The position numbers and the translations under genes were made by a program. From the NCBI RefSeq assembly GCF_001602525.1, contig NZ_LSYT01000005.1:186001-250000 (forward strand): a stretch of DNA of 64,000 bases, written 5' to 3'. Numbering within the stretch: the first letter of the stretch is position 1; each line of letters opens with the position of its first letter. This DNA is from Flavobacterium chilense. Lineage in GTDB: Bacteria > Bacteroidota > Bacteroidia > Flavobacteriales > Flavobacteriaceae. The notes beneath the pieces were generated by a model. The model did no database searches. It was not told the DNA's origin and worked only from the letters and a program-made list of their open reading frames with translations. Shown here one piece after another: positions 1-64,000 of the stretch.

Positions 1-22
1 AATAAAAGAGCAATAAAAATTC

Positions 23-57
23 AAAAGCGATTCACTTTTACAAAGAATCGCTTTTTT
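23..57 (+). terminator. Intrinsic terminator of a gene left of the window
   Basis: An 11-bp perfect stem (AAAAGCGATTC at 23-33 pairing with GAATCGCTTTT at 45-55) is followed by a run of T. It most likely ends transcription of a + strand gene lying before the window. Confidence 0.75.
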
Positions 58-652
58 TATGTTAGTTCAACTATAAAGAGCAGCTCTGGCAGATAATTTC
101 AAAAGCAAGAATTATTTTAAACATAAGATAAAACCTATCAATTATAACAGCTTTGAAAATCACTTTGAAAAAAAATCTCAAAAAAAACAATTGCAAATCT
201 TTATTTCATTCCTTTTCTTCAAAAAATTATCAAAATTTTTCCAAAAATAAATATCTCGTAAATAGAGGAAACCAAAACCTACAAAACATTATACATTTTC
301 ATTTCTTAATTACATCCCCAATTTAGAACTCCTGTTACTATAAAAGAAGTTGAAATGAAGCAAGATAGGATTGTAAAACACGTCTGCAACACATTATATA
401 AAATGTTAAAGAAAACACGTTGAGAACCTTACAAATAACAGGATCAAAAGCAAATTAAAAACGATTAAGACTGCTATTAATTTAAAAACAATCAAAAATT
501 TAATAGATTTAATGTTAAATTTGTAATATTTAAACTATTATTTAAAATACTATTTAAAAAACTTCAAAATAAGATTAGGTAATTTAAATCTAATTGATTT
601 TATTTGGTGCGAAATAACCCCTAAATCAATTCAATTAAATCAAATTCATTCA
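58..652. other. Long AT-rich intergenic region
   Basis: About 600 bases between the terminator of the upstream gene and lpxD. It is very A/T rich with many homopolymer runs. I see no open frame with a credible start, no RNA fold I recognise and no clear TTG/TAnnTTTG promoter pair. It presumably carries the lpxD promoter and leader. Confidence 0.5.
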
Positions 653-1651
653 ATGAAATCCTATTCAATTCAAGAAATTAATGAAGTTATTAACGGCGTA
701 ATTTACGGTACAACTTCCCAAAGTATAACAGCAACAGAACAATTAGAAAAAGCGACCACTTCTGAAATTTCATTTATAGGAAATAAAAAATATGAAAAAT
801 TCTGGGAAGGATCAAAAGCTTCAATTGCAGTTGTTAACGAAGACATTTCTATTGAACCAGGAGATAATCGTGCTTTTATAAAAGTAAAGAATGCCGATTT
901 GGCGATGTCTCAAATCCTGGCATTGTTTGCTCCGCCTACTCCAATATTTCACAACAATATACATAAATCAGCAAATGTCGACGAGACAGCAATTATAGGC
1001 GAAGGCGCAAGAATTGGTGCCGGTTGCTATATAGGTCCAAAAGTCGAAATTGGTGCCAATGTTACTATATATCCAAATGTTACTATTTTAGACGAATGTA
1101 CTATAGGAAAAAATACTATAATCTGGTCAGGAACTGTAGTTCGTGAACGTTGTCATATTGGTAATGATTGTATTATTCATCCAAATGCAACAATAGGTGC
1201 TGATGGTTTCGGATTTCGTCCATGTAGCGAAAAAGGCTTAGTAAAAATTCCACAAATTGGTAATGTAATTATAGGAAACGGAGTTGAAATTGGAGCTAAT
1301 TCCTGTGTTGATCGCGGAAAATTTAGTTCAACTGTTCTTGGTGATGGATGCAAAATTGATAATTTAGTTCAAATTGGTCATAACAGTAAACTGGGTAAAT
1401 TTTGCATCATGGCTGGAAACAGTGGTTTAGCCGGTTCAGTAACTTTAGGAAATGGTGTTATCATTGGCGGAAGTGCTTCTATAAAAGACCATACTACTAT
1501 AGGTGATGGGGCTGTTATTGGGGCAGGTTCAGGTGTAACCGGAGATGTACCTGCAGGAAAAACAATGTTAGGATATCCGGCTGTTGAAGCACGTGATGCT
1601 TTAAAACAATGGGCAATCCTAAAACGAATGGTTTGCGATTCTAAAAAATAA
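653..1651 (+). CDS. lpxD: UDP-3-O-(3-hydroxyacyl)glucosamine N-acyltransferase
   Basis: Transfers a 3-hydroxyacyl chain from acyl-ACP to the 2-amino group of UDP-3-O-acylglucosamine, the third step of lipid A synthesis, in the cytoplasm. The 332 residues have the LpxD layout: an N-terminal uridine-binding domain (about 1-95) and a left-handed beta helix of hexapeptide repeats (I/V-G-x-x-x-x, about 100-300) with the expected catalytic His near residue 243 in VQIGHNSKLG. Length is normal for the family. The ATG at 653 is the first in-frame start that fits. It stands alone between a long intergenic region and a terminator. Flavobacteria often carry more than one LpxD-like gene and this one is not next to lpxC/fabZ, so it may be a second copy. 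Confidence 0.88.
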   Translation: MKSYSIQEINEVINGVIYGTTSQSITATEQLEKATTSEISFIGNKKYEKFWEGSKASIAVVNEDISIEPGDNRAFIKVKNADLAMSQILALFAPPTPIFHNNIHKSANVDETAIIGEGARIGAGCYIGPKVEIGANVTIYPNVTILDECTIGKNTIIWSGTVVRERCHIGNDCIIHPNATIGADGFGFRPCSEKGLVKIPQIGNVIIGNGVEIGANSCVDRGKFSSTVLGDGCKIDNLVQIGHNSKLGKFCIMAGNSGLAGSVTLGNGVIIGGSASIKDHTTIGDGAVIGAGSGVTGDVPAGKTMLGYPAVEARDALKQWAILKRMVCDSKK

Positions 1652-1670
1652 AATCAAATACATAATATAT

Positions 1671-1700
1671 AAAAAACAGGAGCTTGCTTCTGTTTTTTTT
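1671..1700 (+). terminator. Terminator after lpxD
   Basis: AAAAAACAG and CTGTTTTTT form the stem, extended by GAGC/GCTT pairs around a 2-base loop, and run directly into a T tract. Confidence 0.8.
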
Positions 1701-1864
1701 TGCCTGAAACTCACTGAAAAACTCTTAAATACTCTTTGTTTCCAAAATACTAACTTCAAATTATAAAGCCATTTTTATTTTATGAGAACAATGTATTTTA
1801 TTATGGGAATTTCAATTGATTTTGTAAATTAGCCAACACTATTTTGAAAAAACAACAATATATC

Positions 1865-3493
1865 ATGGATTTAAACTTCAATAAAAACGAAGATCACAAT
1901 AAATTATTACTTTCTGACTTAATTCAAAAATTTGCCAAAGTAAAATTAGGCGGAGGTGAAAAACGAATTCAAAAACTACATGCAGAAGGCAAAATGACAG
2001 CCCGTGAAAGGATTGCATATTTACTGGATGAAGATTCTAAAAGTATTGAAATTGGAGGATTTGCCGGAGACGGAATGTATGCAGAACATGGTGGTTGCCC
2101 ATCAGGTGGTGTTGTTATCAAAATAGGATATATACGAGGTAAACAATGTATTGTAGTTGCCAATGATGCTACTGTAAAAGCTGGCGCCTGGTTTCCTATA
2201 ACGGGGAAGAAAAACCTTCGCGCACAAGAAATCGCAATGGAAAACAGATTGCCTATTATTTATTTAGTAGACAGTGCCGGTGTTTATCTGCCTATGCAGG
2301 ATGAAATATTCCCTGACAAAGAGCACTTTGGCCGAATCTTTAGAAACAATGCACAAATGAGCAGTATGGGAATCACACAAATTGCTGCTGTAATGGGTAG
2401 TTGTGTTGCCGGTGGAGCTTATTTGCCTATTATGAGTGATGAGGCTCTGATTGTAGACAAAACCGGAAGTATTTTTCTTGCCGGAAGTTATTTGGTAAAA
2501 GCAGCCATTGGAGAAACTATTGATAATGAAACTTTAGGCGGCGCGACAACACATTGTGAAATCTCCGGAGTTACTGATTATAAAGCAAAAGACGACAAAG
2601 ATGCTTTAGATAAAATTAAAAATATTGTAGATAAAATAGGCGATTACGACAAAGCAGGCTACAGTCGAATTAAAGCAGAAAAACCTGCTTTGGAACCAAA
2701 AGATATTTACGGAATTTTGCCAAAAGCCAGAAATGAGCAATATGATATGATGGAAATTATCAATCGTTTGGTTGATAATTCAGAATTTGAAGCTTACAAA
2801 GATGGTTACGGACAAACCATTATTACTGGTTATGCCAGAATTGATGGCTGGGCTGTTGGTATTGTAGCCAATCAGCGAAAAGTAGTTAAAACCAAAAAAG
2901 GTGAAATGCAGTTTGGTGGGGTTATTTATTCTGACAGTGCAGATAAAGCAACCCGTTTTATTGCCAATTGTAATCAGAAAAAAATTCCTTTGGTGTTTTT
3001 ACAGGATGTTACCGGCTTTATGGTAGGATCAAAATCTGAACATGGCGGGATTATAAAAGACGGCGCTAAAATGGTTAATGCTGTTAGTAACTCTGTAGTT
3101 CCAAAATTTACCGTGATTGTTGGTAATTCTTATGGCGCAGGAAATTATGCCATGTGTGGAAAAGCATATGATCCAAGATTAATTTTTGCTTGGCCAAGTG
3201 CAGAACTTGCCGTTATGGGCGGAACTCAGGCAGCAAAAGTTTTGGCACAAATTGAAGCTTCTTCGCTTAAAGCGAAAGGAGAAATTATAGACGAGGCCAA
3301 AGAAAGTGAGCTATTTGCTAAAATAAAAGCCAGATACGATGAGCAGACTTCTCCTTATTATGCTGCTGCACGATTATGGACAGATGCTATAATTGATCCT
3401 TTAGATACCCGCAAATGGATCTCTATGGGAATTGAGGCTGCAAATCATGCTCCAATTCAAAAAGCATTCAATCTGGGGGTTATTCAGGTTTAG
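1865..3493 (+). CDS. Acyl-CoA carboxylase carboxyltransferase (beta) subunit, methylcrotonyl-CoA type
   Basis: Carboxyltransferase subunit of a biotin-dependent acyl-CoA carboxylase. It moves the carboxyl group from carboxybiotin to an acyl-CoA. The sequence is closest to the 3-methylcrotonyl-CoA carboxylase beta subunit of leucine breakdown: LVDSAGVYLPMQ, then DKEHFGRIFRN, then MGSCVAGGAYLPIMSDE, then GGATTH. Two crotonase-like halves span about 25-280 and 290-530. 542 residues is normal. The start is placed at the ATG at 1865; an in-frame TTG 21 bases upstream is less likely. No biotin carboxylase or biotin carrier gene is adjacent, so the partner subunit must be elsewhere. The exact substrate (methylcrotonyl-, geranyl- or propionyl-CoA) cannot be fixed from sequence reading alone. 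Confidence 0.85.
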   Translation: MDLNFNKNEDHNKLLLSDLIQKFAKVKLGGGEKRIQKLHAEGKMTARERIAYLLDEDSKSIEIGGFAGDGMYAEHGGCPSGGVVIKIGYIRGKQCIVVANDATVKAGAWFPITGKKNLRAQEIAMENRLPIIYLVDSAGVYLPMQDEIFPDKEHFGRIFRNNAQMSSMGITQIAAVMGSCVAGGAYLPIMSDEALIVDKTGSIFLAGSYLVKAAIGETIDNETLGGATTHCEISGVTDYKAKDDKDALDKIKNIVDKIGDYDKAGYSRIKAEKPALEPKDIYGILPKARNEQYDMMEIINRLVDNSEFEAYKDGYGQTIITGYARIDGWAVGIVANQRKVVKTKKGEMQFGGVIYSDSADKATRFIANCNQKKIPLVFLQDVTGFMVGSKSEHGGIIKDGAKMVNAVSNSVVPKFTVIVGNSYGAGNYAMCGKAYDPRLIFAWPSAELAVMGGTQAAKVLAQIEASSLKAKGEIIDEAKESELFAKIKARYDEQTSPYYAAARLWTDAIIDPLDTRKWISMGIEAANHAPIQKAFNLGVIQV

Positions 3494-3615
3494 CTTTTCA
3501 GAAATTCTCAACATACTGTTAAATAAAAAGTAAAAAACTTATTTTCAAGCACTTAAAAAAACATATATCATTAAAAATTAGTAACTTTATGTATAATTTT
3601 TAATAACGTAGTATC

Positions 3616-4038
3616 ATGGAAAATGTAAAAAGCTTGAATAAATGGGCAAATGCGCACACTTATTTACCTGTAGATTTAGTACGTATTGTATTGGGTATTT
3701 TTTTATTTATGAAAGGTGTTTCGTTTGTAACTAACGCCCAATATTTACATGATTTAATTTCTCCAATTGATCAGTACGGAGGCGGAATGTTTCTTTTACA
3801 TTATATCGCCCCGGCTCACATGATTGGCGGAATTATGATTGTTTTTGGACTGCTTACCCGTTGGGCAATTGCCGCTCAATTACCAATTCTTTTTGGGGCT
3901 GTTCTTATAAATTTTATGGGACACATGCACTCTGAAAGCCTAATTCTGGCAATTGTAGTACTATTAGTTTGTGTTTTCTTTTTATTTTACGGAAGTGGCA
4001 AACATTCAGCTGATTATTATTTCAAAATGCAACAATAA
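3616..4038 (+). CDS. DoxX family membrane protein
   Basis: A 140-residue integral membrane protein with about four hydrophobic segments (roughly 18-37, 62-82, 85-103 and 108-128). The first helix contains DLVRIVLGIFLFMKGV, typical of the DoxX/DoxD-like family, and a G-G-x-M-I-x-F-G-L-L-T-R segment follows. The molecular function of most DoxX proteins is unknown; some are linked to redox or thiosulfate metabolism. It stands alone, followed by a hairpin at 4044-4083. Confidence 0.75.
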   Translation: MENVKSLNKWANAHTYLPVDLVRIVLGIFLFMKGVSFVTNAQYLHDLISPIDQYGGGMFLLHYIAPAHMIGGIMIVFGLLTRWAIAAQLPILFGAVLINFMGHMHSESLILAIVVLLVCVFFLFYGSGKHSADYYFKMQQ

Positions 4039-4043
4039 CCTTG

Positions 4044-4083
4044 TTTTATCCTCAACCATAATTATTAAATGTTGAGGATAAAA
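4044..4083. terminator. Strong hairpin after the DoxX gene
   Basis: A perfect 13-bp inverted repeat (TTTTATCCTCAAC at 4044-4056 with GTTGAGGATAAAA at 4071-4083) around a 14-base loop. It lies where a terminator is expected, but no long T run follows on the + strand. It could be a weak terminator or an mRNA 3'-end stabiliser. Confidence 0.5.
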
Positions 4084-4158
4084 TAATAACTACAATTTAA
4101 AAGTTAATTAATTCTTTAAAATTTCTTTAATTGTCTTTTATGAATTAAATTCGCGACC

Positions 4159-4506
4159 ATGAATTGGATTCGTAAAACGATTATTTTTGTATCACTTTTG
4201 ATCATTGCCTTTTTTGCCTGTCAGGTAAACGAAGTTGCTGTGCAAAAAATCGAAACTGAAAAAAGCGATACCAATTTCTCAATTGACCATTCCGATTCTC
4301 TGGCTTTTATACAACCTCAGTCAGGATATCAGCTTGTAGGTAACATCAAATCAAGTCAGCCAGGTTTAATTAAATGGTTCGAGTCTTTATTACTTATTGT
4401 ACCTCAGCATCAGGCAATAACTTCAATATCAAACTTTGCAAATCAATTTGCAACACAGAGCAAAAAGGTTCTTTTAATGCTCTACCCCTTCCATTTTTTC
4501 TGGTAG
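4159..4506 (+). CDS. Small hypothetical protein with hydrophobic N-terminus
   Basis: 115 residues, family not recognised. The N-terminus (WIRKTIIFVSLLIIAFFAC) is a signal-peptide or membrane-anchor stretch ending at Cys21. The FFAC sequence is a poor lipobox, so lipoprotein status is uncertain. The middle is polar, and a second hydrophobic, aromatic stretch (LLMLYPFHFFW) forms the extreme C-terminus. A TAAATTCG sequence at 4146-4153 resembles a -7 element close to the start. It is a separate transcription unit by position, and no function can be assigned. Confidence 0.6.
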   Translation: MNWIRKTIIFVSLLIIAFFACQVNEVAVQKIETEKSDTNFSIDHSDSLAFIQPQSGYQLVGNIKSSQPGLIKWFESLLLIVPQHQAITSISNFANQFATQSKKVLLMLYPFHFFW

Positions 4507-4623
4507 TAATTTCATGAAATTCTGATGGAAAGAAATTATATTCTTTCACCACAATAGACTGCTTTTAGCTTAAAGGCAGCTTATTATTTTATTTCATAAT
4601 AATCTATCAAATTTTAAAACAAA

Positions 4624-5094
4624 ATGGAAACAAGTGTAACCATTATTGGTATTGTGATTGCGATCATAGTAGCCATTCCTGTTTATTTTTCTGCACGATC
4701 GAGCGCTGCAAGCAAATCAAGAATTTTAAATATCAAAAAGAAATTCAATCCAACACATCCGGAAAATTTCGATTTAACAGAATCGCAAAGCAATAAAACG
4801 CTTACGATAGACCAAAAAGACAGAAGATTTATCTTGATGAATTTTAATCCAAATCAGCAAGAATCAACATATTTAGATTTAAAAAGTGTTTCTTCAGCCA
4901 AATTAGTTTTGACTACTGAAAGTCCTTCAGACACGATTGTCAAGATTGATTTTGAATTTCAGGACAGAGAAACCCCTAAAAAAATTACAATCCCATTCTA
5001 TGATTTCGATGATGACCGCATTAAACAAATAAGCGCTTATCAGGATCATATGTTTGCTAAAAAATGGCTTAAAATCATTCAGGATTCTATTTAA
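4624..5094 (+). CDS. Hypothetical protein with single N-terminal membrane helix
   Basis: 156 residues. One transmembrane helix (about 5-25, ITIIGIVIAIIVAIPVYF-like) is followed by a short basic stretch and a soluble domain of about 110 residues rich in beta-type sequence. The end of the protein (HMFAKKWLKIIQDSI) looks helical. I do not recognise a family. The N-out/C-in or reverse orientation cannot be decided. A strong terminator follows at 5116-5145. Confidence 0.65.
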   Translation: METSVTIIGIVIAIIVAIPVYFSARSSAASKSRILNIKKKFNPTHPENFDLTESQSNKTLTIDQKDRRFILMNFNPNQQESTYLDLKSVSSAKLVLTTESPSDTIVKIDFEFQDRETPKKITIPFYDFDDDRIKQISAYQDHMFAKKWLKIIQDSI

Positions 5095-5115
5095 TGTTAG
5101 TTATTTAATTCAAGT

Positions 5116-5145
5116 AAAAGAGGCTCATTTTGGGTCTCTTTTTTT
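5116..5145 (+). terminator. Intrinsic terminator before hemN
   Basis: AAAAGAGGCTC (5116-5126) pairs over 11 positions, two of them G-U, with GGGTCTCTTTT (5132-5142) around the loop ATTTT, then a T tract. It separates the upstream small gene from the hemN promoter. Confidence 0.8.
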
Positions 5146-5150
5146 ATTAC

Positions 5151-5194
5151 ATGATATTTGTCATTTTATATCGTCAATCGATACTCTAATTTTG
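5151..5194 (+). promoter_or_regulatory. Fnr-type box plus -7 element upstream of hemN
   Basis: ATGATATTTGTCAT (5151-5164) is a 14-bp palindrome of the form ATGAY-N4-RTCAT, one base per half-site away from the classical Fnr box TTGAT-N4-ATCAA. A perfect Bacteroidota -7 element TAATTTTG lies at 5187-5194. The box centre is 29.5 bp upstream of the first base of the -7 element, which puts it about 41-42 bp before the likely transcription start. No TTG -33 element stands at the usual distance, as expected for an activator-dependent promoter. The same arrangement occurs upstream of ccoS. Confidence 0.75.
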
Positions 5195-5216
5195 ATTTGT
5201 CCAAAAATGCACTTTT

Positions 5217-6581
5217 ATGAAAATATCACTTACTCAAAAATACAATGTTCCCGGTCCAAGATACACAAGTTATCCAACCGTTCCGTATTGGAATGAAAGT
5301 GAATTTACAGAACAAAAATGGATCAGTTCATTCCAAAAGGCATTTTCTGAAAGTAATTCCCAAAACGGAATCAGCTTATACATACACCTCCCTTTTTGCG
5401 AAAGTATGTGTACTTTTTGTGGTTGTAATAAGCGTATTACAAAAAATCATTCTGTCGAGGAAACCTATATAAAAGCACTTATAAAAGAGTGGAGCTTATA
5501 TTGTAAAGTTCTTTCGGAAAGACCTTTAATAAAAGAAATACATCTTGGAGGCGGAACTCCTACTTTTTTCTCAAAAGAAAATTTAGAGCAATTAATAAAT
5601 GGTATTTTTTCTTTTGCCAATAAAGCTGAAAATTATGAATTTAGCTTTGAAGGACATCCAAATAATACAACTTACGAACAGCTAAAAAAATTATATGATC
5701 TTGGCTTTCGCCGAGTAAGTTTTGGTGTTCAGGATTATGCAGAAAAGGTTCAAAAAGCAATCAATCGTATACAGCCTTTTCATAATGTTGCCAAAGTTAC
5801 TTTTTGGGCTAAAGAAATTGGATACAAATCTATTGGGCACGATATCATATTTGGATTACCGTTTCAGACACTTGCAGATGTAATTGATACAGTTGAAAAG
5901 ACAAATTCATTAAAACCGGATAGGCTGGCATTTTACAGCTATGCGCGTGTACCATGGATTAAAGGAAATGGTCAGCGTGGGTTTAATGATGAAAATCTTC
6001 CAAAAGACGCAGAAAAAAGAAAACTTTACGAAATTGGAAAACAAATGCTCTCCAAAAATGGCTATCATGAAATTGGAATGGATCATTTTGCTTTAGAATC
6101 TGACAGCTTGTTTAAAGCCGCTCAAACTCAAAAATTACATCGAAACTTTATGGGATACAGCGCCTCAAAAACACAATTAATGATTGGTTTAGGTGTTTCT
6201 TCTATTAGTGACAGCTGGTATAGTTTTGCTCAAAACACAAAGAGCCTGGAAGATTATTATCAGTTATTAGAATGGGATAAACTGCCTGTTGTAAAAGGTC
6301 ATATTCTAAACAATGAAGATCTAATTATAAGAAAACATATTCTGAACCTGACTTGTGAATTTGAAACTTCCTGGAGTGATGAAATGCTTTACTTTAAAGA
6401 GATTTCGGATGTATTGGCAGATCTTGAAGAAATCGAAAAAGACGGATTGATAGTTATAGCAGAAAACAAAATAAGAATCACAGAAGCCGGAAGACCTTTT
6501 GTACGCAACATTTGTATGGCTTTTGATTTACATCTAAAAAGAAAATCTCCCGAAACTAATCTGTTTTCTATGACGGTTTAA
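5217..6581 (+). CDS. hemN: Oxygen-independent coproporphyrinogen III oxidase
   Basis: Radical-SAM enzyme that decarboxylates coproporphyrinogen III to protoporphyrinogen IX without oxygen, so haem can be made at low oxygen. The 454 residues include the radical-SAM cysteine motif C61-x3-C65-x2-C68 followed by G-C70 (CESMCTFCGC), as in true HemN, and the early YTSYPTVPYW segment. A GGGTPTFF glycine motif follows near residue 110. The C-terminal HemN domain (about 350-450) is present, which separates it from the shorter HemW. Start ATG at 5217 follows the Fnr-type promoter. Haem supply fits the cbb3 oxidase genes that follow. Its stop overlaps by 4 bases the stop of the convergent SafE-like gene. 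Confidence 0.92.
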   Translation: MKISLTQKYNVPGPRYTSYPTVPYWNESEFTEQKWISSFQKAFSESNSQNGISLYIHLPFCESMCTFCGCNKRITKNHSVEETYIKALIKEWSLYCKVLSERPLIKEIHLGGGTPTFFSKENLEQLINGIFSFANKAENYEFSFEGHPNNTTYEQLKKLYDLGFRRVSFGVQDYAEKVQKAINRIQPFHNVAKVTFWAKEIGYKSIGHDIIFGLPFQTLADVIDTVEKTNSLKPDRLAFYSYARVPWIKGNGQRGFNDENLPKDAEKRKLYEIGKQMLSKNGYHEIGMDHFALESDSLFKAAQTQKLHRNFMGYSASKTQLMIGLGVSSISDSWYSFAQNTKSLEDYYQLLEWDKLPVVKGHILNNEDLIIRKHILNLTCEFETSWSDEMLYFKEISDVLADLEEIEKDGLIVIAENKIRITEAGRPFVRNICMAFDLHLKRKSPETNLFSMTV

Positions 6582-7279
6582 TGACAGTTAGGAGACGACT
6601 GAACAAACAAACTCATATTAGCCGGAGAAACATAAGGAATTCCCAAACCTAAACCTCTCAAAATAAATAAAACCCCAATTACTACCGCAACATAAGGAAT
6701 TGCCTTTTGAATTTTATTTCGAAATGGCAATTTCAACAACGAATGAATATAAACTACTATTGTCATTAACGGAATCGTTCCTAATCCGTACAATAACATG
6801 TAGAGTACGCCAAAACCGGCACTTTGCATGGCTATTGCACCAAATAAGGCTACATAGACCATTCCGCATGGCAGGAAACCGTTTAACAAGCCTATTGTAA
6901 AAAGCGATTTATAACTTTTCTTTTTAAACTGACTGCCTAAAGTTGATTTTATATTGGAGATTACCTTGTAAACAGGTTTTGAGAAATTATATTTAGCGAA
7001 TATTTTTTCGGGTATTAAAACAACAAGTATCATTCCAATACCAATAAAGATTGACATTTTTTGTTGCATTCCAGCCAAAAAGAAGCCTCTTCCCAACAGT
7101 CCGAATATTAAACCAATTATAGAATAAGCGGTTAATCTTCCTAAATGATAAGTAATAATCTGAGTTACTTTTTTAACTTCATTTTGATGATCAACCGGAA
7201 GCATCATAGCAATTGGGCCACACATTCCAACACAATGCAGGCTGCTGATAAGACCCAATATAAAAGCCGAGATTAACAT
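6578..7279 (-). CDS. SafE/TauE-like membrane protein of the cbb3 assembly locus
   Basis: 233 residues with about six hydrophobic helices. The N-terminus carries LHCVGMCGPIAMM, a C-x3-C-G-P motif typical of the SafE/TauE-type (UreH-like) proteins found beside ccoG/ccoH. Those are distantly related to CcdA and to copper-handling factors used in cytochrome oxidase maturation. It is the last gene of the run after ccoH (5-base gap), so a role in cbb3 assembly, perhaps metal or redox handling in the membrane, is inferred from context. The automatic label sulfite exporter should not be taken literally. Confidence 0.75.
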   Translation of the reverse strand: MLISAFILGLISSLHCVGMCGPIAMMLPVDHQNEVKKVTQIITYHLGRLTAYSIIGLIFGLLGRGFFLAGMQQKMSIFIGIGMILVVLIPEKIFAKYNFSKPVYKVISNIKSTLGSQFKKKSYKSLFTIGLLNGFLPCGMVYVALFGAIAMQSAGFGVLYMLLYGLGTIPLMTIVVYIHSLLKLPFRNKIQKAIPYVAVVIGVLFILRGLGLGIPYVSPANMSLFVQSSPNCH

Positions 7280-7284
7280 TTTTA

Positions 7285-7734
7285 TTAATTTACGTAAATA
7301 ACTTCTTTAGTTAAGAATTTTTTGCCCTCATATTGCCATTCCATATTAACATCCCAACGTCCTTTGATTAGTTTTTTCTGAGGTATCATTAATGACGAAT
7401 TGGTTAAAGCAATCTGAGTATCAAAATCAAATTTTTTATTTGATGGACGGTATAATAAAATATTCCCTTGTACTTTATCGCTTTCAAAAGATGCAGGAAA
7501 AGTCACTTTTACACCATCATTCTCCCATTTAATTGAAGGTTTATGCTGTAAATCGTGCGCATTTTGAATTCTAGCCATTTCGTCCTGAAAATGAGAATCA
7601 TGTTTGTAATATTCTTCTACAACTAAATCATTGTCATATTTGGTATTTGACTGTACTTCAAAAACAAAATATAAAATAAAGCTCATAAAGAGTGCAAATG
7701 CAATGACTATTCCGGTTCCCCAATTAATTTTCAT
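7285..7734 (-). CDS. ccoH: FixH/CcoH family cbb3 assembly protein
   Basis: 149 residues: one N-terminal transmembrane helix (about 6-27) and a periplasmic domain of about 115 residues. Y-Y-K-H-D-S-H-F-Q just after the helix resembles the YYxxxxxY/Q start of the FixH domain. FixH/CcoH is needed for stability of the cbb3 complex. It sits downstream of ccoG with a 106-base gap and 5 bases before the SafE-like gene, in the usual gene order. Confidence 0.8.
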   Translation of the reverse strand: MKINWGTGIVIAFALFMSFILYFVFEVQSNTKYDNDLVVEEYYKHDSHFQDEMARIQNAHDLQHKPSIKWENDGVKVTFPASFESDKVQGNILLYRPSNKKFDFDTQIALTNSSLMIPQKKLIKGRWDVNMEWQYEGKKFLTKEVIYVN

Positions 7735-7840
7735 ATCTGTAAATTTTACTTGTTAGTAGTCAGGATATATAATCGCTTTTTAGTTATTCATTTTTGTTTT
7801 GCAAAAGTTTTATTAGCGGCGATTTTATCATGTATTTTTT

Positions 7841-9259
7841 TTAATTAAAACTTCGTGGTCCTAAGAAATTTGTAGTTGTAGTTTCAAGAAGTTCTTTGCC
7901 ATTATAAACGCCAATTTTCACATTGGTTTTATCACTTTCTAACAGAACTTCTTTTATTTCTATAAATAATGTTCCTTGTGAGATACCTTCTTTTGCTACT
8001 TTAAAATGTTGTTTTCCAACATTTTTTATTTCACCTTTTTGATTGATTAATTCAAAATGAATGTCGTTATAATCTTTCATTGTTTTGTTGACAATTTTAT
8101 ACGTATAAACGTTACTGATTTTGTCTCCTTTATGCTGAAAAAGCTGTCCCGGTAATCGTAAAATAACAGCCTGAACATCTGTTCTAAGAAATAACATTCC
8201 AATAAAAACACTCAGTAAAATAAATAGAACTGCTGTATAGCCTTTCATTCTTGTGGTAAACTTAAAAGGTTCTTTTTTCGCAATTTCATCTTCAGAAGCG
8301 TAGCGAATAAGTCCTTTTGGTAATCCTACCGTTTCCATTATATGGTCACATTCATCAATACAGGCAGTACAATTTGTACATTCCAACTGAGTTCCGTTTC
8401 TAATATCGATTCCCATTGGACAAACATGAACACACTGAAGGCAATCAATACAATCTCCTTTTCCTGTTATGGCTCTGTCTTCTTTTTTATTGAATTTAGC
8501 TCGTCCTTTTTCTTTTTCGCCACGTACAAAATCATACGCCACATTAATTGATTTATTATCTAAAAGAACGCCTTGTAATCTTCCGTAAGGACATGCAATA
8601 ATACAAACCTGCTCACGAAACCATACAAAAACAAAATAAAAAACTCCTGTAAAAATAAGAAGTGCAGTAAAATTACTTGCCTGTTCAACAGGACCTTGCT
8701 CTACCATTAAAAACAATGCATCACTACCTACTAAATAAGCCAGAAAAACATTGGCGATCCCAAAAGAAATCAGGAAGAAAATTGTCCACTTAATAAGTCT
8801 CTTTCTAATTTTCTCCGCATTCCATTCCTGTCTGGCTAAACGGGATTGCGCGCCACGGTCTCCATCAATCCAGTATTCGATTCGGCGAAAAACCATTTCG
8901 AGAAAAATAGTTTGCGGACATATCCATCCGCAAAAAATCCTTCCAAAAACAACGGTAAATAAAATTACAAAGACAACGCCAACAAGCATTGAAATTACAA
9001 ATAGGTAGAAATCCTGGGGCCAAAAAGGAAATCCAAAAATATTAAATCGACGTTCTAATATATTGAACATCATAAATTGGTTTCCGTTTACTTTAATAAA
9101 AGGATTTACGATTAAAATGGTCAGCAAAATATAGCTGACCATTTTTCGGTAATTATAAAACTTACCAGACGGTTTCTTGGGAAAAATAAATTTTCTGTTA
9201 CCACCTTCATCTATAGTTCCAATGGTATCTCTAAAAGCTTCGTCTGGTAAATTTGACAT
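7841..9259 (-). CDS. ccoG: Cytochrome c oxidase accessory protein CcoG (FixG/RdxA)
   Basis: Membrane-bound polyferredoxin required for cbb3 oxidase maturation and proposed to reduce copper. In 472 residues it shows several transmembrane helices (about 40-60, 83-107, 155-177, 197-215 and 334-352) and a GWICPQ segment near 111. Two 4Fe-4S motifs are visible: C270-x2-C273-x2-C276-x3-C280-P and C294-x2-C297-x2-C300-x3-C304. A C-terminal Ig-like FixG_C domain covers about 370-470. The start lies 10 bases after the ccoP stop, so it is translated from the cco operon. Confidence 0.93.
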   Translation of the reverse strand: MSNLPDEAFRDTIGTIDEGGNRKFIFPKKPSGKFYNYRKMVSYILLTILIVNPFIKVNGNQFMMFNILERRFNIFGFPFWPQDFYLFVISMLVGVVFVILFTVVFGRIFCGWICPQTIFLEMVFRRIEYWIDGDRGAQSRLARQEWNAEKIRKRLIKWTIFFLISFGIANVFLAYLVGSDALFLMVEQGPVEQASNFTALLIFTGVFYFVFVWFREQVCIIACPYGRLQGVLLDNKSINVAYDFVRGEKEKGRAKFNKKEDRAITGKGDCIDCLQCVHVCPMGIDIRNGTQLECTNCTACIDECDHIMETVGLPKGLIRYASEDEIAKKEPFKFTTRMKGYTAVLFILLSVFIGMLFLRTDVQAVILRLPGQLFQHKGDKISNVYTYKIVNKTMKDYNDIHFELINQKGEIKNVGKQHFKVAKEGISQGTLFIEIKEVLLESDKTNVKIGVYNGKELLETTTTNFLGPRSFN

Positions 9260-9269
9260 GATATTCTAA

Positions 9270-10211
9270 TTATTTTTTAACTTCTGTGGTATCTTTTTCT
9301 GTTTTTGCAGCTCCGTCTTTTTTAGGAGCGCTGTCATCGACCCAAATTTCACCTTCAGGTGCTTTTGGATCTTTTGGGTTACTACCCTGCAATGACAAAA
9401 TGTAACTGGCAACTTTCTGAATTTCTTTTGGCTTCATACCATTTGTTTTCCAGGAAACCATTCCTTTGCCGTCACGTCCTCCGTTCGTAATGGTGTGAAA
9501 TATATTTTTAATTCCTCCACCTAAAATCCAATGGTCATCTGTTAGGTTTGGCCCAATCTGACCTCCGGCATCTGCTCTGTGGCAAGCTGCACAGTTCGTC
9601 ATGAAAATTTCCTTTCCTGCTGCTAAACTTGGTGCATCTGTTAACAAAACAACTGTTTTTTCATCCATCAAATCAGGGGCAGTTTTAAGATATTCTTCGA
9701 CTTCTATCTTTGCCTTCGCCATATCTTTTTTAAGTTCTGTTTCCTGATCATCTCCACCAAATAACTCATAACTTGCTACATAGACTACACCAAAAATGAT
9801 ACAGATGTAGAATAAATAAACCCACCATGGTGGTAAATTATTATCAAGCTCTTTGATACCATCATAATCATGATCCATCAAAAGATCTCCTTCTTTTTCT
9901 ATTGGTTCTGTTTTGGTAAGCTTGTGCATAAGGTTTTTAAACCAGGCACTTTCTTTTAGGCTTAAAGTATTTTCATATTCTAATTTTGCCTTTTCTTCTG
10001 GTGACAATAACTGATACATCACTCTATTTACTGCACTAAGTGTAACTTCAATAGCAATTAAGATAAACAGGAAGACAAACAAAAAGACAGATACCATTGG
10101 ATATTTTATAAAAGCCGGTCTGTCGCCCGAGTCAATAAAATATTCCATCAAAGCAAAAACGATGAAAAAAATCAACGGTACTCTAACATATACTGGGAAA
10201 AACTTTTTCAT
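9270..10211 (-). CDS. ccoP: cbb3-type cytochrome c oxidase, subunit III (single haem)
   Basis: Passes electrons from the quinol-oxidising chain to the catalytic subunit. The 313 residues contain two N-terminal helices (about 10-25 and 40-65), a long cytoplasmic loop, a CcoP-type helix (about 130-148, after LPPWW) and one cytochrome c domain (about 190-275). Only one C-x2-C-H motif is present (CAACH, about 207-211), with a likely distal Met in GKGMVSW. Proteobacterial CcoP has two haems, so this is the shorter Bacteroidota form. The acidic/lysine-rich tail after 280 is low complexity. A single base separates it from ccoQ. Confidence 0.9.
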   Translation of the reverse strand: MKKFFPVYVRVPLIFFIVFALMEYFIDSGDRPAFIKYPMVSVFLFVFLFILIAIEVTLSAVNRVMYQLLSPEEKAKLEYENTLSLKESAWFKNLMHKLTKTEPIEKEGDLLMDHDYDGIKELDNNLPPWWVYLFYICIIFGVVYVASYELFGGDDQETELKKDMAKAKIEVEEYLKTAPDLMDEKTVVLLTDAPSLAAGKEIFMTNCAACHRADAGGQIGPNLTDDHWILGGGIKNIFHTITNGGRDGKGMVSWKTNGMKPKEIQKVASYILSLQGSNPKDPKAPEGEIWVDDSAPKKDGAAKTEKDTTEVKK

Positions 10212-10212
10212 T

Positions 10213-10407
10213 TTATCTATCTTTTGAAATTATAATACTTCCTTCTTCTAAAGGGATCTGGCTCATTTCATCAATTTTGTCTTTTTTATAAGAGAATACC
10301 CAAAAGCCTAATCCTACGAAAAAGAAAAAGAAAATCAAGAGAGAAATAATCGGGTAAACTTCTATACCCGATATGGTTTCCATGTTGTGTTTTATTTGTT
10401 CAAACAT
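10213..10407 (-). CDS. ccoQ: CcoQ-type cbb3 oxidase subunit IV
   Basis: A 64-residue protein with one transmembrane helix (about 18-38, ISLLIFFFFFVGLGFWVF) and a short charged tail. Size, topology and place between ccoNO and ccoP (gaps of 7 and 1 bases) fit CcoQ, which stabilises the cbb3 complex. Sequence similarity alone in so short a protein is weak; the call rests mainly on position. Confidence 0.82.
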   Translation of the reverse strand: MFEQIKHNMETISGIEVYPIISLLIFFFFFVGLGFWVFSYKKDKIDEMSQIPLEEGSIIISKDR

Positions 10408-10414
10408 AATGCTG

Positions 10415-12601
10415 TTATTTAGAAGTTTCTTTTACCTTAATATCAGTACCAAGCCTTTGTATATAAGCAATCAAAGCCACAATCTCTCTTTCGTTCATTG
10501 GTACGAATTTTTCACCTTTTGCTGCTGCTTTTTTCTTACTGTCTTCATAACTCTTCACATAATCAGGATCGTTTTCTAAGCTTTTTTCTATCTTAAGCGC
10601 CTGAGTTCTTAAGGTTTTTTGTGCATTTGTAACTTCATCCTGAGTATAAGGAACTCCAAGTGATATCATAGCCTGCATTTTTTTCTCTGTCAATGAAAGA
10701 TCCATTGGTTTATTATCAAACAACCATTTGTATCCTGGCATTATTGATCCTGCAGAAGTACTTTGCGGATTCCACATATGATTAAAGTGCCAGTTATCAT
10801 TATACTTACCACCTACTCTTAATAAATCCGGGCCTGTACGTTTTGATCCCCATAAGAATGGATGATCGTATACAAATTCTCCTGCTTTAGATTGTGGTCC
10901 GTAACGTTCTACTTCACTTCTAAACGGACGAACTGATTGTGAGTGACAACCAACACAGCCTTCTCTGATATATAAATCACGTCCTTCAAGCTCTAACGGT
11001 GTATATGGTTTTACACTTGAAATGGTTGGGATATTAGATTTGACCATAATGGTTGGTACAATTTGAATAATACCTCCAATTAAAATAGCAATGGTAGCTA
11101 AAATGGTTAACTGAATTGGTTTTCTTTCTAACCATGAATGGAATTTTTCTCCACTTAATCTTGTACTGTTTATTTTTTGTAAAGCCGGTGCCTGAGCCAA
11201 CTCGTCTTCGATAGTATTTCCTGCTCTTACGGTCATAATAATATTATAAACCAGTGTTAGCATTCCAATCAGATATAAAGTACCACCAATAGCTCTCATC
11301 CAGTACATTGGCATAATAGCTGTTACTGTTTCAAGGAAGTTACCATACGTTAAGGTACCATCAGGGTTAAATTGTTTCCACATTGTAGCTTGCTGAAAAC
11401 CTGCTACGTACAACGGAATTGTATATATAATAATTCCTAAAGTACCAATCCAGAAGTGAAAGTTGGCTAATTTTTTAGAGAATAATGTAGATTTTGTCAT
11501 TCTTGGTATCAACCAATAAATCATACCAAAAGACATAAATCCGTTCCAGGCCAATGCTCCAACGTGAACGTGAGCAATAATCCAGTCTGTATAGTGCGCA
11601 ATAGCATTTACATTTTTCAGAGAAAGCATTGGTCCTTCAAAAGTTGCCATTCCGTAACCTGTGATCGCTACTACGAAGAATTTTAAAACCGGTTCTTCAC
11701 GAACTTTGTCCCATGCACCTCTTAAAGTTAAAAGCCCGTTGATCATACCTCCCCATGATGGAGCAATCAGCATTACAGAAAATGCAACTCCTAAATTCTG
11801 AGCCCAGTTTGGTAAAGCAGAATATAATAAGTGGTGTGGTCCTGCCCAGATATAAATAAAGATTAAAGACCAAAAGTGAATAATAGATAATCTATAAGAA
11901 TATATAGGACGGTTGGCTACTTTTGGAATAAAGTAATACATTAATCCCAAAAACGGTGTTGTTAAGAAAAATGCTACTGCATTATGTCCGTACCACCATT
12001 GCACCAATGCATCCTGAACTCCTGCATATACAGAATAACTTTTTAAAGCAGAAACCGGTATTTCTATATTATTAAAAATATGCAATACTGCAACCGTAAC
12101 AAATGTTGCAATGTAAAACCAAATTGCTACATACAAATGTCTTTCTCTACGACGCAACATGGTACCAATCATGTTGATTCCCATTACCACCCAAATAAGT
12201 GCAATAGCAATATCAATTGGCCATTCTAACTCGGCATACTCTTTTGATGAAGTATATCCTAATGGCAATGTAATTGCAGCTGCGACAATAATAAGCTGCC
12301 ATCCCCAAAAATGTAAATTACTTAAAAAGTCACTAAACATTCTGGCTTTTAGTAATCGCTGCAGCGAATAATACATACCCGCAAAAAAGGCATTTCCAAC
12401 AAAGGCAAAAATTACCGCATTGGTGTGTAAAGGTCTTAATCGACCATAACTAAGCCATGAAATCCCATCTGTCATGTTGGGAAAAAGGTACATAACCGCT
12501 AAGGTTAGCCCCACTAACATACCCACTACTCCAAAAAGGATAGTGGCGTAAATGAATTTTTTTACAATTTTGTTGTCGTAGTAAAACTGTTCCATTTCCA
12601 T
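10415..12601 (-). CDS. ccoNO: cbb3-type cytochrome c oxidase, fused subunits I and II (CcoN-CcoO)
   Basis: The catalytic core of the high-affinity terminal oxidase. Residues about 1-475 are CcoN, a multi-helix haem-copper oxidase subunit with RPLHTNAVIF in helix 2 and the conserved WWYGHNAVAFF and IIAHVHVGALAW histidine segments. Residues about 495-728 are CcoO: one helix, then a mono-haem cytochrome c domain with CVGCH at about 549-553 and the CcoO-typical SVRPFRSEVERYG. In proteobacteria these are two proteins. One continuous 728-codon frame with no stop between the halves shows a real fusion, as known in other Bacteroidota. The second gene of the ccoS-NO-Q-P-G run. Confidence 0.94.
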   Translation of the reverse strand: MEMEQFYYDNKIVKKFIYATILFGVVGMLVGLTLAVMYLFPNMTDGISWLSYGRLRPLHTNAVIFAFVGNAFFAGMYYSLQRLLKARMFSDFLSNLHFWGWQLIIVAAAITLPLGYTSSKEYAELEWPIDIAIALIWVVMGINMIGTMLRRRERHLYVAIWFYIATFVTVAVLHIFNNIEIPVSALKSYSVYAGVQDALVQWWYGHNAVAFFLTTPFLGLMYYFIPKVANRPIYSYRLSIIHFWSLIFIYIWAGPHHLLYSALPNWAQNLGVAFSVMLIAPSWGGMINGLLTLRGAWDKVREEPVLKFFVVAITGYGMATFEGPMLSLKNVNAIAHYTDWIIAHVHVGALAWNGFMSFGMIYWLIPRMTKSTLFSKKLANFHFWIGTLGIIIYTIPLYVAGFQQATMWKQFNPDGTLTYGNFLETVTAIMPMYWMRAIGGTLYLIGMLTLVYNIIMTVRAGNTIEDELAQAPALQKINSTRLSGEKFHSWLERKPIQLTILATIAILIGGIIQIVPTIMVKSNIPTISSVKPYTPLELEGRDLYIREGCVGCHSQSVRPFRSEVERYGPQSKAGEFVYDHPFLWGSKRTGPDLLRVGGKYNDNWHFNHMWNPQSTSAGSIMPGYKWLFDNKPMDLSLTEKKMQAMISLGVPYTQDEVTNAQKTLRTQALKIEKSLENDPDYVKSYEDSKKKAAAKGEKFVPMNEREIVALIAYIQRLGTDIKVKETSK

Positions 12602-12603
12602 AA

Positions 12604-12795
12604 TTATACTTGTTTTTCTTCGGTTGGTGAATTATTATTCTGGGGAGTAATTTTGGTTTCATCGTCAAAAAGCATTCTGACTGATGGCGTATAATCATCA
12701 TCATATTGTCCTGATTTAACAGCTACAATAAAGGCGATAAAGAACCCTATTGCTACGAAAATACTTACTGAAATTAATAGATAAATAACACTCAT
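12604..12795 (-). CDS. ccoS: cbb3 oxidase maturation protein CcoS
   Basis: 63 residues: one helix (about 4-25) followed by the CcoS signature in which a DDDYTP acidic motif comes before R-M-L-F-D-D. CcoS is needed to insert the redox cofactors into the cbb3 core. First gene of the operon, 2 bases before ccoNO, and directly behind the Fnr-type promoter at 12814-12857. Confidence 0.88.
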   Translation of the reverse strand: MSVIYLLISVSIFVAIGFFIAFIVAVKSGQYDDDYTPSVRMLFDDETKITPQNNNSPTEEKQV

Positions 12796-12813
12796 ACCTT
12801 AATTTTATGTTAA

Positions 12814-12857
12814 CAAAATTACTAGTTTAGAGGCGGGGAAAATATGATAATTATCAT
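12814..12857 (-). promoter_or_regulatory. Fnr-type box plus -7 element of the cco operon
   Basis: On the minus strand, a TAATTTTG -7 element (12821 down to 12814) is preceded by the palindrome ATGATAATTATCAT (12844-12857), which extends to a perfect 16-bp palindrome at 12843-12858. The box centre is 29.5 bp from the first base of the -7 element, identical to hemN, which places the box near -41.5 of the expected start. No TTG -33 element is present. The ccoS start codon is at 12795. Confidence 0.78.
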
Positions 12858-12903
12858 ACTAAAAGACTAATGTTAAATTTAAAGAAAAATACTTTTAAAT
12901 TAT

Positions 12904-15297
12904 TTATAATCGTTTTAAATTGCTGTTACTGAAATAGTTAGACATTAAAGTAACAAAACTAACAATAGTAATTGTACTTAACGGCATTATAATAGCCGCA
13001 ACTAACGGAAGCAGGTTTCCTGTAACAGCAAAAGTGAGCCCAACTACGTTATAAAGCAATGATAAAACAAAACTCATTTTAATGATTGTAATAGACTTAT
13101 GAGACAATTTTAAAAAATAGTCCAATCGTGAAAATTCGCTCGCATCGAGTATAGCATCACAAGCCGGAGAGAATACATTTACGTTTTCTGAAATCGAAAT
13201 CCCCACATTACTTTGTGCCAGTGCGCCGGCATCATTTAAGCCATCTCCAACCATCATTACATTCTGGCCTTTTTCCTGAAGCTTTTTAATAAACTCCAGT
13301 TTTTGCTCAGGTTTTTGATTAAACACGAGTTCAGTTCCTGCTGGTAAAATTGTTTCCAGATTCGTTCGCTCTCCATCATTATCTCCTGAAAGTACTTTTA
13401 TCTGGTAGTTTTTACTTAATGACAAAAATAACGTTGCAAGACCATCTCTATATTGGTTCTGAAAGCTAAATCTTCCATAATAAATATCATTGATCTTAAT
13501 ATGAAGTGCGGTTTTTTCGATTTCTGAAGAATTCAGTTCCGGACTTTCAACAAATGAAGCCGAACCTATTTTAATTGTTTTATCTTCAAAAGAAGCTAAA
13601 ATTCCTTTTCCTGTTATTTCCTGAAAATCATCTATTTTAATTCTTTTTGATTCCGGCAGAAAATCATATAACATTCGGCTTAAAGGATGATTTGAAGCAC
13701 GAAGTACGTTTTTTATCAATACATAATCTTCTTCTGAAAGCGCTTCACCTTCGTAGGTAATATTCGATTTTTTATTGGTTGTAATCGTTCCTGTTTTATC
13801 AAAAACAATGGTATCAACTTTTGCCAATTGTTCTATAACCAGAGCGTTTTTAAGATACATTTTTTGTTTTCCCATAATTCTCAGGATATTCCCAAATGTA
13901 AAAGGAGCCGTAAGTGCAAGTGCACAAGGGCATGCTACTATTAAAACAGCTGTAAAAACATTAAAAGCAGTATTTGCATCAATAAATATCCAATACCCAA
14001 ATCCTGCTAAAGCAATTAGCAATAATATAGGTGTAAAATAACGACTGATTTTATCGGTAATTGTTTTGTGTTTTTGCTCTACATTTTTCTGAAAAATCTC
14101 ATTACTCCATAATTGGGTCAGATAACTTTGTGATACAGAATGCAGGACTTCCATTTCGATTACTTTACCAATTTGCTTTCCGCCGGCGAATAATTTATCA
14201 CCGGATTTTTTGGTAATCGGAACTGCTTCTCCGGTTACAAAACTATAATCAATCTCTGCTTTTTCACTAATTAAAATACCATCAACCGGAATTAACTCCT
14301 GATTTCTAATTAACAATCTGTCGCCTTTTAAAACATCATAAATAGGAACACTTTCTTCTGAAGTATTAGAATTGATTCGGGTAACTGCGATTGGAAAATA
14401 GGATTTAAAGTCTCTTTCAAAACTTAAAAAGCTATAGGTTTTAATTTGAAACATTTTTCCAAGAAGCATAAAGAAAACCAATCCTGCTAAGCTGTCAAAA
14501 AAACCGGATCCGTAGTTCATGACAATATCAAAAGTACTTCGAATAAACATTACAACAATTCCTAAAGCGATAGGAATGTCAATATTCAGCATTTTGGATT
14601 TTATACTTTTATAGGCTGAAACATAATAGCCACTGGCTGAATACAAAAAACTTGGTAATGCTAAAATAAAAATCAACCATCTAAAAAAGGGTTTGTAGTT
14701 ATCAAGCCAAAACTCTTTGATCTCAAAGTATTCAGGAAAGGATAACAGCATAATATTTCCAAAACAAAAAAACGCAACACCAAGTTTATAGGTTAAACTT
14801 CTGTCTACTTTATTTTTTCCGGTTTCGTAGTTTTCTAAACTTATATAGGGTTCATAACCTATTGAACTTAATAAATAAGCAATTGATTTTAGAGATACAG
14901 TATCTGAATTGTAAGTAATTCGAACTTTCTTTTCCGGAAAATTAACTTGTGATATGCTTATTCCTGGTTGCAGGCGATTAAGATTCTCCAGAATCCAAAT
15001 ACAGGAACTACAATGAATATGCGGAATATTTAAGGAAACTATTGCAGTATTGCCTTCCTGAAATTCCAAAACTTTTGATAGGATAGTTTCATTTTCAAGA
15101 AAGTCATATTTTCCTTTTATGTCTTGAGGAGTAGCACCTGGTGATTTTTCAAAATCATAGTAACAGGTCAAATCATTGAGACTAAAAATTTCATAAACTG
15201 TTTTACAACCGGTACAACAAAACTTTTTTTCATCAAAATTGATTTCTTCATCTTTTGGAATGGTTAATCCACAATGAAAACAACTCTGCTCACTCAT
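12904..15297 (-). CDS. ccoI: Copper-transporting P-type ATPase for cbb3 oxidase (CcoI/FixI)
   Basis: P1B-type ATPase that supplies copper for cbb3 oxidase assembly. It has 797 residues. An N-terminal cysteine cluster (C6, C9, C27, C28, C31) typical of FixI comes first. An HMA domain has HIHC96-SS-C99. Membrane helices follow, with the C456-P-C458 copper motif. The phosphorylation site is D500-KTGT, and a GDGLND hinge and two final helices complete it. The arrangement is that of FixI/CcoI rather than the CopA detoxification pump. It is transcribed toward the cco operon but separated from ccoS by the Fnr box region, and has its own Fnr-type box at 15349-15362. Confidence 0.93.
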   Translation of the reverse strand: MSEQSCFHCGLTIPKDEEINFDEKKFCCTGCKTVYEIFSLNDLTCYYDFEKSPGATPQDIKGKYDFLENETILSKVLEFQEGNTAIVSLNIPHIHCSSCIWILENLNRLQPGISISQVNFPEKKVRITYNSDTVSLKSIAYLLSSIGYEPYISLENYETGKNKVDRSLTYKLGVAFFCFGNIMLLSFPEYFEIKEFWLDNYKPFFRWLIFILALPSFLYSASGYYVSAYKSIKSKMLNIDIPIALGIVVMFIRSTFDIVMNYGSGFFDSLAGLVFFMLLGKMFQIKTYSFLSFERDFKSYFPIAVTRINSNTSEESVPIYDVLKGDRLLIRNQELIPVDGILISEKAEIDYSFVTGEAVPITKKSGDKLFAGGKQIGKVIEMEVLHSVSQSYLTQLWSNEIFQKNVEQKHKTITDKISRYFTPILLLIALAGFGYWIFIDANTAFNVFTAVLIVACPCALALTAPFTFGNILRIMGKQKMYLKNALVIEQLAKVDTIVFDKTGTITTNKKSNITYEGEALSEEDYVLIKNVLRASNHPLSRMLYDFLPESKRIKIDDFQEITGKGILASFEDKTIKIGSASFVESPELNSSEIEKTALHIKINDIYYGRFSFQNQYRDGLATLFLSLSKNYQIKVLSGDNDGERTNLETILPAGTELVFNQKPEQKLEFIKKLQEKGQNVMMVGDGLNDAGALAQSNVGISISENVNVFSPACDAILDASEFSRLDYFLKLSHKSITIIKMSFVLSLLYNVVGLTFAVTGNLLPLVAAIIMPLSTITIVSFVTLMSNYFSNSNLKRL

Positions 15298-15317
15298 AAT
15301 TTGTTTTTTTAATCCGA

Positions 15318-15362
15318 CAAATATTCAAAATATGCAGCGATTATAACTATGACATTTATCAT
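15318..15362 (-). promoter_or_regulatory. Fnr-type box between ccoI and the Crp/Fnr gene
   Basis: ATGACATTTATCAT (15349-15362) matches ATGAY-N4-RTCAT. On the minus strand a near-consensus -7 element AATATTTG (15325-15318, one mismatch to TAnnTTTG) lies 30.5 bp from its centre, close to the 29.5 bp seen at hemN and ccoS. It therefore probably drives ccoI. The divergent regulator gene has its own -7 element much farther away (15474). Confidence 0.62.
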
Positions 15363-15473
15363 GTTGTAATGAAATCGAATTCTAATTTAAGCAAATAAAG
15401 CAGTCAGATTACATTATTATGTTTTTTCTGTATTTTTTAAGCAATAAAACTACCTCCGAACCGCAATATTGGT

Positions 15474-15481
15474 TAATTTTG
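15474..15481 (+). promoter_or_regulatory. -7 promoter element of the Crp/Fnr gene
   Basis: TAATTTTG, a perfect match to the Bacteroidota -7 consensus TAnnTTTG, 18 bases before the ATG. No clear TTG is seen at the expected -33 distance. The nearest Fnr-type box is more than 110 bp upstream. Confidence 0.5.
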
Positions 15482-15499
15482 CACTAAATTACTTTTGCT

Positions 15500-16180
15500 A
15501 TGAATAAATGTGATCAATGTATCGTAAGACAGCTTTCTTCATTAAAAGCACTTAACAAAGATGAGGTTATAAAACTGGCTAATAGCAAAACAACTTATAC
15601 AATAAAAAAAGGCGAAGCTATTTTTGAAGAAGGTGAAGTTACCAATGGTGTTTTTTGCGTTAAAGACGGAGTTGGAAAACTTTCTAAATTAAGTGCTAAC
15701 GGAAAAGATCAAATCGTAAAACTGGTGAAATCCGGAGAGCTTTTGGGACAACGTTCCATGATTAGCAATGAGCCTGCAAATTTATCTGCAAAAGCAATTG
15801 CTGATATGGAAGTTTGCTTTATTCCGAAATCTGAAATCATCCATTTTTTTAATAACAACAATCAATTCTCTTTGAATTTGATGCAGTCTGTTTGTGAAGA
15901 TTTGAAAGAATCTGAAAACGATAAAATTGCGTTAGTTCAAAAAACAGTAAAACAACGTCTGGCAGAAACTTTATTACATCTGGACGATGCTTTTGGTGAA
16001 AACGAGGATAAAACTTTAAAAGTCCAGCTAACCCGTGAAGAATTAGCCGGAATTATTGGCACTGCCACAGAAAGTTGCATCAGATTATTGTCTGATTTCA
16101 ACAAACTGGGTCTGATTGAATTAGTGGGTAAAAAAATTAAGCTAAAAGATATAAAAGCACTCAAAAAATTAGCTGAATAA
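15500..16180 (+). CDS. Crp/Fnr family transcriptional regulator
   Basis: 226 residues: a cyclic-nucleotide-binding-like beta barrel (about 25-125), a dimerisation helix (about 125-155) and a winged helix-turn-helix (about 170-215). The recognition helix T190-E-S-C-I-R195 keeps the Glu and Arg that read TGA in Fnr, but has Ile194 where E. coli FNR has Ser212. The N-terminus has C4-x2-C7 like an Fnr iron-sulfur site; further cysteines are C53, C106, C132 and C193, but the third N-terminal cysteine of E. coli FNR is absent. With Fnr-like boxes at ccoS, ccoI and hemN, a role as the low-oxygen activator of these genes is likely but inferred. It meets mazG tail to tail with no gap. Confidence 0.85.
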   Translation: MNKCDQCIVRQLSSLKALNKDEVIKLANSKTTYTIKKGEAIFEEGEVTNGVFCVKDGVGKLSKLSANGKDQIVKLVKSGELLGQRSMISNEPANLSAKAIADMEVCFIPKSEIIHFFNNNNQFSLNLMQSVCEDLKESENDKIALVQKTVKQRLAETLLHLDDAFGENEDKTLKVQLTREELAGIIGTATESCIRLLSDFNKLGLIELVGKKIKLKDIKALKKLAE

Positions 16181-16951
16181 TTACAGCTTTTTAGCTTCGT
16201 TCCAGAATACATCCATTTCGGCAAGGGTCATATCCATTAAAGGCTTTCCTAATTCTCCAGCTTTACTTTCCAGATACTGAAAACGTTTTATGAATTTTTT
16301 ATTGGTGCGTTCTAAAGCATCTTCAGGGTTTACGTTCAAAAATCGGGCGTAATTAATCATCGAGAATAAAACATCACCAAATTCAGCTTCTATTTTATCC
16401 TGATCACCTGCCTTTACTTCGACTTGCAGCTCTTCGAGTTCCTCCTGAACTTTATCCCAAACTTGTTGCGGTTCTTCCCAATCAAACCCAACACCTTTTA
16501 CTTTATCCTGAATTCGGCTTGCTTTTACCAATGCCGGTAAACTTCTTGGAACCCCTTCTAAAACTGATTTTTTGCCTTCTTTGAGTTTTAACTTTTCCCA
16601 GTTTTGTTTTACTTCTTCTTCATCTTTTACTTTTGTATCGCTGTAAATATGAGGATGACGGTGAATTAATTTATCACAGATTTCATTACAAACATCTGCC
16701 ATATCAAAATCGTTTGTTTCAGAGCCTATTTTGGCGTAAAAAACGATATGCAGCAGCAAATCACCTAATTCTTTTTTGACTTCATTTAAATCATTATCCA
16801 AAATGGCATCTCCTAATTCATACGTTTCTTCAATGGTAAGATGCCTAAGGGTTTGCAGCGTTTGCTTTTTATCCCACGGACATTGTTCACGAAGTTCATC
16901 CATGATAATTAATAATCTTTCGAAGGCTTTTAGCTGAAGTTCTTTACTCAT
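16181..16951 (-). CDS. mazG: Nucleoside triphosphate pyrophosphohydrolase MazG
   Basis: Hydrolyses (d)NTPs to NMP and pyrophosphate, cleaning non-standard nucleotides and influencing (p)ppGpp levels. 256 residues with two MazG domains as in E. coli MazG. The first (about 15-120) has CPWDKKQT and the EETYELGDAI acidic helix followed by K-E-L-G-D-L. The second (about 165-245) has E-E-L-E-E-L...E-A-E-F-G-D-V-L-F. Start ATG at 16951. Downstream of DUF5606 on the same strand, but with a terminator hairpin (16996-17026) between them. Confidence 0.9.
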   Translation of the reverse strand: MSKELQLKAFERLLIIMDELREQCPWDKKQTLQTLRHLTIEETYELGDAILDNDLNEVKKELGDLLLHIVFYAKIGSETNDFDMADVCNEICDKLIHRHPHIYSDTKVKDEEEVKQNWEKLKLKEGKKSVLEGVPRSLPALVKASRIQDKVKGVGFDWEEPQQVWDKVQEELEELQVEVKAGDQDKIEAEFGDVLFSMINYARFLNVNPEDALERTNKKFIKRFQYLESKAGELGKPLMDMTLAEMDVFWNEAKKL

Positions 16952-16995
16952 TTTTTATTTTTTTTAGGTTGTCACCGAATAGTGTAAAAGTAAAA

Positions 16996-17026
16996 AATCC
17001 TGCTAAGAAAATATCTTAACAGGATT
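16996..17026 (-). terminator. Terminator after the DUF5606 gene
   Basis: AATCCTGCTAAGA (16996-17008) pairs with TCTTAACAGGATT (17014-17026), one mismatch, loop of 5. Read on the minus strand it is followed by a T-rich stretch. Confidence 0.7.
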
Positions 17027-17051
17027 ATTATATTTTGAATGTAGCAACCTA

Positions 17052-17537
17052 CTATTCTTCTTTTTTAGCTTTTGCTTTTTTAGCAGCCGGAGCTTTTTTT
17101 GGTTTTTCCTCAGCAATCGGAGCTTCTTCTGTAGTTTCTGCAGCAGCCGGAGCTAAATCAGTAACTAAACCTTTTGCCTGAAGCGTGTTGTACCAGTTTA
17201 ATACTTTTTTAATATCTGAAGGATATACTCTTTCTTCATCATATTCTGGTAAGATTTCTTTAAAATAAGCTGTTAAAGTAGCATTATCTTCTTTATGTGA
17301 AATAGCTTGTCCTTTATTTTCTTTAGTTGCAATACGTTGCATTACTTCAGTAAGAGGTTTTTCGCCTTCGTAAGTATAAATTGAAATCTCTGATAATAAA
17401 CTTACATTACTTTTTAAGTTTACTGTAATTTTTTTTCCATCTAATAATGATTCTGCCACAAAACCTGTACGAGTTTGCACTTTCAATACATATAAACCTG
17501 GTTTCCCAGAAATGGCTAAAATTTTCTCTAAATTCAT
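17052..17537 (-). CDS. DUF5606 family protein
   Basis: 161 residues. The N-terminus MNLEKILAISGKPGLY with the segment TRTGFVAESL is characteristic of the conserved Bacteroidota family DUF5606, whose function is unknown. The first 65 residues look like a small beta-barrel-type domain, and about 75-125 is helical. The tail after about 130 is Ala/Lys/Glu-rich low complexity ending in repeated KKA/KAK, which could bind nucleic acid. It lies 69 bases after def on the same strand. Confidence 0.8.
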   Translation of the reverse strand: MNLEKILAISGKPGLYVLKVQTRTGFVAESLLDGKKITVNLKSNVSLLSEISIYTYEGEKPLTEVMQRIATKENKGQAISHKEDNATLTAYFKEILPEYDEERVYPSDIKKVLNWYNTLQAKGLVTDLAPAAAETTEEAPIAEEKPKKAPAAKKAKAKKEE

Positions 17538-17606
17538 GTTTATTAAAATTAGTATTAAGAATTTGATTTATTATGTTTTGTTGATTCTAAAATAGATTTA
17601 GAATTC

Positions 17607-18197
17607 TTATCTCCCTTTTTTAGCTGCCGCAAATTTCATTCTGTATTCCTGAGAGGTTTTACCTTCAGTAATATTTTTTAATTTCTTTTGAATTAAACGT
17701 TTTTTCAAAGATGAAATTTTGTCTGTAAATAAAACTCCTTCGATATGATCGTATTCGTGTTGAATAACTCTTGCAATTAAACCGTCAAAAACTTCTGTTT
17801 TCATTACAAAATCTTCCTCACAATATTCAATTGTAACGATTGGTTTTCTATATACATCTTCTCTAACATCAGGAATACTTAAGCATCCTTCGTTAAAACT
17901 CCACTCCTCGCCTTCTTCTTTTACAATTTTAGCATTGATAAAAGTTTTCTTAAAACCTTTTAAATCTTTTTGCTCTTCAGAAGGTAAATCTTCGTCATCA
18001 CTAAAAGGAGTTGTATCAATAACAAACAAACGGATTGGCATACCTACCTGCGGTGCGGCAAGTCCTACGCCGTAAGCGTTATACATGGTTTCATACATGT
18101 TTGCTATTGTTTCTTTTAAGTTTGGATAGTCTGGCGTAATTGCCTCACCTACTTTTCTTAAAACAGGATCACCATATCCTACAATTGGTAAAATCAT
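17607..18197 (-). CDS. def: Peptide deformylase
   Basis: Removes the formyl group from the initiator methionine of new proteins. 196 residues with all three family motifs: G43-VGLAAPQVG52, E103-GCLS107 (metal ligand Cys105) and H147-E148-x2-H151 (QHEYDH). Start ATG at 18197. Upstream partner of DUF5606 on the minus strand. In many Bacteroidota def is next to ruvX; here the FUSC and mqo genes lie between the two. Confidence 0.95.
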   Translation of the reverse strand: MILPIVGYGDPVLRKVGEAITPDYPNLKETIANMYETMYNAYGVGLAAPQVGMPIRLFVIDTTPFSDDEDLPSEEQKDLKGFKKTFINAKIVKEEGEEWSFNEGCLSIPDVREDVYRKPIVTIEYCEEDFVMKTEVFDGLIARVIQHEYDHIEGVLFTDKISSLKKRLIQKKLKNITEGKTSQEYRMKFAAAKKGR

Positions 18198-18397
18198 TTG
18201 TGTTATTTTAATGTATTATCTACTGAAAATCCTGAATTTCGTTCTCCTAATTCAGCTGGCAAAAATAGTAAAAAATAGTCAATGAATAATTCTAAAGCTA
18301 TATTATATATCATTTTTTGCATTCAGCTTAAAATCTCAGCTATAATTATGCCAAATTAATTCGTACAATTCGTACTTTTGTTTATAAACCTCACTAT

Positions 18398-20620
18398 ATG
18401 TTTGATCGCATCTCAAAATTTACTAACAGTACTTCTTTTTTAAACGCCTCTAAAGTAACTATCGCTTCTGTTGTTCCTGTTTTAATTTTGAATTTTTTAG
18501 GGCATTTTGAAATAGGTTTTACTATTGCTCTGGGTGCTTTTTATACTTATCCCAGTGATATTCCGAGTTCGTTAAGCCATAAAATAAAAGGATTAATTGT
18601 TGCTTCTTTTATAGTTTCTGGCGTTAACTTATTAGTCAATTTTGCCTATCCATACCCGTTTTTATTTTATCCGTTTCTGGGTTTTTTACTTTTTTTGTGT
18701 TCTATGATTTCTGTTTACGGACAACGTGCTACTTTGGTTTCGTTCTCTGCTTTACTTTCAATTTCATTATCATTTGGGCATTTACATGAAGGCTGGGAAG
18801 CTTTTCAGTATTCCGGTTTTATTTTTATTGGAGGGATTTTATATTTGATTGTTTCACTAGTATTTCATTTTGTACAACCTTATAAATATGTAGAGTTACA
18901 AATTGCAGAAGGCATAAAGCTAACGGCAAAATATCTAAAATTAAGAGGTGATTTATGGAGTCCGGAAGCGAATCGTGAAAAAATCATTGAGAAACAACTG
19001 GCTATTCAAGTTGATCTTAATCTGATTCATGAAGATTTAAGAAAGATGCTCATTGGCAATCAAAACTCATCCGGAACAACAAGTCAAAACCGAAAAATGC
19101 TTTTGGTTTTTATTACTTTGGTTGAAATTCAGGAATTAGCTTTATACACTTCATTTGATCATAATAAACTACATGAAAAGTTTGCCAAACATCCTGAAGT
19201 ACTTCGCACGTATCAAAATGTAGCCTACAAATTAGCCTCCACTTTAAAGAAGCTTTCTAAAAACGTACATCATATCGCGGTTTATGTAGATAAAAATGAC
19301 TTGAAAAATGAATTAGACGCACTTGAATTTGCCATTTTTGATTATGAAAAAAGTTTAGGTAAAGACGAAGCCGCAGAAGGCGTTCTGATGCTTACCAACA
19401 TGCTAAAATATGCTAAAAATCAGGTAGGCAAAATCAAAATCATTCAGCGTGCTTTATCGCTTGCTATGCAATCTTATAAATTAAAAGACAAAGACAAGGA
19501 GTTAGAAAAATTCTTAACACCACAATATTATCCGTTACGAACATTGATTGAAAATTTAAGTTATTCTTCTTCTATTTTCAGACATTCGATCCGGTTGACC
19601 ATTACCATTTTGATAGGTTTTATTATTGGACAGCTTTTACCTTTTCAAAATGTTTACTGGATTTTATTAACTATCGTTGTCATCATGCGACCAGGTTATG
19701 GTTTAACCAAAGAACGATCTTATAACAGGATTTTCGGTACTGTTTTAGGAGGATTACTGGCTTTTGGAATTGTGTCGGTTATTCAGAATCACGTTGCATT
19801 AAGTATATTATCCATTGTTTGTATGCTTCTTGGAATCTCATTTACACAAATTAATTATAAAATAAGCGCCACTTTTGTCACGATGTATGTGGTTTTTATT
19901 TATGGAATTTTAACTCCGGATGTTGTTGAGGTTATTCAGTTTCGCGTTTTAGATACTTTAGCCGGAGCTACTCTGGCCTTTTTAGCCAATCAGTTTTTAT
20001 GGCCCGCATGGGAATTTATCAATACGCCAATTCATATCGAGAACTCTATTCGCGCCAATCGAAATTACCTTAAAGAAATTGCGGATTTCTATAATAAAAA
20101 AGGAGAAGTTCCAACCTCATACCGACTGGCAAGAAAAAACGCGTTTGTTGAAATTGGAAATTTAATGACTTCTTTTCAGCGTATGATGCAGGAACCAAAA
20201 TCGAAACAAAAAACACTTCCGTTAGTAAACAAACTGGTGGTTTTAAATCATTCTATTTTATCAGCTTTAGCTTCTTTATCGACTTACATTCAATCTCACC
20301 AAACCACATCAGCATCAGAATCATTTAATTATATTATAAAAACAATCTTAGCCAATTTAGACCATTCTATTGCTATTTTGCGAAATGAGTCTATTATCAC
20401 AGATACATTTTTCGATAAGGAAGATGTGACTTTGCAGTTCGAAGAACTAAAACGTGTTAATTTTACGCGTTTGGCAACAGATGAGGATTTAGATAAAGAA
20501 ACACGTCAGGCCAAAATGCAGGAAGCTCAAATGGTTATCGAGCAATTAATCTGGATGAGCAATCTGGCAGAAAAGATTCTAAAAATCACGAAAGAATTTA
20601 AAGAAACCAGTCAGGATTAA
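18398..20620 (+). CDS. FUSC family inner-membrane protein (YccS/YhfK type)
   Basis: 740 residues arranged as two membrane blocks of about 5-6 helices (about 20-160 and 395-525), each followed by a soluble helical domain. This is the repeated FUSC architecture of YccS-like proteins and aromatic-acid exporter relatives. The second block begins SIRLTITILIGFIIGQLLPF and contains the typical R-P-G-Y-G-L-T-K-E-R-x-x-x-R-x-x-G-T motif. Substrate unknown. Single-gene unit that converges on mqo, with a strong shared terminator at 20696-20728. Confidence 0.85.
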   Translation: MFDRISKFTNSTSFLNASKVTIASVVPVLILNFLGHFEIGFTIALGAFYTYPSDIPSSLSHKIKGLIVASFIVSGVNLLVNFAYPYPFLFYPFLGFLLFLCSMISVYGQRATLVSFSALLSISLSFGHLHEGWEAFQYSGFIFIGGILYLIVSLVFHFVQPYKYVELQIAEGIKLTAKYLKLRGDLWSPEANREKIIEKQLAIQVDLNLIHEDLRKMLIGNQNSSGTTSQNRKMLLVFITLVEIQELALYTSFDHNKLHEKFAKHPEVLRTYQNVAYKLASTLKKLSKNVHHIAVYVDKNDLKNELDALEFAIFDYEKSLGKDEAAEGVLMLTNMLKYAKNQVGKIKIIQRALSLAMQSYKLKDKDKELEKFLTPQYYPLRTLIENLSYSSSIFRHSIRLTITILIGFIIGQLLPFQNVYWILLTIVVIMRPGYGLTKERSYNRIFGTVLGGLLAFGIVSVIQNHVALSILSIVCMLLGISFTQINYKISATFVTMYVVFIYGILTPDVVEVIQFRVLDTLAGATLAFLANQFLWPAWEFINTPIHIENSIRANRNYLKEIADFYNKKGEVPTSYRLARKNAFVEIGNLMTSFQRMMQEPKSKQKTLPLVNKLVVLNHSILSALASLSTYIQSHQTTSASESFNYIIKTILANLDHSIAILRNESIITDTFFDKEDVTLQFEELKRVNFTRLATDEDLDKETRQAKMQEAQMVIEQLIWMSNLAEKILKITKEFKETSQD

Positions 20621-20695
20621 AAACAATTGCTGTTATTGACAAGCTATTTTTTTGTCTTTAACAATAATATATACTCCTGGAAAATTTTATAAAAA

Positions 20696-20728
20696 AAGGG
20701 CTTAGTTTTGATAAAAAACTAAGCCCTT
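20696..20728. terminator. Bidirectional terminator between the FUSC gene and mqo
   Basis: A perfect 14-bp stem (AAGGGCTTAGTTTT at 20696-20709 and its complement at 20715-20728) with a 5-base loop, A-rich on the left and T-rich on the right, so it can work for both convergent genes. Confidence 0.85.
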
Positions 20729-20748
20729 ATATTTTTTCCAGATTATTA

Positions 20749-22245
20749 TTAATTATTCAGCTTTAAAACTTCAGAAGTATGTTTTCTAAGCTCTGCTAAA
20801 AACTCTGGTTTATCATTTAAAGTTTGTCCGTAAGAAGGGATCATGTTTTTCATTTTTGCTTCCCATTCCGGTGTTTTAATCTGACTTGTAAAACATCTGC
20901 TAATTAAATCTACCATAATAGCAACTGCAGTTGATGCCCCGGGAGAAGCTCCTAATAAAACTGCCAAAGTACCGTCATGTGTATTAATTACTTCTGTACC
21001 AAATTCTAAAACTCCGCCTTCTTTTTCATCTTTTTTGATGACTTGTACACGTTGTCCCGCTCTTTCTAATTTCCAGTCTTTAGATCGTGCTGTAGGCAAA
21101 TATTCACGCAAAGCTTTCATTCTGTCTTTTGGTGACTGACGAACCTGTTCAATTAAATATTTGGTAAGTGGAATATTGTGATATCCCGCCGAAAGCATTG
21201 GGATCAAATTGTTTGCTTTTATAGATAATGGTAAATCTAAATAAGAACCATTTTTTAAGAAACGTGTTGAAAATCCGGCAAAAGGACCAAAAAGAAGTGC
21301 TTTTTCTCCATCAATTACACGGGTATCTATATGAGGAACAGACATTGGAGGTGCTCCAACGCTTGCTTTTCCGTAAACTTTAGCCTGATGTTTTGCAATT
21401 ACTTCAGGGTTTGTACATTTTAGCCATTGACCACTTACCGGGAAACCTCCATAACCATTTCCTTCAGGAACATTTGCTTTTTCTAATAATGGCAATGATC
21501 CTCCACCAGCTCCAATGAATACAAACTTGGTATATGCTTTTCGTTTTTGACCTGTAGCTAAATCTGTAATTTTAATTCTCCAGGATTTATCTTCACGTTG
21601 TTTCAGTTTTGTTACTTCATGATTAAAGTACAAAGAAACACCGTCTAATTTTTCCAGGTAATTAAACATACTTCTGGTCAGCGCTCCAAAATTCACATCG
21701 GTACCAATTTCCATGTGAGTTGCGGCCAATGCTTCGTTAGGTTCTCTGCCTTCCATAACAAGTGGCATCCATTTTTTTAATTGCTCAAAATCTGAACTAA
21801 ATTCCATTTGAGAAAAAATCGGATTACTTTGTAATGCTTCGAATCTCTTTTTTAGATACTCAACATTTTTTTCTCCCCAAACAAAACTCATATGAGGAAC
21901 ACTTTTTATAAAATTATCAGGAGATGGCACTTTATTTTGTTGCACTAAATAAGACCAGAATTGACGCGAGATCTCGAATGATTCTGCTATACTTATTGCT
22001 TTTTTGGGATCAATACTTCCGTCAGCCTTTTCCGGAGTGTAATTTAACTCACAAAAAGCTGAATGTCCTGTTCCTGCATTATTCCAGGCATCTGAGCTTT
22101 CGGCAGCAGCAACATCTAATCTTTCGTAAATTTCAATTTTTATATCAGGTTGTAATTCTTTTAAAATTACCCCAAGGGTAGCACTCATAATTCCCGCTCC
22201 AATGAGTACTACTTCACTATTAGAACGTATTGTTTCGTTAGGCAT
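20749..22245 (-). CDS. mqo: Malate:quinone oxidoreductase
   Basis: Membrane-associated FAD enzyme that oxidises malate to oxaloacetate and passes electrons to the quinone pool. The start is set at the ATG at 22245 (MPNETIRS...), giving 498 residues; a TTG 24 bases upstream lies on the promoter and is rejected. The N-terminal dinucleotide-binding motif is GAGIMSATLG, followed by Y-E-R and AWNNAGTGHSAFCELNYTP, which is diagnostic for Mqo. The C-terminus has LGASPGASTAV. A -7 element is found at 22267-22274. Confidence 0.93.
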   Translation of the reverse strand: MPNETIRSNSEVVLIGAGIMSATLGVILKELQPDIKIEIYERLDVAAAESSDAWNNAGTGHSAFCELNYTPEKADGSIDPKKAISIAESFEISRQFWSYLVQQNKVPSPDNFIKSVPHMSFVWGEKNVEYLKKRFEALQSNPIFSQMEFSSDFEQLKKWMPLVMEGREPNEALAATHMEIGTDVNFGALTRSMFNYLEKLDGVSLYFNHEVTKLKQREDKSWRIKITDLATGQKRKAYTKFVFIGAGGGSLPLLEKANVPEGNGYGGFPVSGQWLKCTNPEVIAKHQAKVYGKASVGAPPMSVPHIDTRVIDGEKALLFGPFAGFSTRFLKNGSYLDLPLSIKANNLIPMLSAGYHNIPLTKYLIEQVRQSPKDRMKALREYLPTARSKDWKLERAGQRVQVIKKDEKEGGVLEFGTEVINTHDGTLAVLLGASPGASTAVAIMVDLISRCFTSQIKTPEWEAKMKNMIPSYGQTLNDKPEFLAELRKHTSEVLKLNN

Positions 22246-22266
22246 GACTGTATTATTTTTAAAGTG

Positions 22267-22274
22267 CAAAGGTA
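22267..22274 (-). promoter_or_regulatory. -7 promoter element of mqo
   Basis: On the minus strand TACCTTTG fits TAnnTTTG, about 22 bases before the ATG of mqo. Confidence 0.5.
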
Positions 22275-22366
22275 CTTTTTATAATTGCAAAAAAAAACTA
22301 AAATTGCATGATAAAAGTTATGTTTTTCTAAAAAAGAATCTGAATTACAATGAATAAATATAATTT

Positions 22367-22783
22367 TTAAAATCGTTTTGAAGAAAGATAATCCTGAAGC
22401 ATGATTGTTGCCGAAATTTCGTCGATCAAACCTTTATTTTGTCGTTGCTTTTTACTCAATCCGCTATCAATCATAGTCTGAAAAGCCATTTTTGAAGTAA
22501 AACGCTCATCTACTCGCACTACTTTCATATCCGGAAAGATATTCGAAAAATGAGTTACAAAACCTTTAATAACCGATGCACTTTCTGAAGGCTGTCCATT
22601 CATTTGCTTTGGCTCCCCAATTAAGACTGCTTCGACTTTTTCTTTCGTAAAATAATCTTTCAAAAAGTCTATTAAGGTGGTAGTTGGAATCGTTGTTAAA
22701 CCTGATGCGATAATTTGCATTTCGTCTGTAACCGCAATTCCGGTTCGTTTTTGTCCGTAATCTATAGAGAGGATTCTTGGCAT
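22367..22783 (-). CDS. ruvX: Holliday junction resolvase-like protein RuvX (YqgF)
   Basis: RNase H-fold nuclease of the YqgF family, essential in many bacteria and implicated in 16S rRNA precursor processing. Start taken at the ATG at 22783 (MPRILSIDYGQKRTGIAV), giving 138 residues, normal for the family; an upstream in-frame TTG start would add 12 atypical residues. Catalytic acidic residues are in SIDYG, in V-L-I-G-E-P, and in the C-terminal DEISATIMLQDYL. VDERFTS is also diagnostic. Confidence 0.92.
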   Translation of the reverse strand: MPRILSIDYGQKRTGIAVTDEMQIIASGLTTIPTTTLIDFLKDYFTKEKVEAVLIGEPKQMNGQPSESASVIKGFVTHFSNIFPDMKVVRVDERFTSKMAFQTMIDSGLSKKQRQNKGLIDEISATIMLQDYLSSKRF

Positions 22784-22932
22784 TTTTTTAGATTTTATAT
22801 CAAAACAAAATTTCAACACTTATTATATATAATGACATATAATACATTTAAGAATGCAAAGATAAACTTTTTGTGCCGCATACTATTAAGTTTCGATATT
22901 ACAAGAAAGACCTCTTTGTAATTCATATAAAA

Positions 22933-22962
22933 AAATCCGTTCTGAAAATTCAAAACGGATTT
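22933..22962 (-). terminator. Terminator after the PAS gene
   Basis: AAATCCGTT (22933-22941) and AACGGATTT (22954-22962) form the stem. On the minus strand it is followed by T-rich sequence. Confidence 0.75.
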
Positions 22963-22999
22963 ACCCAACTATTTAAAACTAATAAAAAATACAATAAAC

Positions 23000-23629
23000 T
23001 TATCTATTAAATAATCTTCTAAAAAATCCTCTTTCCTCCTCTTCATCATCTTCCTGTGCTTCATAATTCGCAAACTTTGATTGCGCTTTCTCATGTTCGT
23101 ATATTAACTCCTTAATATATTCTACATAAGTTCTCTTTTTTTCCTCTAAAAATCCAATCAGATATTTTTCACTAAACTCTACTCCGCTTGCAGCTTCGAT
23201 CTGAAGTAGTTTTTTATATAAAGGCTCAATATGCATCGCAATAACTTCTTGCGGAACTGCTTGCCTTCTTCCAAAATAATTTACAATAACACCATGTTCA
23301 TCACGTGCAATCTCAAAATCTGTAATCACCCAATAGTATCTTCCTGACTTGGCTAAGTTTTTTACAATAGCATGAAAGTTTTTTCCATTTTTAAGATTTT
23401 CCCACAATACTTTAAAAATCACCTTTGGCATATCCGGATGACGAATAATATTATGTGGTTGCCCCATTAACTCGTAATCTTCATAACCACAAACATCAAC
23501 AAAAACTTCATTGGCATATTCGATAATACCAAAAGCATTTGTTTTACTCATAATTACTTGCGTTTTATCCCATGTAACTTCTTTATCAATAACTGTCACT
23601 GGAGTTCGAAGTTGATTTTCTTGATTCAT
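23000..23629 (-). CDS. Stand-alone PAS-domain protein (Aer-like PAS)
   Basis: 209 residues. One PAS domain (about 20-125) of the type found in the aerotaxis receptor Aer: FGIIEYANEVFVDVCGY, the MGQPHNIIRHPDMP signature and the KSGRYYWV segment. No methyl-accepting, kinase, GGDEF or HTH output domain follows; the rest is helical, with a very acidic stretch (QEDDEEEERG) and a basic tail. It probably senses a small ligand or redox state and signals by protein contact. The partner is unknown. Confidence 0.8.
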   Translation of the reverse strand: MNQENQLRTPVTVIDKEVTWDKTQVIMSKTNAFGIIEYANEVFVDVCGYEDYELMGQPHNIIRHPDMPKVIFKVLWENLKNGKNFHAIVKNLAKSGRYYWVITDFEIARDEHGVIVNYFGRRQAVPQEVIAMHIEPLYKKLLQIEAASGVEFSEKYLIGFLEEKKRTYVEYIKELIYEHEKAQSKFANYEAQEDDEEEERGFFRRLFNR

Positions 23630-23867
23630 TTCTTGTTGATTATATTTTATGATTTGGAATTGGTAATACTAAATTCTGATTCATCAGATTTAATCCGGCA
23701 AAAGTATTGAGAAGAAAAAATTCAAAACCTGACTTTTGTCATATTTTGATATAAAAAAAACTTTTAGTGGCTTGTTATTAAAATTAAGTTTCTTATTGAA
23801 TTATTTTTATTTATCAAATTAAAAACAAAAAGTTACATTTATAACTTTTTCAAGTCCCTTAACTTTT

Positions 23868-23895
23868 TTGCTTTTCTACAAATACGTTATCTTTG
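23868..23895 (+). promoter_or_regulatory. Promoter of dapD
   Basis: TTG at 23868-23870 and TATCTTTG at 23888-23895, spaced 17 bases: a complete match to the Bacteroidota housekeeping promoter, 16 bases upstream of the ATG. Confidence 0.7.
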
Positions 23896-23911
23896 CCAAA
23901 AATTAAAACTT

Positions 23912-24727
23912 ATGAATTCTTTACAGACTATAATTGAACAAGCTTGGGAAAACAGAGCTTTATTACAAGAAAAAGCGACAACTGATGCTATCAGAGAAGT
24001 TATCGAATTGGTTGACGCAGGAAAATTACGTGTTGCTGAACCAGTTGGTGATAAGTGGCAGGTAAACGAATGGGTAAAGAAAGCTGTTGTTATGTATTTC
24101 CCAATTCAAAAAATGGAAACATGGGAGTCTGGTATTTTCGAATATCACGATAAAATGTTACTAAAAAGAGGTTATGCTGAAAAAGGAATTCGTGTAGTAC
24201 CAAATGCAGTAGCACGTTACGGAGCTTATATTTCCAGTGGTGTTATTTTAATGCCTAGTTATGTAAATATTGGTGCTTATGTAGACGAAGGTACAATGGT
24301 TGACACTTGGGCGACTGTAGGTAGTTGCGCACAGATTGGTAAAAATGTTCACTTAAGTGGTGGTGTTGGAATTGGTGGTGTATTAGAACCACTACAAGCT
24401 GCTCCGGTAATTATCGAAGACGGTGCTTTTATTGGTTCTCGTTGTATTGTTGTAGAAGGCGTTCATGTTGGTAAAGAAGCCGTTCTTGGTGCTAATGTTT
24501 GTTTAACTGCTTCAACAAAAATTATTGATGTAACTGGTGATGAGCCTGTTGAAATGAAAGGTTTTGTTCCTGCACGTTCTGTAGTAATCCCTGGAAGTTA
24601 TACCAAAAAGTTTGCTGCCGGAGAGTTTCAGGTTCCATGTGCTTTAATTATTGGTACCCGCAAACCATCTACAGATTTAAAAACTTCATTGAATAATGCG
24701 CTTCGTGAATACGACGTTGCAGTATAA
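23912..24727 (+). CDS. dapD: 2,3,4,5-Tetrahydropyridine-2,6-dicarboxylate N-succinyltransferase
   Basis: Succinylates tetrahydrodipicolinate in the meso-diaminopimelate/lysine pathway, so it feeds cell-wall synthesis. 271 residues: a helical N-terminal domain (about 1-95) and a left-handed beta helix (about 100-245), with the family segments RYGAYISSGVILMPSYVNIGAYVDEGTMVDTW (abbreviated by position, about 99-131) and GVGIGGVLEP. Full length. Own promoter and terminator. Confidence 0.95.
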   Translation: MNSLQTIIEQAWENRALLQEKATTDAIREVIELVDAGKLRVAEPVGDKWQVNEWVKKAVVMYFPIQKMETWESGIFEYHDKMLLKRGYAEKGIRVVPNAVARYGAYISSGVILMPSYVNIGAYVDEGTMVDTWATVGSCAQIGKNVHLSGGVGIGGVLEPLQAAPVIIEDGAFIGSRCIVVEGVHVGKEAVLGANVCLTASTKIIDVTGDEPVEMKGFVPARSVVIPGSYTKKFAAGEFQVPCALIIGTRKPSTDLKTSLNNALREYDVAV

Positions 24728-24751
24728 GTTTAAATAAAAACGAATTAAAAA

Positions 24752-24793
24752 TCCAAATTCCGATCACTATCAATTGGAATTTGGACTTTTTTT
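24752..24793 (+). terminator. Terminator after dapD
   Basis: TCCAAATTCC (24752-24761) pairs with GGAATTTGGA (24776-24785), then a T run. Confidence 0.8.
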
Positions 24794-24833
24794 GCTTCAA
24801 TTTGTAATCTTATAAAAGATTCCTTTTTTCTCT

Positions 24834-25895
24834 ATGAAGATACTTGTGATTCAGCAAAAAATGATTGGCGATGTTTTGATTAGCAGTATTATCTGCAATA
24901 ATTTACGCGCTGCTTATCCGGATGCTCAAATAGATTATTTGGTTTATGCCTCTACAGCTCCTGTTTTAGAAGGAAATTCAAATATTAGTAATATTATTTT
25001 ATTTGAAGAAAAACACCGTAAAAGCAAAAAGGAATTACTCCGTTTAGGACTTCAGATCAGAAATGAAAAGTACGATTTATTAATTGATGCCTATTCAAAA
25101 TTAGAAAGCTGGATATTGGTTTTATTAAGTAATGCCAAACGAAAAATATCTTATAAAAAGCCAGGCAGAAACTTCCTTTATACTAACAATGTACCTTTTG
25201 AACCTTTTCGTAAGACAAATTTAGGCTTGGCAATTGAAAGAAGACTTTCACTTTTAGGACCATTAGATTTAAAAATAAAAATTGATCCAATTCCGAAGTT
25301 ATTTGTTTCTGAAAAAGAAAATCAGGAAGCTATCGCATTTTTTGAAAAACATAATGTTCAAAAAGATCGCAAAACAGTAATGATTAGTCTTTTAGGAAGC
25401 GAGAAATTAAAGACATATCCTTTAGATTACATGGCAAAAGTAGTCGATTATTTCGCTGATAATGCTAATGTAAATATCCTATTTAACTATTTTCCAAAGC
25501 AATTAGAAGAGGCTAAAACTGTTTTTAATGCCTGCAAACCTTCTACTCAGGAAAAAATTTATTTTGATTTACTGGGAGGTGATTTGCGATCTTTTATAGG
25601 TATAATGAATCAGTGTGACTTAATTATTGGTAATGATGGCGGAGCAATAAACATGGCGAAAGCGTTGGAAAAACCTTCATTTATAATTTTTTCTCCATGG
25701 ATCGAAAAGAAGATCTGGGCTACTTTTGAAGACGAAATTCACCATCTATCGGTACATCTGAAAGATTATCGTTCTGACTTATTCGAACAAAAAACCGAAA
25801 AAATGCTTAAAAAAGAATCTCTGTCTTTATATCAGGAATTTAAACCTGATTTCTTTAAAGAGAAAATCAAACAATTTTTAGATCAAAATATCTAG
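24834..25895 (+). CDS. Glycosyltransferase family 9 (heptosyltransferase-like)
   Basis: 353 residues with GT-B fold features of the ADP-heptose:LPS heptosyltransferase family: N-terminal MKILVIQQKMIGDVLIS, where a GD replaces the usual GDxL start, and C-terminal LIIGNDGGAINMAKALEKPSF, the donor-binding segment. It probably adds a sugar to the LPS inner core in the cytoplasm. First gene of the glycan cluster that runs to 32.0 kb. The exact sugar is unknown. Confidence 0.85.
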   Translation: MKILVIQQKMIGDVLISSIICNNLRAAYPDAQIDYLVYASTAPVLEGNSNISNIILFEEKHRKSKKELLRLGLQIRNEKYDLLIDAYSKLESWILVLLSNAKRKISYKKPGRNFLYTNNVPFEPFRKTNLGLAIERRLSLLGPLDLKIKIDPIPKLFVSEKENQEAIAFFEKHNVQKDRKTVMISLLGSEKLKTYPLDYMAKVVDYFADNANVNILFNYFPKQLEEAKTVFNACKPSTQEKIYFDLLGGDLRSFIGIMNQCDLIIGNDGGAINMAKALEKPSFIIFSPWIEKKIWATFEDEIHHLSVHLKDYRSDLFEQKTEKMLKKESLSLYQEFKPDFFKEKIKQFLDQNI

Positions 25896-25929
25896 TATTT
25901 AAAACAGATACTATTATATAATAAGGAGT

Positions 25930-25970
25930 AATAATGAAGAACAGAAATTAAGAAACTGTTCCTCATTATT
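25930..25970. terminator. Hairpin between convergent glycan genes
   Basis: An imperfect inverted repeat (AATAATGAAGAACAG with CTGTTCCTCATTATT, one mismatch) lies between the GT9 gene and the convergent methyltransferase. Probable shared terminator. Confidence 0.6.
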
Positions 25971-26011
25971 TATTCTTAAGCTCATTATTTGCTTTCGGGT
26001 ATTTTAAAAAG

Positions 26012-26656
26012 TTAATCTTTTGAAGCAACAGTAGCATATTGCAAATAAAATATATCCATTTGAGTAAAGAGAAACAAAATATTGTACAAATAAGGCTTGA
26101 ATGATCCAGTTCTCCTAATACCTTCATGAATCTTAATAGCATATCCTGCTTCTTTGTACATTCGTTTTATGCTTTTTCCTGTAAAAAATCGCATATGAGT
26201 AAAATCCATTACGCCATGTTGTTCATACTTCCAGTCTTTTTTTAGCAAAAACATAGTCATTTGATTATGATAACGAATATTAGGAATTGAGCTAATAACA
26301 ACACCTTTATCTGAAAGCTTCTTTTTAATTTCCTTCAATAAAGCATAAGGATCATACATATGTTCCAGAACATCATTAAAGTAAATTGCATCAAAATAAT
26401 TATCAGGCAGATCATCAATGAAATCTTCGCACATTCCAACAAAAACCTTATCTAAAACTTCTTTAGCTTTAGCTCCTTCTTCAGGCATCATCTCAATACC
26501 CCAAACCTCTTTATTGCTTTTTTCTTTAATTAGAACTCCAAAACAGCCATTTCCACAACCTACTTCTAATATTTTTGTAGCGTTTTCAGGTAAGTATTTT
26601 AGCATTTCATAACGAACTTTGCTGTAATAATGTCCCGGTTTATTATCGTAATTCAT
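26012..26656 (-). CDS. Class I SAM-dependent methyltransferase
   Basis: 214 residues. SAM-binding motif I is ILEVGCGNGCFG, motif II-like is YFDAIYFNDVLEHMYDP, and the domain covers about 20-150. The type (Methyltransf_23) is common in LPS and capsule loci, where it often methylates a sugar or lipid intermediate. A hydrophobic aromatic stretch near 185-205 could be a membrane contact. Its function is inferred from the surrounding glycosyltransferases. Confidence 0.8.
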   Translation of the reverse strand: MNYDNKPGHYYSKVRYEMLKYLPENATKILEVGCGNGCFGVLIKEKSNKEVWGIEMMPEEGAKAKEVLDKVFVGMCEDFIDDLPDNYFDAIYFNDVLEHMYDPYALLKEIKKKLSDKGVVISSIPNIRYHNQMTMFLLKKDWKYEQHGVMDFTHMRFFTGKSIKRMYKEAGYAIKIHEGIRRTGSFKPYLYNILFLFTQMDIFYLQYATVASKD

Positions 26657-26777
26657 CTATATATTTTTTCTAAATATATAAAATCAGAAATAAATAAAAC
26701 TATTTTTTGATGTTTTGAGATCAGAAAATCTTCTCAAATGAAAGTTTTTTCAGTAAAATCAACAGAGAATTAGACTA

Positions 26778-27575
26778 CTACGACTTCCAGAATTTAAGTT
26801 TCTTTTTAAGTCTTTTCTTTTTAGCAAATTCTTCCTGAAAGTGAGTTGTTGCAAACCACATGGATTCAAATATCTCATTTTCAGATTTATCAGTATAAAG
26901 TTTTGCATATTCATTACTCATTACTTCAATCATATCTTTTCTTGGTGTTAAACGTCTGAAATTATTCATGCGTTGTTCGAAAGTCATGTTATGATGAAAA
27001 TTCATTCGATTCAAGTCGACCAAAAAGAATTCATATTGAGCCTCACTTACTTTTTTAATCAAAGTATTTCCGGGAGAATGATCTAAAAACTCCACTCCTT
27101 TTTGATGTAGCTCAAAGGTAAATCTTGTAAATTGTCGTAATATATTGTTATGATCAGGATAATCAGGGATTTCAACTAATTCTCTATATGTTAATTCTGT
27201 TACTAAATGTTCACTGACATAGTAGCTATCTTTTAAGCCTAAAAAATTAAAATTCTCATAATATGCAATTGGAGCAGGAGTTCCGATTCCTTTTTCTAAT
27301 AAGATTGTAGCATATTCAAACGAACGTTTTGCTTTTGATTTTCTAAAATATTTGTACGCTACCTTATTAATAATATTTGGAATCTTAAACGATTTAATAT
27401 TGAATGTCTTTCCATTCCAATCAAACAATTTAATTTTATTGCGGTCTCCGTTTCCAAAAAGTTCACCGGAATTTTTAAAATTCTGAATAAGTGAGAGAAC
27501 CGCATTGTACTCCTTTTTACTTTTATCTTCCGTAAAATTTTCTTTATTATTAGAGATAATTAATTTATAAGCCAT
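26778..27575 (-). CDS. Lipopolysaccharide kinase-like protein (Kdo/heptose kinase family)
   Basis: 265 residues with a protein-kinase-like fold of the KdkA/WaaP/InaA group. ATP-binding part about 35-105 (the basic IINKVAYKYFRKSKAKRSFEYA stretch, then GIGTPAPIAYYE). The catalytic loop is GVEFLDHSPGNTLI with Asp and Asn in D-H-S-P-G-N, and the metal-binding Asp lies in FLVDLNRM. Likely phosphorylates Kdo or heptose of the LPS inner core, strengthening the outer membrane. A TAATTTTG -7 element lies on the minus strand at 27682-27689, about 100 bases upstream. Confidence 0.8.
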   Translation of the reverse strand: MAYKLIISNNKENFTEDKSKKEYNAVLSLIQNFKNSGELFGNGDRNKIKLFDWNGKTFNIKSFKIPNIINKVAYKYFRKSKAKRSFEYATILLEKGIGTPAPIAYYENFNFLGLKDSYYVSEHLVTELTYRELVEIPDYPDHNNILRQFTRFTFELHQKGVEFLDHSPGNTLIKKVSEAQYEFFLVDLNRMNFHHNMTFEQRMNNFRRLTPRKDMIEVMSNEYAKLYTDKSENEIFESMWFATTHFQEEFAKKKRLKKKLKFWKS

Positions 27576-27923
27576 GTTTTTTTATGATTAAATCTATCTG
27601 TAAACCCCAATAAAATCAGCGTTTTTCTCTCTGTAGATATTTTTTTTATTTTTTTTTATTTCCGGATTAAACCTTTGACAACAAAATTAGTCTAATATCT
27701 AATAAAACTTCATTGTTGACTAAATTTTTATTTACTGATACTCTTATTTACCGCCCTAAATCGGAATATCAAGATACAATGAAGCAGGAAAAAATGAGAA
27801 TTAATTTAAACTAAAAAACCCTACTTAATGATTATAATATTACATAATTACATCATGCATTTATTACTGAATGTGGAAATTATATAATTTATAAAAAATA
27901 GGTTTAACTAATTTTACACCAAC
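27576..27923. other. Divergent intergenic region in the glycan cluster
   Basis: 348 bases between two divergent genes. It contains a minus-strand TAATTTTG (27682-27689) that can serve the LPS kinase and a plus-strand TAATTTTA (27909-27916) close to the glycosyltransferase start. A T-rich tract lies at 27637-27660. I see no small gene. Confidence 0.45.
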
Positions 27924-28901
27924 ATGAATAAATCTACCATGCACATTACCTTGATTAGTTTTGATAACTGGGGGCTAAACAAAAACATAGCAACAGCACT
28001 TAAAGAACAAGGACATCATGTAACTCACATTGATTTTAATTCTTTTAAGTACAAATACCCAACGCCTTTTCATAAAGTGTACAATTTTTTTTCAAAACAC
28101 ATTTTAAACAGAAATTTGAAAAACTTGTATTATGGCAAGGAAATTATCAAACAATTAAAACAAAACGAACAAATTCAGGATGCAATTTTAACTATTAAAG
28201 GAGACTTTATCGATCCTAAAAGTATTATTGAATTTAAAAAATACACCAAAAAATCGATTGGTTATTTTAATGATAACAGTTTTCGCTGTCCAAAAATAGC
28301 TCGTGTCTTTAAATATTTTGATGAAGCTTATTCCTTTGAAAAAGAAGATTGTGAAAAATTTGGTTTAAAATTTATGCCAAACTGGATTTACAATTCTGAT
28401 ACTGCTTCAAATACTGAAAATTCATTTGATTTTGATGTTTTTAACATTAGTTCGGTTGACAGACGCTTACCTATTTTAACTGGCGTTGCCAAAGAATTAA
28501 AAGCTAAAAATATTAATTTCAAATTTTTAATTTTTGATAAAAAACATGAACCCACAAGTGACAACATTAGTTATATCAATCAACAAATACCGTTAACAGA
28601 AGTAAACAATTATATACATCGTTCAAAAGTATTGCTAGATATTAACCGAATTGGTCAAAGCGGTTTAACTTTTAGGGTTTTTGAAAGTCTTGGTTTAGAG
28701 AAAAAACTAATTACAACAAATCCCGACATTAAAAATTACGATTTTTACAATCCCAATAATATTCTGATTATTGATGAGAAAAATCCAGTTATTCCAAAGG
28801 GTTTCTTTGAAAATGAATATGAAAAAATACCCGATTCTATTTTGAATAAATACACTATAGAAGGCTGGATCGAAAATACAATTATGAGAAATGTTTCTTA
28901 A
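27924..28901 (+). CDS. CgeB-like glycosyltransferase (paralogue A)
   Basis: 325 residues, GT-B-like. The N-terminal half starts with a Rossmann strand (HITLISFDNWGLNKNIATAL). The C-terminal half has the CgeB-type donor-binding part, with LTFRVFESLGLEKKLITTN and YDFYNPNNILII. It is clearly similar to the gene at 31067-32020 along the whole length, so the two are paralogues. Probably transfers a sugar in LPS O-antigen or capsule assembly. The first ATG (27924) is used; a second at codon 5 (MHITLI) is equally possible. Confidence 0.75.
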   Translation: MNKSTMHITLISFDNWGLNKNIATALKEQGHHVTHIDFNSFKYKYPTPFHKVYNFFSKHILNRNLKNLYYGKEIIKQLKQNEQIQDAILTIKGDFIDPKSIIEFKKYTKKSIGYFNDNSFRCPKIARVFKYFDEAYSFEKEDCEKFGLKFMPNWIYNSDTASNTENSFDFDVFNISSVDRRLPILTGVAKELKAKNINFKFLIFDKKHEPTSDNISYINQQIPLTEVNNYIHRSKVLLDINRIGQSGLTFRVFESLGLEKKLITTNPDIKNYDFYNPNNILIIDEKNPVIPKGFFENEYEKIPDSILNKYTIEGWIENTIMRNVS

Positions 28902-28930
28902 GATATCTTTTTAAAAAGCGCATCAGATAA

Positions 28931-28972
28931 GGTTTTTACTAGTTTACCCTCAAATTTGAATTAGTAAAAACC
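28931..28972. terminator. Hairpin between convergent genes
   Basis: GGTTTTTACTA (28931-28941) pairs perfectly with TAGTAAAAACC (28962-28972) across a 20-base loop, between the CgeB-like gene and the deacetylase. Probable bidirectional terminator. Confidence 0.6.
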
Positions 28973-28982
28973 AAATCTTTAT

Positions 28983-29810
28983 TTAGAATAATTTCTTTCT
29001 GCCCAGCTTTACTTTCTTTTTAAAAGTCTCAAACGAATCTTTGCCCCTAATATCAATACGCTGTATTTTATAAATATCTGTCATTGGAAATATGTTGATT
29101 CTGTTTCCAATTCTTAGTCCGTATTTAATACCGTATTTTTTTAACAACTCAAAAAACTGAGCTTGTTCTGGTCCTTTTTTTCTGTAATAACCTCCATAAG
29201 TATAAGCTAAAGCAGGAAATACATTTAGTTCTTCTCTGGTAATTACTTCCTGACAAAGCTGCAAATCTTTTTCTATTTCATTTAATGATAAATGGGCATA
29301 ATTATCATGTTTAAAGGTATGATAGCCTAATTCAATATGAGAAGAAATAGCCAATAATTGCTCTTTATTCATCAACTGCATATTGTCATTATCATTAATA
29401 AATTTTCCGCTCCAGTCGATTCTCTTACCAATTCTTCCTAGAACCATAAAACAGACTGCTTTAAAATTATACTCTTTTAACAAAGGATACAATTCAGTAT
29501 AATTATCTAAAAAACCATCATCAAAGGTTAACACTACTGATTTTTCAGGCAATTCCTGCTTATTGTTTTTTATAGCATCAACTTCTGAAAGCCATAAAGT
29601 TGTATAATTATTCTTTTTCAGGTATTCAAATTGCTCAATTATGTTTTCCTTTTTAATAGTAATTTGATCTTCAAAACCATTTGTAGAAATAGAATGATAT
29701 TCTAGAATTCTTAATTTGTTTTTAGCAGGATAAAATAACTTAAACTGAGCATTTATTACAATCAAAAAAACAAGTAATAAAATAAATAAAACTGAAAAAA
29801 TATAGATCAT
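28983..29810 (-). CDS. Polysaccharide deacetylase (NodB domain), membrane-anchored
   Basis: 275 residues. One N-terminal helix (about 2-22) anchors it, and a NodB domain (about 85-260) follows. Motif 1 is SVVLTFDDGFLDN with the catalytic and metal Asp residues; motif 2 is GYHTFKHDNYAHLS with the two metal His residues. It removes N- or O-acetyl groups from a carbohydrate, probably a surface polysaccharide of this cluster. It lies 9 bases downstream of the GT4 gene, so it is co-transcribed with it. Confidence 0.85.
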   Translation of the reverse strand: MIYIFSVLFILLLVFLIVINAQFKLFYPAKNKLRILEYHSISTNGFEDQITIKKENIIEQFEYLKKNNYTTLWLSEVDAIKNNKQELPEKSVVLTFDDGFLDNYTELYPLLKEYNFKAVCFMVLGRIGKRIDWSGKFINDNDNMQLMNKEQLLAISSHIELGYHTFKHDNYAHLSLNEIEKDLQLCQEVITREELNVFPALAYTYGGYYRKKGPEQAQFFELLKKYGIKYGLRIGNRINIFPMTDIYKIQRIDIRGKDSFETFKKKVKLGRKKLF

Positions 29811-29819
29811 AAACGTTTT

Positions 29820-30959
29820 TTAAAATGCATTATAAACAACTACATTATTAGGAACTTCGTTGACAACAACATCATTTGCAACTGCAAAAACTTTAGACCC
29901 AATAATCAAACGAGTCGAAGTACTCATCAAAAAGTCGTATCCTTTCTGTATGAATTTCTCCTTCATTAATTCATCATCGATTAGAGTTTCAACTTTGTCT
30001 GCAAAATCAATCGCATTTCCAACTTCTGCCAGTAAACCTGTTTCATTATCCAATAAAACAGTTGGTATTCCTCCTGCTTTTGCTGCTACAACCGGAACTT
30101 TACACGCATAACTTTCTAAGATTACTCCTCCTGTTGCTTCGTTTTTGGAAGTAAATAAAAATAAATCCAGTTCAGGAAGGCATTTTTGTATGTCTTTTCT
30201 AAAACCTGCAAAAATAATTTCATTTTCCAATCCTTTTGATGAAACATAATCTTTTATTTCCTGCTCCATCGAACCTTCGCCAATTAAAACATATTTTGCC
30301 TTAAGTCCTCTTTTATACAATTCTTCGACAGTATTTACCCAGGTAAAATGATCTTTTACTTTACAAAAAGCAGATACGTTCCCAACAATTTTATGGTCTA
30401 AAGGAATATTAAATTCCTGATGTAAAAACCCATTTTTTGCATTGTTCACAAATTTATCTGTATCAACAACACTACCAATAACAGTTAGTTTTGTGTGATC
30501 TTTTACAGATAGTTTAAGAATTTCTGCTACAGGATCTGATATGCAAACAATTTTCCTGATTAACTTATAATTGTATTTGTATTTTCTGAAGAAATTAGTC
30601 CCTACATTTTTTATCAGAGTTCTAAAAAGAACCATTGGCACTTTTAGACCAAAAAAAACGGATGACAAAACTGCAGTAGTATGTGCCTTACTGTTATGAA
30701 GAAATAAAACAGCAGGATCAAATTTTTCAATTTCTTTTTTGAAGTTTTTCGCAAAGCCAAGACTGTACTCAGACTTAAAATCTAATCCTAAAACTTCCAA
30801 CTTTTTTTGAGTTGCAACCTTAAAAATTTCCGAATCTTTTGGGCAAATAATCAGTTGTTCGTTTACAGAACTATTATCTCTTAAAGATTCAAAAATATCT
30901 ATTATCATCTGCTCATGTCCCCTCCAGACTTTTGAAGCAGTAAAATGTACTAAGCGCAT
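29820..30959 (-). CDS. Glycosyltransferase family 4
   Basis: 379 residues with GT-B fold. The second domain (about 190-360) has the GT4 signatures: G-N-V-S-A-F-C-K-V-K-D-H near the hinge, L-I-G-E-G-S-M-E, and the donor-binding E-x7-E region in FTSKNEATGGVILESYACKVPVVA. It probably adds a hexose to a lipid-linked glycan in the cytoplasm. Followed after 9 bases by the deacetylase. Confidence 0.85.
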   Translation of the reverse strand: MRLVHFTASKVWRGHEQMIIDIFESLRDNSSVNEQLIICPKDSEIFKVATQKKLEVLGLDFKSEYSLGFAKNFKKEIEKFDPAVLFLHNSKAHTTAVLSSVFFGLKVPMVLFRTLIKNVGTNFFRKYKYNYKLIRKIVCISDPVAEILKLSVKDHTKLTVIGSVVDTDKFVNNAKNGFLHQEFNIPLDHKIVGNVSAFCKVKDHFTWVNTVEELYKRGLKAKYVLIGEGSMEQEIKDYVSSKGLENEIIFAGFRKDIQKCLPELDLFLFTSKNEATGGVILESYACKVPVVAAKAGGIPTVLLDNETGLLAEVGNAIDFADKVETLIDDELMKEKFIQKGYDFLMSTSTRLIIGSKVFAVANDVVVNEVPNNVVVYNAF

Positions 30960-31066
30960 ATTTATAAGATCATTTTAATTTTGCGAATGTACTAGTTTTT
31001 TGGATTCTAATTTATTATATCACAAAATTTTAGCTTAAAAATACCTTAAGAACAAAATGACCACAA

Positions 31067-32020
31067 CTAAACCCCGAAAACTTCAAAAATCCAATTCTCT
31101 AATTTGTACTTTTTAACAATGTCAGAATCTACTTCTACATACTCTGTTTTAAAGAACTCAACGGGTATATCAACATTATCCTCTGATACAACAAAAATAT
31201 TATTTGGATGGTAGAAATCATAATTTACAACATCCTGATTGTTAGTAATTAGCTTTTTACTATAGCCTAAAGCCTCAAAAATTCTAAAACTTAAACCATT
31301 TTGTTTCTTTTTTTGTAAGTCAATTAATACTAAGCTAGTTGCAATATGATCTTTTACTTCACTAATGGGCAAATATTTCTTTGACATTGTGATTGTATCA
31401 TGCACAAAAGGCTTGTCTTTTTTTACGATAAAGAGAAACGAAATCTTATTTTGGGTTAAATAATGTGCGATTTTTTCCAGAAAAGGAAAACGTTGATCAA
31501 AAGACGAAATATTAAATGCCAGGTTTTCTATTTCTTTCTTTTCAATTTTATCATCATAAATATAATTAGTTAAGAATTTAAAATTGTAATCTGCAACATC
31601 TTTTTTATCATAACTAAAAATAGTATCAAAAAACGATAATGTTTTTTTTTGATCTACAAAATTTTCAATTCCATCAAAGAAAAAACTAGTCATTTTTATT
31701 GTATTTTCTCTTAGAAAAATCAAGGCTTCTTTCTCTAATTTATCAGGTCGTATAATCAAAACCTGATCAAATTTTTTATCACCTGAAAGCGTTTTTTTTA
31801 TAAAATCTGTTCTGTTTTTTTCTTTCAATCCTGAAAAAGAAAACAGTTTTAAAATTGCATTACTAACTCTTGAAAGTTTATTTTTATACTTAAAAGGTAT
31901 GGAATCTATATTAATATAAATTAAATCAACATTTTCATAACTCTTTAATTTGTTGACTAAGAAATCTATATATCCAAATGAATGGGTAGCTATTATAGCT
32001 ATCTTTTTATTATCTGCCAT
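31067..32020 (-). CDS. CgeB-like glycosyltransferase (paralogue B)
   Basis: Start set at the ATG at 32020 (MADNKKIAII), giving 317 residues; an upstream in-frame TTG overlaps the -7 element at 32054-32061 (TATTTTTG on the minus strand) and is rejected. It shares with the gene at 27924 the segments LSFRIFEALGYSKKLITNN, YDFYHPNNIF and a closing K-Y-K-L-E-N-W-I, and the spacing between them. A duplicated glycosyltransferase pair around the deacetylase/GT4 genes suggests related donor or acceptor sugars. Confidence 0.75.
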   Translation of the reverse strand: MADNKKIAIIATHSFGYIDFLVNKLKSYENVDLIYINIDSIPFKYKNKLSRVSNAILKLFSFSGLKEKNRTDFIKKTLSGDKKFDQVLIIRPDKLEKEALIFLRENTIKMTSFFFDGIENFVDQKKTLSFFDTIFSYDKKDVADYNFKFLTNYIYDDKIEKKEIENLAFNISSFDQRFPFLEKIAHYLTQNKISFLFIVKKDKPFVHDTITMSKKYLPISEVKDHIATSLVLIDLQKKKQNGLSFRIFEALGYSKKLITNNQDVVNYDFYHPNNIFVVSEDNVDIPVEFFKTEYVEVDSDIVKKYKLENWIFEVFGV

Positions 32021-32091
32021 TATCCTTATCTTTGTAATTAAATTTATTTTAAACAAAAATAGAAATATCTCAAATAATTCCTAATTATATA

Positions 32092-32652
32092 ATGAACGAA
32101 GAAATAATAAAAGCATACGAAGTCATCAAAGAAGGCGGAATCATTCTTTATCCAACTGATACGGTTTGGGGAATTGGTTGTGATGCGACTAATCCGGAAG
32201 CTGTTGCCAAAATATACAAACTCAAACAACGTGCAGAAACACAAAGTATGATTGTTTTGATGAATGGCGAAAAAATGATGTACAATGTATTTAAAGATAT
32301 ACCGGAAGTAGCCTGGCAAATTTTAGATTTATCTGAAAAACCAACAACATTAATTCTGGACGGACCAAGAAATGTCGCTCCAAACATCATTGCGGCAGAT
32401 AATTCTCTTGGAATTCGTTTAGTAAAAGAGCCATTTTGTTTTAAATTATTAGAGCGAATGAAAAAGCCTTTGGTTTCTACTTCGGCCAACATCTCAGGAC
32501 AACCTACACCTATTGCTTTTAAAGATATTAATCCGGAAATTGTTAACGGTGTTGATTATGTCGTAAATTTATACCACGACAGAGTTGCTGGAAAACCATC
32601 GACTATTATAAAGTTAACGAAGGATTCTCAGGTAAAAGTCATTAGAAAATAG
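32092..32652 (+). CDS. tsaC: Threonylcarbamoyl-AMP synthase (Sua5/YrdC family)
   Basis: Makes L-threonylcarbamoyl-AMP, the precursor for the t6A modification at position 37 of ANN-decoding tRNAs. 186 residues covering just the YrdC domain, the short TsaC form without the Sua5 extension. Motifs: ILYPTDTVWGIGCDA, K-L-K-Q-R near 42 and K-P-L-V-S-T-S-A-N-I-S-G-Q-P-T near 122. Divergent from the CgeB-like gene, convergent with the cysteine desulfurase. Confidence 0.92.
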   Translation: MNEEIIKAYEVIKEGGIILYPTDTVWGIGCDATNPEAVAKIYKLKQRAETQSMIVLMNGEKMMYNVFKDIPEVAWQILDLSEKPTTLILDGPRNVAPNIIAADNSLGIRLVKEPFCFKLLERMKKPLVSTSANISGQPTPIAFKDINPEIVNGVDYVVNLYHDRVAGKPSTIIKLTKDSQVKVIRK

Positions 32653-32664
32653 TTTTTTTTCGCT

Positions 32665-32722
32665 TTAGGTTTCAAGTTATTACAAAACCTTTGTTCTTTT
32701 GTAACCCTGAACCTTTGAATCT
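32665..32722. repeat. Degenerate copy of the GGTTCAAAG intergenic repeat family
   Basis: The interval between tsaC and the desulfurase contains ACCTTTG and CCCTGAACCTTTGAATCTC, similar to the right arm of the repeats at 38766-38855 and 46391-46574. The left arm (AGGTTTCAAG) is poorly kept. It also fills the place of a terminator between the convergent genes. Confidence 0.5.
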
Positions 32723-33847
32723 CTAAATAGTTTTCAAACTTTCTATCAACCAATCAATATCTTCTTTGGTATTGTAATGACTAAATGAAATTCGGAGATT
32801 TGGTAATTTTAAATCTGTCTCCGATAACATTTCTTTTAAAACGTGCGAAGGTTTTATACTTCCGGACTGACAGGCACTTCCTCTCGAAACCGCAATTCCT
32901 TTCATATCCAAACTAAACAAAAGCATAGATGTTTTGTCTGCAGAAAAGGGCAAAATGATATTGATAATATTATAAAAATCATCTTTTTTTCCGTTGATTC
33001 TATACCCTGGAAAATGAACTTCAAGTTGATCGATCAAATACATTTTTAAGTCTGTAATATAGCTTCTCTCCTGCTCTAAATTCTCATACGAAAGAGATAA
33101 AGCTTTGGCCATTCCGGCAATTTGATGCACAGCTTCTGTTCCGGCACGAAGCCCTTTTTCCTGTTCTCCTCCAAAAATCAAGGGTTGTAAACCGGAATTT
33201 TTTCGAATAAAAGCAAACCCAACTCCTTTAGGTCCATGAAATTTATGTGCACTTGCTACAATAAAATCAACTGGGGTATTTTGCAGATCAATTTCTGTTT
33301 TGCCAACTGACTGAATCGTATCCGAGTGAAACAAAGCGTTATATTGCTTACAGACAACCCCAACTCTATTTAGATCTAAAACAGTTCCGGTTTCATTGTT
33401 TACATGCATTAAGCTCACAATTGTTTTCTTTTCTTCGGCCAATAAATTTGACAAATGGGTTAAATCAATACTTCCATCTGTGTTTATATTTACATAATCA
33501 ACTTGAATATTATAATCTGCCTCTAATGCCAATGCAGTATAAAGCACTGCATGATGCTCTATTTTCGTGGTAATAATACGCTCAATTTTAAGATCTTCAA
33601 CTGCTGATCTAAGAATCCAATTATCTGCTTCGGTCCCGCCTGAAGTAAAAATAATTTCTTGCGCTGTACAATTTAAATGCTTAGCAATACTTTTTCTGGA
33701 AAGTTCTAAAATTGTCTTGCCATTTCGTCCATAGCTGTGTGTCGAAGACGGATTACCAAAATCTTCTGTCATTACTTTTGTCATCTCCTGAATAACTTCA
33801 GGGCGCATAGCAGTTGTAGAGGCGTTATCGAGGTATACTTTTTTCAT
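32723..33847 (-). CDS. Cysteine desulfurase family protein (NifS/IscS-like)
   Basis: PLP enzyme that takes sulfur from cysteine for Fe-S clusters or thio-modified tRNA. Start at the ATG at 33847 (MKKVYLDNASTTAMRPEV), giving 374 residues; the longer frame begins with an atypical leader. The PLP lysine lies in ASAHKFHGPKGVGF, and the catalytic loop cysteine in SRGSACQSGSI, a short class I-like loop typical of NifS. No iscU or sufU is adjacent. It is therefore probably a secondary desulfurase rather than the SUF one. Confidence 0.88.
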   Translation of the reverse strand: MKKVYLDNASTTAMRPEVIQEMTKVMTEDFGNPSSTHSYGRNGKTILELSRKSIAKHLNCTAQEIIFTSGGTEADNWILRSAVEDLKIERIITTKIEHHAVLYTALALEADYNIQVDYVNINTDGSIDLTHLSNLLAEEKKTIVSLMHVNNETGTVLDLNRVGVVCKQYNALFHSDTIQSVGKTEIDLQNTPVDFIVASAHKFHGPKGVGFAFIRKNSGLQPLIFGGEQEKGLRAGTEAVHQIAGMAKALSLSYENLEQERSYITDLKMYLIDQLEVHFPGYRINGKKDDFYNIINIILPFSADKTSMLLFSLDMKGIAVSRGSACQSGSIKPSHVLKEMLSETDLKLPNLRISFSHYNTKEDIDWLIESLKTI

Positions 33848-33934
33848 TGCTGCAAAGTTAAGAAATATCAATTGTCTAATCTTAAATATCATTTGCGAAA
33901 TTTTTCACTATTTTTGACGTCAAATAAAATTACG

Positions 33935-34933
33935 ATGAAAAAATATGCATGCCTTCTATTCTTTGCGCTTTTATTAAACGGTTGCGATGATGGTGATCTA
34001 ACAGTCGATTCAGTTAATTTTGATAGTGTTACACCGCAAAGTTGTGATACAATTAACAGGCTAATCTATAAATTAAAAAGTCAGGAATCATTACTATTAC
34101 AACTCCCTCCTAATAGTATTAAAAATGATGTTACAGTACCTGGAACTCCTATAATTTATAATATTGATTCTAACGGAAACGGATCTTATCGTTTTCTATA
34201 CAGAGCTTATGATGGTACAGTAGCGACTGCCAATATTTGTGGTACAATACCACCTAAAACCCCAAATGTTACTCAGGAATGGGTTGCGATTTCAGGACAG
34301 ATAGTAATTATAAGTACGCAGGATTTTGAAACGGATGCCACGACTGGAGCAACCAAAATTACAGGATACACCCATAATATCAATTTAAAAAACGTGACAT
34401 TTTCAAAACCTTCCGGTATAGATCAGGTTCAGGAAGATTTTCCTTTTGGAAATTTCACAACAAAATTACTTAATCCTGTAGCAATTAGTTTTACAGATAC
34501 AAATGCCGGATATTGTGAGATTGCTAAGAAAATTTACAACGATAACGGAACCTCTGCAGTCATCATTAAAAACTTCGATGATACGTTAATTAAAAACGAA
34601 GTTACTCCTCCAGGTCAACCAAGAACCCGTGTAATTAATGCAACTGCTACAACAAATAATGTCACTTATGAAACTTATGCAGGTACTTTACCGGATAAAA
34701 CAAGTGATTATTTTTGTGCAGGTCAGACTTCCAGTCCTCCTGTAAATTCGACCTGGGTAGCTAACACAGGATCAAGTACAAATCAAACCGGAATTATAGA
34801 AGTTACTACAACGGAAGAGACCAATGTATTTAGACACAAAGTGGTTCTTAGAAGCACAACATTCCAAAAAGGAAATAGTACTTTTACGCCTGGAACTACA
34901 TTCCTGATAGGAACATTTACAACTTCTAAATAA
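33935..34933 (+). CDS. Lipoprotein with a tandem internal duplication
   Basis: Start at the ATG at 33935, directly before a lipoprotein signal peptide (MKKYACLLFFALLLNGC, Cys17); the longer open frame upstream overlaps the neighbour and is rejected. 332 residues. After the signal there are two similar halves of about 150 residues. Each begins with a Cys near an I-Y segment, then I-K-N-[DE]-V-T-x-P-G-x-P, a Y-x-G-T, a Cys, a W-V-A and a beta-rich end with G-x-F-T-T. No family recognised; likely outer-membrane or periplasmic. A TATTTTTG -7 element lies at 33909-33916. Confidence 0.8.
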   Translation: MKKYACLLFFALLLNGCDDGDLTVDSVNFDSVTPQSCDTINRLIYKLKSQESLLLQLPPNSIKNDVTVPGTPIIYNIDSNGNGSYRFLYRAYDGTVATANICGTIPPKTPNVTQEWVAISGQIVIISTQDFETDATTGATKITGYTHNINLKNVTFSKPSGIDQVQEDFPFGNFTTKLLNPVAISFTDTNAGYCEIAKKIYNDNGTSAVIIKNFDDTLIKNEVTPPGQPRTRVINATATTNNVTYETYAGTLPDKTSDYFCAGQTSSPPVNSTWVANTGSSTNQTGIIEVTTTEETNVFRHKVVLRSTTFQKGNSTFTPGTTFLIGTFTTSK

Positions 34934-34983
34934 TTCCTTTTTATTAAGTTATAGAGAATTAAAATCACTTTTAAAATTCTTAC

Positions 34984-35049
34984 AAAAAAACATCCATTTT
35001 TCATTCTGGTTTCCTATTGAAATTAGTCTTGAAAAATGGATGTTTTTTT
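34984..35049. terminator. Long-stem bidirectional terminator
   Basis: AAAAAAACATCCATTTTTC (34984-35002) pairs with its perfect complement at 35031-35049 across a 28-base loop, between convergent genes. Confidence 0.75.
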
Positions 35050-35063
35050 ATGCTTTAATATAG

Positions 35064-35090
35064 AGCTGTTTTTATACAAAAAAAACAGCT
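35064..35090 (-). terminator. Terminator of the Smr gene
   Basis: AGCTGTTTTT (35064-35073) and AAAAACAGCT (35081-35090) form a hairpin that ends at the stop codon of the minus-strand Smr gene; it is A-rich on the left, so T-rich for minus transcripts. Confidence 0.65.
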
Positions 35091-35641
35091 TATTTATTGT
35101 TTTGTCTAAAATAAACTTCAGTAGCTCCCAAGCCATATTTTTGATAATTGGCATCCTGAAAATCGATTCCGTCATAACGTCCTAATAAAAAATCAAGTTC
35201 GGCTTTTAGAATTCCTTCACCAACACCATGAATAAAAACAATTTTAGGAATACGATTTTTGATCGCAAATTCAATATGTCTTTTTGCTGTTTCCGTTTGC
35301 AAAGTCAGAATATCATAATTTGACATTCCGCGTTTATTTGGAACCAGTTTTTCTATATGCAAATCAAATTCAGGAGCGGCAATTTCGCGTTTATCCTTCT
35401 TTTCTTTCACAAAACTTCGTGGTTTTGGCTCTGTTTTTTCTTTTGAAATCTCATCTAAATTAATTCTTTTAATAGATTTCATTAAATCACTGGATTCTTG
35501 CACTTTAATTAATTCATTGACAAAAAATGTCATCATAAATCCATCTTCAGTTTCGATCAAAACTTCTTTGTTTTTCACCGAAACTACTGTTCCGTTTATA
35601 GCTTCGTCTAAGACAGAAACCTTATCTCCTTTAATCAACAT
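35090..35641 (-). CDS. Smr-domain protein (MutS2 C-terminal-like), putative nuclease
   Basis: Start at the ATG at 35641 (MLIKGDKVSVLDE), 183 residues. The N-terminus (about 1-55) is a small beta barrel resembling the KOW/Tudor-like linker of MutS2. A charged linker follows, then a C-terminal Smr domain (about 100-183) beginning FDLHIEKL with IVFIHGVGEGILK, the D-x-H and H-G-x-G motifs of Smr nucleases. Probably cuts DNA or RNA in repair or ribosome rescue. It overlaps the upstream small membrane gene by 11 bases, so the two are translationally linked. Confidence 0.85.
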   Translation of the reverse strand: MLIKGDKVSVLDEAINGTVVSVKNKEVLIETEDGFMMTFFVNELIKVQESSDLMKSIKRINLDEISKEKTEPKPRSFVKEKKDKREIAAPEFDLHIEKLVPNKRGMSNYDILTLQTETAKRHIEFAIKNRIPKIVFIHGVGEGILKAELDFLLGRYDGIDFQDANYQKYGLGATEVYFRQNNK

Positions 35642-35816
35642 CCTGCTCCTCTTTATCTTGGTTCTTACTCGGTGTTTTTGCACTTAACTGCATCATTCCA
35701 AACATGAAAACTGCAATTGCAATTACTGTTATATAAATATTTTTTTCTGGCGAAACCTGCTCATATAATGCAACTGAGATCGCAAGAATCATTATTAAAA
35801 TTTTAAATGTTTTCAT
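35631..35816 (-). CDS. Small membrane protein upstream of the Smr gene
   Basis: 61 residues with two hydrophobic segments (about 4-20 and 26-46) and a polar tail ending DKEEQDVD. No family recognised. Its 3' end overlaps the Smr start codon by 11 bases, which argues for a real, coupled gene. Confidence 0.6.
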   Translation of the reverse strand: MKTFKILIMILAISVALYEQVSPEKNIYITVIAIAVFMFGMMQLSAKTPSKNQDKEEQDVD

Positions 35817-36187
35817 CTTATTTTAGTATTTGGAGATTCAAAAGTATAAAACTTTAAAATAGCAGTTCAATATTCCTGAAATGATCTTGATGATTTTTGC
35901 TTTTAAATTTCAAAAAACAGGGGCTTAAAAAATTAAAAAACATGACTATTATTTGCTTTCAGATATTGTTTACCATTCAAACCAAAAAGCTGTTCTTCAG
36001 TATTTAAAATTCTTACTTTTCAGCATACTGTTTCAGATTCTTTCAGAACATTATTCAACGACCATTTTCCTCCCTTTTTTTTGATTTCTTTGTTTCAGAC
36101 AGATTAAAAAATTATTAGATATTTTCCCCGAAGAAATATCATGTTACAGGTTTTACAATATCACTTTTAATTTTCTTTTTTAGAGAA
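35817..36187. other. Intergenic region without visible genes
   Basis: 371 bases between the small membrane gene and the end of the DUF1003 gene (both minus strand). AT-rich; no open frame with a good start, no strong hairpin and no recognised repeat. It must hold the promoter of the membrane-protein/Smr unit. Confidence 0.45.
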
Positions 36188-36889
36188 TTATTTTTTAATC
36201 TGATTCAAAATATCATTCATCATTTCAATTTGAACTTTTTGAATTTCGATTAATTCCTGTTGTTGATGCATAATCAAATGATCAATTTTATCATGAATCA
36301 TTCTAATCTCTAATTCTGATTTTAGGTTGATCATATAATCTTTTTTGGCACGATTTCGATCTTTTTCTTCCTGGCGATTTTGACTCATCATAATTACCGG
36401 AGCTTGTAAGGCAGCAATACACGACAAGATCAAATTAAGCAAAATAAACGGATAGGGATCAAATCCTTTGTTAACCAAAATATATACATTGGAACCAATC
36501 CAGATTACAATAAACACAACAAAAGAAATTATGAATGTCCAGCTTCCTCCAAAATCTGCCACCTGATCTGCTACTCTTTGTCCAAAGTTTCTGGATTCCG
36601 GTTCATCTTCAACAATAGAAACAATTGACTTATCTTCTTTAAGTGAAGAAATTACGTTTTTTTCAAGATCAGAAAGCGCGCCGATTTCAGTTGATAAATA
36701 GTTCGAAATATATTTTTGACGGTACACATTCAACTCTTTGACTGCAATACAATCTTCATCACTAAAAGTTGGATGATCTGCAATGATTAACCCCAGAATA
36801 GGATCATGTATGGATTTTCCATAAATTTTCTCGCTCTTTGGAAAGGAAAGATCAGAAATAGCACTTTTAAAAGTCGAATTATTTTTCAT
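36188..36889 (-). CDS. DUF1003 family membrane protein
   Basis: 233 residues. The DUF1003 core (about 100-205) starts GQRVADQVADFGGSWTFI, then has one helix (FIISFVVFIVIWIGSNVYIL), the conserved DPYPFILLNLILSCIAALQAPVIMMSQNRQ-type segment (about 145-174) and the R-x2-A-K-x-D-Y-x2-N basic part, then a coiled-coil-like C-terminus. The extra N-terminal 95 residues are soluble. Function unknown; several family members are described as cyclic-nucleotide-binding or stress-related without firm evidence. Confidence 0.82.
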   Translation of the reverse strand: MKNNSTFKSAISDLSFPKSEKIYGKSIHDPILGLIIADHPTFSDEDCIAVKELNVYRQKYISNYLSTEIGALSDLEKNVISSLKEDKSIVSIVEDEPESRNFGQRVADQVADFGGSWTFIISFVVFIVIWIGSNVYILVNKGFDPYPFILLNLILSCIAALQAPVIMMSQNRQEEKDRNRAKKDYMINLKSELEIRMIHDKIDHLIMHQQQELIEIQKVQIEMMNDILNQIKK

Positions 36890-37080
36890 TTTTGTAAATT
36901 TTACTGGCTAATTTACACAATTAACTCCTTAAGAATTATATAAAAATACAACTCTTTGCATTTCTTTTATTTATCACAAATACAATTCTCAAAAGAAAAT
37001 TTCTTTGTAAAATTCGTGCCCTTATTTACAAAAAACGCCTTACTTTTAACGTTTCAAAAAATCCACTCAATTATACAATT

Positions 37081-37872
37081 GTGACAAAAGACACTATCAT
37101 ACAAAACATACAGGCTCTAAAAAGCCATTCTAATATAAACTACGGGATCAAAACCAAAACAGAAGATTTTACCGAGAAGCTTTTTTATACACTATTTGAT
37201 TCTAATGCCGCTTTAAGCGAAAGTATTGATGAACTGGAAATTCGCTTTAAAGAAATTGCCGTTTTAGCCTGCAAAAAGCCACAAAATTTATGCGAATCGA
37301 TTTGGGATCGCTTTTTGGAAAAACTACCCGGAGTTCTTGAAAAATTAAATCAGGACGCAGAATATATACTTAAAAATGATCCGGCATCAAACAGTATCGA
37401 CGAAGTTTATTTGGGATATCCTGGTTTTTACGCCATTGCAATTTACAGATTAAGCCATGAACTTTACAAATTAGATTTACTGCTTTTTTCGAGGTTAATG
37501 AGCGAATATGCGCATCGTATTACAGGAACAGATATCCATGCGGGCGCAGATATTGCCTCTCCTTTTTTTATTGATCATGCTACCGGAATTGTTATTGGAG
37601 AAACAACAGTCATTAAAAAACATGTGAAGATTTATCAGGGAGTAACTTTAGGTGCTTTGAGCGTTAGCAAGGAAATGAAAAATGCAAAAAGACATCCAAC
37701 TGTAGAAGCAAATGTATGTATTTATGCTAATGCAACCATTTTGGGAGGTGAAACCGTTATTGGAAAAAATAGTATTGTGGGAGGAAATGCCTGGATTACC
37801 AAATCGATTCCGGCAGAATCGATTGTACTGAATACCACTACAACAGAAGTTAAAATAAAAGAAAAAAAATAA
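37081..37872 (+). CDS. cysE: Serine O-acetyltransferase (EpsC type)
   Basis: Makes O-acetylserine from serine and acetyl-CoA, the carbon donor for cysteine. 263 residues. The helical N-terminal domain (about 1-120) precedes the left-handed beta helix (about 150-250) with DIHAGADIASPFFIDHATG, then GETTVIKK and YQGVTLGALS, the SAT active site. The start codon is GTG at 37081; no ATG fits better. Only 1 base separates its stop from cysM, so the two make one operon. A TACTTTTA -7-like sequence lies about 40 bases upstream. Confidence 0.9.
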   Translation: MTKDTIIQNIQALKSHSNINYGIKTKTEDFTEKLFYTLFDSNAALSESIDELEIRFKEIAVLACKKPQNLCESIWDRFLEKLPGVLEKLNQDAEYILKNDPASNSIDEVYLGYPGFYAIAIYRLSHELYKLDLLLFSRLMSEYAHRITGTDIHAGADIASPFFIDHATGIVIGETTVIKKHVKIYQGVTLGALSVSKEMKNAKRHPTVEANVCIYANATILGGETVIGKNSIVGGNAWITKSIPAESIVLNTTTTEVKIKEKK

Positions 37873-37873
37873 A

Positions 37874-38761
37874 ATGGGTCCACAGAAATTGTTAAACCTA
37901 ATTGGGAATACTCCTTTGATGGAAACGGTCAATTTGGTTAAAAATAAAAACGTAAAACTTTTACTGAAACTTGAAGGAAATAATCCTGGCGGAAGCGTAA
38001 AGGACAGAGCGGCATATAATATGATTGCTTCGGCACTTGAAAGGGGCGAAATTAAAAAAGGAGACAAGTTAATTGAAGCCACTAGTGGCAACACAGGAAT
38101 TGCGCTTGCCATGATTGCTCAGCTGTTTCAAATTGAAATAGAATTGGTCTTACCTGAAGATTCTACAAAAGAGCGAACCCAAACCATGCGTGCTTATGGC
38201 GCTACAGTTATTTTAACGCCCGCTAGCGAAGGAATTATTGGTTCGCGTGACTATGCCGACAAAAAAGTGGCCGAAGGCGGTTATTTAATGCTAAATCAAT
38301 TTGCTAATGATGACAACTGGAAGGCACATTATAAAACTACTGGTCCGGAAATCTGGAATGACACAGACGGAACGGTAACCCACTTCGTTTCTGCAATGGG
38401 AACAACAGGAACAATCATTGGAACTTCGACTTACTTAAAAGAAAAAAATCCGGCAGTTCAGATTATAGGTGCACAACCAAGCGACGGATCTCAAATTCCG
38501 GGAATACGTAAATGGCCACAAGAATATTTACCTAAAATATTTGATCCTTCAAAAGTAGATACTGTTGTAGATGTTAGTGAAGAAGAAGCCAGAGAAATGA
38601 CCAAAAGATTAGCACTCGAAGAAGGCGTTTTTGCCGGAATGAGCAGCGGAGGCTCTGTAGCTGTAGCACTAAAAATTGCAGAAAAATTAGAATCCGGAGT
38701 TGTTGTAGCTGTGATTTGTGATCGCGGTGATCGCTATTTGTCTTCGGATTTATTTGATTGA
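37874..38761 (+). CDS. cysM: Cysteine synthase B (O-acetylserine sulfhydrylase)
   Basis: PLP enzyme joining sulfide, or thiosulfate in the CysM form, to O-acetylserine. 295 residues. N-terminal IGNTPLMETVNL, PLP lysine in NPGGSVKDRAAYNM, phosphate-binding SGNTG, and late GMSSGGSVAVAL. Length and the W-P-Q-E-Y-L-P segment fit CysM. It starts 1 base after cysE. Confidence 0.92.
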   Translation: MGPQKLLNLIGNTPLMETVNLVKNKNVKLLLKLEGNNPGGSVKDRAAYNMIASALERGEIKKGDKLIEATSGNTGIALAMIAQLFQIEIELVLPEDSTKERTQTMRAYGATVILTPASEGIIGSRDYADKKVAEGGYLMLNQFANDDNWKAHYKTTGPEIWNDTDGTVTHFVSAMGTTGTIIGTSTYLKEKNPAVQIIGAQPSDGSQIPGIRKWPQEYLPKIFDPSKVDTVVDVSEEEAREMTKRLALEEGVFAGMSSGGSVAVALKIAEKLESGVVVAVICDRGDRYLSSDLFD

Positions 38762-38765
38762 AAAA

Positions 38766-38855
38766 GGTTCAAAGTAGCAAAGGTTCAGAGGTACAAAGTT
38801 TCTTTACCTCTTCAAAAAACCTTTGCCACTTTGAACCCCAGAACCTTTGAACCTC
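38766..38855. repeat. Palindromic intergenic repeat, GGTTCAAAG family
   Basis: GGTTCAAAGTAGCAAAGG at the left pairs with CCTTTGCCACTTTGAACC near the right (one mismatch), followed by an extra GAACCTTTGAACC unit. The same motif makes the ends of the element at 46391-46574. It occupies nearly the whole cysM - aldo/keto reductase gap. Confidence 0.75.
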
Positions 38856-38861
38856 AAAAAA

Positions 38862-39848
38862 ATGATTTACAGAAAATTAGGAAAAACAAACTTTAATATA
38901 TCAGAAATCTCACTTGGTACCTGGCAGGTTGGCGGAAAATGGGGATCGGGATTTAATGACAAAACTGCTGACGAACTTATCAATACCGCAATCGACAATG
39001 GCGTAAATTTTATTGATACTGCCGATGTTTATGAAAACGGTTTAAGTGAAACTGCTGTTGGACGAGTAGTTCGCTCACGATCTGAACGTATTTATGTAGC
39101 TACAAAATGTGGCCGACATATTAATCCGCATGTTAGTGAAGGATATCAGCCAAAAGTGCTTCAGAAATTTGTAGAAGACAGCTTAAAAAGAATGGGATTA
39201 GAAACATTAGATCTTATTCAGTTACACTGTCCTCCTACTGAAGTTTTTTATCGTCCTGAAATTTTTGAACTGTTCGATCGTTTAAAAGATCAGGGTAAAA
39301 TTTTAAATCTGGGTGTTAGTGTCGAAAAAGTGGAAGAAGCTTTAAAAGCAATCGAATATTCGAATGTTACAACAGTCCAGATTATTTTTAACCTGTTTCG
39401 TCAGCGTCCTTCGCAATTGTTTTTCTCTGAAGCGAGAAAGAAAGATATCGGAATTATTGCCAGAGTTCCTTTGGCAAGCGGACTTTTAACCGGTAAATTT
39501 GATTTAAAAACCACTTTTGACGCACAAGATCACCGAAACTTTAATCGCAATGGAGATGCTTTTGATAAAGGCGAAACTTTTTCAGGCATCAATTATGAAT
39601 TAGGTTTAAAAGCAGTTGAAAAACTAAAAGCATTATTCCCTGAAACAACCAATCTTGCCCCTATTGCTTTACAGTGGATTTTAAGTTTTGAGGATATCAG
39701 CTGTATTATTCCGGGTGCTTCTACATCAAATCATGTATTATCAAATCTGTCTGTTTATGACTTACCTAAATTAAGTCCTGAAAAAATAACAGCAATGAAT
39801 GAAATTTACGAAGAATACATCAAACCTTCTGTACATCAGCTTTGGTAA
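38862..39848 (+). CDS. Aldo/keto reductase
   Basis: NAD(P)H-dependent reductase of carbonyl compounds with the TIM-barrel AKR fold. Start at ATG 38862 (MIYRKLGKTNFNISEISLGTWQ), 328 residues; an in-frame TTG 15 bases upstream lies in the repeat. The tetrad is visible: Asp in FIDTADVY, Tyr in DVYENGLSE, Lys in VATKCGR, His in LIQLHCP. The C-terminal IPGASTSNHV segment binds the cofactor. Natural substrate unknown. Confidence 0.88.
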   Translation: MIYRKLGKTNFNISEISLGTWQVGGKWGSGFNDKTADELINTAIDNGVNFIDTADVYENGLSETAVGRVVRSRSERIYVATKCGRHINPHVSEGYQPKVLQKFVEDSLKRMGLETLDLIQLHCPPTEVFYRPEIFELFDRLKDQGKILNLGVSVEKVEEALKAIEYSNVTTVQIIFNLFRQRPSQLFFSEARKKDIGIIARVPLASGLLTGKFDLKTTFDAQDHRNFNRNGDAFDKGETFSGINYELGLKAVEKLKALFPETTNLAPIALQWILSFEDISCIIPGASTSNHVLSNLSVYDLPKLSPEKITAMNEIYEEYIKPSVHQLW

Positions 39849-39996
39849 ATATTTTTATAAAAAACTTCTAAGATGTAAATTCTCAATAAATTTCAACATT
39901 TTAGAAGTTTTAATTTTAAAAAAAATCTTACAGCTTTACGCAACCTTTTCTATATTAGCACATCTATATAATAAAACTAACTTAAAATTATTCGCC

Positions 39997-40374
39997 ATGA
40001 AAAAAGTAAGCTTTATATTATTTGTTCTATCATTAACAATCGTTGGTTGCAGCAATGATGAAAGTACACGGGAAGAAGAGTCAGCAAGACTTGATAAAAT
40101 GTACAAAGAAATTGTCGAATATTCTCAAGTTAACTCCAAGCCCTGCACTAATCCAGACGAATGGACCTTTATGAAATTGGGTGCTTCTACCTGTTCTGGA
40201 TACATTGTATATGGCAAAAAAATTGATGTTACTGCTTTTCAGAAAAAAATTGATCAATATATCAATGCCCGGGGAAAGTACGATGCAAAATGGGGGATTG
40301 TTTATGATTGCATGATGATGCCTCCTCCAACAGGCGTAAAATGTGTCGATGAGAAACCAACTTTAATCTATTAG
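39997..40374 (+). CDS. Small lipoprotein
   Basis: Start at the ATG at 39997 (MKKVSFILFVLSLTIVGCSND; lipobox VGC with Cys18); 125 residues. The longer upstream frame overlaps the reductase and is rejected. The mature part has four Cys residues that could form two disulfides (SKPCTNP, STCSGY, YDCMMMPPP, VKCVDEK). No family recognised; possibly a protein of the cell surface. Confidence 0.72.
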   Translation: MKKVSFILFVLSLTIVGCSNDESTREEESARLDKMYKEIVEYSQVNSKPCTNPDEWTFMKLGASTCSGYIVYGKKIDVTAFQKKIDQYINARGKYDAKWGIVYDCMMMPPPTGVKCVDEKPTLIY

Positions 40375-40447
40375 TTTCAATACAGCAAATTAACAATACA
40401 ACATTTAAAAGGTTATTAAGGTTATAAAAATCTTAGTAACCTTAATT

Positions 40448-41497
40448 TTACACATCAAACTCAATTCTAAACTCAGCACCTTTATTTTTACCTTCACTTG
40501 TTGCGCTTAGCCTTCCTTTGTTTTTTTCGATGATTTTTTTACATAAATACAACCCAATACCGGTCGACGATTCATTGGCTGTTCCTAATCGGCTCATTTT
40601 GGTGAATTTTTTAAACAACTCATCAATCTGATTTTTATCAAATCCAATTCCGCGATCTGTAACTGTTATTATAAATTTAGAATTTTCATTGTAAACCCTA
40701 ACTTTAATTTCACTGTCAAAATAAGAGAACTTTACAGCATTACTGATTAAATTCACGATAACCTGAACCAGCAACCCTTCATCAATTCGAAGTTTTGCTT
40801 CGATTAACTCCAGATTTAAAGTCAATTTGATATTCTTGTCGATCAAACGCTGCTCTACCTGTTCATTTATAAAAGGTAATATATTAGGAAAAGATATCAT
40901 TCGCATCTCCAGATTCCCTTTTACAACACGATCCTGTTCCTGCAATAACTTGATAAAATTTTCAATATAACGAAATTGTAAATTGGTCGATTCGCAAATT
41001 AATTCTGCCAGCTGTCGAATAGATTCTGATGGATTTTCGCTTATAATTAAATTCGCCAGACCTTGTGGATTTCCTGCAAAATTTTTCAAATCATGAGACA
41101 GCATATAAATCAAATCCTGTTTTTCATTTATAAAACTCTCTGATTCATAAATAGATTCCTGAATATTACAAAGCAATAAACCGGCTTCATCTGTATATTC
41201 TGTAGGCAAAATAGATAATTTTCGGTTGTTTCTGTAATCATCCAAAGACTTTGAAGCAAGAGAAATGGGTTTGATTAACTGATTTAAAACGACAAGTGTA
41301 ATTAAAGTCGCCAGCAAAGTCATAACCAGGGAAAAAATCAGGATTGAAGTAGGCGAAACACTATGATTGTAGTAAAGGACAAAAAATAAGATCCCGATCA
41401 AAGGAATATGGATTCCTATAAAAGCAACAAATAAAAATTTGAAGGCATAACTTTTTTTCAAAAAGCCAATTTGTGAAAGATTATGATACAACTTCAT
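40448..41497 (-). CDS. Membrane sensor histidine kinase
   Basis: 349 residues. Two transmembrane helices (about 20-42 and 50-75) with only a short loop between them, a HAMP-like linker, a HisKA domain with the phospho-acceptor in MLSHDLKNFAG (His about 133), and a HATPase domain (about 230-348) with N box VNLISNAVKFS, G1 DRGIGFD and G2 STGIGLYL. No response regulator is adjacent, so it is an orphan kinase. The signal is probably sensed in or near the membrane. Confidence 0.88.
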   Translation of the reverse strand: MKLYHNLSQIGFLKKSYAFKFLFVAFIGIHIPLIGILFFVLYYNHSVSPTSILIFSLVMTLLATLITLVVLNQLIKPISLASKSLDDYRNNRKLSILPTEYTDEAGLLLCNIQESIYESESFINEKQDLIYMLSHDLKNFAGNPQGLANLIISENPSESIRQLAELICESTNLQFRYIENFIKLLQEQDRVVKGNLEMRMISFPNILPFINEQVEQRLIDKNIKLTLNLELIEAKLRIDEGLLVQVIVNLISNAVKFSYFDSEIKVRVYNENSKFIITVTDRGIGFDKNQIDELFKKFTKMSRLGTANESSTGIGLYLCKKIIEKNKGRLSATSEGKNKGAEFRIEFDV

Positions 41498-41622
41498 AAA
41501 AACATAACAATCTATAGATTAAGAATAGCAGATTTAGGCGAATTGCTAGTAACAAAGTTAAGTTTTAAAGTCAATTAAAATAATAAATTAAACAATTTGA
41601 TAAAATATTTTGAAATTTAAAT

Positions 41623-41651
41623 TTGAAAAAGTTTACAAACCCTTATTTTTG
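41623..41651 (+). promoter_or_regulatory. Promoter of rlmD, implying a nearly leaderless mRNA
   Basis: TTG at 41623-41625 and TATTTTTG at 41644-41651, spacing 18 bases. The -7 element ends just 4 bases before the ATG at 41656, so the transcript should start at or next to the start codon. Confidence 0.6.
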
Positions 41652-41655
41652 CGCT

Positions 41656-43068
41656 ATGGGAAGAAAAAATACAGACAAAATTGTCTTTCATCAAATACAG
41701 GTTCTTGATGCCGGAGCAAAAGGAGTATCAGTAGCAAAGGCTCCTGATGGAAAAGTAATCTTTATTCCGAACGTGGTTCCGGGTGATGTAGTTGACGTAC
41801 AAACGTTCAAAAAAAGAAAAGCCTATTATGAAGGCAAAGCCGTAAAATTTCACGAATTATCAGAGCATCGTATTGATCCAATTTGCGATCACTTTGGCGT
41901 TTGTGGCGGATGTAAATGGCAAAATATGAAATACAGCCAACAGTTGTATTACAAACAAAACGAAGTAAAAAATCATTTACAGCGTATAGGAAAAGTTGAG
42001 CTTCCGGAATTTGAAACTATTTTAGGTTCTGAAAAGCAGTTTTTCTACAGAAACAAAATGGAGTTTTCGTTTTCTAACAGTCGTTGGTTAACTGAAAAAG
42101 AAATTGGCAGCACTGAAGATTTAGGAAACAGAAATGCCTTAGGATTCCACATTCCTAAAATGTGGGATAAAATTTTAGACATTAACAAATGTCACTTACA
42201 GGAAGATCCCTCGAATGCTATCAGAAATGAAATCAGGGCCTTTGCTAACGATCATAACCTGGCATTCTTTAATCCAAGAGAACATTCGGGATTACTAAGA
42301 ACCTTAATGATTCGTACTGCTTCAACTGGCGAAATCATGGTTTTAATTCAGTTTTTTGAAGATGACAAAGAAAATCGGGAATTGGTTTTAGATCATCTTT
42401 ACGAAAAATTCCCTCAAATTACATCGTTACAATATGTCGTAAATGCAAAACAAAACGATACAATTTACGATCAGGACATTAAATTATACAAAGGAAGAGA
42501 TTACATTCTGGAAGAAATGGAAGGTTTAAAATTTAGCATTAACGCTAAATCTTTTTACCAGACCAACTCTGATCAGGCTTATGAATTGTATAAAATAACA
42601 CGTGACTTTGCAGGACTTTCAGGCAACGAAACTGTTTATGATTTATATACCGGAACCGGAACTATTGCACAATTCGTATCTAAAAAAGCCAAAAAAGTAA
42701 TTGGAGTAGAAAGTGTTCCTGAAGCTATTTTAGATGCCAAAGCAAATGCAGAACGCAATAATATTACAAATTGCGAGTTTTTTGTAGGTGACATGAAAGT
42801 AGTTTTTAACGAAAGCTTTATTGCTCAGCACGGAAAACCTGATGTTATTATTACAGATCCGCCAAGAGACGGTATGCATGCGGCAGTTATTGACCAGATT
42901 TTGAAAATTGCTCCTAAAAAAGTAGTTTATGTAAGTTGTAATTCAGCAACACAAGCACGTGACTTAGCTTTAATGGACGAAAAATATAAAGTAACACGAG
43001 TAAGACCAGTTGATATGTTTCCACAAACGCATCATGTCGAAAATGTTGTACTTTTAGAACTTCGCTAA
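41656..43068 (+). CDS. rlmD: 23S rRNA (uracil-5)-methyltransferase RlmD
   Basis: SAM-dependent methylation of a uridine in 23S rRNA (TrmA/RumA family). 470 residues from the ATG at 41656 (MGRKNTDKIV); the in-frame TTG 33 bases upstream is the promoter -33 element. An N-terminal TRAM domain (about 8-65) is followed by a 4Fe-4S site in CDHFGVCGGCKW. The SAM motif is VYDLYTGTGTIAQ. The catalytic Cys lies in VVYVSCNSATQARDL after ITDPPRDG. Full length. Confidence 0.9.
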   Translation: MGRKNTDKIVFHQIQVLDAGAKGVSVAKAPDGKVIFIPNVVPGDVVDVQTFKKRKAYYEGKAVKFHELSEHRIDPICDHFGVCGGCKWQNMKYSQQLYYKQNEVKNHLQRIGKVELPEFETILGSEKQFFYRNKMEFSFSNSRWLTEKEIGSTEDLGNRNALGFHIPKMWDKILDINKCHLQEDPSNAIRNEIRAFANDHNLAFFNPREHSGLLRTLMIRTASTGEIMVLIQFFEDDKENRELVLDHLYEKFPQITSLQYVVNAKQNDTIYDQDIKLYKGRDYILEEMEGLKFSINAKSFYQTNSDQAYELYKITRDFAGLSGNETVYDLYTGTGTIAQFVSKKAKKVIGVESVPEAILDAKANAERNNITNCEFFVGDMKVVFNESFIAQHGKPDVIITDPPRDGMHAAVIDQILKIAPKKVVYVSCNSATQARDLALMDEKYKVTRVRPVDMFPQTHHVENVVLLELR

Positions 43069-43078
43069 TAAAATTTAA

Positions 43079-43639
43079 ATGAAAAAAATAATCTCTCTTT
43101 TATTAATATTCACTTTTGGTTTATCAAGCTGTGAGAAAGATGATATTTGCGATGCAAATACGCCAACCACTCCCCGTCTTGTCATTTCATTTTTTGAGAA
43201 CCGTACTCCTTTAGTACCCAAAAATGTAATTAATTTAAAAGTAGTGGGTAAAGACAGTCCGGGTGGACAAGGTATTATTTTTAATGCAAGTGGAGATGAT
43301 ACGACGAAGTATTTAACAAATGCGAATAAAATCTCTATCCCGTTAAAAACAGATACAGATTCAACAACCTATAGTTTTACTTATGACTCAGGAAATCCTA
43401 ATGCTGCAGCGGTAAACACAGATGTTATTACATTTTATTACACACGTCAGAATGTTTATGTATCAAGAGCCTGCGGATTTAAAACCATTTTCACCTTAAA
43501 TCCATCTTCTACAGATCCTTTCTCTGCTCCTTTTATACAAACAGATCCAGCTGGTGACGGCATTTGGATGACAAGACTTATCCTTCAGACTTATAACATT
43601 GATAGCGAAAATGAAGCACATATTAAAGTATACTTTTAG
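43079..43639 (+). CDS. DUF6452 family lipoprotein
   Basis: 186 residues. Lipoprotein signal MKKIISLLLIFTFGLSSC (Cys18) and a beta-rich domain with two Cys in the mature part (DICDAN, SRACGF) that might pair. It matches the flavobacterial DUF6452 family, found beside DUF6048. Its end overlaps the next gene by 29 bases. Function unknown; probably an envelope pair. Confidence 0.72.
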   Translation: MKKIISLLLIFTFGLSSCEKDDICDANTPTTPRLVISFFENRTPLVPKNVINLKVVGKDSPGGQGIIFNASGDDTTKYLTNANKISIPLKTDTDSTTYSFTYDSGNPNAAAVNTDVITFYYTRQNVYVSRACGFKTIFTLNPSSTDPFSAPFIQTDPAGDGIWMTRLILQTYNIDSENEAHIKVYF

Positions 43640-44420
43640 CCTTTCCTTATTGTTTTCAATGTTTTTGACTAATGCTCAGGAAACATCAACAAAAACAGTA
43701 GCAAAACCAGCTCAGCCAAAACCAAAAACTGAGGCTGCAAAACCGGCAATTCAGGAAGTTAAACCAGACAGCATTAAAACAGATCGTTATGGTCTTCGTG
43801 TGGGTGTTGACTTGTATAAACTGACACGTGGTTTATATGACAAAAATTACAAAGGCATTGAGGTTACAGGAGATTTTCGTCTAACAAAGAAATACTATCT
43901 GGCTGCAGAACTTGGTTTTGAAGATAAAACAACTGACGATGACCGTTTAAATTCGACTGCAACAGGAACTTATATTAAAGGAGGATTTGATTACAATATG
44001 TATCAAAACTGGCTTGATATGGAAAACCTGATCACAATAGGTATGCGAGGTGGTTTTAGCACATTTAGCCAACAATTAAACAGCTACAAGATTTACAACC
44101 CAAATCCGTATTGGGGAGAGCAACCAGCAATTGTTGACGGTCACAAATATACCGGACTCACAGCGGGCTGGATTGAAGTTACCGGAGGCGTAAAAGCAAA
44201 AATTTTCAATAATGTATTTGTAGGTTTTGGTGTTCAGCTGAAATTATTAGTCATGAACCAAAAACCTTCAGGATTCGATAATCTTTACATCCCGGGTTTC
44301 AACAGAACATATGATGGTAGTTTTGGAATAGGATTCAATTATACCGTTTCTTACTTCATTCCGCTTTACAAGAAAAAAACCATTATACCGGTATTAACAA
44401 AACCTGCTCCTAAAAAGTAA
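43611..44420 (+). CDS. DUF6048 family outer-membrane protein
   Basis: Start at the ATG at 43611 (MKHILKYTFSLSLLFSMFLTNAQ), a signal peptide cut near NAQ; 269 residues. A Pro/Lys/Ala-rich stretch (about 30-55) is followed by a beta-barrel-like domain (about 60-250) with alternating hydrophobic strands, ending in a basic tail. It overlaps the DUF6452 gene by 29 bases, so it is translationally coupled to it. It is probably an outer-membrane barrel; function unknown. Confidence 0.72.
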   Translation: MKHILKYTFSLSLLFSMFLTNAQETSTKTVAKPAQPKPKTEAAKPAIQEVKPDSIKTDRYGLRVGVDLYKLTRGLYDKNYKGIEVTGDFRLTKKYYLAAELGFEDKTTDDDRLNSTATGTYIKGGFDYNMYQNWLDMENLITIGMRGGFSTFSQQLNSYKIYNPNPYWGEQPAIVDGHKYTGLTAGWIEVTGGVKAKIFNNVFVGFGVQLKLLVMNQKPSGFDNLYIPGFNRTYDGSFGIGFNYTVSYFIPLYKKKTIIPVLTKPAPKK

Positions 44421-44429
44421 TTCAACAAA

Positions 44430-45365
44430 ATGAAAAGAATACTTGTCTTTTTTATCTTTAGCCAAATTGCTTTTGCTCAAAAGACAAGTGTTAAAACATT
44501 TTTACATTTCTCCGGTAAAATAGATAAATATCCTATCGAAATGACTATTGAATTTTCGCAAGGAAAAGATTCTGTTTCTGGAGAATATTATTACTCAAAA
44601 AAAGGAAAAGGCATATCTATTTCCTTAAAAGGAATTCTAAATAGCAACGAAATAAGACTTACCGAAACTACTTATGTTCCGTCTAAAGAAGGAAACATTC
44701 CTAAAAAGACAGGCAGTTTTTCTCTAAAGCTTACTAGTAATTATGAATTAAACGGTATTTGGCAAAATGATAAAAAAGACAAACGATTTGATGCATCGCT
44801 TAGCTGTATCGAGAATTTAACAGCATTTAATCCTAAAAATTACAGCTACAAGCTAAACTCTTATAAAGGAAAAGCTGAAAACACCACTAATGAACCCGCC
44901 GATTATTACTTAATCGACCGACTGGATATTTACAATTCAAAAGAAAAAACACAAACGCTTTCCGGTTTCAAAAATGTCTTATACGGTAATAATGGCGAAG
45001 TTGAACTGGAAGACATTAATTTTGACGGGCTTTTAGATATCAAAATTCCGATTTATTTTCCTGAACGAACAAAATATGACGGCAGCTTTCTTTATTTTGT
45101 TTATGATAAAGCGAAAAATCAATTCATCAGAAACAGTAAACTTGAAAAATTAGAGTATTTGTCTTTTGATCAGAAAAACAAAGAATTTGTCCGATCTGAA
45201 GCCGACGGAAGCGGTAATGAGTCTGATCGGTATTATAAATGGTTAAACAATAATTTTTACCTTATCAGAGAAGTCAAATCCTTTGAGGATAGTAATAAAA
45301 CCTTTTATACTGAATATCAAATCAGGAACAATAAATCAGTAAAAATTAAAGAGTATCAAAAATAA
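44430..45365 (+). CDS. Secreted protein with XAC2610-like C-terminus
   Basis: 311 residues with a signal peptide (MKRILVFFIFSQIAFAQ). The N-terminal part (about 20-130) is beta-rich, with SGEYYYSKKGKGISI-like segments. The C-terminal part has EDINFDGLLDIKIPIY, a D-x-N-x-D-G-x-x-D acidic motif as in XAC2610-related and other calcium-binding repeats. It lies 9 bases after the DUF6048 gene, so probably the same operon. No precise function. Confidence 0.65.
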   Translation: MKRILVFFIFSQIAFAQKTSVKTFLHFSGKIDKYPIEMTIEFSQGKDSVSGEYYYSKKGKGISISLKGILNSNEIRLTETTYVPSKEGNIPKKTGSFSLKLTSNYELNGIWQNDKKDKRFDASLSCIENLTAFNPKNYSYKLNSYKGKAENTTNEPADYYLIDRLDIYNSKEKTQTLSGFKNVLYGNNGEVELEDINFDGLLDIKIPIYFPERTKYDGSFLYFVYDKAKNQFIRNSKLEKLEYLSFDQKNKEFVRSEADGSGNESDRYYKWLNNNFYLIREVKSFEDSNKTFYTEYQIRNNKSVKIKEYQK

Positions 45366-45366
45366 A

Positions 45367-45404
45367 AAAGCCATGATTTAAATTATAAATCATAGCTTTT
45401 TTTA
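45367..45404 (+). terminator. Terminator after the 43.1-45.4 kb operon
   Basis: AAAGCCATGATTTA (45367-45380) pairs with TAAATCATAGCTTT (45386-45399), one mismatch, followed by a T run. Convergent with the racemase gene. Confidence 0.75.
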
Positions 45405-45431
45405 TTTGTATTGTAATATTTATTTCTACGA

Positions 45432-46124
45432 TTAAGACAATTGAAACTCAACTACTGCATTTGAATGTATCAAAGCGGTATCAAAAACAGGAACAGCAAT
45501 GTCTCCCGGTTTTATAACTAAAGGAATTTCGGTACAACCTAAAATAATACCTTCTGCACCTTCTTCTATTAATTGATTTGCAATTTCCAGATAACGTTTC
45601 TTTGTAGCATCAGTGACAATGCCTTTTCCTAATTCTTCAAAAATAGTGGTATGAATAAAATCACGATCTTCATCATTTTTAGGAATAATCGCTTCGATTC
45701 CTTTCTCAACAAGTTTATCCTTAAAAAAATCAAGTTCCATTGTAAACTTAGTTCCCAACAGTCCTACTTTTTTCATTTCCTGTTTCTGAATTTCTACAGC
45801 AGTTACAGTTGCAATATGAATAATTGGTAAACCTATTGCCTTTTCAAGTCGGTCGGCAATAAAATGCATCGTGTTTGCACATAGAACAATCGCTTCTGCT
45901 CCACCCGATTTTAAAAACTGGCATCCTTTTAAAAGCATATTAAAAGTCGAATCCCAATCGTTGTTTTCATTATTCTTTTTTATATCAGCATAATTAAAAG
46001 AGTATAGCAGACATTCTGAGAAGTTAAGTCCACCCAGTTTTTCATTTATACCTTCATTTATAAGTTTGTAATAATCAGCCGTAGAAACCCAGCTAATACC
46101 TCCTATAAGTCCAATTATCCTCAT
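45432..46124 (-). CDS. Aspartate/glutamate racemase family protein
   Basis: 230 residues, the Asp/Glu/hydantoin racemase fold. N-terminal IGLIGGISWVSTADYYKLIN, first catalytic Cys in IVLCANTMH, second in GIILGCTEIPLVI. Family members of this YgeA-like type racemise aspartate or broad amino acids. MurI glutamate racemase is longer and has different motifs, so this is not the wall enzyme. Followed upstream by a 78-residue membrane gene with a 15-base gap. Confidence 0.85.
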   Translation of the reverse strand: MRIIGLIGGISWVSTADYYKLINEGINEKLGGLNFSECLLYSFNYADIKKNNENNDWDSTFNMLLKGCQFLKSGGAEAIVLCANTMHFIADRLEKAIGLPIIHIATVTAVEIQKQEMKKVGLLGTKFTMELDFFKDKLVEKGIEAIIPKNDEDRDFIHTTIFEELGKGIVTDATKKRYLEIANQLIEEGAEGIILGCTEIPLVIKPGDIAVPVFDTALIHSNAVVEFQLS

Positions 46125-46139
46125 ATAAGTTCGAATTAA

Positions 46140-46376
46140 TTATCCAATTTCTCTAATTCCTTTTATAAAAATCCATTTCATGAAAAGCTTTTCACCATCC
46201 TTGGTTTTCGCTGCCTGAAACTTAGGAGAGATTAAAGTCGCTACTATAAATGCCGTTACCGGAATCCATAACCCTGTTAATCCGGTATACACTGCCACTA
46301 AATATCTGCCTGCAATAAACAAGATTGCAAAACATCCTAATTGATATAAAAAAGCTCTTACTTGTAGTTTTGTCAT
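46140..46376 (-). CDS. Small two-helix membrane protein
   Basis: 78 residues with two helices (about 9-29 and 36-52) and a C-terminal basic segment ending KGIREIG. A family of unknown function; I recognise no domain. It is 15 bases upstream of the racemase and probably co-transcribed. A MITE-like repeat begins about 15 bases before its start codon and so must contain or displace its promoter. Confidence 0.65.
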   Translation of the reverse strand: MTKLQVRAFLYQLGCFAILFIAGRYLVAVYTGLTGLWIPVTAFIVATLISPKFQAAKTKDGEKLFMKWIFIKGIREIG

Positions 46377-46390
46377 TTTTTTTCTTTTTA

Positions 46391-46574
46391 AGTTTCAAAG
46401 CGGCAAAGGCTCAGAGGTACAAAGGCCATCACTTTACGCTTGTAAAACTATATTTCCTTGCTGCTTTTATTCTATTTGAAATTTTATTCTTTTTTATAAA
46501 CTCAACATTACAAAAACTCGCCGCAACAAAGTTTTAAAATCTCTGTCACTCTGAACCTTTGCCGCTTTGAACCT
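46391..46574. mobile_element. MITE-like element with long terminal inverted repeats
   Basis: The ends are about 34-bp imperfect inverted repeats. Left: AGTTTCAAAGCGGCAAAGG, then CTCAGAGGTACAAAGG. Right: CTCTGTCACTCTGAACC, then TTTGCCGCTTTGAACCT. The core of about 115 bp is AT-rich with no open frame. It lies between the 78-residue gene and the end of the THUMP methyltransferase. The terminal sequence is shared with the repeat at 38766-38855 and, degraded, at 32665-32722. It encodes no transposase. Confidence 0.65.
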
Positions 46575-46576
46575 AT

Positions 46577-47740
46577 CTACTCAGAAACCTGAAATTTCGT
46601 TCTCTTACTTCCTTCGTACATTTCGTATTTTACCAAACGTGCTTCAAGACTTCCGTTAAAAAGTTTGATTTTACGTGAAGGTTTTAATCCTACAAATTTC
46701 AATGCTTCAAGATTTGCAGTAATAAACCAGGCATTTGTACCCGGATAATTTTTCTTTAAAGTATCACCAATATTTTTGTAGAATTCTTCCATGTGAATAT
46801 CCAGACGTTCATCATACGGCGGATTAAAAACGATATGCAATTTCCCTTCGACTGCTTTTTCTGTATCAAAAAAGTTGTTTTCTTCGATCGTTACATAATC
46901 ATCCAGATTGGCATTTCTAATATTATCTTTGGCTTTGTTTACAGCACTTGGTGCTTTGTCAAAACCTTTTATGGTATAATGAAATTCTTTTGTTTTTTTC
47001 ATCAGACTGTTTACAATCTCATCAAACAAATCATTATCCCAGTCTTTCCATTTTTCAAAAGCAAATTCCTTACGATTAATATTTGCCGGAATATTACAGG
47101 CAATCATAGCGGCTTCTGCCAGGAAAGTCCCTGAACCACACATTGGATCCAGAAAATGACTTTGTCCTTCCCAACCTGATAACAGTAAAATTCCTGCTGC
47201 CAAAACTTCATTAATTGGTGCAATATTCGTAGCAGTTCTGTAACCACGCTGATGCAGTGAGTTTCCGGATGTATCTAAAGCAACCGAAACCTGATCTTTA
47301 TCGATATGAACATTAATTCTTAAATCAGGAAAAGCTTTATCTATGCTTGGTCGTTGTCCTGTTCTTTCTCTAAACTGATCGACAATAGCATCTTTACATT
47401 TTTGAGAAACAAATTCAGAATGATTAAAATAAGTCGAATGTACTGTTGCATCAATCACAAAAGTCTGATTAGCATTGAGCAGCTTAGACCAGTTTATTCC
47501 TGAGATTCCTTTGTATAATGCCTGTTCATTATTGGCTCTGAACGAATAAATAGGTTTTAAAACTTTAAGAGCAGTTCGCAACGATAAATTGGCTTTGTAC
47601 ATAAAACCTTTATCGCCTTTAAAACTTACCATTCTCACTCCTTTTTCGACATCCTGAGCTCCAAGAGTACGCAATTCTTTTTCTAATATTTCTTCAAAAC
47701 CAAAAAAACATTTGGCTATCATTCTAAAATTTTCTTCCAT
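46577..47740 (-). CDS. THUMP-domain RNA methyltransferase (RlmL-like)
   Basis: 387 residues. An N-terminal THUMP RNA-binding domain (about 45-155) precedes a SAM-dependent methyltransferase domain (about 165-375) with FLDPMCGSGTFLAEAAMIACN and the N6-adenine/N2-guanine motif IVFNPPYDERL. It corresponds to the RlmL half of E. coli RlmKL (N2-methylation of a 23S rRNA guanine) or a close relative. The RlmK half is absent, as usual outside gammaproteobacteria. Confidence 0.88.
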   Translation of the reverse strand: MEENFRMIAKCFFGFEEILEKELRTLGAQDVEKGVRMVSFKGDKGFMYKANLSLRTALKVLKPIYSFRANNEQALYKGISGINWSKLLNANQTFVIDATVHSTYFNHSEFVSQKCKDAIVDQFRERTGQRPSIDKAFPDLRINVHIDKDQVSVALDTSGNSLHQRGYRTATNIAPINEVLAAGILLLSGWEGQSHFLDPMCGSGTFLAEAAMIACNIPANINRKEFAFEKWKDWDNDLFDEIVNSLMKKTKEFHYTIKGFDKAPSAVNKAKDNIRNANLDDYVTIEENNFFDTEKAVEGKLHIVFNPPYDERLDIHMEEFYKNIGDTLKKNYPGTNAWFITANLEALKFVGLKPSRKIKLFNGSLEARLVKYEMYEGSKRTKFQVSE

Positions 47741-47837
47741 CTTTATTTTAAATTAAAAAACAATCTATTTTAAGATGCGTTGTTATACTTCTCTTCAGGT
47801 ATCGTCACGAAATAGTTATTTTTCGGCAAAAATACAC

Positions 47838-47845
47838 TAAATTTG
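47838..47845 (+). promoter_or_regulatory. -7 element of the following methyltransferase
   Basis: TAAATTTG, fitting TAnnTTTG, 30 bases before the ATG at 47876. No clear TTG at the -33 distance. Confidence 0.4.
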
Positions 47846-47875
47846 CGGGACTTTGAATTAATTGAAATAGAATAA

Positions 47876-48640
47876 ATGTCTGAAGCACCAAACTCATCAA
47901 CACCAAATCAGGAGCGTAATACCGAAAATTGGTTTACTTCATGGTTTGACACTCCTTATTATCACATTCTTTATAAAGACCGAAACTATCGCGAAGCTCA
48001 GATTTTTATGGATAATCTGACACATTATCTTAATCTGCCTGAAAAAGCAAAGGTTCTTGATTTAGCATGCGGAAAAGGACGCCATTCTATTTATTTAAAT
48101 CAATTGGGATTTAATGTTTTAGGTGCCGATTTATCAGAAAACAGTATTGCCGAAGCCAGTAAAAACAGTAACGATACCCTGCATTTTAAAGTGCACGATA
48201 TGCGTGAACCTTTCGAAGAAAAATTCGATGCTATTTTTAATTTGTTTACCAGTTTTGGTTATTTCGAAAACGACGACGATAATCTGACCACATTAAAAGC
48301 AATCAAAGAAAGCTTATCTGAATACGGATTTGCCGTGATTGACTTCATGAACGTAACGAATGTAATCGAAACTCTTGTTCCTGAAGAAGTAAAAACTGTC
48401 GACGGGATCGATTTTAAAATTAAGAGATATGTTCAGGACGGACATATTTTTAAAGAAATAGATTTTGAAGATCAGGGACATCAATATCATTTTACCGAAA
48501 AAGTAAAAGCTTTAACACTAAAAGACTTTGAAGAATTAATGGCAGAAGCCGGTATTTTTCTATTAGATATTTTTGGAGATTACAAACTCAAAAAATTTCA
48601 CAAAACCGAAAGCGAGAGATTAATCATGATTTTTAAGTAA
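47876..48640 (+). CDS. Class I SAM-dependent methyltransferase
   Basis: 254 residues. Motif I is VLDLACGKGRHSIYL, then GADLSENSI, the Methyltransf_25-type core at about 55-160. The substrate is unknown. WFTSWFDTPYYHILYKDRNYREA at about 23-45 is the typical beginning of a widespread bacterial family near ZIP and THUMP genes. It precedes the ZIP transporter by 92 bases of repetitive sequence. Confidence 0.82.
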   Translation: MSEAPNSSTPNQERNTENWFTSWFDTPYYHILYKDRNYREAQIFMDNLTHYLNLPEKAKVLDLACGKGRHSIYLNQLGFNVLGADLSENSIAEASKNSNDTLHFKVHDMREPFEEKFDAIFNLFTSFGYFENDDDNLTTLKAIKESLSEYGFAVIDFMNVTNVIETLVPEEVKTVDGIDFKIKRYVQDGHIFKEIDFEDQGHQYHFTEKVKALTLKDFEELMAEAGIFLLDIFGDYKLKKFHKTESERLIMIFK

Positions 48641-48649
48641 ATTGGTTAA

Positions 48650-48730
48650 TAGTTTAATTGTGTAACCGTTTCAATCGGTGAACAAAAAAAACAGTTAAAC
48701 GATTAAACGAATCAACGATTAAACAAATAC
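48650..48730. repeat. GATTAAAC-rich intergenic repeat
   Basis: Several near-copies of GTTAAACGATTAAACGA-type 7-8-bp units (GTTAAACGATTAAACG, AATCAACGATTAAAC) precede the ZIP gene. Together with GGTTAATAGTTTAA at the left they form a loose palindrome. It looks like a dispersed, low-complexity repeat rather than a gene. Confidence 0.5.
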
Positions 48731-48732
48731 AA

Positions 48733-49401
48733 ATGAACTATCTATTACCCCTATTTTCTGTACTTTTAGGTTATGCTGTAGCTTTGTTTTTTAAACCAAA
48801 AAGCAAAACCAATCTAAAATTATTACTCGCTTTTAGCGGTTCATTTTTGTTATCGTTAACCGTCATGCATTTGCTGCCGGAAGTTTACGAAACACACAAC
48901 CACCATATTGGTATTTTTATCATGGTCGGGATATTATTCCAGATCATACTTGAGTTCTTCTCCAAAGGAGCTGAACACGGACATGTTCACGGACATGCAC
49001 AAATGAGTCAGATTCCGTGGCTGCTTTTTATCAGTTTGTGTATTCATGCCTTTCTGGAAGGTTTTCCTGTAAGTCATCATCATGATTTAGCACTCGGAAT
49101 TGCTATTCATCACCTGCCAATTGCAGTAATTCTGACCACATTTTTTATCAATGCAAACCTGAATAAAAAAGCTATTTTTATTTTCATGCTTACCTTTGCG
49201 ATTATGACACCGCTTGGTACAATTGCATCTGAATATTTACCTTCGCTAAACGAATACTATACTGAAATCACTGCTGTTGTCATTGGTATTTTATTTCATA
49301 TTTCGTCTACTATTATCTTTGAAAGCAGCGAAGGACATAAATTTAATGTTGCCAAAGTTTCTATGATTATACTTGGGATTGTATTGGCATTCTTTTTATA
49401 A
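48733..49401 (+). CDS. ZIP family metal transporter
   Basis: 222 residues with about seven to eight helices. Metal-path motifs are HAFLEGFPVSHHHDLALGIAIHHLP-type segments (about 108-132): H-x3-E-G in one helix and H-H-x2-P in the next. A His-rich loop (EHGHVHGHA) before them may bind zinc. It probably imports Zn or Fe across the inner membrane. The Zur/Fur box of other organisms was not seen. Confidence 0.88.
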   Translation: MNYLLPLFSVLLGYAVALFFKPKSKTNLKLLLAFSGSFLLSLTVMHLLPEVYETHNHHIGIFIMVGILFQIILEFFSKGAEHGHVHGHAQMSQIPWLLFISLCIHAFLEGFPVSHHHDLALGIAIHHLPIAVILTTFFINANLNKKAIFIFMLTFAIMTPLGTIASEYLPSLNEYYTEITAVVIGILFHISSTIIFESSEGHKFNVAKVSMIILGIVLAFFL

Positions 49402-49403
49402 TC

Positions 49404-49518
49404 AGGGCGTGACCACATTTACAAAAGGCGCTGTTTAACAAACCGCTTATGCGCGCCTTTCGCAAATACGGTCGGGCTATCCGTACTACTTCGGTAGTTT
49501 ACTCCTATCCCTCACGCA
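49404..49518. repeat. GC-rich flavobacterial intergenic repeat
   Basis: The ends are short inverted repeats (GGGCGTGA at 49405-49412 and TCACGC at 49512-49517). Inside is a hairpin AAAGGCGC / GCGCCTTT (49424-49460) and the segment GGTCGGGCTATCCG followed by ACTACTTCGGTAGT. It is much richer in G+C than the surroundings and does not code. Similar GTCGGGCTATCCG elements are common between flavobacterial genes (from memory). It lies between the ZIP and receptor genes, converging from both sides. Confidence 0.65.
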
Positions 49519-49623
49519 AAAAACAAGAACTTTACTCATTCAAAAAAACTGTAAGGACACCTATTTTTATTACCCTTTTTCAAACCTCAATTATCCAATT
49601 GATTAGTTATCTAACTTAAAAAA

Positions 49624-52005
49624 TTACCTCGCTCTGTTTTTCTCCTCTTCATTTCCAAAACTACGCTGGTTAACATTGATTTTTTTATTTCCAAAATTAT
49701 AAACCACAGATAAACGTGCAAATCGGTTGCTTTCGTTTTGACTATAAACCTGCTTTACACCATTTACAATAGACACATCATCTTTTAAGTAAGATGTATT
49801 AAAAATATCGTTTATCAAAAAAGCAATCTGCATTGCTTTGCTCAACAAATCTTGTTTAAAACCAATATTTAAACCTGATGTATAACCTGTATTGTACAAA
49901 CCGCTTTTATAAGGCGTAGTATAATTAAAATCTATTTGGAGTTTGCTGGTTTTGCTCAATGAAAAAGTATTATTGGTCGAGAAATTTACTTCAGGACTAT
50001 TTGCCGGTATTGCATTAATATCTTTTGTAAACTTAATTTTTGATCCTAAAAAATACAACGAGTTTTCGCTCTGCCACCAGTCTGCAAAATTAGCCGAGTA
50101 TGTTTCTCCAATTCCATAATTAATACCATTAAAATAATTCTCTCTTGATACAACCTGTGTTTGTGTTTCCGGATTTGCAGTAAATATTACGCCATAACCA
50201 TCTGTAATTGCATTTAAAAAAACATTCGTTCTCAATACTTTTTTATACGAATGCGAAAACTCAAAATTGTCACTAAAAGAAGGTTTCAAAAACGGATTTC
50301 CCTCAGAATAACTATTACTGCTAATATATACACGAAACGGATTTAATAAGCTAAAACCTGGTCTGCGGATTCTTCTTCCATAATTTAAACTAAAACTATT
50401 GTTTTCGTTTTTCTGATAAGAAGCATAAAAGGTTGGAAATAATTTCAGATAATTGTTTACGGTTTCCTGGTTCATATTTTTCGAAAAACCATTTGTCTGC
50501 GTATTTTCCAATCGCAATCCTGCCTGAAGATTCCATTTCTCATTGATTTTTTTATCTGCACTAATATAAACTGCCTGATTATTTTCGATGTATTTAAATT
50601 GGTTGGTTTGGTTAACATCCAGTTCCGGAGTTCCGGTAATGGTATTAAAGAAAACAACATCGCTATTGCTTTTTGTAAAACTCACTTTGGCACCATAAGA
50701 TAAGTTTAGTTCCTGAAGCGGATGTTCCATATCAGCCTTAAAACTCAAATTATCAATAGCCTGATTTGAAGTATTTCGCCCTGATTGATTGACATCGATA
50801 AAAGTTCCGTCTGAAGCATAATTGTTTGCAATAAAATCCCTGCCGAATTTTGAATCATAATCAAAGTAATCTATATCAAATGATAATTTTCGGTTGAGCG
50901 AATCGAGTTTAGTAATCAAATGTAAATTATACGTCTGATTGCCTGATTTTCTGTCTAAAAAACTCTCATTGATTATATAGCGCTCTAATACGTTTTGAGT
51001 ATTGTAGGTATTAATTCTAATATCTGAGTCAAAATCCGGATTGCTTTTATCTTTTAAAAATTGAAAACCAATGGTCGTTTTTTCTGAAAAATCATAATCT
51101 AAAGCTATTTTTCCTGAAACGTTTTCTTCATTCAATTTTGTAATTATATCCATTTCCGTAGGTCCTTGAGTAAAATGCATATCCAGATTTTCAGTAATAT
51201 TTTTATACCCCGCTTTTCCATTAACACTGGCCGAAAACCTAAACTTGTCTTTACTGTAAAAGAAATTATTTCTTAAAGCATAAATTCCATATTTACTTTG
51301 ATCATAAGAAGCTGTGGTTGTATTTTTCCAGGAATTACGAGCGCCTCTTTTCATTACAATATTAATCAGTCCGCCAGTTCCGTCTGCCTCATATTTAGAG
51401 GAAGGATTACTTATTATCTCGATGTTTTTAATATCACTTGCCGAAATAGATTTCAGGAAATTATTCAGTTCCTCTCCGGTTAATTCGATCATTCTTCCAT
51501 CCATCATCACACGAGAAGCACCTTTTCCTAATATAGTAATAACATTATTTTGCACCACAACTCCAGGTGCAGTATTTATTGCACTAAAAGCATCTCCGGC
51601 AACATTTGTTATGTTGTTTTCAAGATTGTAAACCAAACGATCTGTTTTTTGTTCAATCGTATTTTTTCGGGACTGAATAACCACTTCTCCTAAACTTGTC
51701 GCGTTTTCCTTCAAGAGAATTAAACCTAAATTGGTATCTTTTTCGATCATAATCTCTTTCTCAAATTCAGAATATCCCATCGGACTAATTTTTACTTTAT
51801 AAAATCCTTTGCTCAGAATCACTTCGAAACTGCCATCTTCCTTTGTTGTCGTTCCGTTTATAATCTTTCCTTCCTGATTTGATATTACAACATCAGTCCA
51901 GGCTACTGATGTTTTTTCATCAGAAACTTTTCCATTTAACTTAAAGGTTTGTGCTAAACAAAAGAGAGGTAATAATAAAAAAATAAAAAGGTTAACTTTT
52001 TTCAT
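49624..52005 (-). CDS. TonB-dependent receptor-like outer-membrane beta-barrel protein
   Basis: Start at the ATG at 52005 (MKKVNLFIFLLLPLFCLAQ, a signal peptide), 793 residues; the longer frame is a fusion to untranslated sequence. Next come a carboxypeptidase-like regulatory (CarboxypepD_reg/CNA-B) domain (about 20-100), a plug-like segment (about 115-215, with GDAFSAINTAPGVVV) and a beta-barrel (about 220-793) of the outer_membrane_beta-barrel_protein 3 (OMP_b-brl_3) type. No SusD partner follows, so it is probably not a polysaccharide utilisation pair. Ligand unknown. Confidence 0.82.
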   Translation of the reverse strand: MKKVNLFIFLLLPLFCLAQTFKLNGKVSDEKTSVAWTDVVISNQEGKIINGTTTKEDGSFEVILSKGFYKVKISPMGYSEFEKEIMIEKDTNLGLILLKENATSLGEVVIQSRKNTIEQKTDRLVYNLENNITNVAGDAFSAINTAPGVVVQNNVITILGKGASRVMMDGRMIELTGEELNNFLKSISASDIKNIEIISNPSSKYEADGTGGLINIVMKRGARNSWKNTTTASYDQSKYGIYALRNNFFYSKDKFRFSASVNGKAGYKNITENLDMHFTQGPTEMDIITKLNEENVSGKIALDYDFSEKTTIGFQFLKDKSNPDFDSDIRINTYNTQNVLERYIINESFLDRKSGNQTYNLHLITKLDSLNRKLSFDIDYFDYDSKFGRDFIANNYASDGTFIDVNQSGRNTSNQAIDNLSFKADMEHPLQELNLSYGAKVSFTKSNSDVVFFNTITGTPELDVNQTNQFKYIENNQAVYISADKKINEKWNLQAGLRLENTQTNGFSKNMNQETVNNYLKLFPTFYASYQKNENNSFSLNYGRRIRRPGFSLLNPFRVYISSNSYSEGNPFLKPSFSDNFEFSHSYKKVLRTNVFLNAITDGYGVIFTANPETQTQVVSRENYFNGINYGIGETYSANFADWWQSENSLYFLGSKIKFTKDINAIPANSPEVNFSTNNTFSLSKTSKLQIDFNYTTPYKSGLYNTGYTSGLNIGFKQDLLSKAMQIAFLINDIFNTSYLKDDVSIVNGVKQVYSQNESNRFARLSVVYNFGNKKINVNQRSFGNEEEKNRAR

Positions 52006-52159
52006 GATTTCTAATTTTAAATTGGTTCGTTTAATTTGAAGCAAAATTGCCTTAGAAATTTTCGATACGCGACCGACAAAAAAAAGTCGAACCAATTTCT
52101 ATTGAAGAAATCAGTTCGACTTTATTAAACCAGAAGTACGACTTTTTACAAAACGTTAA

Positions 52160-53308
52160 TTATGAAGCGTTTCGATAAGCTGTAGGCGTTAAATTTGTAT
52201 ATTTTTTAAAAGAAGTATTAAATGAAGATTTTGAATTAAAACCTACTTCGTATAGAATTTCTAAAACAGTCAAATCGCTTTTTAAAGGATTTTTTAGAAT
52301 ACTCATTGCTTTTTGAATACGATATTCGTTTACAAAATCAAAAAAATGCTGATCCATATGATGATTAATCAAAATAGATAAATCCCGAACCGGAATATCA
52401 ATTTGATTGGAGAGTTCCTGAATCGTAAGCGACGGATCAAGAAAAGGTTCTTTCTCTTCCATATACTGTTTCAATGTCGAAATTTGATTCGTAATGATCT
52501 CGTTTTGAATACCTTTCATCTCAGTAACCTCTTCATTTTTTTTAGGAAGAATTTCTCTTGCCAATAACAATTTAGAATCGATACCTCTAAAAAGTTCAGG
52601 ATAATTTAAGGCTTTCAAAACAAACCAGCAGGTTACTGTTAAAACCAAAAATTGTAACAGGAAATTAGACCAAATCCATAAAAAATCAATATCAGCATAT
52701 CTCACAATATTCTTAATGATCGATAAGTAATACAAAACAAAGAGCACAATCGCTATTTGAAACAACCACTTAAAAATAGAAGTTCTGGGGTTAGTATAAT
52801 TTTCCTGATATATTTCTCTATATTTCTTTAAAGCCAAAAATACTCCTATACTATATAATACGGTTTGGAGACCTAATACAAAAAACAAAAAGGACATCTC
52901 CGGCGATTGATCACGGTGGGCGTAAAATAGTGTTTTTTCTACATCATTTAAAAGGTAAAGCCTTGATAAAAAAAATGCATTTGTGATTATAAACGGAATA
53001 ATATGCAACAGGTGTTTAAACTTTAAGCGAAAATCTGCAAAACAAACTGACAATACATACAAATAAAAAGCAGGCAATATCAGAGCACAAATAGTCCATC
53101 TGAAAAACTCCAGATTAAAATGATTTCTAATGAAGTTATCATCAATAAAAATTCCACTATTATCAATAGCAAAAAATATCAGATACAAAGCAAAGAGCCC
53201 ATTTGCTAATTTATTTTTTGTTTGCACAGTGAGCAGAAAGAAGGCCAGCAATAAGGAAACAAAAACTGATATCACGGCCATACCAGTTAAAAAGCTTATT
53301 ATATTCAT
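52160..53308 (-). CDS. Membrane-bound AraC family regulator
   Basis: 382 residues. Residues about 5-240 contain seven predicted membrane helices. A short linker and an AraC-type DNA-binding domain (about 280-380) follow, with VRDLSILINHHMDQHFFDFVNEYRIQKA and LEILYEVGFNSKSSFNTSFKKYTNLTPTAYR (positions about 304-333 and 350-380). Such proteins regulate while anchored in the membrane. It lies upstream of the receptor gene on the same strand with a 154-base gap, so it may respond to the ligand of that system or to the membrane state. Confidence 0.85.
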   Translation of the reverse strand: MNIISFLTGMAVISVFVSLLLAFFLLTVQTKNKLANGLFALYLIFFAIDNSGIFIDDNFIRNHFNLEFFRWTICALILPAFYLYVLSVCFADFRLKFKHLLHIIPFIITNAFFLSRLYLLNDVEKTLFYAHRDQSPEMSFLFFVLGLQTVLYSIGVFLALKKYREIYQENYTNPRTSIFKWLFQIAIVLFVLYYLSIIKNIVRYADIDFLWIWSNFLLQFLVLTVTCWFVLKALNYPELFRGIDSKLLLAREILPKKNEEVTEMKGIQNEIITNQISTLKQYMEEKEPFLDPSLTIQELSNQIDIPVRDLSILINHHMDQHFFDFVNEYRIQKAMSILKNPLKSDLTVLEILYEVGFNSKSSFNTSFKKYTNLTPTAYRNAS

Positions 53309-53458
53309 TCCTTTTTTTAATTATTTAACAAATATAATATTTTAGATCTTTTAATATCGTTTATAGAAAGTAATCGTCGTGTGATAATGATACGAAAAAA
53401 AAGATTTTTAATCTTCGTTACTTTACATTCTAAATTTCGGGATTGCAATAAAAAAGAT

Positions 53459-53466
53459 TAATTTTG
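53459..53466 (+). promoter_or_regulatory. -7 element of murQ
   Basis: TAATTTTG, perfect to TAnnTTTG, 25 bases before the ATG. A TTG stands 13 bases upstream, closer than usual for a -33 element. Confidence 0.5.
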
Positions 53467-53490
53467 AACCGGCTTAATTAACAAGAGAAA

Positions 53491-54303
53491 ATGGCATTTA
53501 CCAAAACCACTGAACAATCTTCAAAATACGAACATTTAGAGAAAATGTCTCTGCATGAATTACTTACCAACATCAATCAGGAAGATAAAACCGTTCCAAA
53601 TGCAGTCGAAAAAGCAATACCACAAATTGAAGCATTAGTTACCCAAATAGTTGCTAAACTCCAGCTGGGCGGACGATTGTTTTATATTGGAGCCGGAACA
53701 TCCGGCCGATTAGGTGTCGTTGATGCCTCAGAATGCCCTCCTACTTTTGGTGTTCCTTTTGATTTGGTAAACGGAATCATCGCCGGAGGTGATACTGCTA
53801 TTCGTCGCGCTGTAGAAAATGCAGAAGATAATGCTACACAAGCCTGGATCGACTTACAAAACAATAATATTGGTGCAAATGATGTTGTGATTGGTATCGC
53901 AGCTTCCGGAACAACTCCGTATGTTATTGGTGGTTTAGAAACCTGTAATCAAAATAATATCCTGACAGGTTGTATTACTAATAATGCAGGAAGTCCGTTG
54001 GCACTAACTGCTCAATTTCCTATTGAAGTTGTTGTAGGTCCTGAATTTATTACAGGAAGTTCAAGAATGAAAGCCGGAACTGCCCAAAAATTAGTTTTGA
54101 ATATGATTTCGACAGCTGCCATGATTCAGATTGGAAAAGTAAGAGGCAATAAAATGGTCGATATGCAGCTAAGCAATGTAAAGTTGATAGATCGTGGTGT
54201 AAAGATGATCATGGGAGAAATTCCGGTTTCTTATGATGAAGCCTCAGAATTATTAAAAAAATATGGCAGTGTAAGAAACGCTGTTGATAATTATAACAAG
54301 TAA
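53491..54303 (+). CDS. murQ: N-acetylmuramic acid 6-phosphate etherase
   Basis: Cleaves the lactyl ether of MurNAc-6-phosphate to give GlcNAc-6-phosphate in cell-wall recycling. 270 residues: a SIS domain (about 40-220) with YIGAGTSGRLGVVDASECPPT, AASGTTPYVIGG and GSSRMKAGTAQK. It is a little shorter at the C-terminus than E. coli MurQ (298). It begins a run of + strand genes; the following DUF6095 gene is a common flavobacterial neighbour. Confidence 0.92.
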   Translation: MAFTKTTEQSSKYEHLEKMSLHELLTNINQEDKTVPNAVEKAIPQIEALVTQIVAKLQLGGRLFYIGAGTSGRLGVVDASECPPTFGVPFDLVNGIIAGGDTAIRRAVENAEDNATQAWIDLQNNNIGANDVVIGIAASGTTPYVIGGLETCNQNNILTGCITNNAGSPLALTAQFPIEVVVGPEFITGSSRMKAGTAQKLVLNMISTAAMIQIGKVRGNKMVDMQLSNVKLIDRGVKMIMGEIPVSYDEASELLKKYGSVRNAVDNYNK

Positions 54304-54309
54304 AAATGT

Positions 54310-54388
54310 TTCGGCATTGTTTGTACAAAGAATGTAAAGTTTTAGGCAGAGTTTGAAACTTGAAACAAAAAAACCTGAAACAAAATTA
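54310..54388. repeat. GAAAC-rich intergenic sequence
   Basis: The gap after murQ contains GTTTGAAACTTGAAAC and ACCTGAAAC repeats typical of flavobacterial dispersed sequence (from memory). It is weak compared with the other repeats. Confidence 0.35.
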
Positions 54389-54392
54389 AAAT

Positions 54393-54614
54393 ATGGCAAC
54401 AAATAAAGAATTACTGGGAAAAGGAATTAAATACTTATCAGGTTCACTGCCTCTATTATTTATTGGTCCTTCTTTAATATATAATGCTTTCATGAATCAG
54501 CATACCAACTGGCATTATCTGGTTTTAGGAATTGGAATTGTGGCTTGTCTAAGTGCCATGTTTTTAATTTTTTACGGATTAAAAATCATTATGAAAGGGT
54601 TATTTAATGACTAA
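54393..54614 (+). CDS. DUF6095 family small membrane protein
   Basis: 73 residues with two helices (about 14-31 and 42-64). Conserved small protein of Flavobacteriia of unknown function that I associate with murQ. The ATG at 54393 follows an A-rich leader. Confidence 0.65.
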   Translation: MATNKELLGKGIKYLSGSLPLLFIGPSLIYNAFMNQHTNWHYLVLGIGIVACLSAMFLIFYGLKIIMKGLFND

Positions 54615-54668
54615 CACTCTGATTTAATTACAACTAATTCTTTTAAATCTCCCTATACAAGCAAAGTT

Positions 54669-55241
54669 ATGGAAAGTCTAATTCACATTCAGAAAACCTT
54701 CGAGAAAGTCATTTACATTGATAAAAAAATAAACAATCGGGAGTTTGAAGATTGTGTTTTTAAAAACTGTGATTTCTCAAATAGCAATTTTGCTTATAAT
54801 ACTTTTTTAGATTGCGAATTTATCGACTGCAATTTGTCAATGACAAGTTTGTCAGGTACAAATCTAAAAAATGTGACTTTTAAAAACTGTAAGCTTTTAG
54901 GAATTGCCTTTAACGAATGCGACGATTTTTTATTTCAGGTTTATTTTGAAGAATGTGCACTTGATTATGCGGCATTCTCTAACAAAAAAATGCCAAAGAC
55001 CAAATTTATCAATTCATCATTACGAGATGTCGCTTTTATTGGCTGCAACCTGACCAGTTCATTATTTGATAATTGCAATTTAGAAGGCGCTATTTTTAAC
55101 GACACTCAATTAGCCAGTGTTGATTTCAGGACAGCTTATAATTATAAAATCGATCCGGAATTTAACCCAATGCGAAAAGCACAGTTTTCTACTCAGGGAA
55201 TCGTTGGGCTTTTAGATAAATACGATATTAAAATTGTTTAA
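54669..55241 (+). CDS. Pentapeptide repeat protein
   Basis: 190 residues with repeats A(D/N)LXX from about 20-160, for example FEDCVFKNCDFSNSNFAYN and LKNVTFKNCKLLG. This gives a right-handed quadrilateral beta helix. Such proteins can mimic DNA and protect gyrase from quinolones, but most have no known role. The C-terminal 25 residues (FSTQGIVGLLDKYDIKIV) are the usual cap. Confidence 0.85.
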   Translation: MESLIHIQKTFEKVIYIDKKINNREFEDCVFKNCDFSNSNFAYNTFLDCEFIDCNLSMTSLSGTNLKNVTFKNCKLLGIAFNECDDFLFQVYFEECALDYAAFSNKKMPKTKFINSSLRDVAFIGCNLTSSLFDNCNLEGAIFNDTQLASVDFRTAYNYKIDPEFNPMRKAQFSTQGIVGLLDKYDIKIV

Positions 55242-55319
55242 AAATCCGGGCATTAATAATGATACAAAATGCTGTAAATTTCACAAATTCACCCCAATTA
55301 AAGTTATAATTATTTTCAT

Positions 55320-55385
55320 TGAAATATAGAATTTGTGCAAATTCGTAGCGAACAATAACATATTTCCGTAGCGGAAAGTACTCTA
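55320..55385. repeat. Repetitive intergenic sequence before the DinB-like gene
   Basis: TTTGTGCAAATTCGTAGCG and GTAGCGGAAAG-like units are of a type seen often between flavobacterial genes (from memory). No other copy is found in the window, so the call rests on recollection. Confidence 0.3.
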
Positions 55386-55399
55386 AAATTGTATGTTTT

Positions 55400-55975
55400 A
55401 TGGAAGCAAATGAATCTTATTTAGAAAGCGTTAAAAAGCAATTTTTATATTACAAAATGCTTGGCGAAAAAGCAATAGCGCAATTACAGCCTGAACAGCT
55501 TTTTATATCTGTAAACGATGATACCAATAGTATTGCGACTATAATTAAACATATTTCTGGCAATATGCTGTCGAGATGGACAGATTTCCTGACTTCTGAT
55601 GGTGAAAAAGAATGGCGAAACCGTGATGCTGAATTTGAAAACGACTTACGATCAAAAGAAGAAGTGTTAGTGGTTTGGAATAAAGGATGGGATTGCTTTG
55701 AAAATGCTTTGAATGGCTTAAAACCGGAACAGCTTTCAGACATTATTTATATCCGTAATGAAGGTCATACCGTAATCGAAGCTATAAGTCGTCAACTGGC
55801 ACATTATCCTTATCATATTGGGCAAATTGTTTTTTATGCCAAACAGCTTAAAAATGGTTCCTGGGACAGTTTATCGATCCCGAAAAATAAATCAGGAAAT
55901 TACAATGCCGAAAAGTTTGCTAAGGAAAAAGAAATTAAGAACTTTACGGATGATGAATTAGAAAGACTGAAATAA
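55400..55975 (+). CDS. DinB-like / DUF1572 family protein
   Basis: 191 residues forming a four-helix bundle of the DinB/YfiT superfamily. A conserved His in IKHISGNML, and two His in QLAHYPYHIGQIVFYAK, are at metal-site positions; the W-R-N-R-D and D-S-L-S-I-P segments mark the DUF1572 form. Superfamily members can bind zinc and act on thiols (bacillithiol transferases), but the role of this type is not known. Confidence 0.8.
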   Translation: MEANESYLESVKKQFLYYKMLGEKAIAQLQPEQLFISVNDDTNSIATIIKHISGNMLSRWTDFLTSDGEKEWRNRDAEFENDLRSKEEVLVVWNKGWDCFENALNGLKPEQLSDIIYIRNEGHTVIEAISRQLAHYPYHIGQIVFYAKQLKNGSWDSLSIPKNKSGNYNAEKFAKEKEIKNFTDDELERLK

Positions 55976-55977
55976 TT

Positions 55978-56044
55978 CTTGTCAGGCTGAGCAAAGTCGA
56001 AGCCCTTTTAAGAACGAAATTGTTCGGGTCTGCTGAGGATCACA
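55978..56044. repeat. GTCAGGCTGAGC intergenic repeat
   Basis: CTTGTCAGGCTGAGC and AAAGTCGAAGCCC followed by a TCTGCTGAGGATCAC end. This is a repeat family I know from many Flavobacterium genomes as frequent intergenic sequence. It is imperfectly palindromic (AAGAACG and TGTTCGG internally). It lies downstream of the DinB-like gene. Confidence 0.6.
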
Positions 56045-56167
56045 TGAAAAACATTTGTACTTTCTAGCCCTGATTGCAATGAAAATCCTTTTTATTTTTT
56101 TCTTTAAAAAATAAAAAGATTGTAATGAAAAGCAGGATTAGCTCCTAAAAAAAACAACTTATTTAAA

Positions 56168-56539
56168 ATGAAAAAAATACTATTCTTATTTCCGATACTG
56201 GCTTTGGTATCCTGCTACAATGCTGAACACAATTGTAAAGATTTTAAAAACGGAAAATTCAAGTTTGAGTTTGAAGTAAATGGCGTAAAAAAAACTACCG
56301 TTTTTGAGCGCAAAGATGGTATTGAAATTGAAACTTTTGATGGAAAAACGGATACCTCAACTGTACGCTGGGTAAGTGATTGCGAATATATTCTGCAAAA
56401 GAAACACCCAAAAAATATGGCCGAAGAAAAAGCTATTAGCATGAAGATTTTAACTACTTCTAAGGATTCATATACTTTTGAATTTGGTATGGTAGGTTCT
56501 GATCAGAAACAACGTGGTACGGTTGTAAAAGTGGAGTAA
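56168..56539 (+). CDS. Small lipoprotein
   Basis: 123 residues. Lipoprotein signal MKKILFLFPILALVSC (Cys16), then a compact beta-rich domain with two Cys (HNCKDF, VSDCEYI). It resembles the small secreted Bacteroidota family with a C-K-x-F-K-x-G-x-F-x-F start. I do not know its function. It is 25 bases before the TerC gene and probably co-transcribed. Confidence 0.65.
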   Translation: MKKILFLFPILALVSCYNAEHNCKDFKNGKFKFEFEVNGVKKTTVFERKDGIEIETFDGKTDTSTVRWVSDCEYILQKKHPKNMAEEKAISMKILTTSKDSYTFEFGMVGSDQKQRGTVVKVE

Positions 56540-56564
56540 TTAATCTAACGAAACAATTTTTGGT

Positions 56565-57338
56565 ATGGAAGTTTTTTTGAATCCCGATGCATGGATCGCT
56601 TTATTGACGCTGACTTTTCTTGAAATTGTTTTAGGAATTGATAATATCATTTTTATTTCGATTGTAACTGGAAAATTACCTGAGGAAGATCGCAAAAAGG
56701 CAACAAGAATTGGTTTGTTTCTCGCTATGTTTATGCGAATTGCTTTATTGATGGGGATTTCATATTTAATTGCTATGAAAGCTACATTATTTAGTATTAA
56801 CTGGGGCTGGTTTGAAGGCGATTTTACCGGACAGGCTTTGATTTTGTTTTTGGGAGGTTTATTTTTAATTTATAAAAGTACCAAAGAAATTAGTGAAAAG
56901 GTAGATCATAAAGGTGATGAAGAAAAGACTATAGAAACGGCTGCCAAAAAATCATTTTCGAATGTTATTTTACAAATTTTACTGATCGATTTAATCTTTT
57001 CTGTCGATTCTATCTTAACAGCAGTTGGTATGACAAATGGTGTTCCTGGTGCATTGACGATTATGATTACAGCAGTTATTATATCGGTTATGGTAATGAT
57101 GTTATTTGCTGTTCCGGTTGGAAATTTCGTGAATAAAAACCCTTCTATTCAAATATTAGGACTTTCATTTTTGATCCTGATAGGATTTATGCTAATTACT
57201 GAAAGCATGCATTTATCGAATGCTTCGCTTGCCGGGGAGCATATTGGCGCGGTACCTAAAGGTTATTTGTATTTTGCGATTTCTTTTTCGCTGGCGGTAG
57301 AATTTATCAATATGCGAATCCGAAAAAAACAATCATAA
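56565..57338 (+). CDS. TerC family integral membrane protein
   Basis: 257 residues with about seven helices. The TerC signatures LEIVLGIDNIIFISI and LLIDLIFSVDSILTAVGM have Asp residues that may bind a metal ion. Family members include tellurite-resistance TerC and manganese exporters used to load secreted enzymes. The gene is alone here, without a ter cluster, which favours the metal-export role. Confidence 0.82.
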   Translation: MEVFLNPDAWIALLTLTFLEIVLGIDNIIFISIVTGKLPEEDRKKATRIGLFLAMFMRIALLMGISYLIAMKATLFSINWGWFEGDFTGQALILFLGGLFLIYKSTKEISEKVDHKGDEEKTIETAAKKSFSNVILQILLIDLIFSVDSILTAVGMTNGVPGALTIMITAVIISVMVMMLFAVPVGNFVNKNPSIQILGLSFLILIGFMLITESMHLSNASLAGEHIGAVPKGYLYFAISFSLAVEFINMRIRKKQS

Positions 57339-57342
57339 ATTT

Positions 57343-57369
57343 AAAAGTTCCTTTTTGGAACTTTTTTTT
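57343..57369 (+). terminator. Terminator after the TerC gene
   Basis: AAAAGTTCC (57343-57351), loop TTTTT, GGAACTTTT (57357-57365) and a T run. Confidence 0.85.
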
Positions 57370-57482
57370 ATCCTGCACTTCAGGCAAATAAAAGTTCATG
57401 TTTTAAGGCAAATTAAAAAAAGTTTAAAGGTGTTTCTTTTACATTTCTATTTTAAGTCTTACTTTAGAACCAAATCTAACGT

Positions 57483-59402
57483 ATGAAAAATACCATTTCG
57501 CAAAGGGTTGCCGACTTTTTAAAAGGCTTCCCTCCTTTTAGCTTTTTACATCAAAAAGATTTAGAAAAATTATCTGAACAGATTTCTATTGTTTATAAAG
57601 ATAAAGACGCTGTGATTTTTGCCGAAAACGATAAAACCCATGATTCATTTTATGTCGTTCACAAAGGAGCTGTCGCACTCAAAAAAAGTACAAAAAACAC
57701 TGTTTTGGATATGTGTGATGAGGGAGATATTTTTGGATTACGTCCGTTATTAGCTCAGGAAAACTACATCATGGAAGCTGTTGCGCACGAAGAAACCATA
57801 TTATATGCTATTCCCATTTCGGTTTTTAAACCTTATGCGCTTGAAAACAGAAATGTTGGTAATTTCCTGATTGAAAGTTACGCCTCAAACACCAGAAATC
57901 CGTACTCTGATATTCATAAAGATAAATTATACGGAGATGATGCACTAAATGACAATCTCCATTCCAGTAATCATTCTTTTGATCTGGCTCCAATTAAATA
58001 TTCAAAGAAAATTGTGACTTGTAGCCCGTCAACAACAGTTCGCGATATTGCCAAGATCATGAATCAGAAAAAAGTGGGTGCCATATTAATTGTTGATGAA
58101 ATGCTGCCTATTGGTATTTTAACAGACAAAGACCTTCGTAATAAAATTGTCACAGGAGATTATCCCATTACCACAACTGCGGAAACTATTATGACAAAAC
58201 CTGTTATTACGTATCCCAAAAAAATGACGGTTACCGAAGCACAGATGGCCATGATGAAAAGTAATATCAGTCATTTATGTTTAACAAAAGATGGTACTGT
58301 AAACACAAAAGCAGTTGGAATTTTATCGAAACACGATGTAATGGTTGCGCTCGGGAACAATCCGGCTGTTTTAATAAAGGCTTTAAAACGAACTAAAAAA
58401 ATCAAGGAAATAAAGCCAATTCGCAACCAGATTATGCAATTATTACAAGGTTATCTGGATCAAAATATTCCGATGACGCTGATTACAAAGATCATTACAG
58501 AGCTTAATGAGGCTTGTACGAATCGTGTTATTGAAATTTGTCTGGATAAAATGAGCAGTCCCCCTCCCGTAAAATTTGCGTGGCTGGCACTTGGCAGCCA
58601 GGGACGAGGCGAACAAATGCTTCATACAGATCAGGACAATGCGATTGTTTATGAAAATGTATCGGAAGTTTTTAAAGACGAAACAAAAATCTATTTCCTA
58701 AAATTTGCTGCCCTTGTCAACAAAGGTCTTTTTGATATTGGTTACGATTACTGTCCTGCCGAAATGATGGCTTCGAATCCAAAATGGTGTATGAGTCTGG
58801 ACGAATGGAAAAGTCAGGTAAAACACTGGATAACAAATCCCGGAAAAAATGAAGTATTACTTTCTTTTATATTTTTTGATTATAGCCTCACGTATGGAGA
58901 TACTGAAATTGTAAATGAACTTTCGGAATTTATATTTGAAAACGTAAAAGCAAATCCTGTTTTTTACGTTCATTTGGTTAGTGGTGCCTTGCAAAGTCCT
59001 TCGCCAACCGGTTTTTTCAGGCAATTTTTAGTAGAACAGGACGGAGCCAATAAAGATCATTTTGATATTAAAAGAAGAGCTTTAATGCCCTTAACGGATG
59101 CTGCACGTGTATTGATCCTGTCCCATTCGGTTAAATCGATTAGCAATACTGCAGAACGATTCGAAAAACTGGCAGAGTTAGAGCCCAATAACAGCGAATT
59201 GTATTTATCCTGTTCTTATTCGTTTAAAGCGTTACTGAAATTCAGAACCAAACAAGGACTTTTACATCACGATTCAGGACAATTTATTGCACTTGAAACG
59301 TTATCAAAAATGGAAAAAATTAAACTAAAAAGAACATTTAAAACGATTAAAGAGCTTCAGGAATTAATTTCGGTCCGTTTTAATATTTCAAATCTGGTAT
59401 AA
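57483..59402 (+). CDS. CNB-CBS-DUF294 nucleotidyltransferase-like signalling protein
   Basis: 639 residues. An N-terminal cyclic-nucleotide-binding barrel (about 15-130) is followed by two CBS domains (about 175-290). The DUF294 putative nucleotidyltransferase (about 315-460) has G371-S-x2-R-G-E-x4-T-D383-Q-D385-N. A helical DUF294_C domain lies at about 490-635. The fold suggests that it uridylylates or otherwise modifies a partner depending on nucleotide levels; this is inference. Its stop codon overlaps the ATG of the exonuclease by 1 base. In proteobacteria this pair is found with an acetate/solute symporter operon; none is present here. Confidence 0.85.
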   Translation: MKNTISQRVADFLKGFPPFSFLHQKDLEKLSEQISIVYKDKDAVIFAENDKTHDSFYVVHKGAVALKKSTKNTVLDMCDEGDIFGLRPLLAQENYIMEAVAHEETILYAIPISVFKPYALENRNVGNFLIESYASNTRNPYSDIHKDKLYGDDALNDNLHSSNHSFDLAPIKYSKKIVTCSPSTTVRDIAKIMNQKKVGAILIVDEMLPIGILTDKDLRNKIVTGDYPITTTAETIMTKPVITYPKKMTVTEAQMAMMKSNISHLCLTKDGTVNTKAVGILSKHDVMVALGNNPAVLIKALKRTKKIKEIKPIRNQIMQLLQGYLDQNIPMTLITKIITELNEACTNRVIEICLDKMSSPPPVKFAWLALGSQGRGEQMLHTDQDNAIVYENVSEVFKDETKIYFLKFAALVNKGLFDIGYDYCPAEMMASNPKWCMSLDEWKSQVKHWITNPGKNEVLLSFIFFDYSLTYGDTEIVNELSEFIFENVKANPVFYVHLVSGALQSPSPTGFFRQFLVEQDGANKDHFDIKRRALMPLTDAARVLILSHSVKSISNTAERFEKLAELEPNNSELYLSCSYSFKALLKFRTKQGLLHHDSGQFIALETLSKMEKIKLKRTFKTIKELQELISVRFNISNLV

Positions 59403-60031
59403 TGAAGAGTTTACTTAATTTCTGGAAAAAAGAAGAAGAACCTTTTGATGAAAATACCACAATCGAAGAAACCCGTTTTGTGGTTTTAGATACCGAAACC
59501 ACTGGTTTTGATTATGATCACGACCGGATATTATGTATTGGTGCTTTGGTTCTACAAAACGGAACAATCGCAATACAAAATAGTTTTGAAGTTTATATCG
59601 AACAGGATCATTACGACAAATCGACAGCACAGATTCATGGTATCTTAAAAGATTTGCTTGTTAAACGTCCAAGCGAATTAGAGGTTTTACAGCAGTTTCT
59701 GGATTTTTTGGAAGATTCGATAATCATAGCACATCATACTATTTTTGATATTACGATGATCAATAAAGCTTTAGAAAGAAACGAACTCCCGCAATTAACA
59801 AACAAAACTTTAGATACAGCTTATTTGTATAAAAAGACTTTAATTAAATCGCATTTGTTTGAACGAAAAGATCATTACACACTGGATGATCTTGCTGATA
59901 AATTTGATATTTCAAAAAAAGACCGTCATACCGCCTTGGGTGATGCGTACATTACTGCAATTGCTTTTTTGAAAATTGTAAAAAAGCTAAAAGAGAAAAA
60001 ACATGTTAATCTGAATTCGCTTTTTAAATAA
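59402..60031 (+). CDS. DnaQ-like 3'-5' exonuclease
   Basis: 209 residues, DEDDh exonuclease. Exo I is FVVLDTETTGFDY (Asp and Glu), exo II is IIAHHTIFDITMINKAL, exo III is KDRHTALGDAYITAIAF (His and Asp). The domain covers about 25-190. It could trim DNA or RNA ends. Translation is coupled to the CNB-CBS-DUF294 gene, so the two probably work together. Confidence 0.85.
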   Translation: MKSLLNFWKKEEEPFDENTTIEETRFVVLDTETTGFDYDHDRILCIGALVLQNGTIAIQNSFEVYIEQDHYDKSTAQIHGILKDLLVKRPSELEVLQQFLDFLEDSIIIAHHTIFDITMINKALERNELPQLTNKTLDTAYLYKKTLIKSHLFERKDHYTLDDLADKFDISKKDRHTALGDAYITAIAFLKIVKKLKEKKHVNLNSLFK

Positions 60032-60085
60032 AAAATGCTGAAATATAATGTATTCTTAGCATTGCTTTATCCCAAATTATAAACA

Positions 60086-60119
60086 AAAAATCCATTCGTC
60101 CCCAAGCGAATGGATTTTT
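60086..60119. terminator. Bidirectional terminator after the exonuclease
   Basis: AAAAATCCATTCG (60086-60098) and CGAATGGATTTTT (60107-60119) around an 8-base loop, between the convergent exonuclease and lipoprotein genes. Confidence 0.85.
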
Positions 60120-60142
60120 GCATTATATAGCATTCTTTAACT

Positions 60143-60625
60143 TTATTCTACTTTACAATCTACTTTAGTCAAGGTATTTTTTTGATCAAATTTCAGCTTT
60201 GTTTTGTCTTTAAAAGATACTTTATTGTTTGTGGTAACTACATCTCCATAACCTTCAATAAGAGTTCCTTCTCTTTGCAAAAAAGCCACTTCTCTTACAG
60301 AAGAAACTCCTTCAGACATAAAGGTATAATCTGCAATTAAAGTATCACCTTTCATGTTTCCAACAATAGTTCCTTCATTTTTGTCTTTTCCGGAAATGTC
60401 ATAATGCAATTTCCCATTCACTTCCTGATGCGAATTAACATTAAAACTCAATTCAATAGTGCTGTTATTTGCTTTTGAAGCGTAGCACTGATTTCCGGCA
60501 GGTTCTGCAATCTCAGCTTCTTTTGGCGGATTTGGAGTAATTTGTACCGGTTCAGTAGTGGTCGTTTTTTTACATGAAATAAAAACGGTTAAAATAAGGG
60601 TCGATATTGCTAATAGTTTTTTCAT
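60143..60625 (-). CDS. Lipoprotein
   Basis: Start at the ATG at 60625 (MKKLLAISTLILTVFISC, Cys18); 160 residues. The longer frame runs back through untranslated sequence. After a Thr/Pro/Glu-rich linker (about 20-45) comes a beta-rich domain (about 50-155) with NQCYASKANNSTIELSFNV and GTIVGNMKGDTLIADYTF. The first Cys (QCY) and the last (VDCKVE) may pair. A conserved Bacteroidota lipoprotein of unknown role. Confidence 0.72.
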   Translation of the reverse strand: MKKLLAISTLILTVFISCKKTTTTEPVQITPNPPKEAEIAEPAGNQCYASKANNSTIELSFNVNSHQEVNGKLHYDISGKDKNEGTIVGNMKGDTLIADYTFMSEGVSSVREVAFLQREGTLIEGYGDVVTTNNKVSFKDKTKLKFDQKNTLTKVDCKVE

Positions 60626-60673
60626 AATTTGTCTTTTTATTTTGTGATTATGATATAAAGTTAGCCTAAATAA

Positions 60674-60708
60674 AAAAAAATCCATTCCTGATAAGAATGG
60701 ATTTTTTT
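60674..60708 (-). terminator. Terminator after the serine palmitoyltransferase-like gene
   Basis: AATCCATTC (60679-60687) and GAATGGATT (60695-60703) with an A tract left and a T run right. The stem sequence is almost the same as in the terminator at 60086-60119. Confidence 0.8.
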
Positions 60709-60746
60709 ATATAATTCCCATATTGGGAATCTATTTCTAAAAGACC

Positions 60747-62006
60747 TTACGAAACGTCTACTGTTGTACGTTCTGCAATTTCTTTGTAAGTTCCGTTTAC
60801 TAATTTCTCACGAATTGCTTCAAAAGCACTCAATGTTTCATCAATATCAGCCAAAGTATGAGAAGCAGTAGGGATCATTCTTAACAAAATAATTCCTTTT
60901 GGAATAACCGGATATACTACAATAGAAAGGAAAATACCATAATTTTCTCTTAAATCATTTACCATAACCATTGCTTCCGGAATACTTCCTTCTAAGTATA
61001 CTGGTGTGATACAAGTATTTGTATCTCCAATATTAAATCCTTTTTCTCTTAAACCATTTTGTAATGCATTTACATTCTCCCAAAGTTTATCTTTGATTTC
61101 AGATGAATTACGCAATAATTCCAAACGTTTTAATGACCCAATTGTCTGAATCATTGGCAACGCTTTTGCAAACATTTGCGAACGTAAATTATATTTTAAG
61201 TAATCAATAACGGTTTTATCTGCTGCTACAAAAGCACCAATATTTGCCATAGATTTTGCAAAAGTAGAGAAGTACACATCGATATCATCTTGTACTCCCT
61301 GCTCCTCACCTGCTCCGGCACCTGTTTTTCCAAGTGTACCAAAACCGTGTGCATCATCTACTAATAAACGGAAATTGTATTTTTGTTTCATCGCAACAAT
61401 TTCTTTCAATTTTCCTTGTTGCCCACGCATTCCAAAAACACCTTCGGTAATAAATAAAATACCACCACCTGTTTCTAATGCCATTTTAGTAGCACGTTGC
61501 AGGTTTTTCTCCATACTTTCAAGATCATTGTGTTTGTATGTAAAACGTTTACCCATGTGTAAACGAACACCATCAATAATACAAGCATGAGAATCGACAT
61601 CATAAACAATAATGTCGTTTTTAGTCACCAAGGCATCGATAATAGATACCATTCCCTGGTAACCAAAATTTAATAAATAAGCTGATTCTTTCATTACAAA
61701 AGCAGCCAGTTCTTCTTCTAATTGTTCGTGGTATTTTGTATGTCCTGACATCATACGAGCTCCCATTGGATAAGCTGCACCAAATTGTATTGCTGCATCT
61801 GTATCTGCCTGGCGAACTTCAGGATGATTAGCCAAGCCGAGGTAATCATTCAAACTCCAGTTTAGAATATTTTTTCCGTGAAATGTCATTCTTGGTCCCA
61901 ACTCTCCTTCTAATTTCGGGAAAACATAGTAACCTTCTGCTTGTGAAGCCCATTTTCCTAAAGGTCCTTTATTGTCCTGAATTCTTTCGAATAAATCTTT
62001 TACCAT
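60747..62006 (-). CDS. PLP-dependent alpha-oxoamine synthase (serine palmitoyltransferase-like)
   Basis: Condenses an amino acid with an acyl thioester. 419 residues. Typical motifs: LNWSLNDYLGLANHPEV, YPMGARMMSGHTKYHEQLEEELA-type stretch (about 79-101), LLVDDAHGFGTLG and the PLP lysine K251 in STFAKSMANIGAF. The A-R-M-M-S-G-x-T form and the adjacent sequence point to the Bacteroidota serine palmitoyltransferase group or the closely related cysteate acyltransferase of sulfonolipid synthesis. 2-Amino-3-ketobutyrate CoA ligase and 8-amino-7-oxononanoate synthase are alternatives. A -7 element TATTTTTG is on the minus strand at 62053-62046. Confidence 0.8.
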   Translation of the reverse strand: MVKDLFERIQDNKGPLGKWASQAEGYYVFPKLEGELGPRMTFHGKNILNWSLNDYLGLANHPEVRQADTDAAIQFGAAYPMGARMMSGHTKYHEQLEEELAAFVMKESAYLLNFGYQGMVSIIDALVTKNDIIVYDVDSHACIIDGVRLHMGKRFTYKHNDLESMEKNLQRATKMALETGGGILFITEGVFGMRGQQGKLKEIVAMKQKYNFRLLVDDAHGFGTLGKTGAGAGEEQGVQDDIDVYFSTFAKSMANIGAFVAADKTVIDYLKYNLRSQMFAKALPMIQTIGSLKRLELLRNSSEIKDKLWENVNALQNGLREKGFNIGDTNTCITPVYLEGSIPEAMVMVNDLRENYGIFLSIVVYPVIPKGIILLRMIPTASHTLADIDETLSAFEAIREKLVNGTYKEIAERTTVDVS

Positions 62007-62544
62007 AATATATAGTGTAGTAATAATTTTATTTTATACAGGGTGCAAAAATAATGATTATTATTCTAAAATTGGGTGAGCCATTTATTTTTCTTAAAAA
62101 ATATTGTAAATACTGATCTTCAAAAGAATTCCCTTTACTTATCTAAAATTTTTAACAAGATTAAACTTTAGATAAAAACCTAAATCAGTATAAATAAAGG
62201 TTATATTTCGACATCAAAACCTCAATTTTTGCTTAAATATAAAGATAGAAAAAAGATGTTTTGCATTAAAAAAACACTAAAACCCAAAAAGGGATTAAAA
62301 TTCTATTTATTTTTTATTCAGCAATTAATACACTTTTCAAAACATAGATCTACTAACTGATCCTTATAGATATATCCATATCTACAACAAAAGATAGTTT
62401 TATTTTTAGTATCTTTTTACAAAGAAACTGTTATTTATAACCAGAATAATTTACAGAACAATCACCACTTATTCTATATCTGATTCTTAATAAAACCAAT
62501 TTTAGTTTTACCTTTGAAAGTACTAATTTTCTAACACCTAAATA
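62007..62544. other. Divergent intergenic region with two promoters
   Basis: 538 bases between divergent genes. It carries the minus-strand -7 element (62046-62053) of the alpha-oxoamine synthase and, at 62509-62516, TACCTTTG for the NYN gene. The middle is AT-rich, with no credible open frame and no repeat I recognise. Confidence 0.5.
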
Positions 62545-63327
62545 ATGGCCTTAAGCACCTCAAAAGATTTAAAATTAGCTGTTCTTATTGATGCCGATAA
62601 TGTACCTTACAGTAATGTGAAAGGTATGATGGAAGAAATAACAAAATTTGGAACGCCAACTACCAAACGAATTTATGCCGATTGGACTAAACCAAATTCT
62701 AACGGATGGAAAGGTGTTTTACTCGAACACGCCATTACTCCTATTCAACAATACAGTTATACTGTTGGGAAAAATTCATCCGATTCTGCTTTAATTATTG
62801 ATGCCATGGATTTGCTTTATTCCGGAAAATTAGACGGATTTTGCATTGTTTCCAGCGACAGCGATTTTACCCGTTTAGCAATCAGATTAAGAGAATCCGG
62901 TATGAAAGTGATCGGTATTGGAGAAAAGAAAACTCCCAATTCTTTTATTGTTGCCTGTGACAGGTTTATTTATATTGAGGTTTTAGACGGGGCAATCCAG
63001 AAGAAAAAACCCAAAACAGTTACTGCTGCAGATGCTAAAAAACCTGTTGAAAAACCTGCCGAAAAAGCACTACACAAAATTGATGCTCCTACCATAGAAC
63101 TTATCGAAGCTACGATTGAAGATATTGAAGACGATGATGGCTGGGCATTTCTTGGCGATGTTGGAAATCTTATTGTAAAGAAGAAACCCGAATTTGACCC
63201 TAGAAATTATGGCTTTTCTAAGCTTACGCCAATGCTAAAATCATTGACTGATATTCTTGAAATTGACGAAAGAGAATCAGACAAAAAAGGAATCAAACAC
63301 GTATATGTTCGTTTAAGATTCAACTAA
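62545..63327 (+). CDS. NYN-domain protein with C-terminal OST-HTH/LOTUS domain
   Basis: 260 residues. The NYN domain (about 8-150) is a PIN-like RNase with acidic residues in LAVLIDADNVPY, SDSALIIDAMDLL and FCIVSSDSDFTRLAIRLRE. After a Lys/Ala/Pro linker (about 153-180) comes a winged-helix OST-HTH domain (about 190-258) with DDDGWAFLGDVGNLIVKK and FDPRNYGFSKL. Such LabA/limkain-like proteins are thought to cut or bind RNA. Target unknown. Confidence 0.82.
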   Translation: MALSTSKDLKLAVLIDADNVPYSNVKGMMEEITKFGTPTTKRIYADWTKPNSNGWKGVLLEHAITPIQQYSYTVGKNSSDSALIIDAMDLLYSGKLDGFCIVSSDSDFTRLAIRLRESGMKVIGIGEKKTPNSFIVACDRFIYIEVLDGAIQKKKPKTVTAADAKKPVEKPAEKALHKIDAPTIELIEATIEDIEDDDGWAFLGDVGNLIVKKKPEFDPRNYGFSKLTPMLKSLTDILEIDERESDKKGIKHVYVRLRFN

Positions 63328-63360
63328 TTATCAAATTATTACTTTTTATTTTTTAAAAAC

Positions 63361-64000
63361 ATGAGAAAAAAATTCTTTATCTACGGATTCTTATTGTTTC
63401 TAATTGTTCTGGCAATTTACCTTTACACCAAACGTGGTTTTTTACTCGTAATTATTCTTCCAATATTATTGGTTATTGGAGTTTATAATACGATTCAGAA
63501 AAAGCATGCTATTCTGAGAAACTTTCCGGTTCTGGGCTATTTCAGGTATTTATTTGAAATGATCGCTCCTGAAATTCAGCAATATTTTATCGAAAGATCA
63601 ACTGACGGAAAGCCATTTTCACGAAATCAACGTTCGTTAGTGTACCAAAGAGCTAAAAATATTGATTCGAGCACACCTTTTGGAACACAACAAAACCTGA
63701 ATCATGATAGTTACGAAGGTATAAAACATTCTATTTTTCCGGCAAAAGTAAACGAAGAATTACCTCGTGTATTAGTAGGTGGAAAAGACTGTAAACAACC
63801 TTATCTCGCTTCTTTATTTAACGTTTCTGCTATGAGTTTTGGTTCGCTTAGCGAAAATGCCGTTCGTGCCATAAACATTGGTGCTCAAAAAGGAAACTTC
63901 TATCAAAATACCGGAGAAGGTGGTCTGACTGAATTTCATCTTGCCGGAGGTGGCGACATTACCTGGCAAATTGGTACCGGATATTTTGGATGCCGTGACG
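63361..64000 (+). CDS. FMN-binding glutamate synthase-like protein (5' part)
   Basis: The gene starts at the ATG at 63361 and runs off the window, so about 213 residues are visible. Two N-terminal helices (about 5-22 and 25-41) are followed by IKHSIFPAK, then the start of a GltB-type FMN barrel: FNVSAMSFGSLSENAVRAINIGA and NTGEGGLTEFHL. The membrane-anchored form without the amidotransferase domain is widespread and poorly characterised; its role in glutamate synthesis is not proven. Confidence 0.8.
   Translation, partial: MRKKFFIYGFLLFLIVLAIYLYTKRGFLLVIILPILLVIGVYNTIQKKHAILRNFPVLGYFRYLFEMIAPEIQQYFIERSTDGKPFSRNQRSLVYQRAKNIDSSTPFGTQQNLNHDSYEGIKHSIFPAKVNEELPRVLVGGKDCKQPYLASLFNVSAMSFGSLSENAVRAINIGAQKGNFYQNTGEGGLTEFHLAGGGDITWQIGTGYFGCRD

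Follow-up and report, generated by a model that had tools for sequence, protein, structure and literature searches.

Three palindromes of the form ATGAY-N4-RTCAT precede hemN, the cbb3 oxidase operon and ccoI in the 64 000 nucleotide stretch of the Flavobacterium chilense genome that was analysed (the window). Computed directly were the boxes themselves, their promoter geometry, their conservation among relatives, their recurrence through the genome and the class Bacteroidia, and their co-occurrence and linkage with the gene of a Crp/Fnr-family regulator. The boxes are probably activator sites centred at −41.5 that are read by a Crp/Fnr protein of the FNR type, in all likelihood the product of 15500–16180, and we infer from these data, with good confidence, binding, reader, cluster, oxygen signal and activation in a low-oxygen regulon. 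In this mechanism, falling oxygen would be the signal for the 15500–16180 protein. Its dimer, probably held by an iron-sulphur cluster on C4, C7, C106 and one further ligand, would attach to ATGAY-N4-RTCAT and take over the contact with RNA polymerase from the −33 element. It would turn on the cbb3 oxidase operon, haem synthesis without oxygen and the loading of copper, along with some eight further promoters. Many genomes of the class share both the protein family and this arrangement of promoters. An earlier interpretation of the same DNA from its letters (the sequence-only reading) was partly supported.

Boxes and promoter geometry in the window

The first box (ATGATATTTGTCAT, 5151–5164, + strand, letters read directly, predicted centre −41.5) lies upstream of hemN, encoding oxygen-independent coproporphyrinogen III oxidase (5217–6581, +; TIGR00538 above cut-off), and is followed by the −7 element TAATTTTG at 5187–5194 (+) with a predicted start at about 5199. 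On the − strand, the palindrome ATGATAATTATCAT (12844–12857, letters likewise read directly) and a second TAATTTTG (12814–12821, predicted start about 12809) precede ccoS, the cbb3 oxidase assembly gene that heads the operon (12604–12795; TIGR00847 and PF03597 above cut-off). The run continues on that strand with a ccoNO fusion for cbb3 oxidase subunits I and II (10415–12601; NF011053 and TIGR00780 above cut-off), a ccoQ-like small protein (10213–10407; PF05545 at 24.9 bits, under the 29-bit cut-off), a ccoP-like cytochrome c subunit (9270–10211; PF14715 and PF13442 above cut-off), ccoG (7841–9259; TIGR02745 above cut-off), a FixH-family protein (ccoH, 7285–7734; PF05751) and, as its last gene, a DsbD_2-family membrane protein (6578–7279; PF13386). 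The third box, ATGACATTTATCAT at 15349–15362 (ATGATAAATGTCAT on the ccoI strand, −), and a degenerate −7 element, AATATTTG (15318–15325, −; one mismatch to TAnnTTTG), stand before a heavy-metal P-type ATPase gene for copper supply (12904–15297, −; PF12156, PF00122, PF00702), which was called ccoI from family and context. A fourth site of the same geometry, the related box ATGACAAAAGTCAG (23729–23742, −) with the −7 element TACTTTTG (23699–23706, −), precedes the ORF of a small PAS-domain protein (23000–23629, −; PF08447) that we read as Aer-like.

Direct reading confirmed the positions given by the sequence-only reading for the first three boxes, and the distances from box centre to the first base of the −7 element, 29.5 bp for hemN, 29.5 bp for ccoS and 30.5 bp for ccoI, were as it had claimed. 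The pattern ATGAYNNNNRTCAT matched exactly three times in the window, at these boxes; over 100 dinucleotide shuffles of the window its mean was 0.35, and three matches were reached in 1 of 100. Extension of the box by N20-25 and TANNTTTG left two window matches, those of hemN and ccoS, and gave none in 100 shuffles. No TTG was seen by eye between box and −7 element in the hemN or ccoS promoter, in agreement with the −33 TTG having been described as lacking there. TAnnTTTG is placed at −12 to −5 relative to the start in PMC9723704, and addition of 12 to the 29.5 bp therefore puts the box centre at −41.5; the class II geometry that had been proposed is supported to this extent for hemN and ccoS, as a position predicted from the spacing and the published start map.

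Conservation was followed in orthologous Flavobacterium promoters, with close relatives in these and the co-occurrence counts not independent of each other. The hemN box was kept in 29 of 29 readable loci (28 at 29.5 bp), the ccoS box was found in strict form in all 78 relatives holding the region, and the ccoI box in strict form in 76 of 79, the remaining three having one end base changed; the spacers around the conserved boxes drift. For ccoI, the best −7 candidate in the 79 relatives always missed one consensus base and lay at 29.5 bp in 43, at 30.5 bp in 34 and at 32.5 bp in two. Of 72 relatives with the PAS gene, 30 had its site in the exact geometry. The cysteine-bearing Crp/Fnr gene adjoins cco and ccoI in 80 fetched relatives except L088, in which the cco genes and ccoI are lost, and L090, in which the region is ended by a contig end. 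Autoregulation of the regulator through the ccoI box is not favoured, since on the side of this box that faces the regulator no TAnnTTTG was found in the window at the spacing of a class II promoter, and L088 keeps the regulator yet is without the box there.

Recurrence in the genome and in the class

Taken alone, the box was too weak to serve as a genome-wide marker, with 48 sites in F. chilense against 35 for the reversed pattern, which was the control in all pattern searches. The box core combined with the −7 element at N16-31 gave a strong signal, 19 matches against 6. The pattern allowed 16 spacings; eight of the 19 matches had the same one, 29.5 bp (P 9e-6 for uniform spacing), and 13 lay at 28.5–30.5 bp. 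The same geometry also precedes globin, Usp, YceI, U32 and PAS genes in this genome, and the proposal of a local regulon was therefore rejected. Both globins matched Bac_globin as full proteins; their 70-residue fragments were without a Pfam match.

Among 119 Bacteroidia genomes, 187 ATGAY sites with the geometry were found against one control match, and the spacing peak was sharp, with 187 matches at three spacings as against 96 at the other 24 (co-occurrence, spacing and linkage totals were computed from manually transcribed tables). Of 142 fetched class sites, 131 lay outside ORFs of at least 100 aa, the split being judged by ORF length and not by annotation, and 116 of these lay no more than 300 bp from a gene start (median 30 bp). 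The families downstream of the 116, as raw tallies for box-bearing promoters taken by themselves, included cytochrome c (11), Crp/Fnr (10), PAS (4), CcoN (3), pyruvate:ferredoxin oxidoreductase (3), Usp (3), NuoA (2) and CtaA (2). A −33 TTG was largely absent here too: 99 class sites, taken by themselves, gave no strong signal, with a mild TTG excess at −31 (8 of 99 against 2.0 expected).

The statement that Bacteroidota use ATGAY proved too wide. In a sample of the phylum, 25 of 37 genomes belonging to the class had an ATGAY site, as did 7 of 111 outside it, where a phylum-wide use is thus unsupported and the −7 element of the pattern may itself not apply; within the class, GTGAY (68), TTGAY (48) and CTGAY (31) in the same geometry also exceeded their controls (1, 6 and 0). 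ATGAY stands as the main half-site of the class, with 187 of 334 symmetric sites.

The candidate regulator and other possible readers

The protein encoded at 15500–16180 (+) belongs to the Crp/Fnr superfamily (PF00027 at 65.7 bits and PF13545 at 63.3 bits, both over cut-off) and carries C4, C7, C106 and the helix TATESCIR. The curated Fnr model NF008365 was the best of 13 NCBIfam models, at 80.2 bits against a cut-off of 228; its positions 19–243 align to residues 3–225, an alignment that brings both N-terminal cysteines and the equivalent of C122 into register. C4, C7 and C106 are kept in 80 of 80 relatives, which have Ser (72) or Thr (8) at the C29 position. In an alignment of 29 class orthologues (L159, for which a wrong ORF had been taken, was left out of 30), CxxC and C106 were counted by eye in all, a further N-terminal cysteine followed 8 residues on in 17, 9–10 on in six and was absent in six, and the recognition helix was ExxIR in 28 and ExxTR in one.

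Escherichia coli FNR has the cluster cysteines C20, C23, C29 and C122, an ExxSR helix and the site TTGAT-N4-ATCAA, and its oxygen-labile [4Fe-4S] cluster controls dimerisation. The system described here is like it in the Crp/Fnr fold, in the paired N-terminal cysteines and C122 equivalent, in a box predicted at −41.5 and in a similar target logic of respiration and anaerobic metabolism. It differs in that three of the four cysteine positions are kept, with Ser/Thr at the C29 equivalent, that Ile replaces S212 in the helix, that hemN, cco and ccoI carry ATGAY and not TTGAT, and that the promoter, recognised by the sigma factor of Bacteroidota, is of the TAnnTTTG type. Judged by its residues, naming the protein Fnr overlooks the absent cysteine and the altered recognition helix.

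Of 55 genomes with an orthologue of the window protein, 45 had ATGAY sites and 10 had none, whereas such sites occurred in 20 of the 64 that lack a clear orthologue; when each family was represented by a single genome, the values were 21 of 25 and 10 of 31. The E-value limit used for the orthologue set, E < 1e-36, was chosen after the list was seen, but the association held at all six thresholds that were tried. Within 5 kb of cysteine-bearing orthologue genes, 17 sites lay among the matches listed against 0.49 expected (Poisson, assuming 3.7 Mb genomes; 3 of the 17 are from one genus). Co-occurrence and linkage thus make the gene at 15500–16180 the best candidate regulator of the boxes, as the sequence-only reading had proposed for this neighbour, although a paralogue could also use the box.

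It is unlikely, in our judgement, that the boxes are unexceptional class II sites of the Crp/Fnr family, tolerant at their first base and shared by several members including a receiver-fused ExxSR one, and that ATGAY has no distinct specificity. Such sharing would fit the excess of the three other half-sites over their controls, the Usp box CTGAT..ATCAG and the ribB box TTGAC..ATCAA of this genome, both at exactly 29.5 bp, and the four sites near receiver-Crp genes, chosen by eye among listed long frames, against 0.23 expected among the matches listed; but association with the orthologue was found for ATGAY only (P 0.84, 1.0 and 0.43 for the other three), and the preponderance of ATGAY among symmetric sites argues likewise.

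Less probable again is a main reader in the paralogue L119 (G000:C4), perhaps a haem or nitric-oxide sensor, with the cysteine-bearing protein sharing the regulon or having another. This Crp/Fnr protein has no N-terminal cysteines, adjoins a globin gene and has the same Ile in its helix, RVETVIR. In this genome and two congeners a box of the same geometry, 63 bp from its gene, precedes a small membrane protein gene, which in this genome is followed by the globin gene; no Pfam family was found for the small membrane protein or for the gene downstream of L114. Sites near genes of L119 relatives numbered 7 against 0.24 expected among the matches listed, and 4 of 7 genomes with only the L119-type paralogue had sites. 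Sites were nevertheless present in 35 of 44 genomes with only the cysteine-bearing orthologue, and it is the latter gene that stands beside cco and ccoI in the relatives; L119 may share the box. Chance palindromes in an AT-rich genome, tied to promoters by the sequence-only reading, would suit the counts for the box alone and are contradicted by conservation and the spacing peak, which leaves them a negligible probability.

Counted against an FNR-type activator encoded at 15500–16180 were the orthologue-less genomes with sites and the orthologue genomes without, the Ile and linkage of L119, the retention of three of four FNR cysteines and the lack of a consensus −7 element for ccoI in 79 relatives.

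Related systems and wider reading

In Alphaproteobacteria, the cbb3 operon and genes of the hemN type are driven together by one Crp/Fnr protein, FixK or FnrL. A single Crp/Fnr protein is proposed for the same targets here, in another phylum and with another box, and the window protein matches the models of those families more weakly, at 66 and 65 bits where the cut-offs are 300. Under oxygen limitation, cbb3 oxidase and haem-synthesis genes are up in Flavobacterium psychrophilum, whose TAnnTTTG promoter is the one used above, and this was counted in favour of the preferred activator reading; the text of PMC9723704 contains neither 'crp' nor 'fnr', and its passages on the response name no regulator or box for it.

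We are evenly divided over a broader reading, by which Bacteroidia would have their own FNR lineage, distinct in sensor and helix. The fourth cysteine of its iron-sulphur sensor would vary, standing as in C-x2-C-x8-C, at a shifted position, or, in Flavobacterium, nowhere. The Ser-to-Ile change in its helix would have converted the half-site TTGAT into ATGAY, and the lineage would govern class II promoters of the unusual TAnnTTTG type as a low-oxygen regulon throughout the class. Bacteroidia are prominent among the bacteria of soil, water and gut, and their oxygen control is little described in searchable papers; a recurring box, spacing and candidate regulator would make it predictable from sequence. 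They would also provide an example from nature in which recognition helix and half-site have changed together, and one of an FNR-like protein in which a cluster cysteine has been lost. A search with narrow terms and limited coverage of subscription papers found no publication on the box or its regulator in Bacteroidia, which is weak evidence of novelty.

The best match among solved structures was the Crp/Fnr regulator of PDB 2gau (E 6.6e-28). The match begins at residue 17 and is thus uninformative on the N-terminal cysteines; the helix Glu is not aligned as Glu, and the aligned helix also ends in IR.

Boxes and promoter geometry in the window

The three ATGAY-N4-RTCAT boxes, at 5151-5164 (hemN), 12844-12857 (ccoS) and 15349-15362 (ccoI), were read directly with their -7 elements and agreed exactly with the sequence-only reading, as did the gene names (hemN, ccoS-ccoNO, ccoI-type ATPase, Crp/Fnr regulator). 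The cco run was ccoS-ccoNO-ccoQ-ccoP-ccoG-ccoH with a DsbD-type protein, and the locus also held the ccoI-type P-type ATPase and the Crp/Fnr regulator (15500-16180). In the window, ATGAYNNNNRTCAT gave 3 matches versus 0.35 expected, and the joint pattern of box and -7 element was matched by the two boxes with a perfect -7 element and in 0 of 100 shuffles. A fourth box of the same kind served a PAS gene at 23000-23629, with exact geometry kept in 30 of the 72 relatives holding that gene.

Distances were taken from the box centre to the first base of the -7 element (TAnnTTTG). A published F. psychrophilum start-site map places TAnnTTTG at -12 to -5 (PMC9723704), so that the box centres are predicted at -41.5 (ccoI, -42.5), in line with the class II placement proposed earlier; the same paper reports a rise of cbb3 oxidase and haem-synthesis genes under oxygen limitation (PMC9723704). 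At class II promoters the Crp/Fnr protein would take the role of the -33 TTG element; behind the sites collected across Bacteroidia no strong TTG was found at -33, with a mild excess at -31, as expected under such a takeover.

Conservation in Flavobacterium and sites across the F. chilense genome

The regulator served as bait to collect 80 Flavobacterium relatives, which at 89-97% identity are not independent. When the same promoters were compared in these flavobacteria, the boxes held: a strict box lay upstream of ccoS in 78/78 relatives holding the region (leaving out L088, whose cco genes were lost, and L090, which ends too early) and of ccoI in 76/79, the remaining three differing in one end base. 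For hemN, 61 genus genomes were searched and 55 had a match; a start could be read in 29 of the 30 loci fetched. The strict box was present in 29/29 and TAnnTTTG at 29.5 bp in 28/29, versus a box in 18/5800 shuffled upstream regions. In the ccoS alignment the spacer drifted, and the box and TAATTTTG were nearly invariant. At ccoI (window -7 element, 15318-15325) the -7 consensus was absent from all 79 relatives while the strict box was kept; the best candidates were spaced at 29.5 bp (43 relatives), 30.5 bp (34) or 32.5 bp (2), the first T nearly always replaced by A or G. L088 (Flavobacterium fluviatile) kept the regulator and lost the adjoining cco genes, ccoI and box (upstream of 10001).

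The TGAY-N4-RTCA core followed by TAnnTTTG at N16-31 was matched 19 times across the 5.9 Mb genome, versus 6 for the reversed-pattern control. Spacing was exactly 29.5 bp in 8 and 28.5-30.5 bp in 13, the latter being 12 distinct boxes with a right-strand gene downstream of 11 (exception, locus L103) and ATGAY at 16/24 half-sites; at other spacings, 5/6 matches lay inside ORFs. Behind these boxes were hemN, ccoS, the PAS gene (23000-23629) and genes for Usp, RibB, a U32 protein, a YceI protein, an unknown protein, a small membrane protein followed by globin, a second globin, and a beta-barrel outer-membrane protein (family match just under the Pfam cut-off) sharing its box with divergent SmpB. 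For the U32, YceI and outer-membrane proteins, the family scan used a copy from F. chilense or a congener. The observation was confirmed with a larger extent than claimed: the box and promoter geometry of the proposed regulon are real, but it is not local, given 12 boxes at 28.5-30.5 bp genome-wide.

Class-wide sites and association with the regulator

ATGAY-N4-RTCAT + N21-23 + TAnnTTTG was found at 187 sites in 65/119 Bacteroidia genomes (control, 1). With the gap widened to 10-36, 283 matches were obtained versus 61 in the control, the three peak spacings accounting for 187 and the remaining 24 for 96. Of 150 listed sites 142 were fetched (29.5 bp, 99; 30.5 bp, 28; 28.5 bp, 15); 131 lay outside ORFs of at least 100 aa, and 116 of these had a gene start within 300 bp. 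Families behind the 116, as raw tallies among the matches listed, were cytochrome c (11), Crp/Fnr regulators (10), PAS (4), cbb3 subunit I, pyruvate:ferredoxin oxidoreductase, benzoyl-CoA-reductase-like and Usp (3 each), and NuoA, CtaA and tryptophanase-like (2 each). The Crp/Fnr genes (10/116; e.g. loci L261 at G035:C131, L194, L235, L254 and L268) suggest cascades or autoregulation in other families.

The proposal that Bacteroidota use ATGAY was drawn too broadly: sites were present in 25/37 genomes inside the class and faded outside it (7/111). Other first bases occurred at the same spacing in the 119 genomes (TTGAY 48, GTGAY 68, CTGAY 31; controls 6, 1, 0), for example at G000:C1:876932 (ribB) and G095:C23:260182; GTGAY boxes recurred in genomes such as G050, G085, G103, G114 and G115.

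ATGAY sites were present in 45/55 genomes with an orthologue of the window's regulator versus 20/64 others, an association stable at six thresholds; TTGAY, CTGAY and GTGAY had no such link in the 119 genomes. With one genome per family the counts were 21/25 versus 10/31, and 0/14 genomes in which protein search found nothing had sites. Within families the contrast usually ran in the same direction, family f5 (5 sites, no orthologue), f36 and f35 being a poor fit or neutral. Near orthologue genes 17 sites were counted versus 0.49 expected. The sequence, geometry, conservation and association of the boxes are shown by computation.

The candidate regulator and its paralogue

C4, C7 and C106 of the window's protein aligned (Fnr model offset) with FNR C20, C23 and C122, and Ser stood at the C29 position. 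With C53, C132 and C193 also conserved, another position could supply the fourth ligand. All 29 class orthologues kept CxxC and the C106 position; a third N-terminal cysteine stood 8 residues further on in 17 and 9-10 further on in 6, and 6 orthologues had none. The recognition helix read ExxIR in 28/29. In FNR this Ile position holds a serine that touches the first base of TTGAT, and the loss of that serine would fit the ATGAY half-site. Binding, oxygen response, a cluster and activation are proposed for this candidate from sequence. The system is FNR-like in design; among the defining features tested, it departs from E. coli-type FNR in one cysteine, the helix, the half-site and the curated score.

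The Crp HTH family had six matches in F. chilense; the sixth (L120) scored under the cut-off and looks like a different HTH type. L116 (G000:C1:645968-646168) fuses a receiver domain to a Crp-type protein with an FNR-like ExxSR helix, and such fusions had long-frame matches in many class genomes.

It is quite possible that a paralogue, L119, shares the box with the cysteine-bearing protein: its helix (RVETVIR) has the same Ile, with no N-terminal cysteines, a box lies 63 bp from it in F. chilense and two congeners, and its relatives had 7 nearby sites versus 0.24 expected. Sites occurred in 4/7 genomes with the L119 type alone, 10/11 with both, 35/44 with the cysteine-bearing protein alone and 16/43 with neither but some other match. 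L119 (G000:C4:87468-88124) was clustered with a class II box, a family-less small membrane protein and a globin gene; box and neighbour recurred in two congeners.
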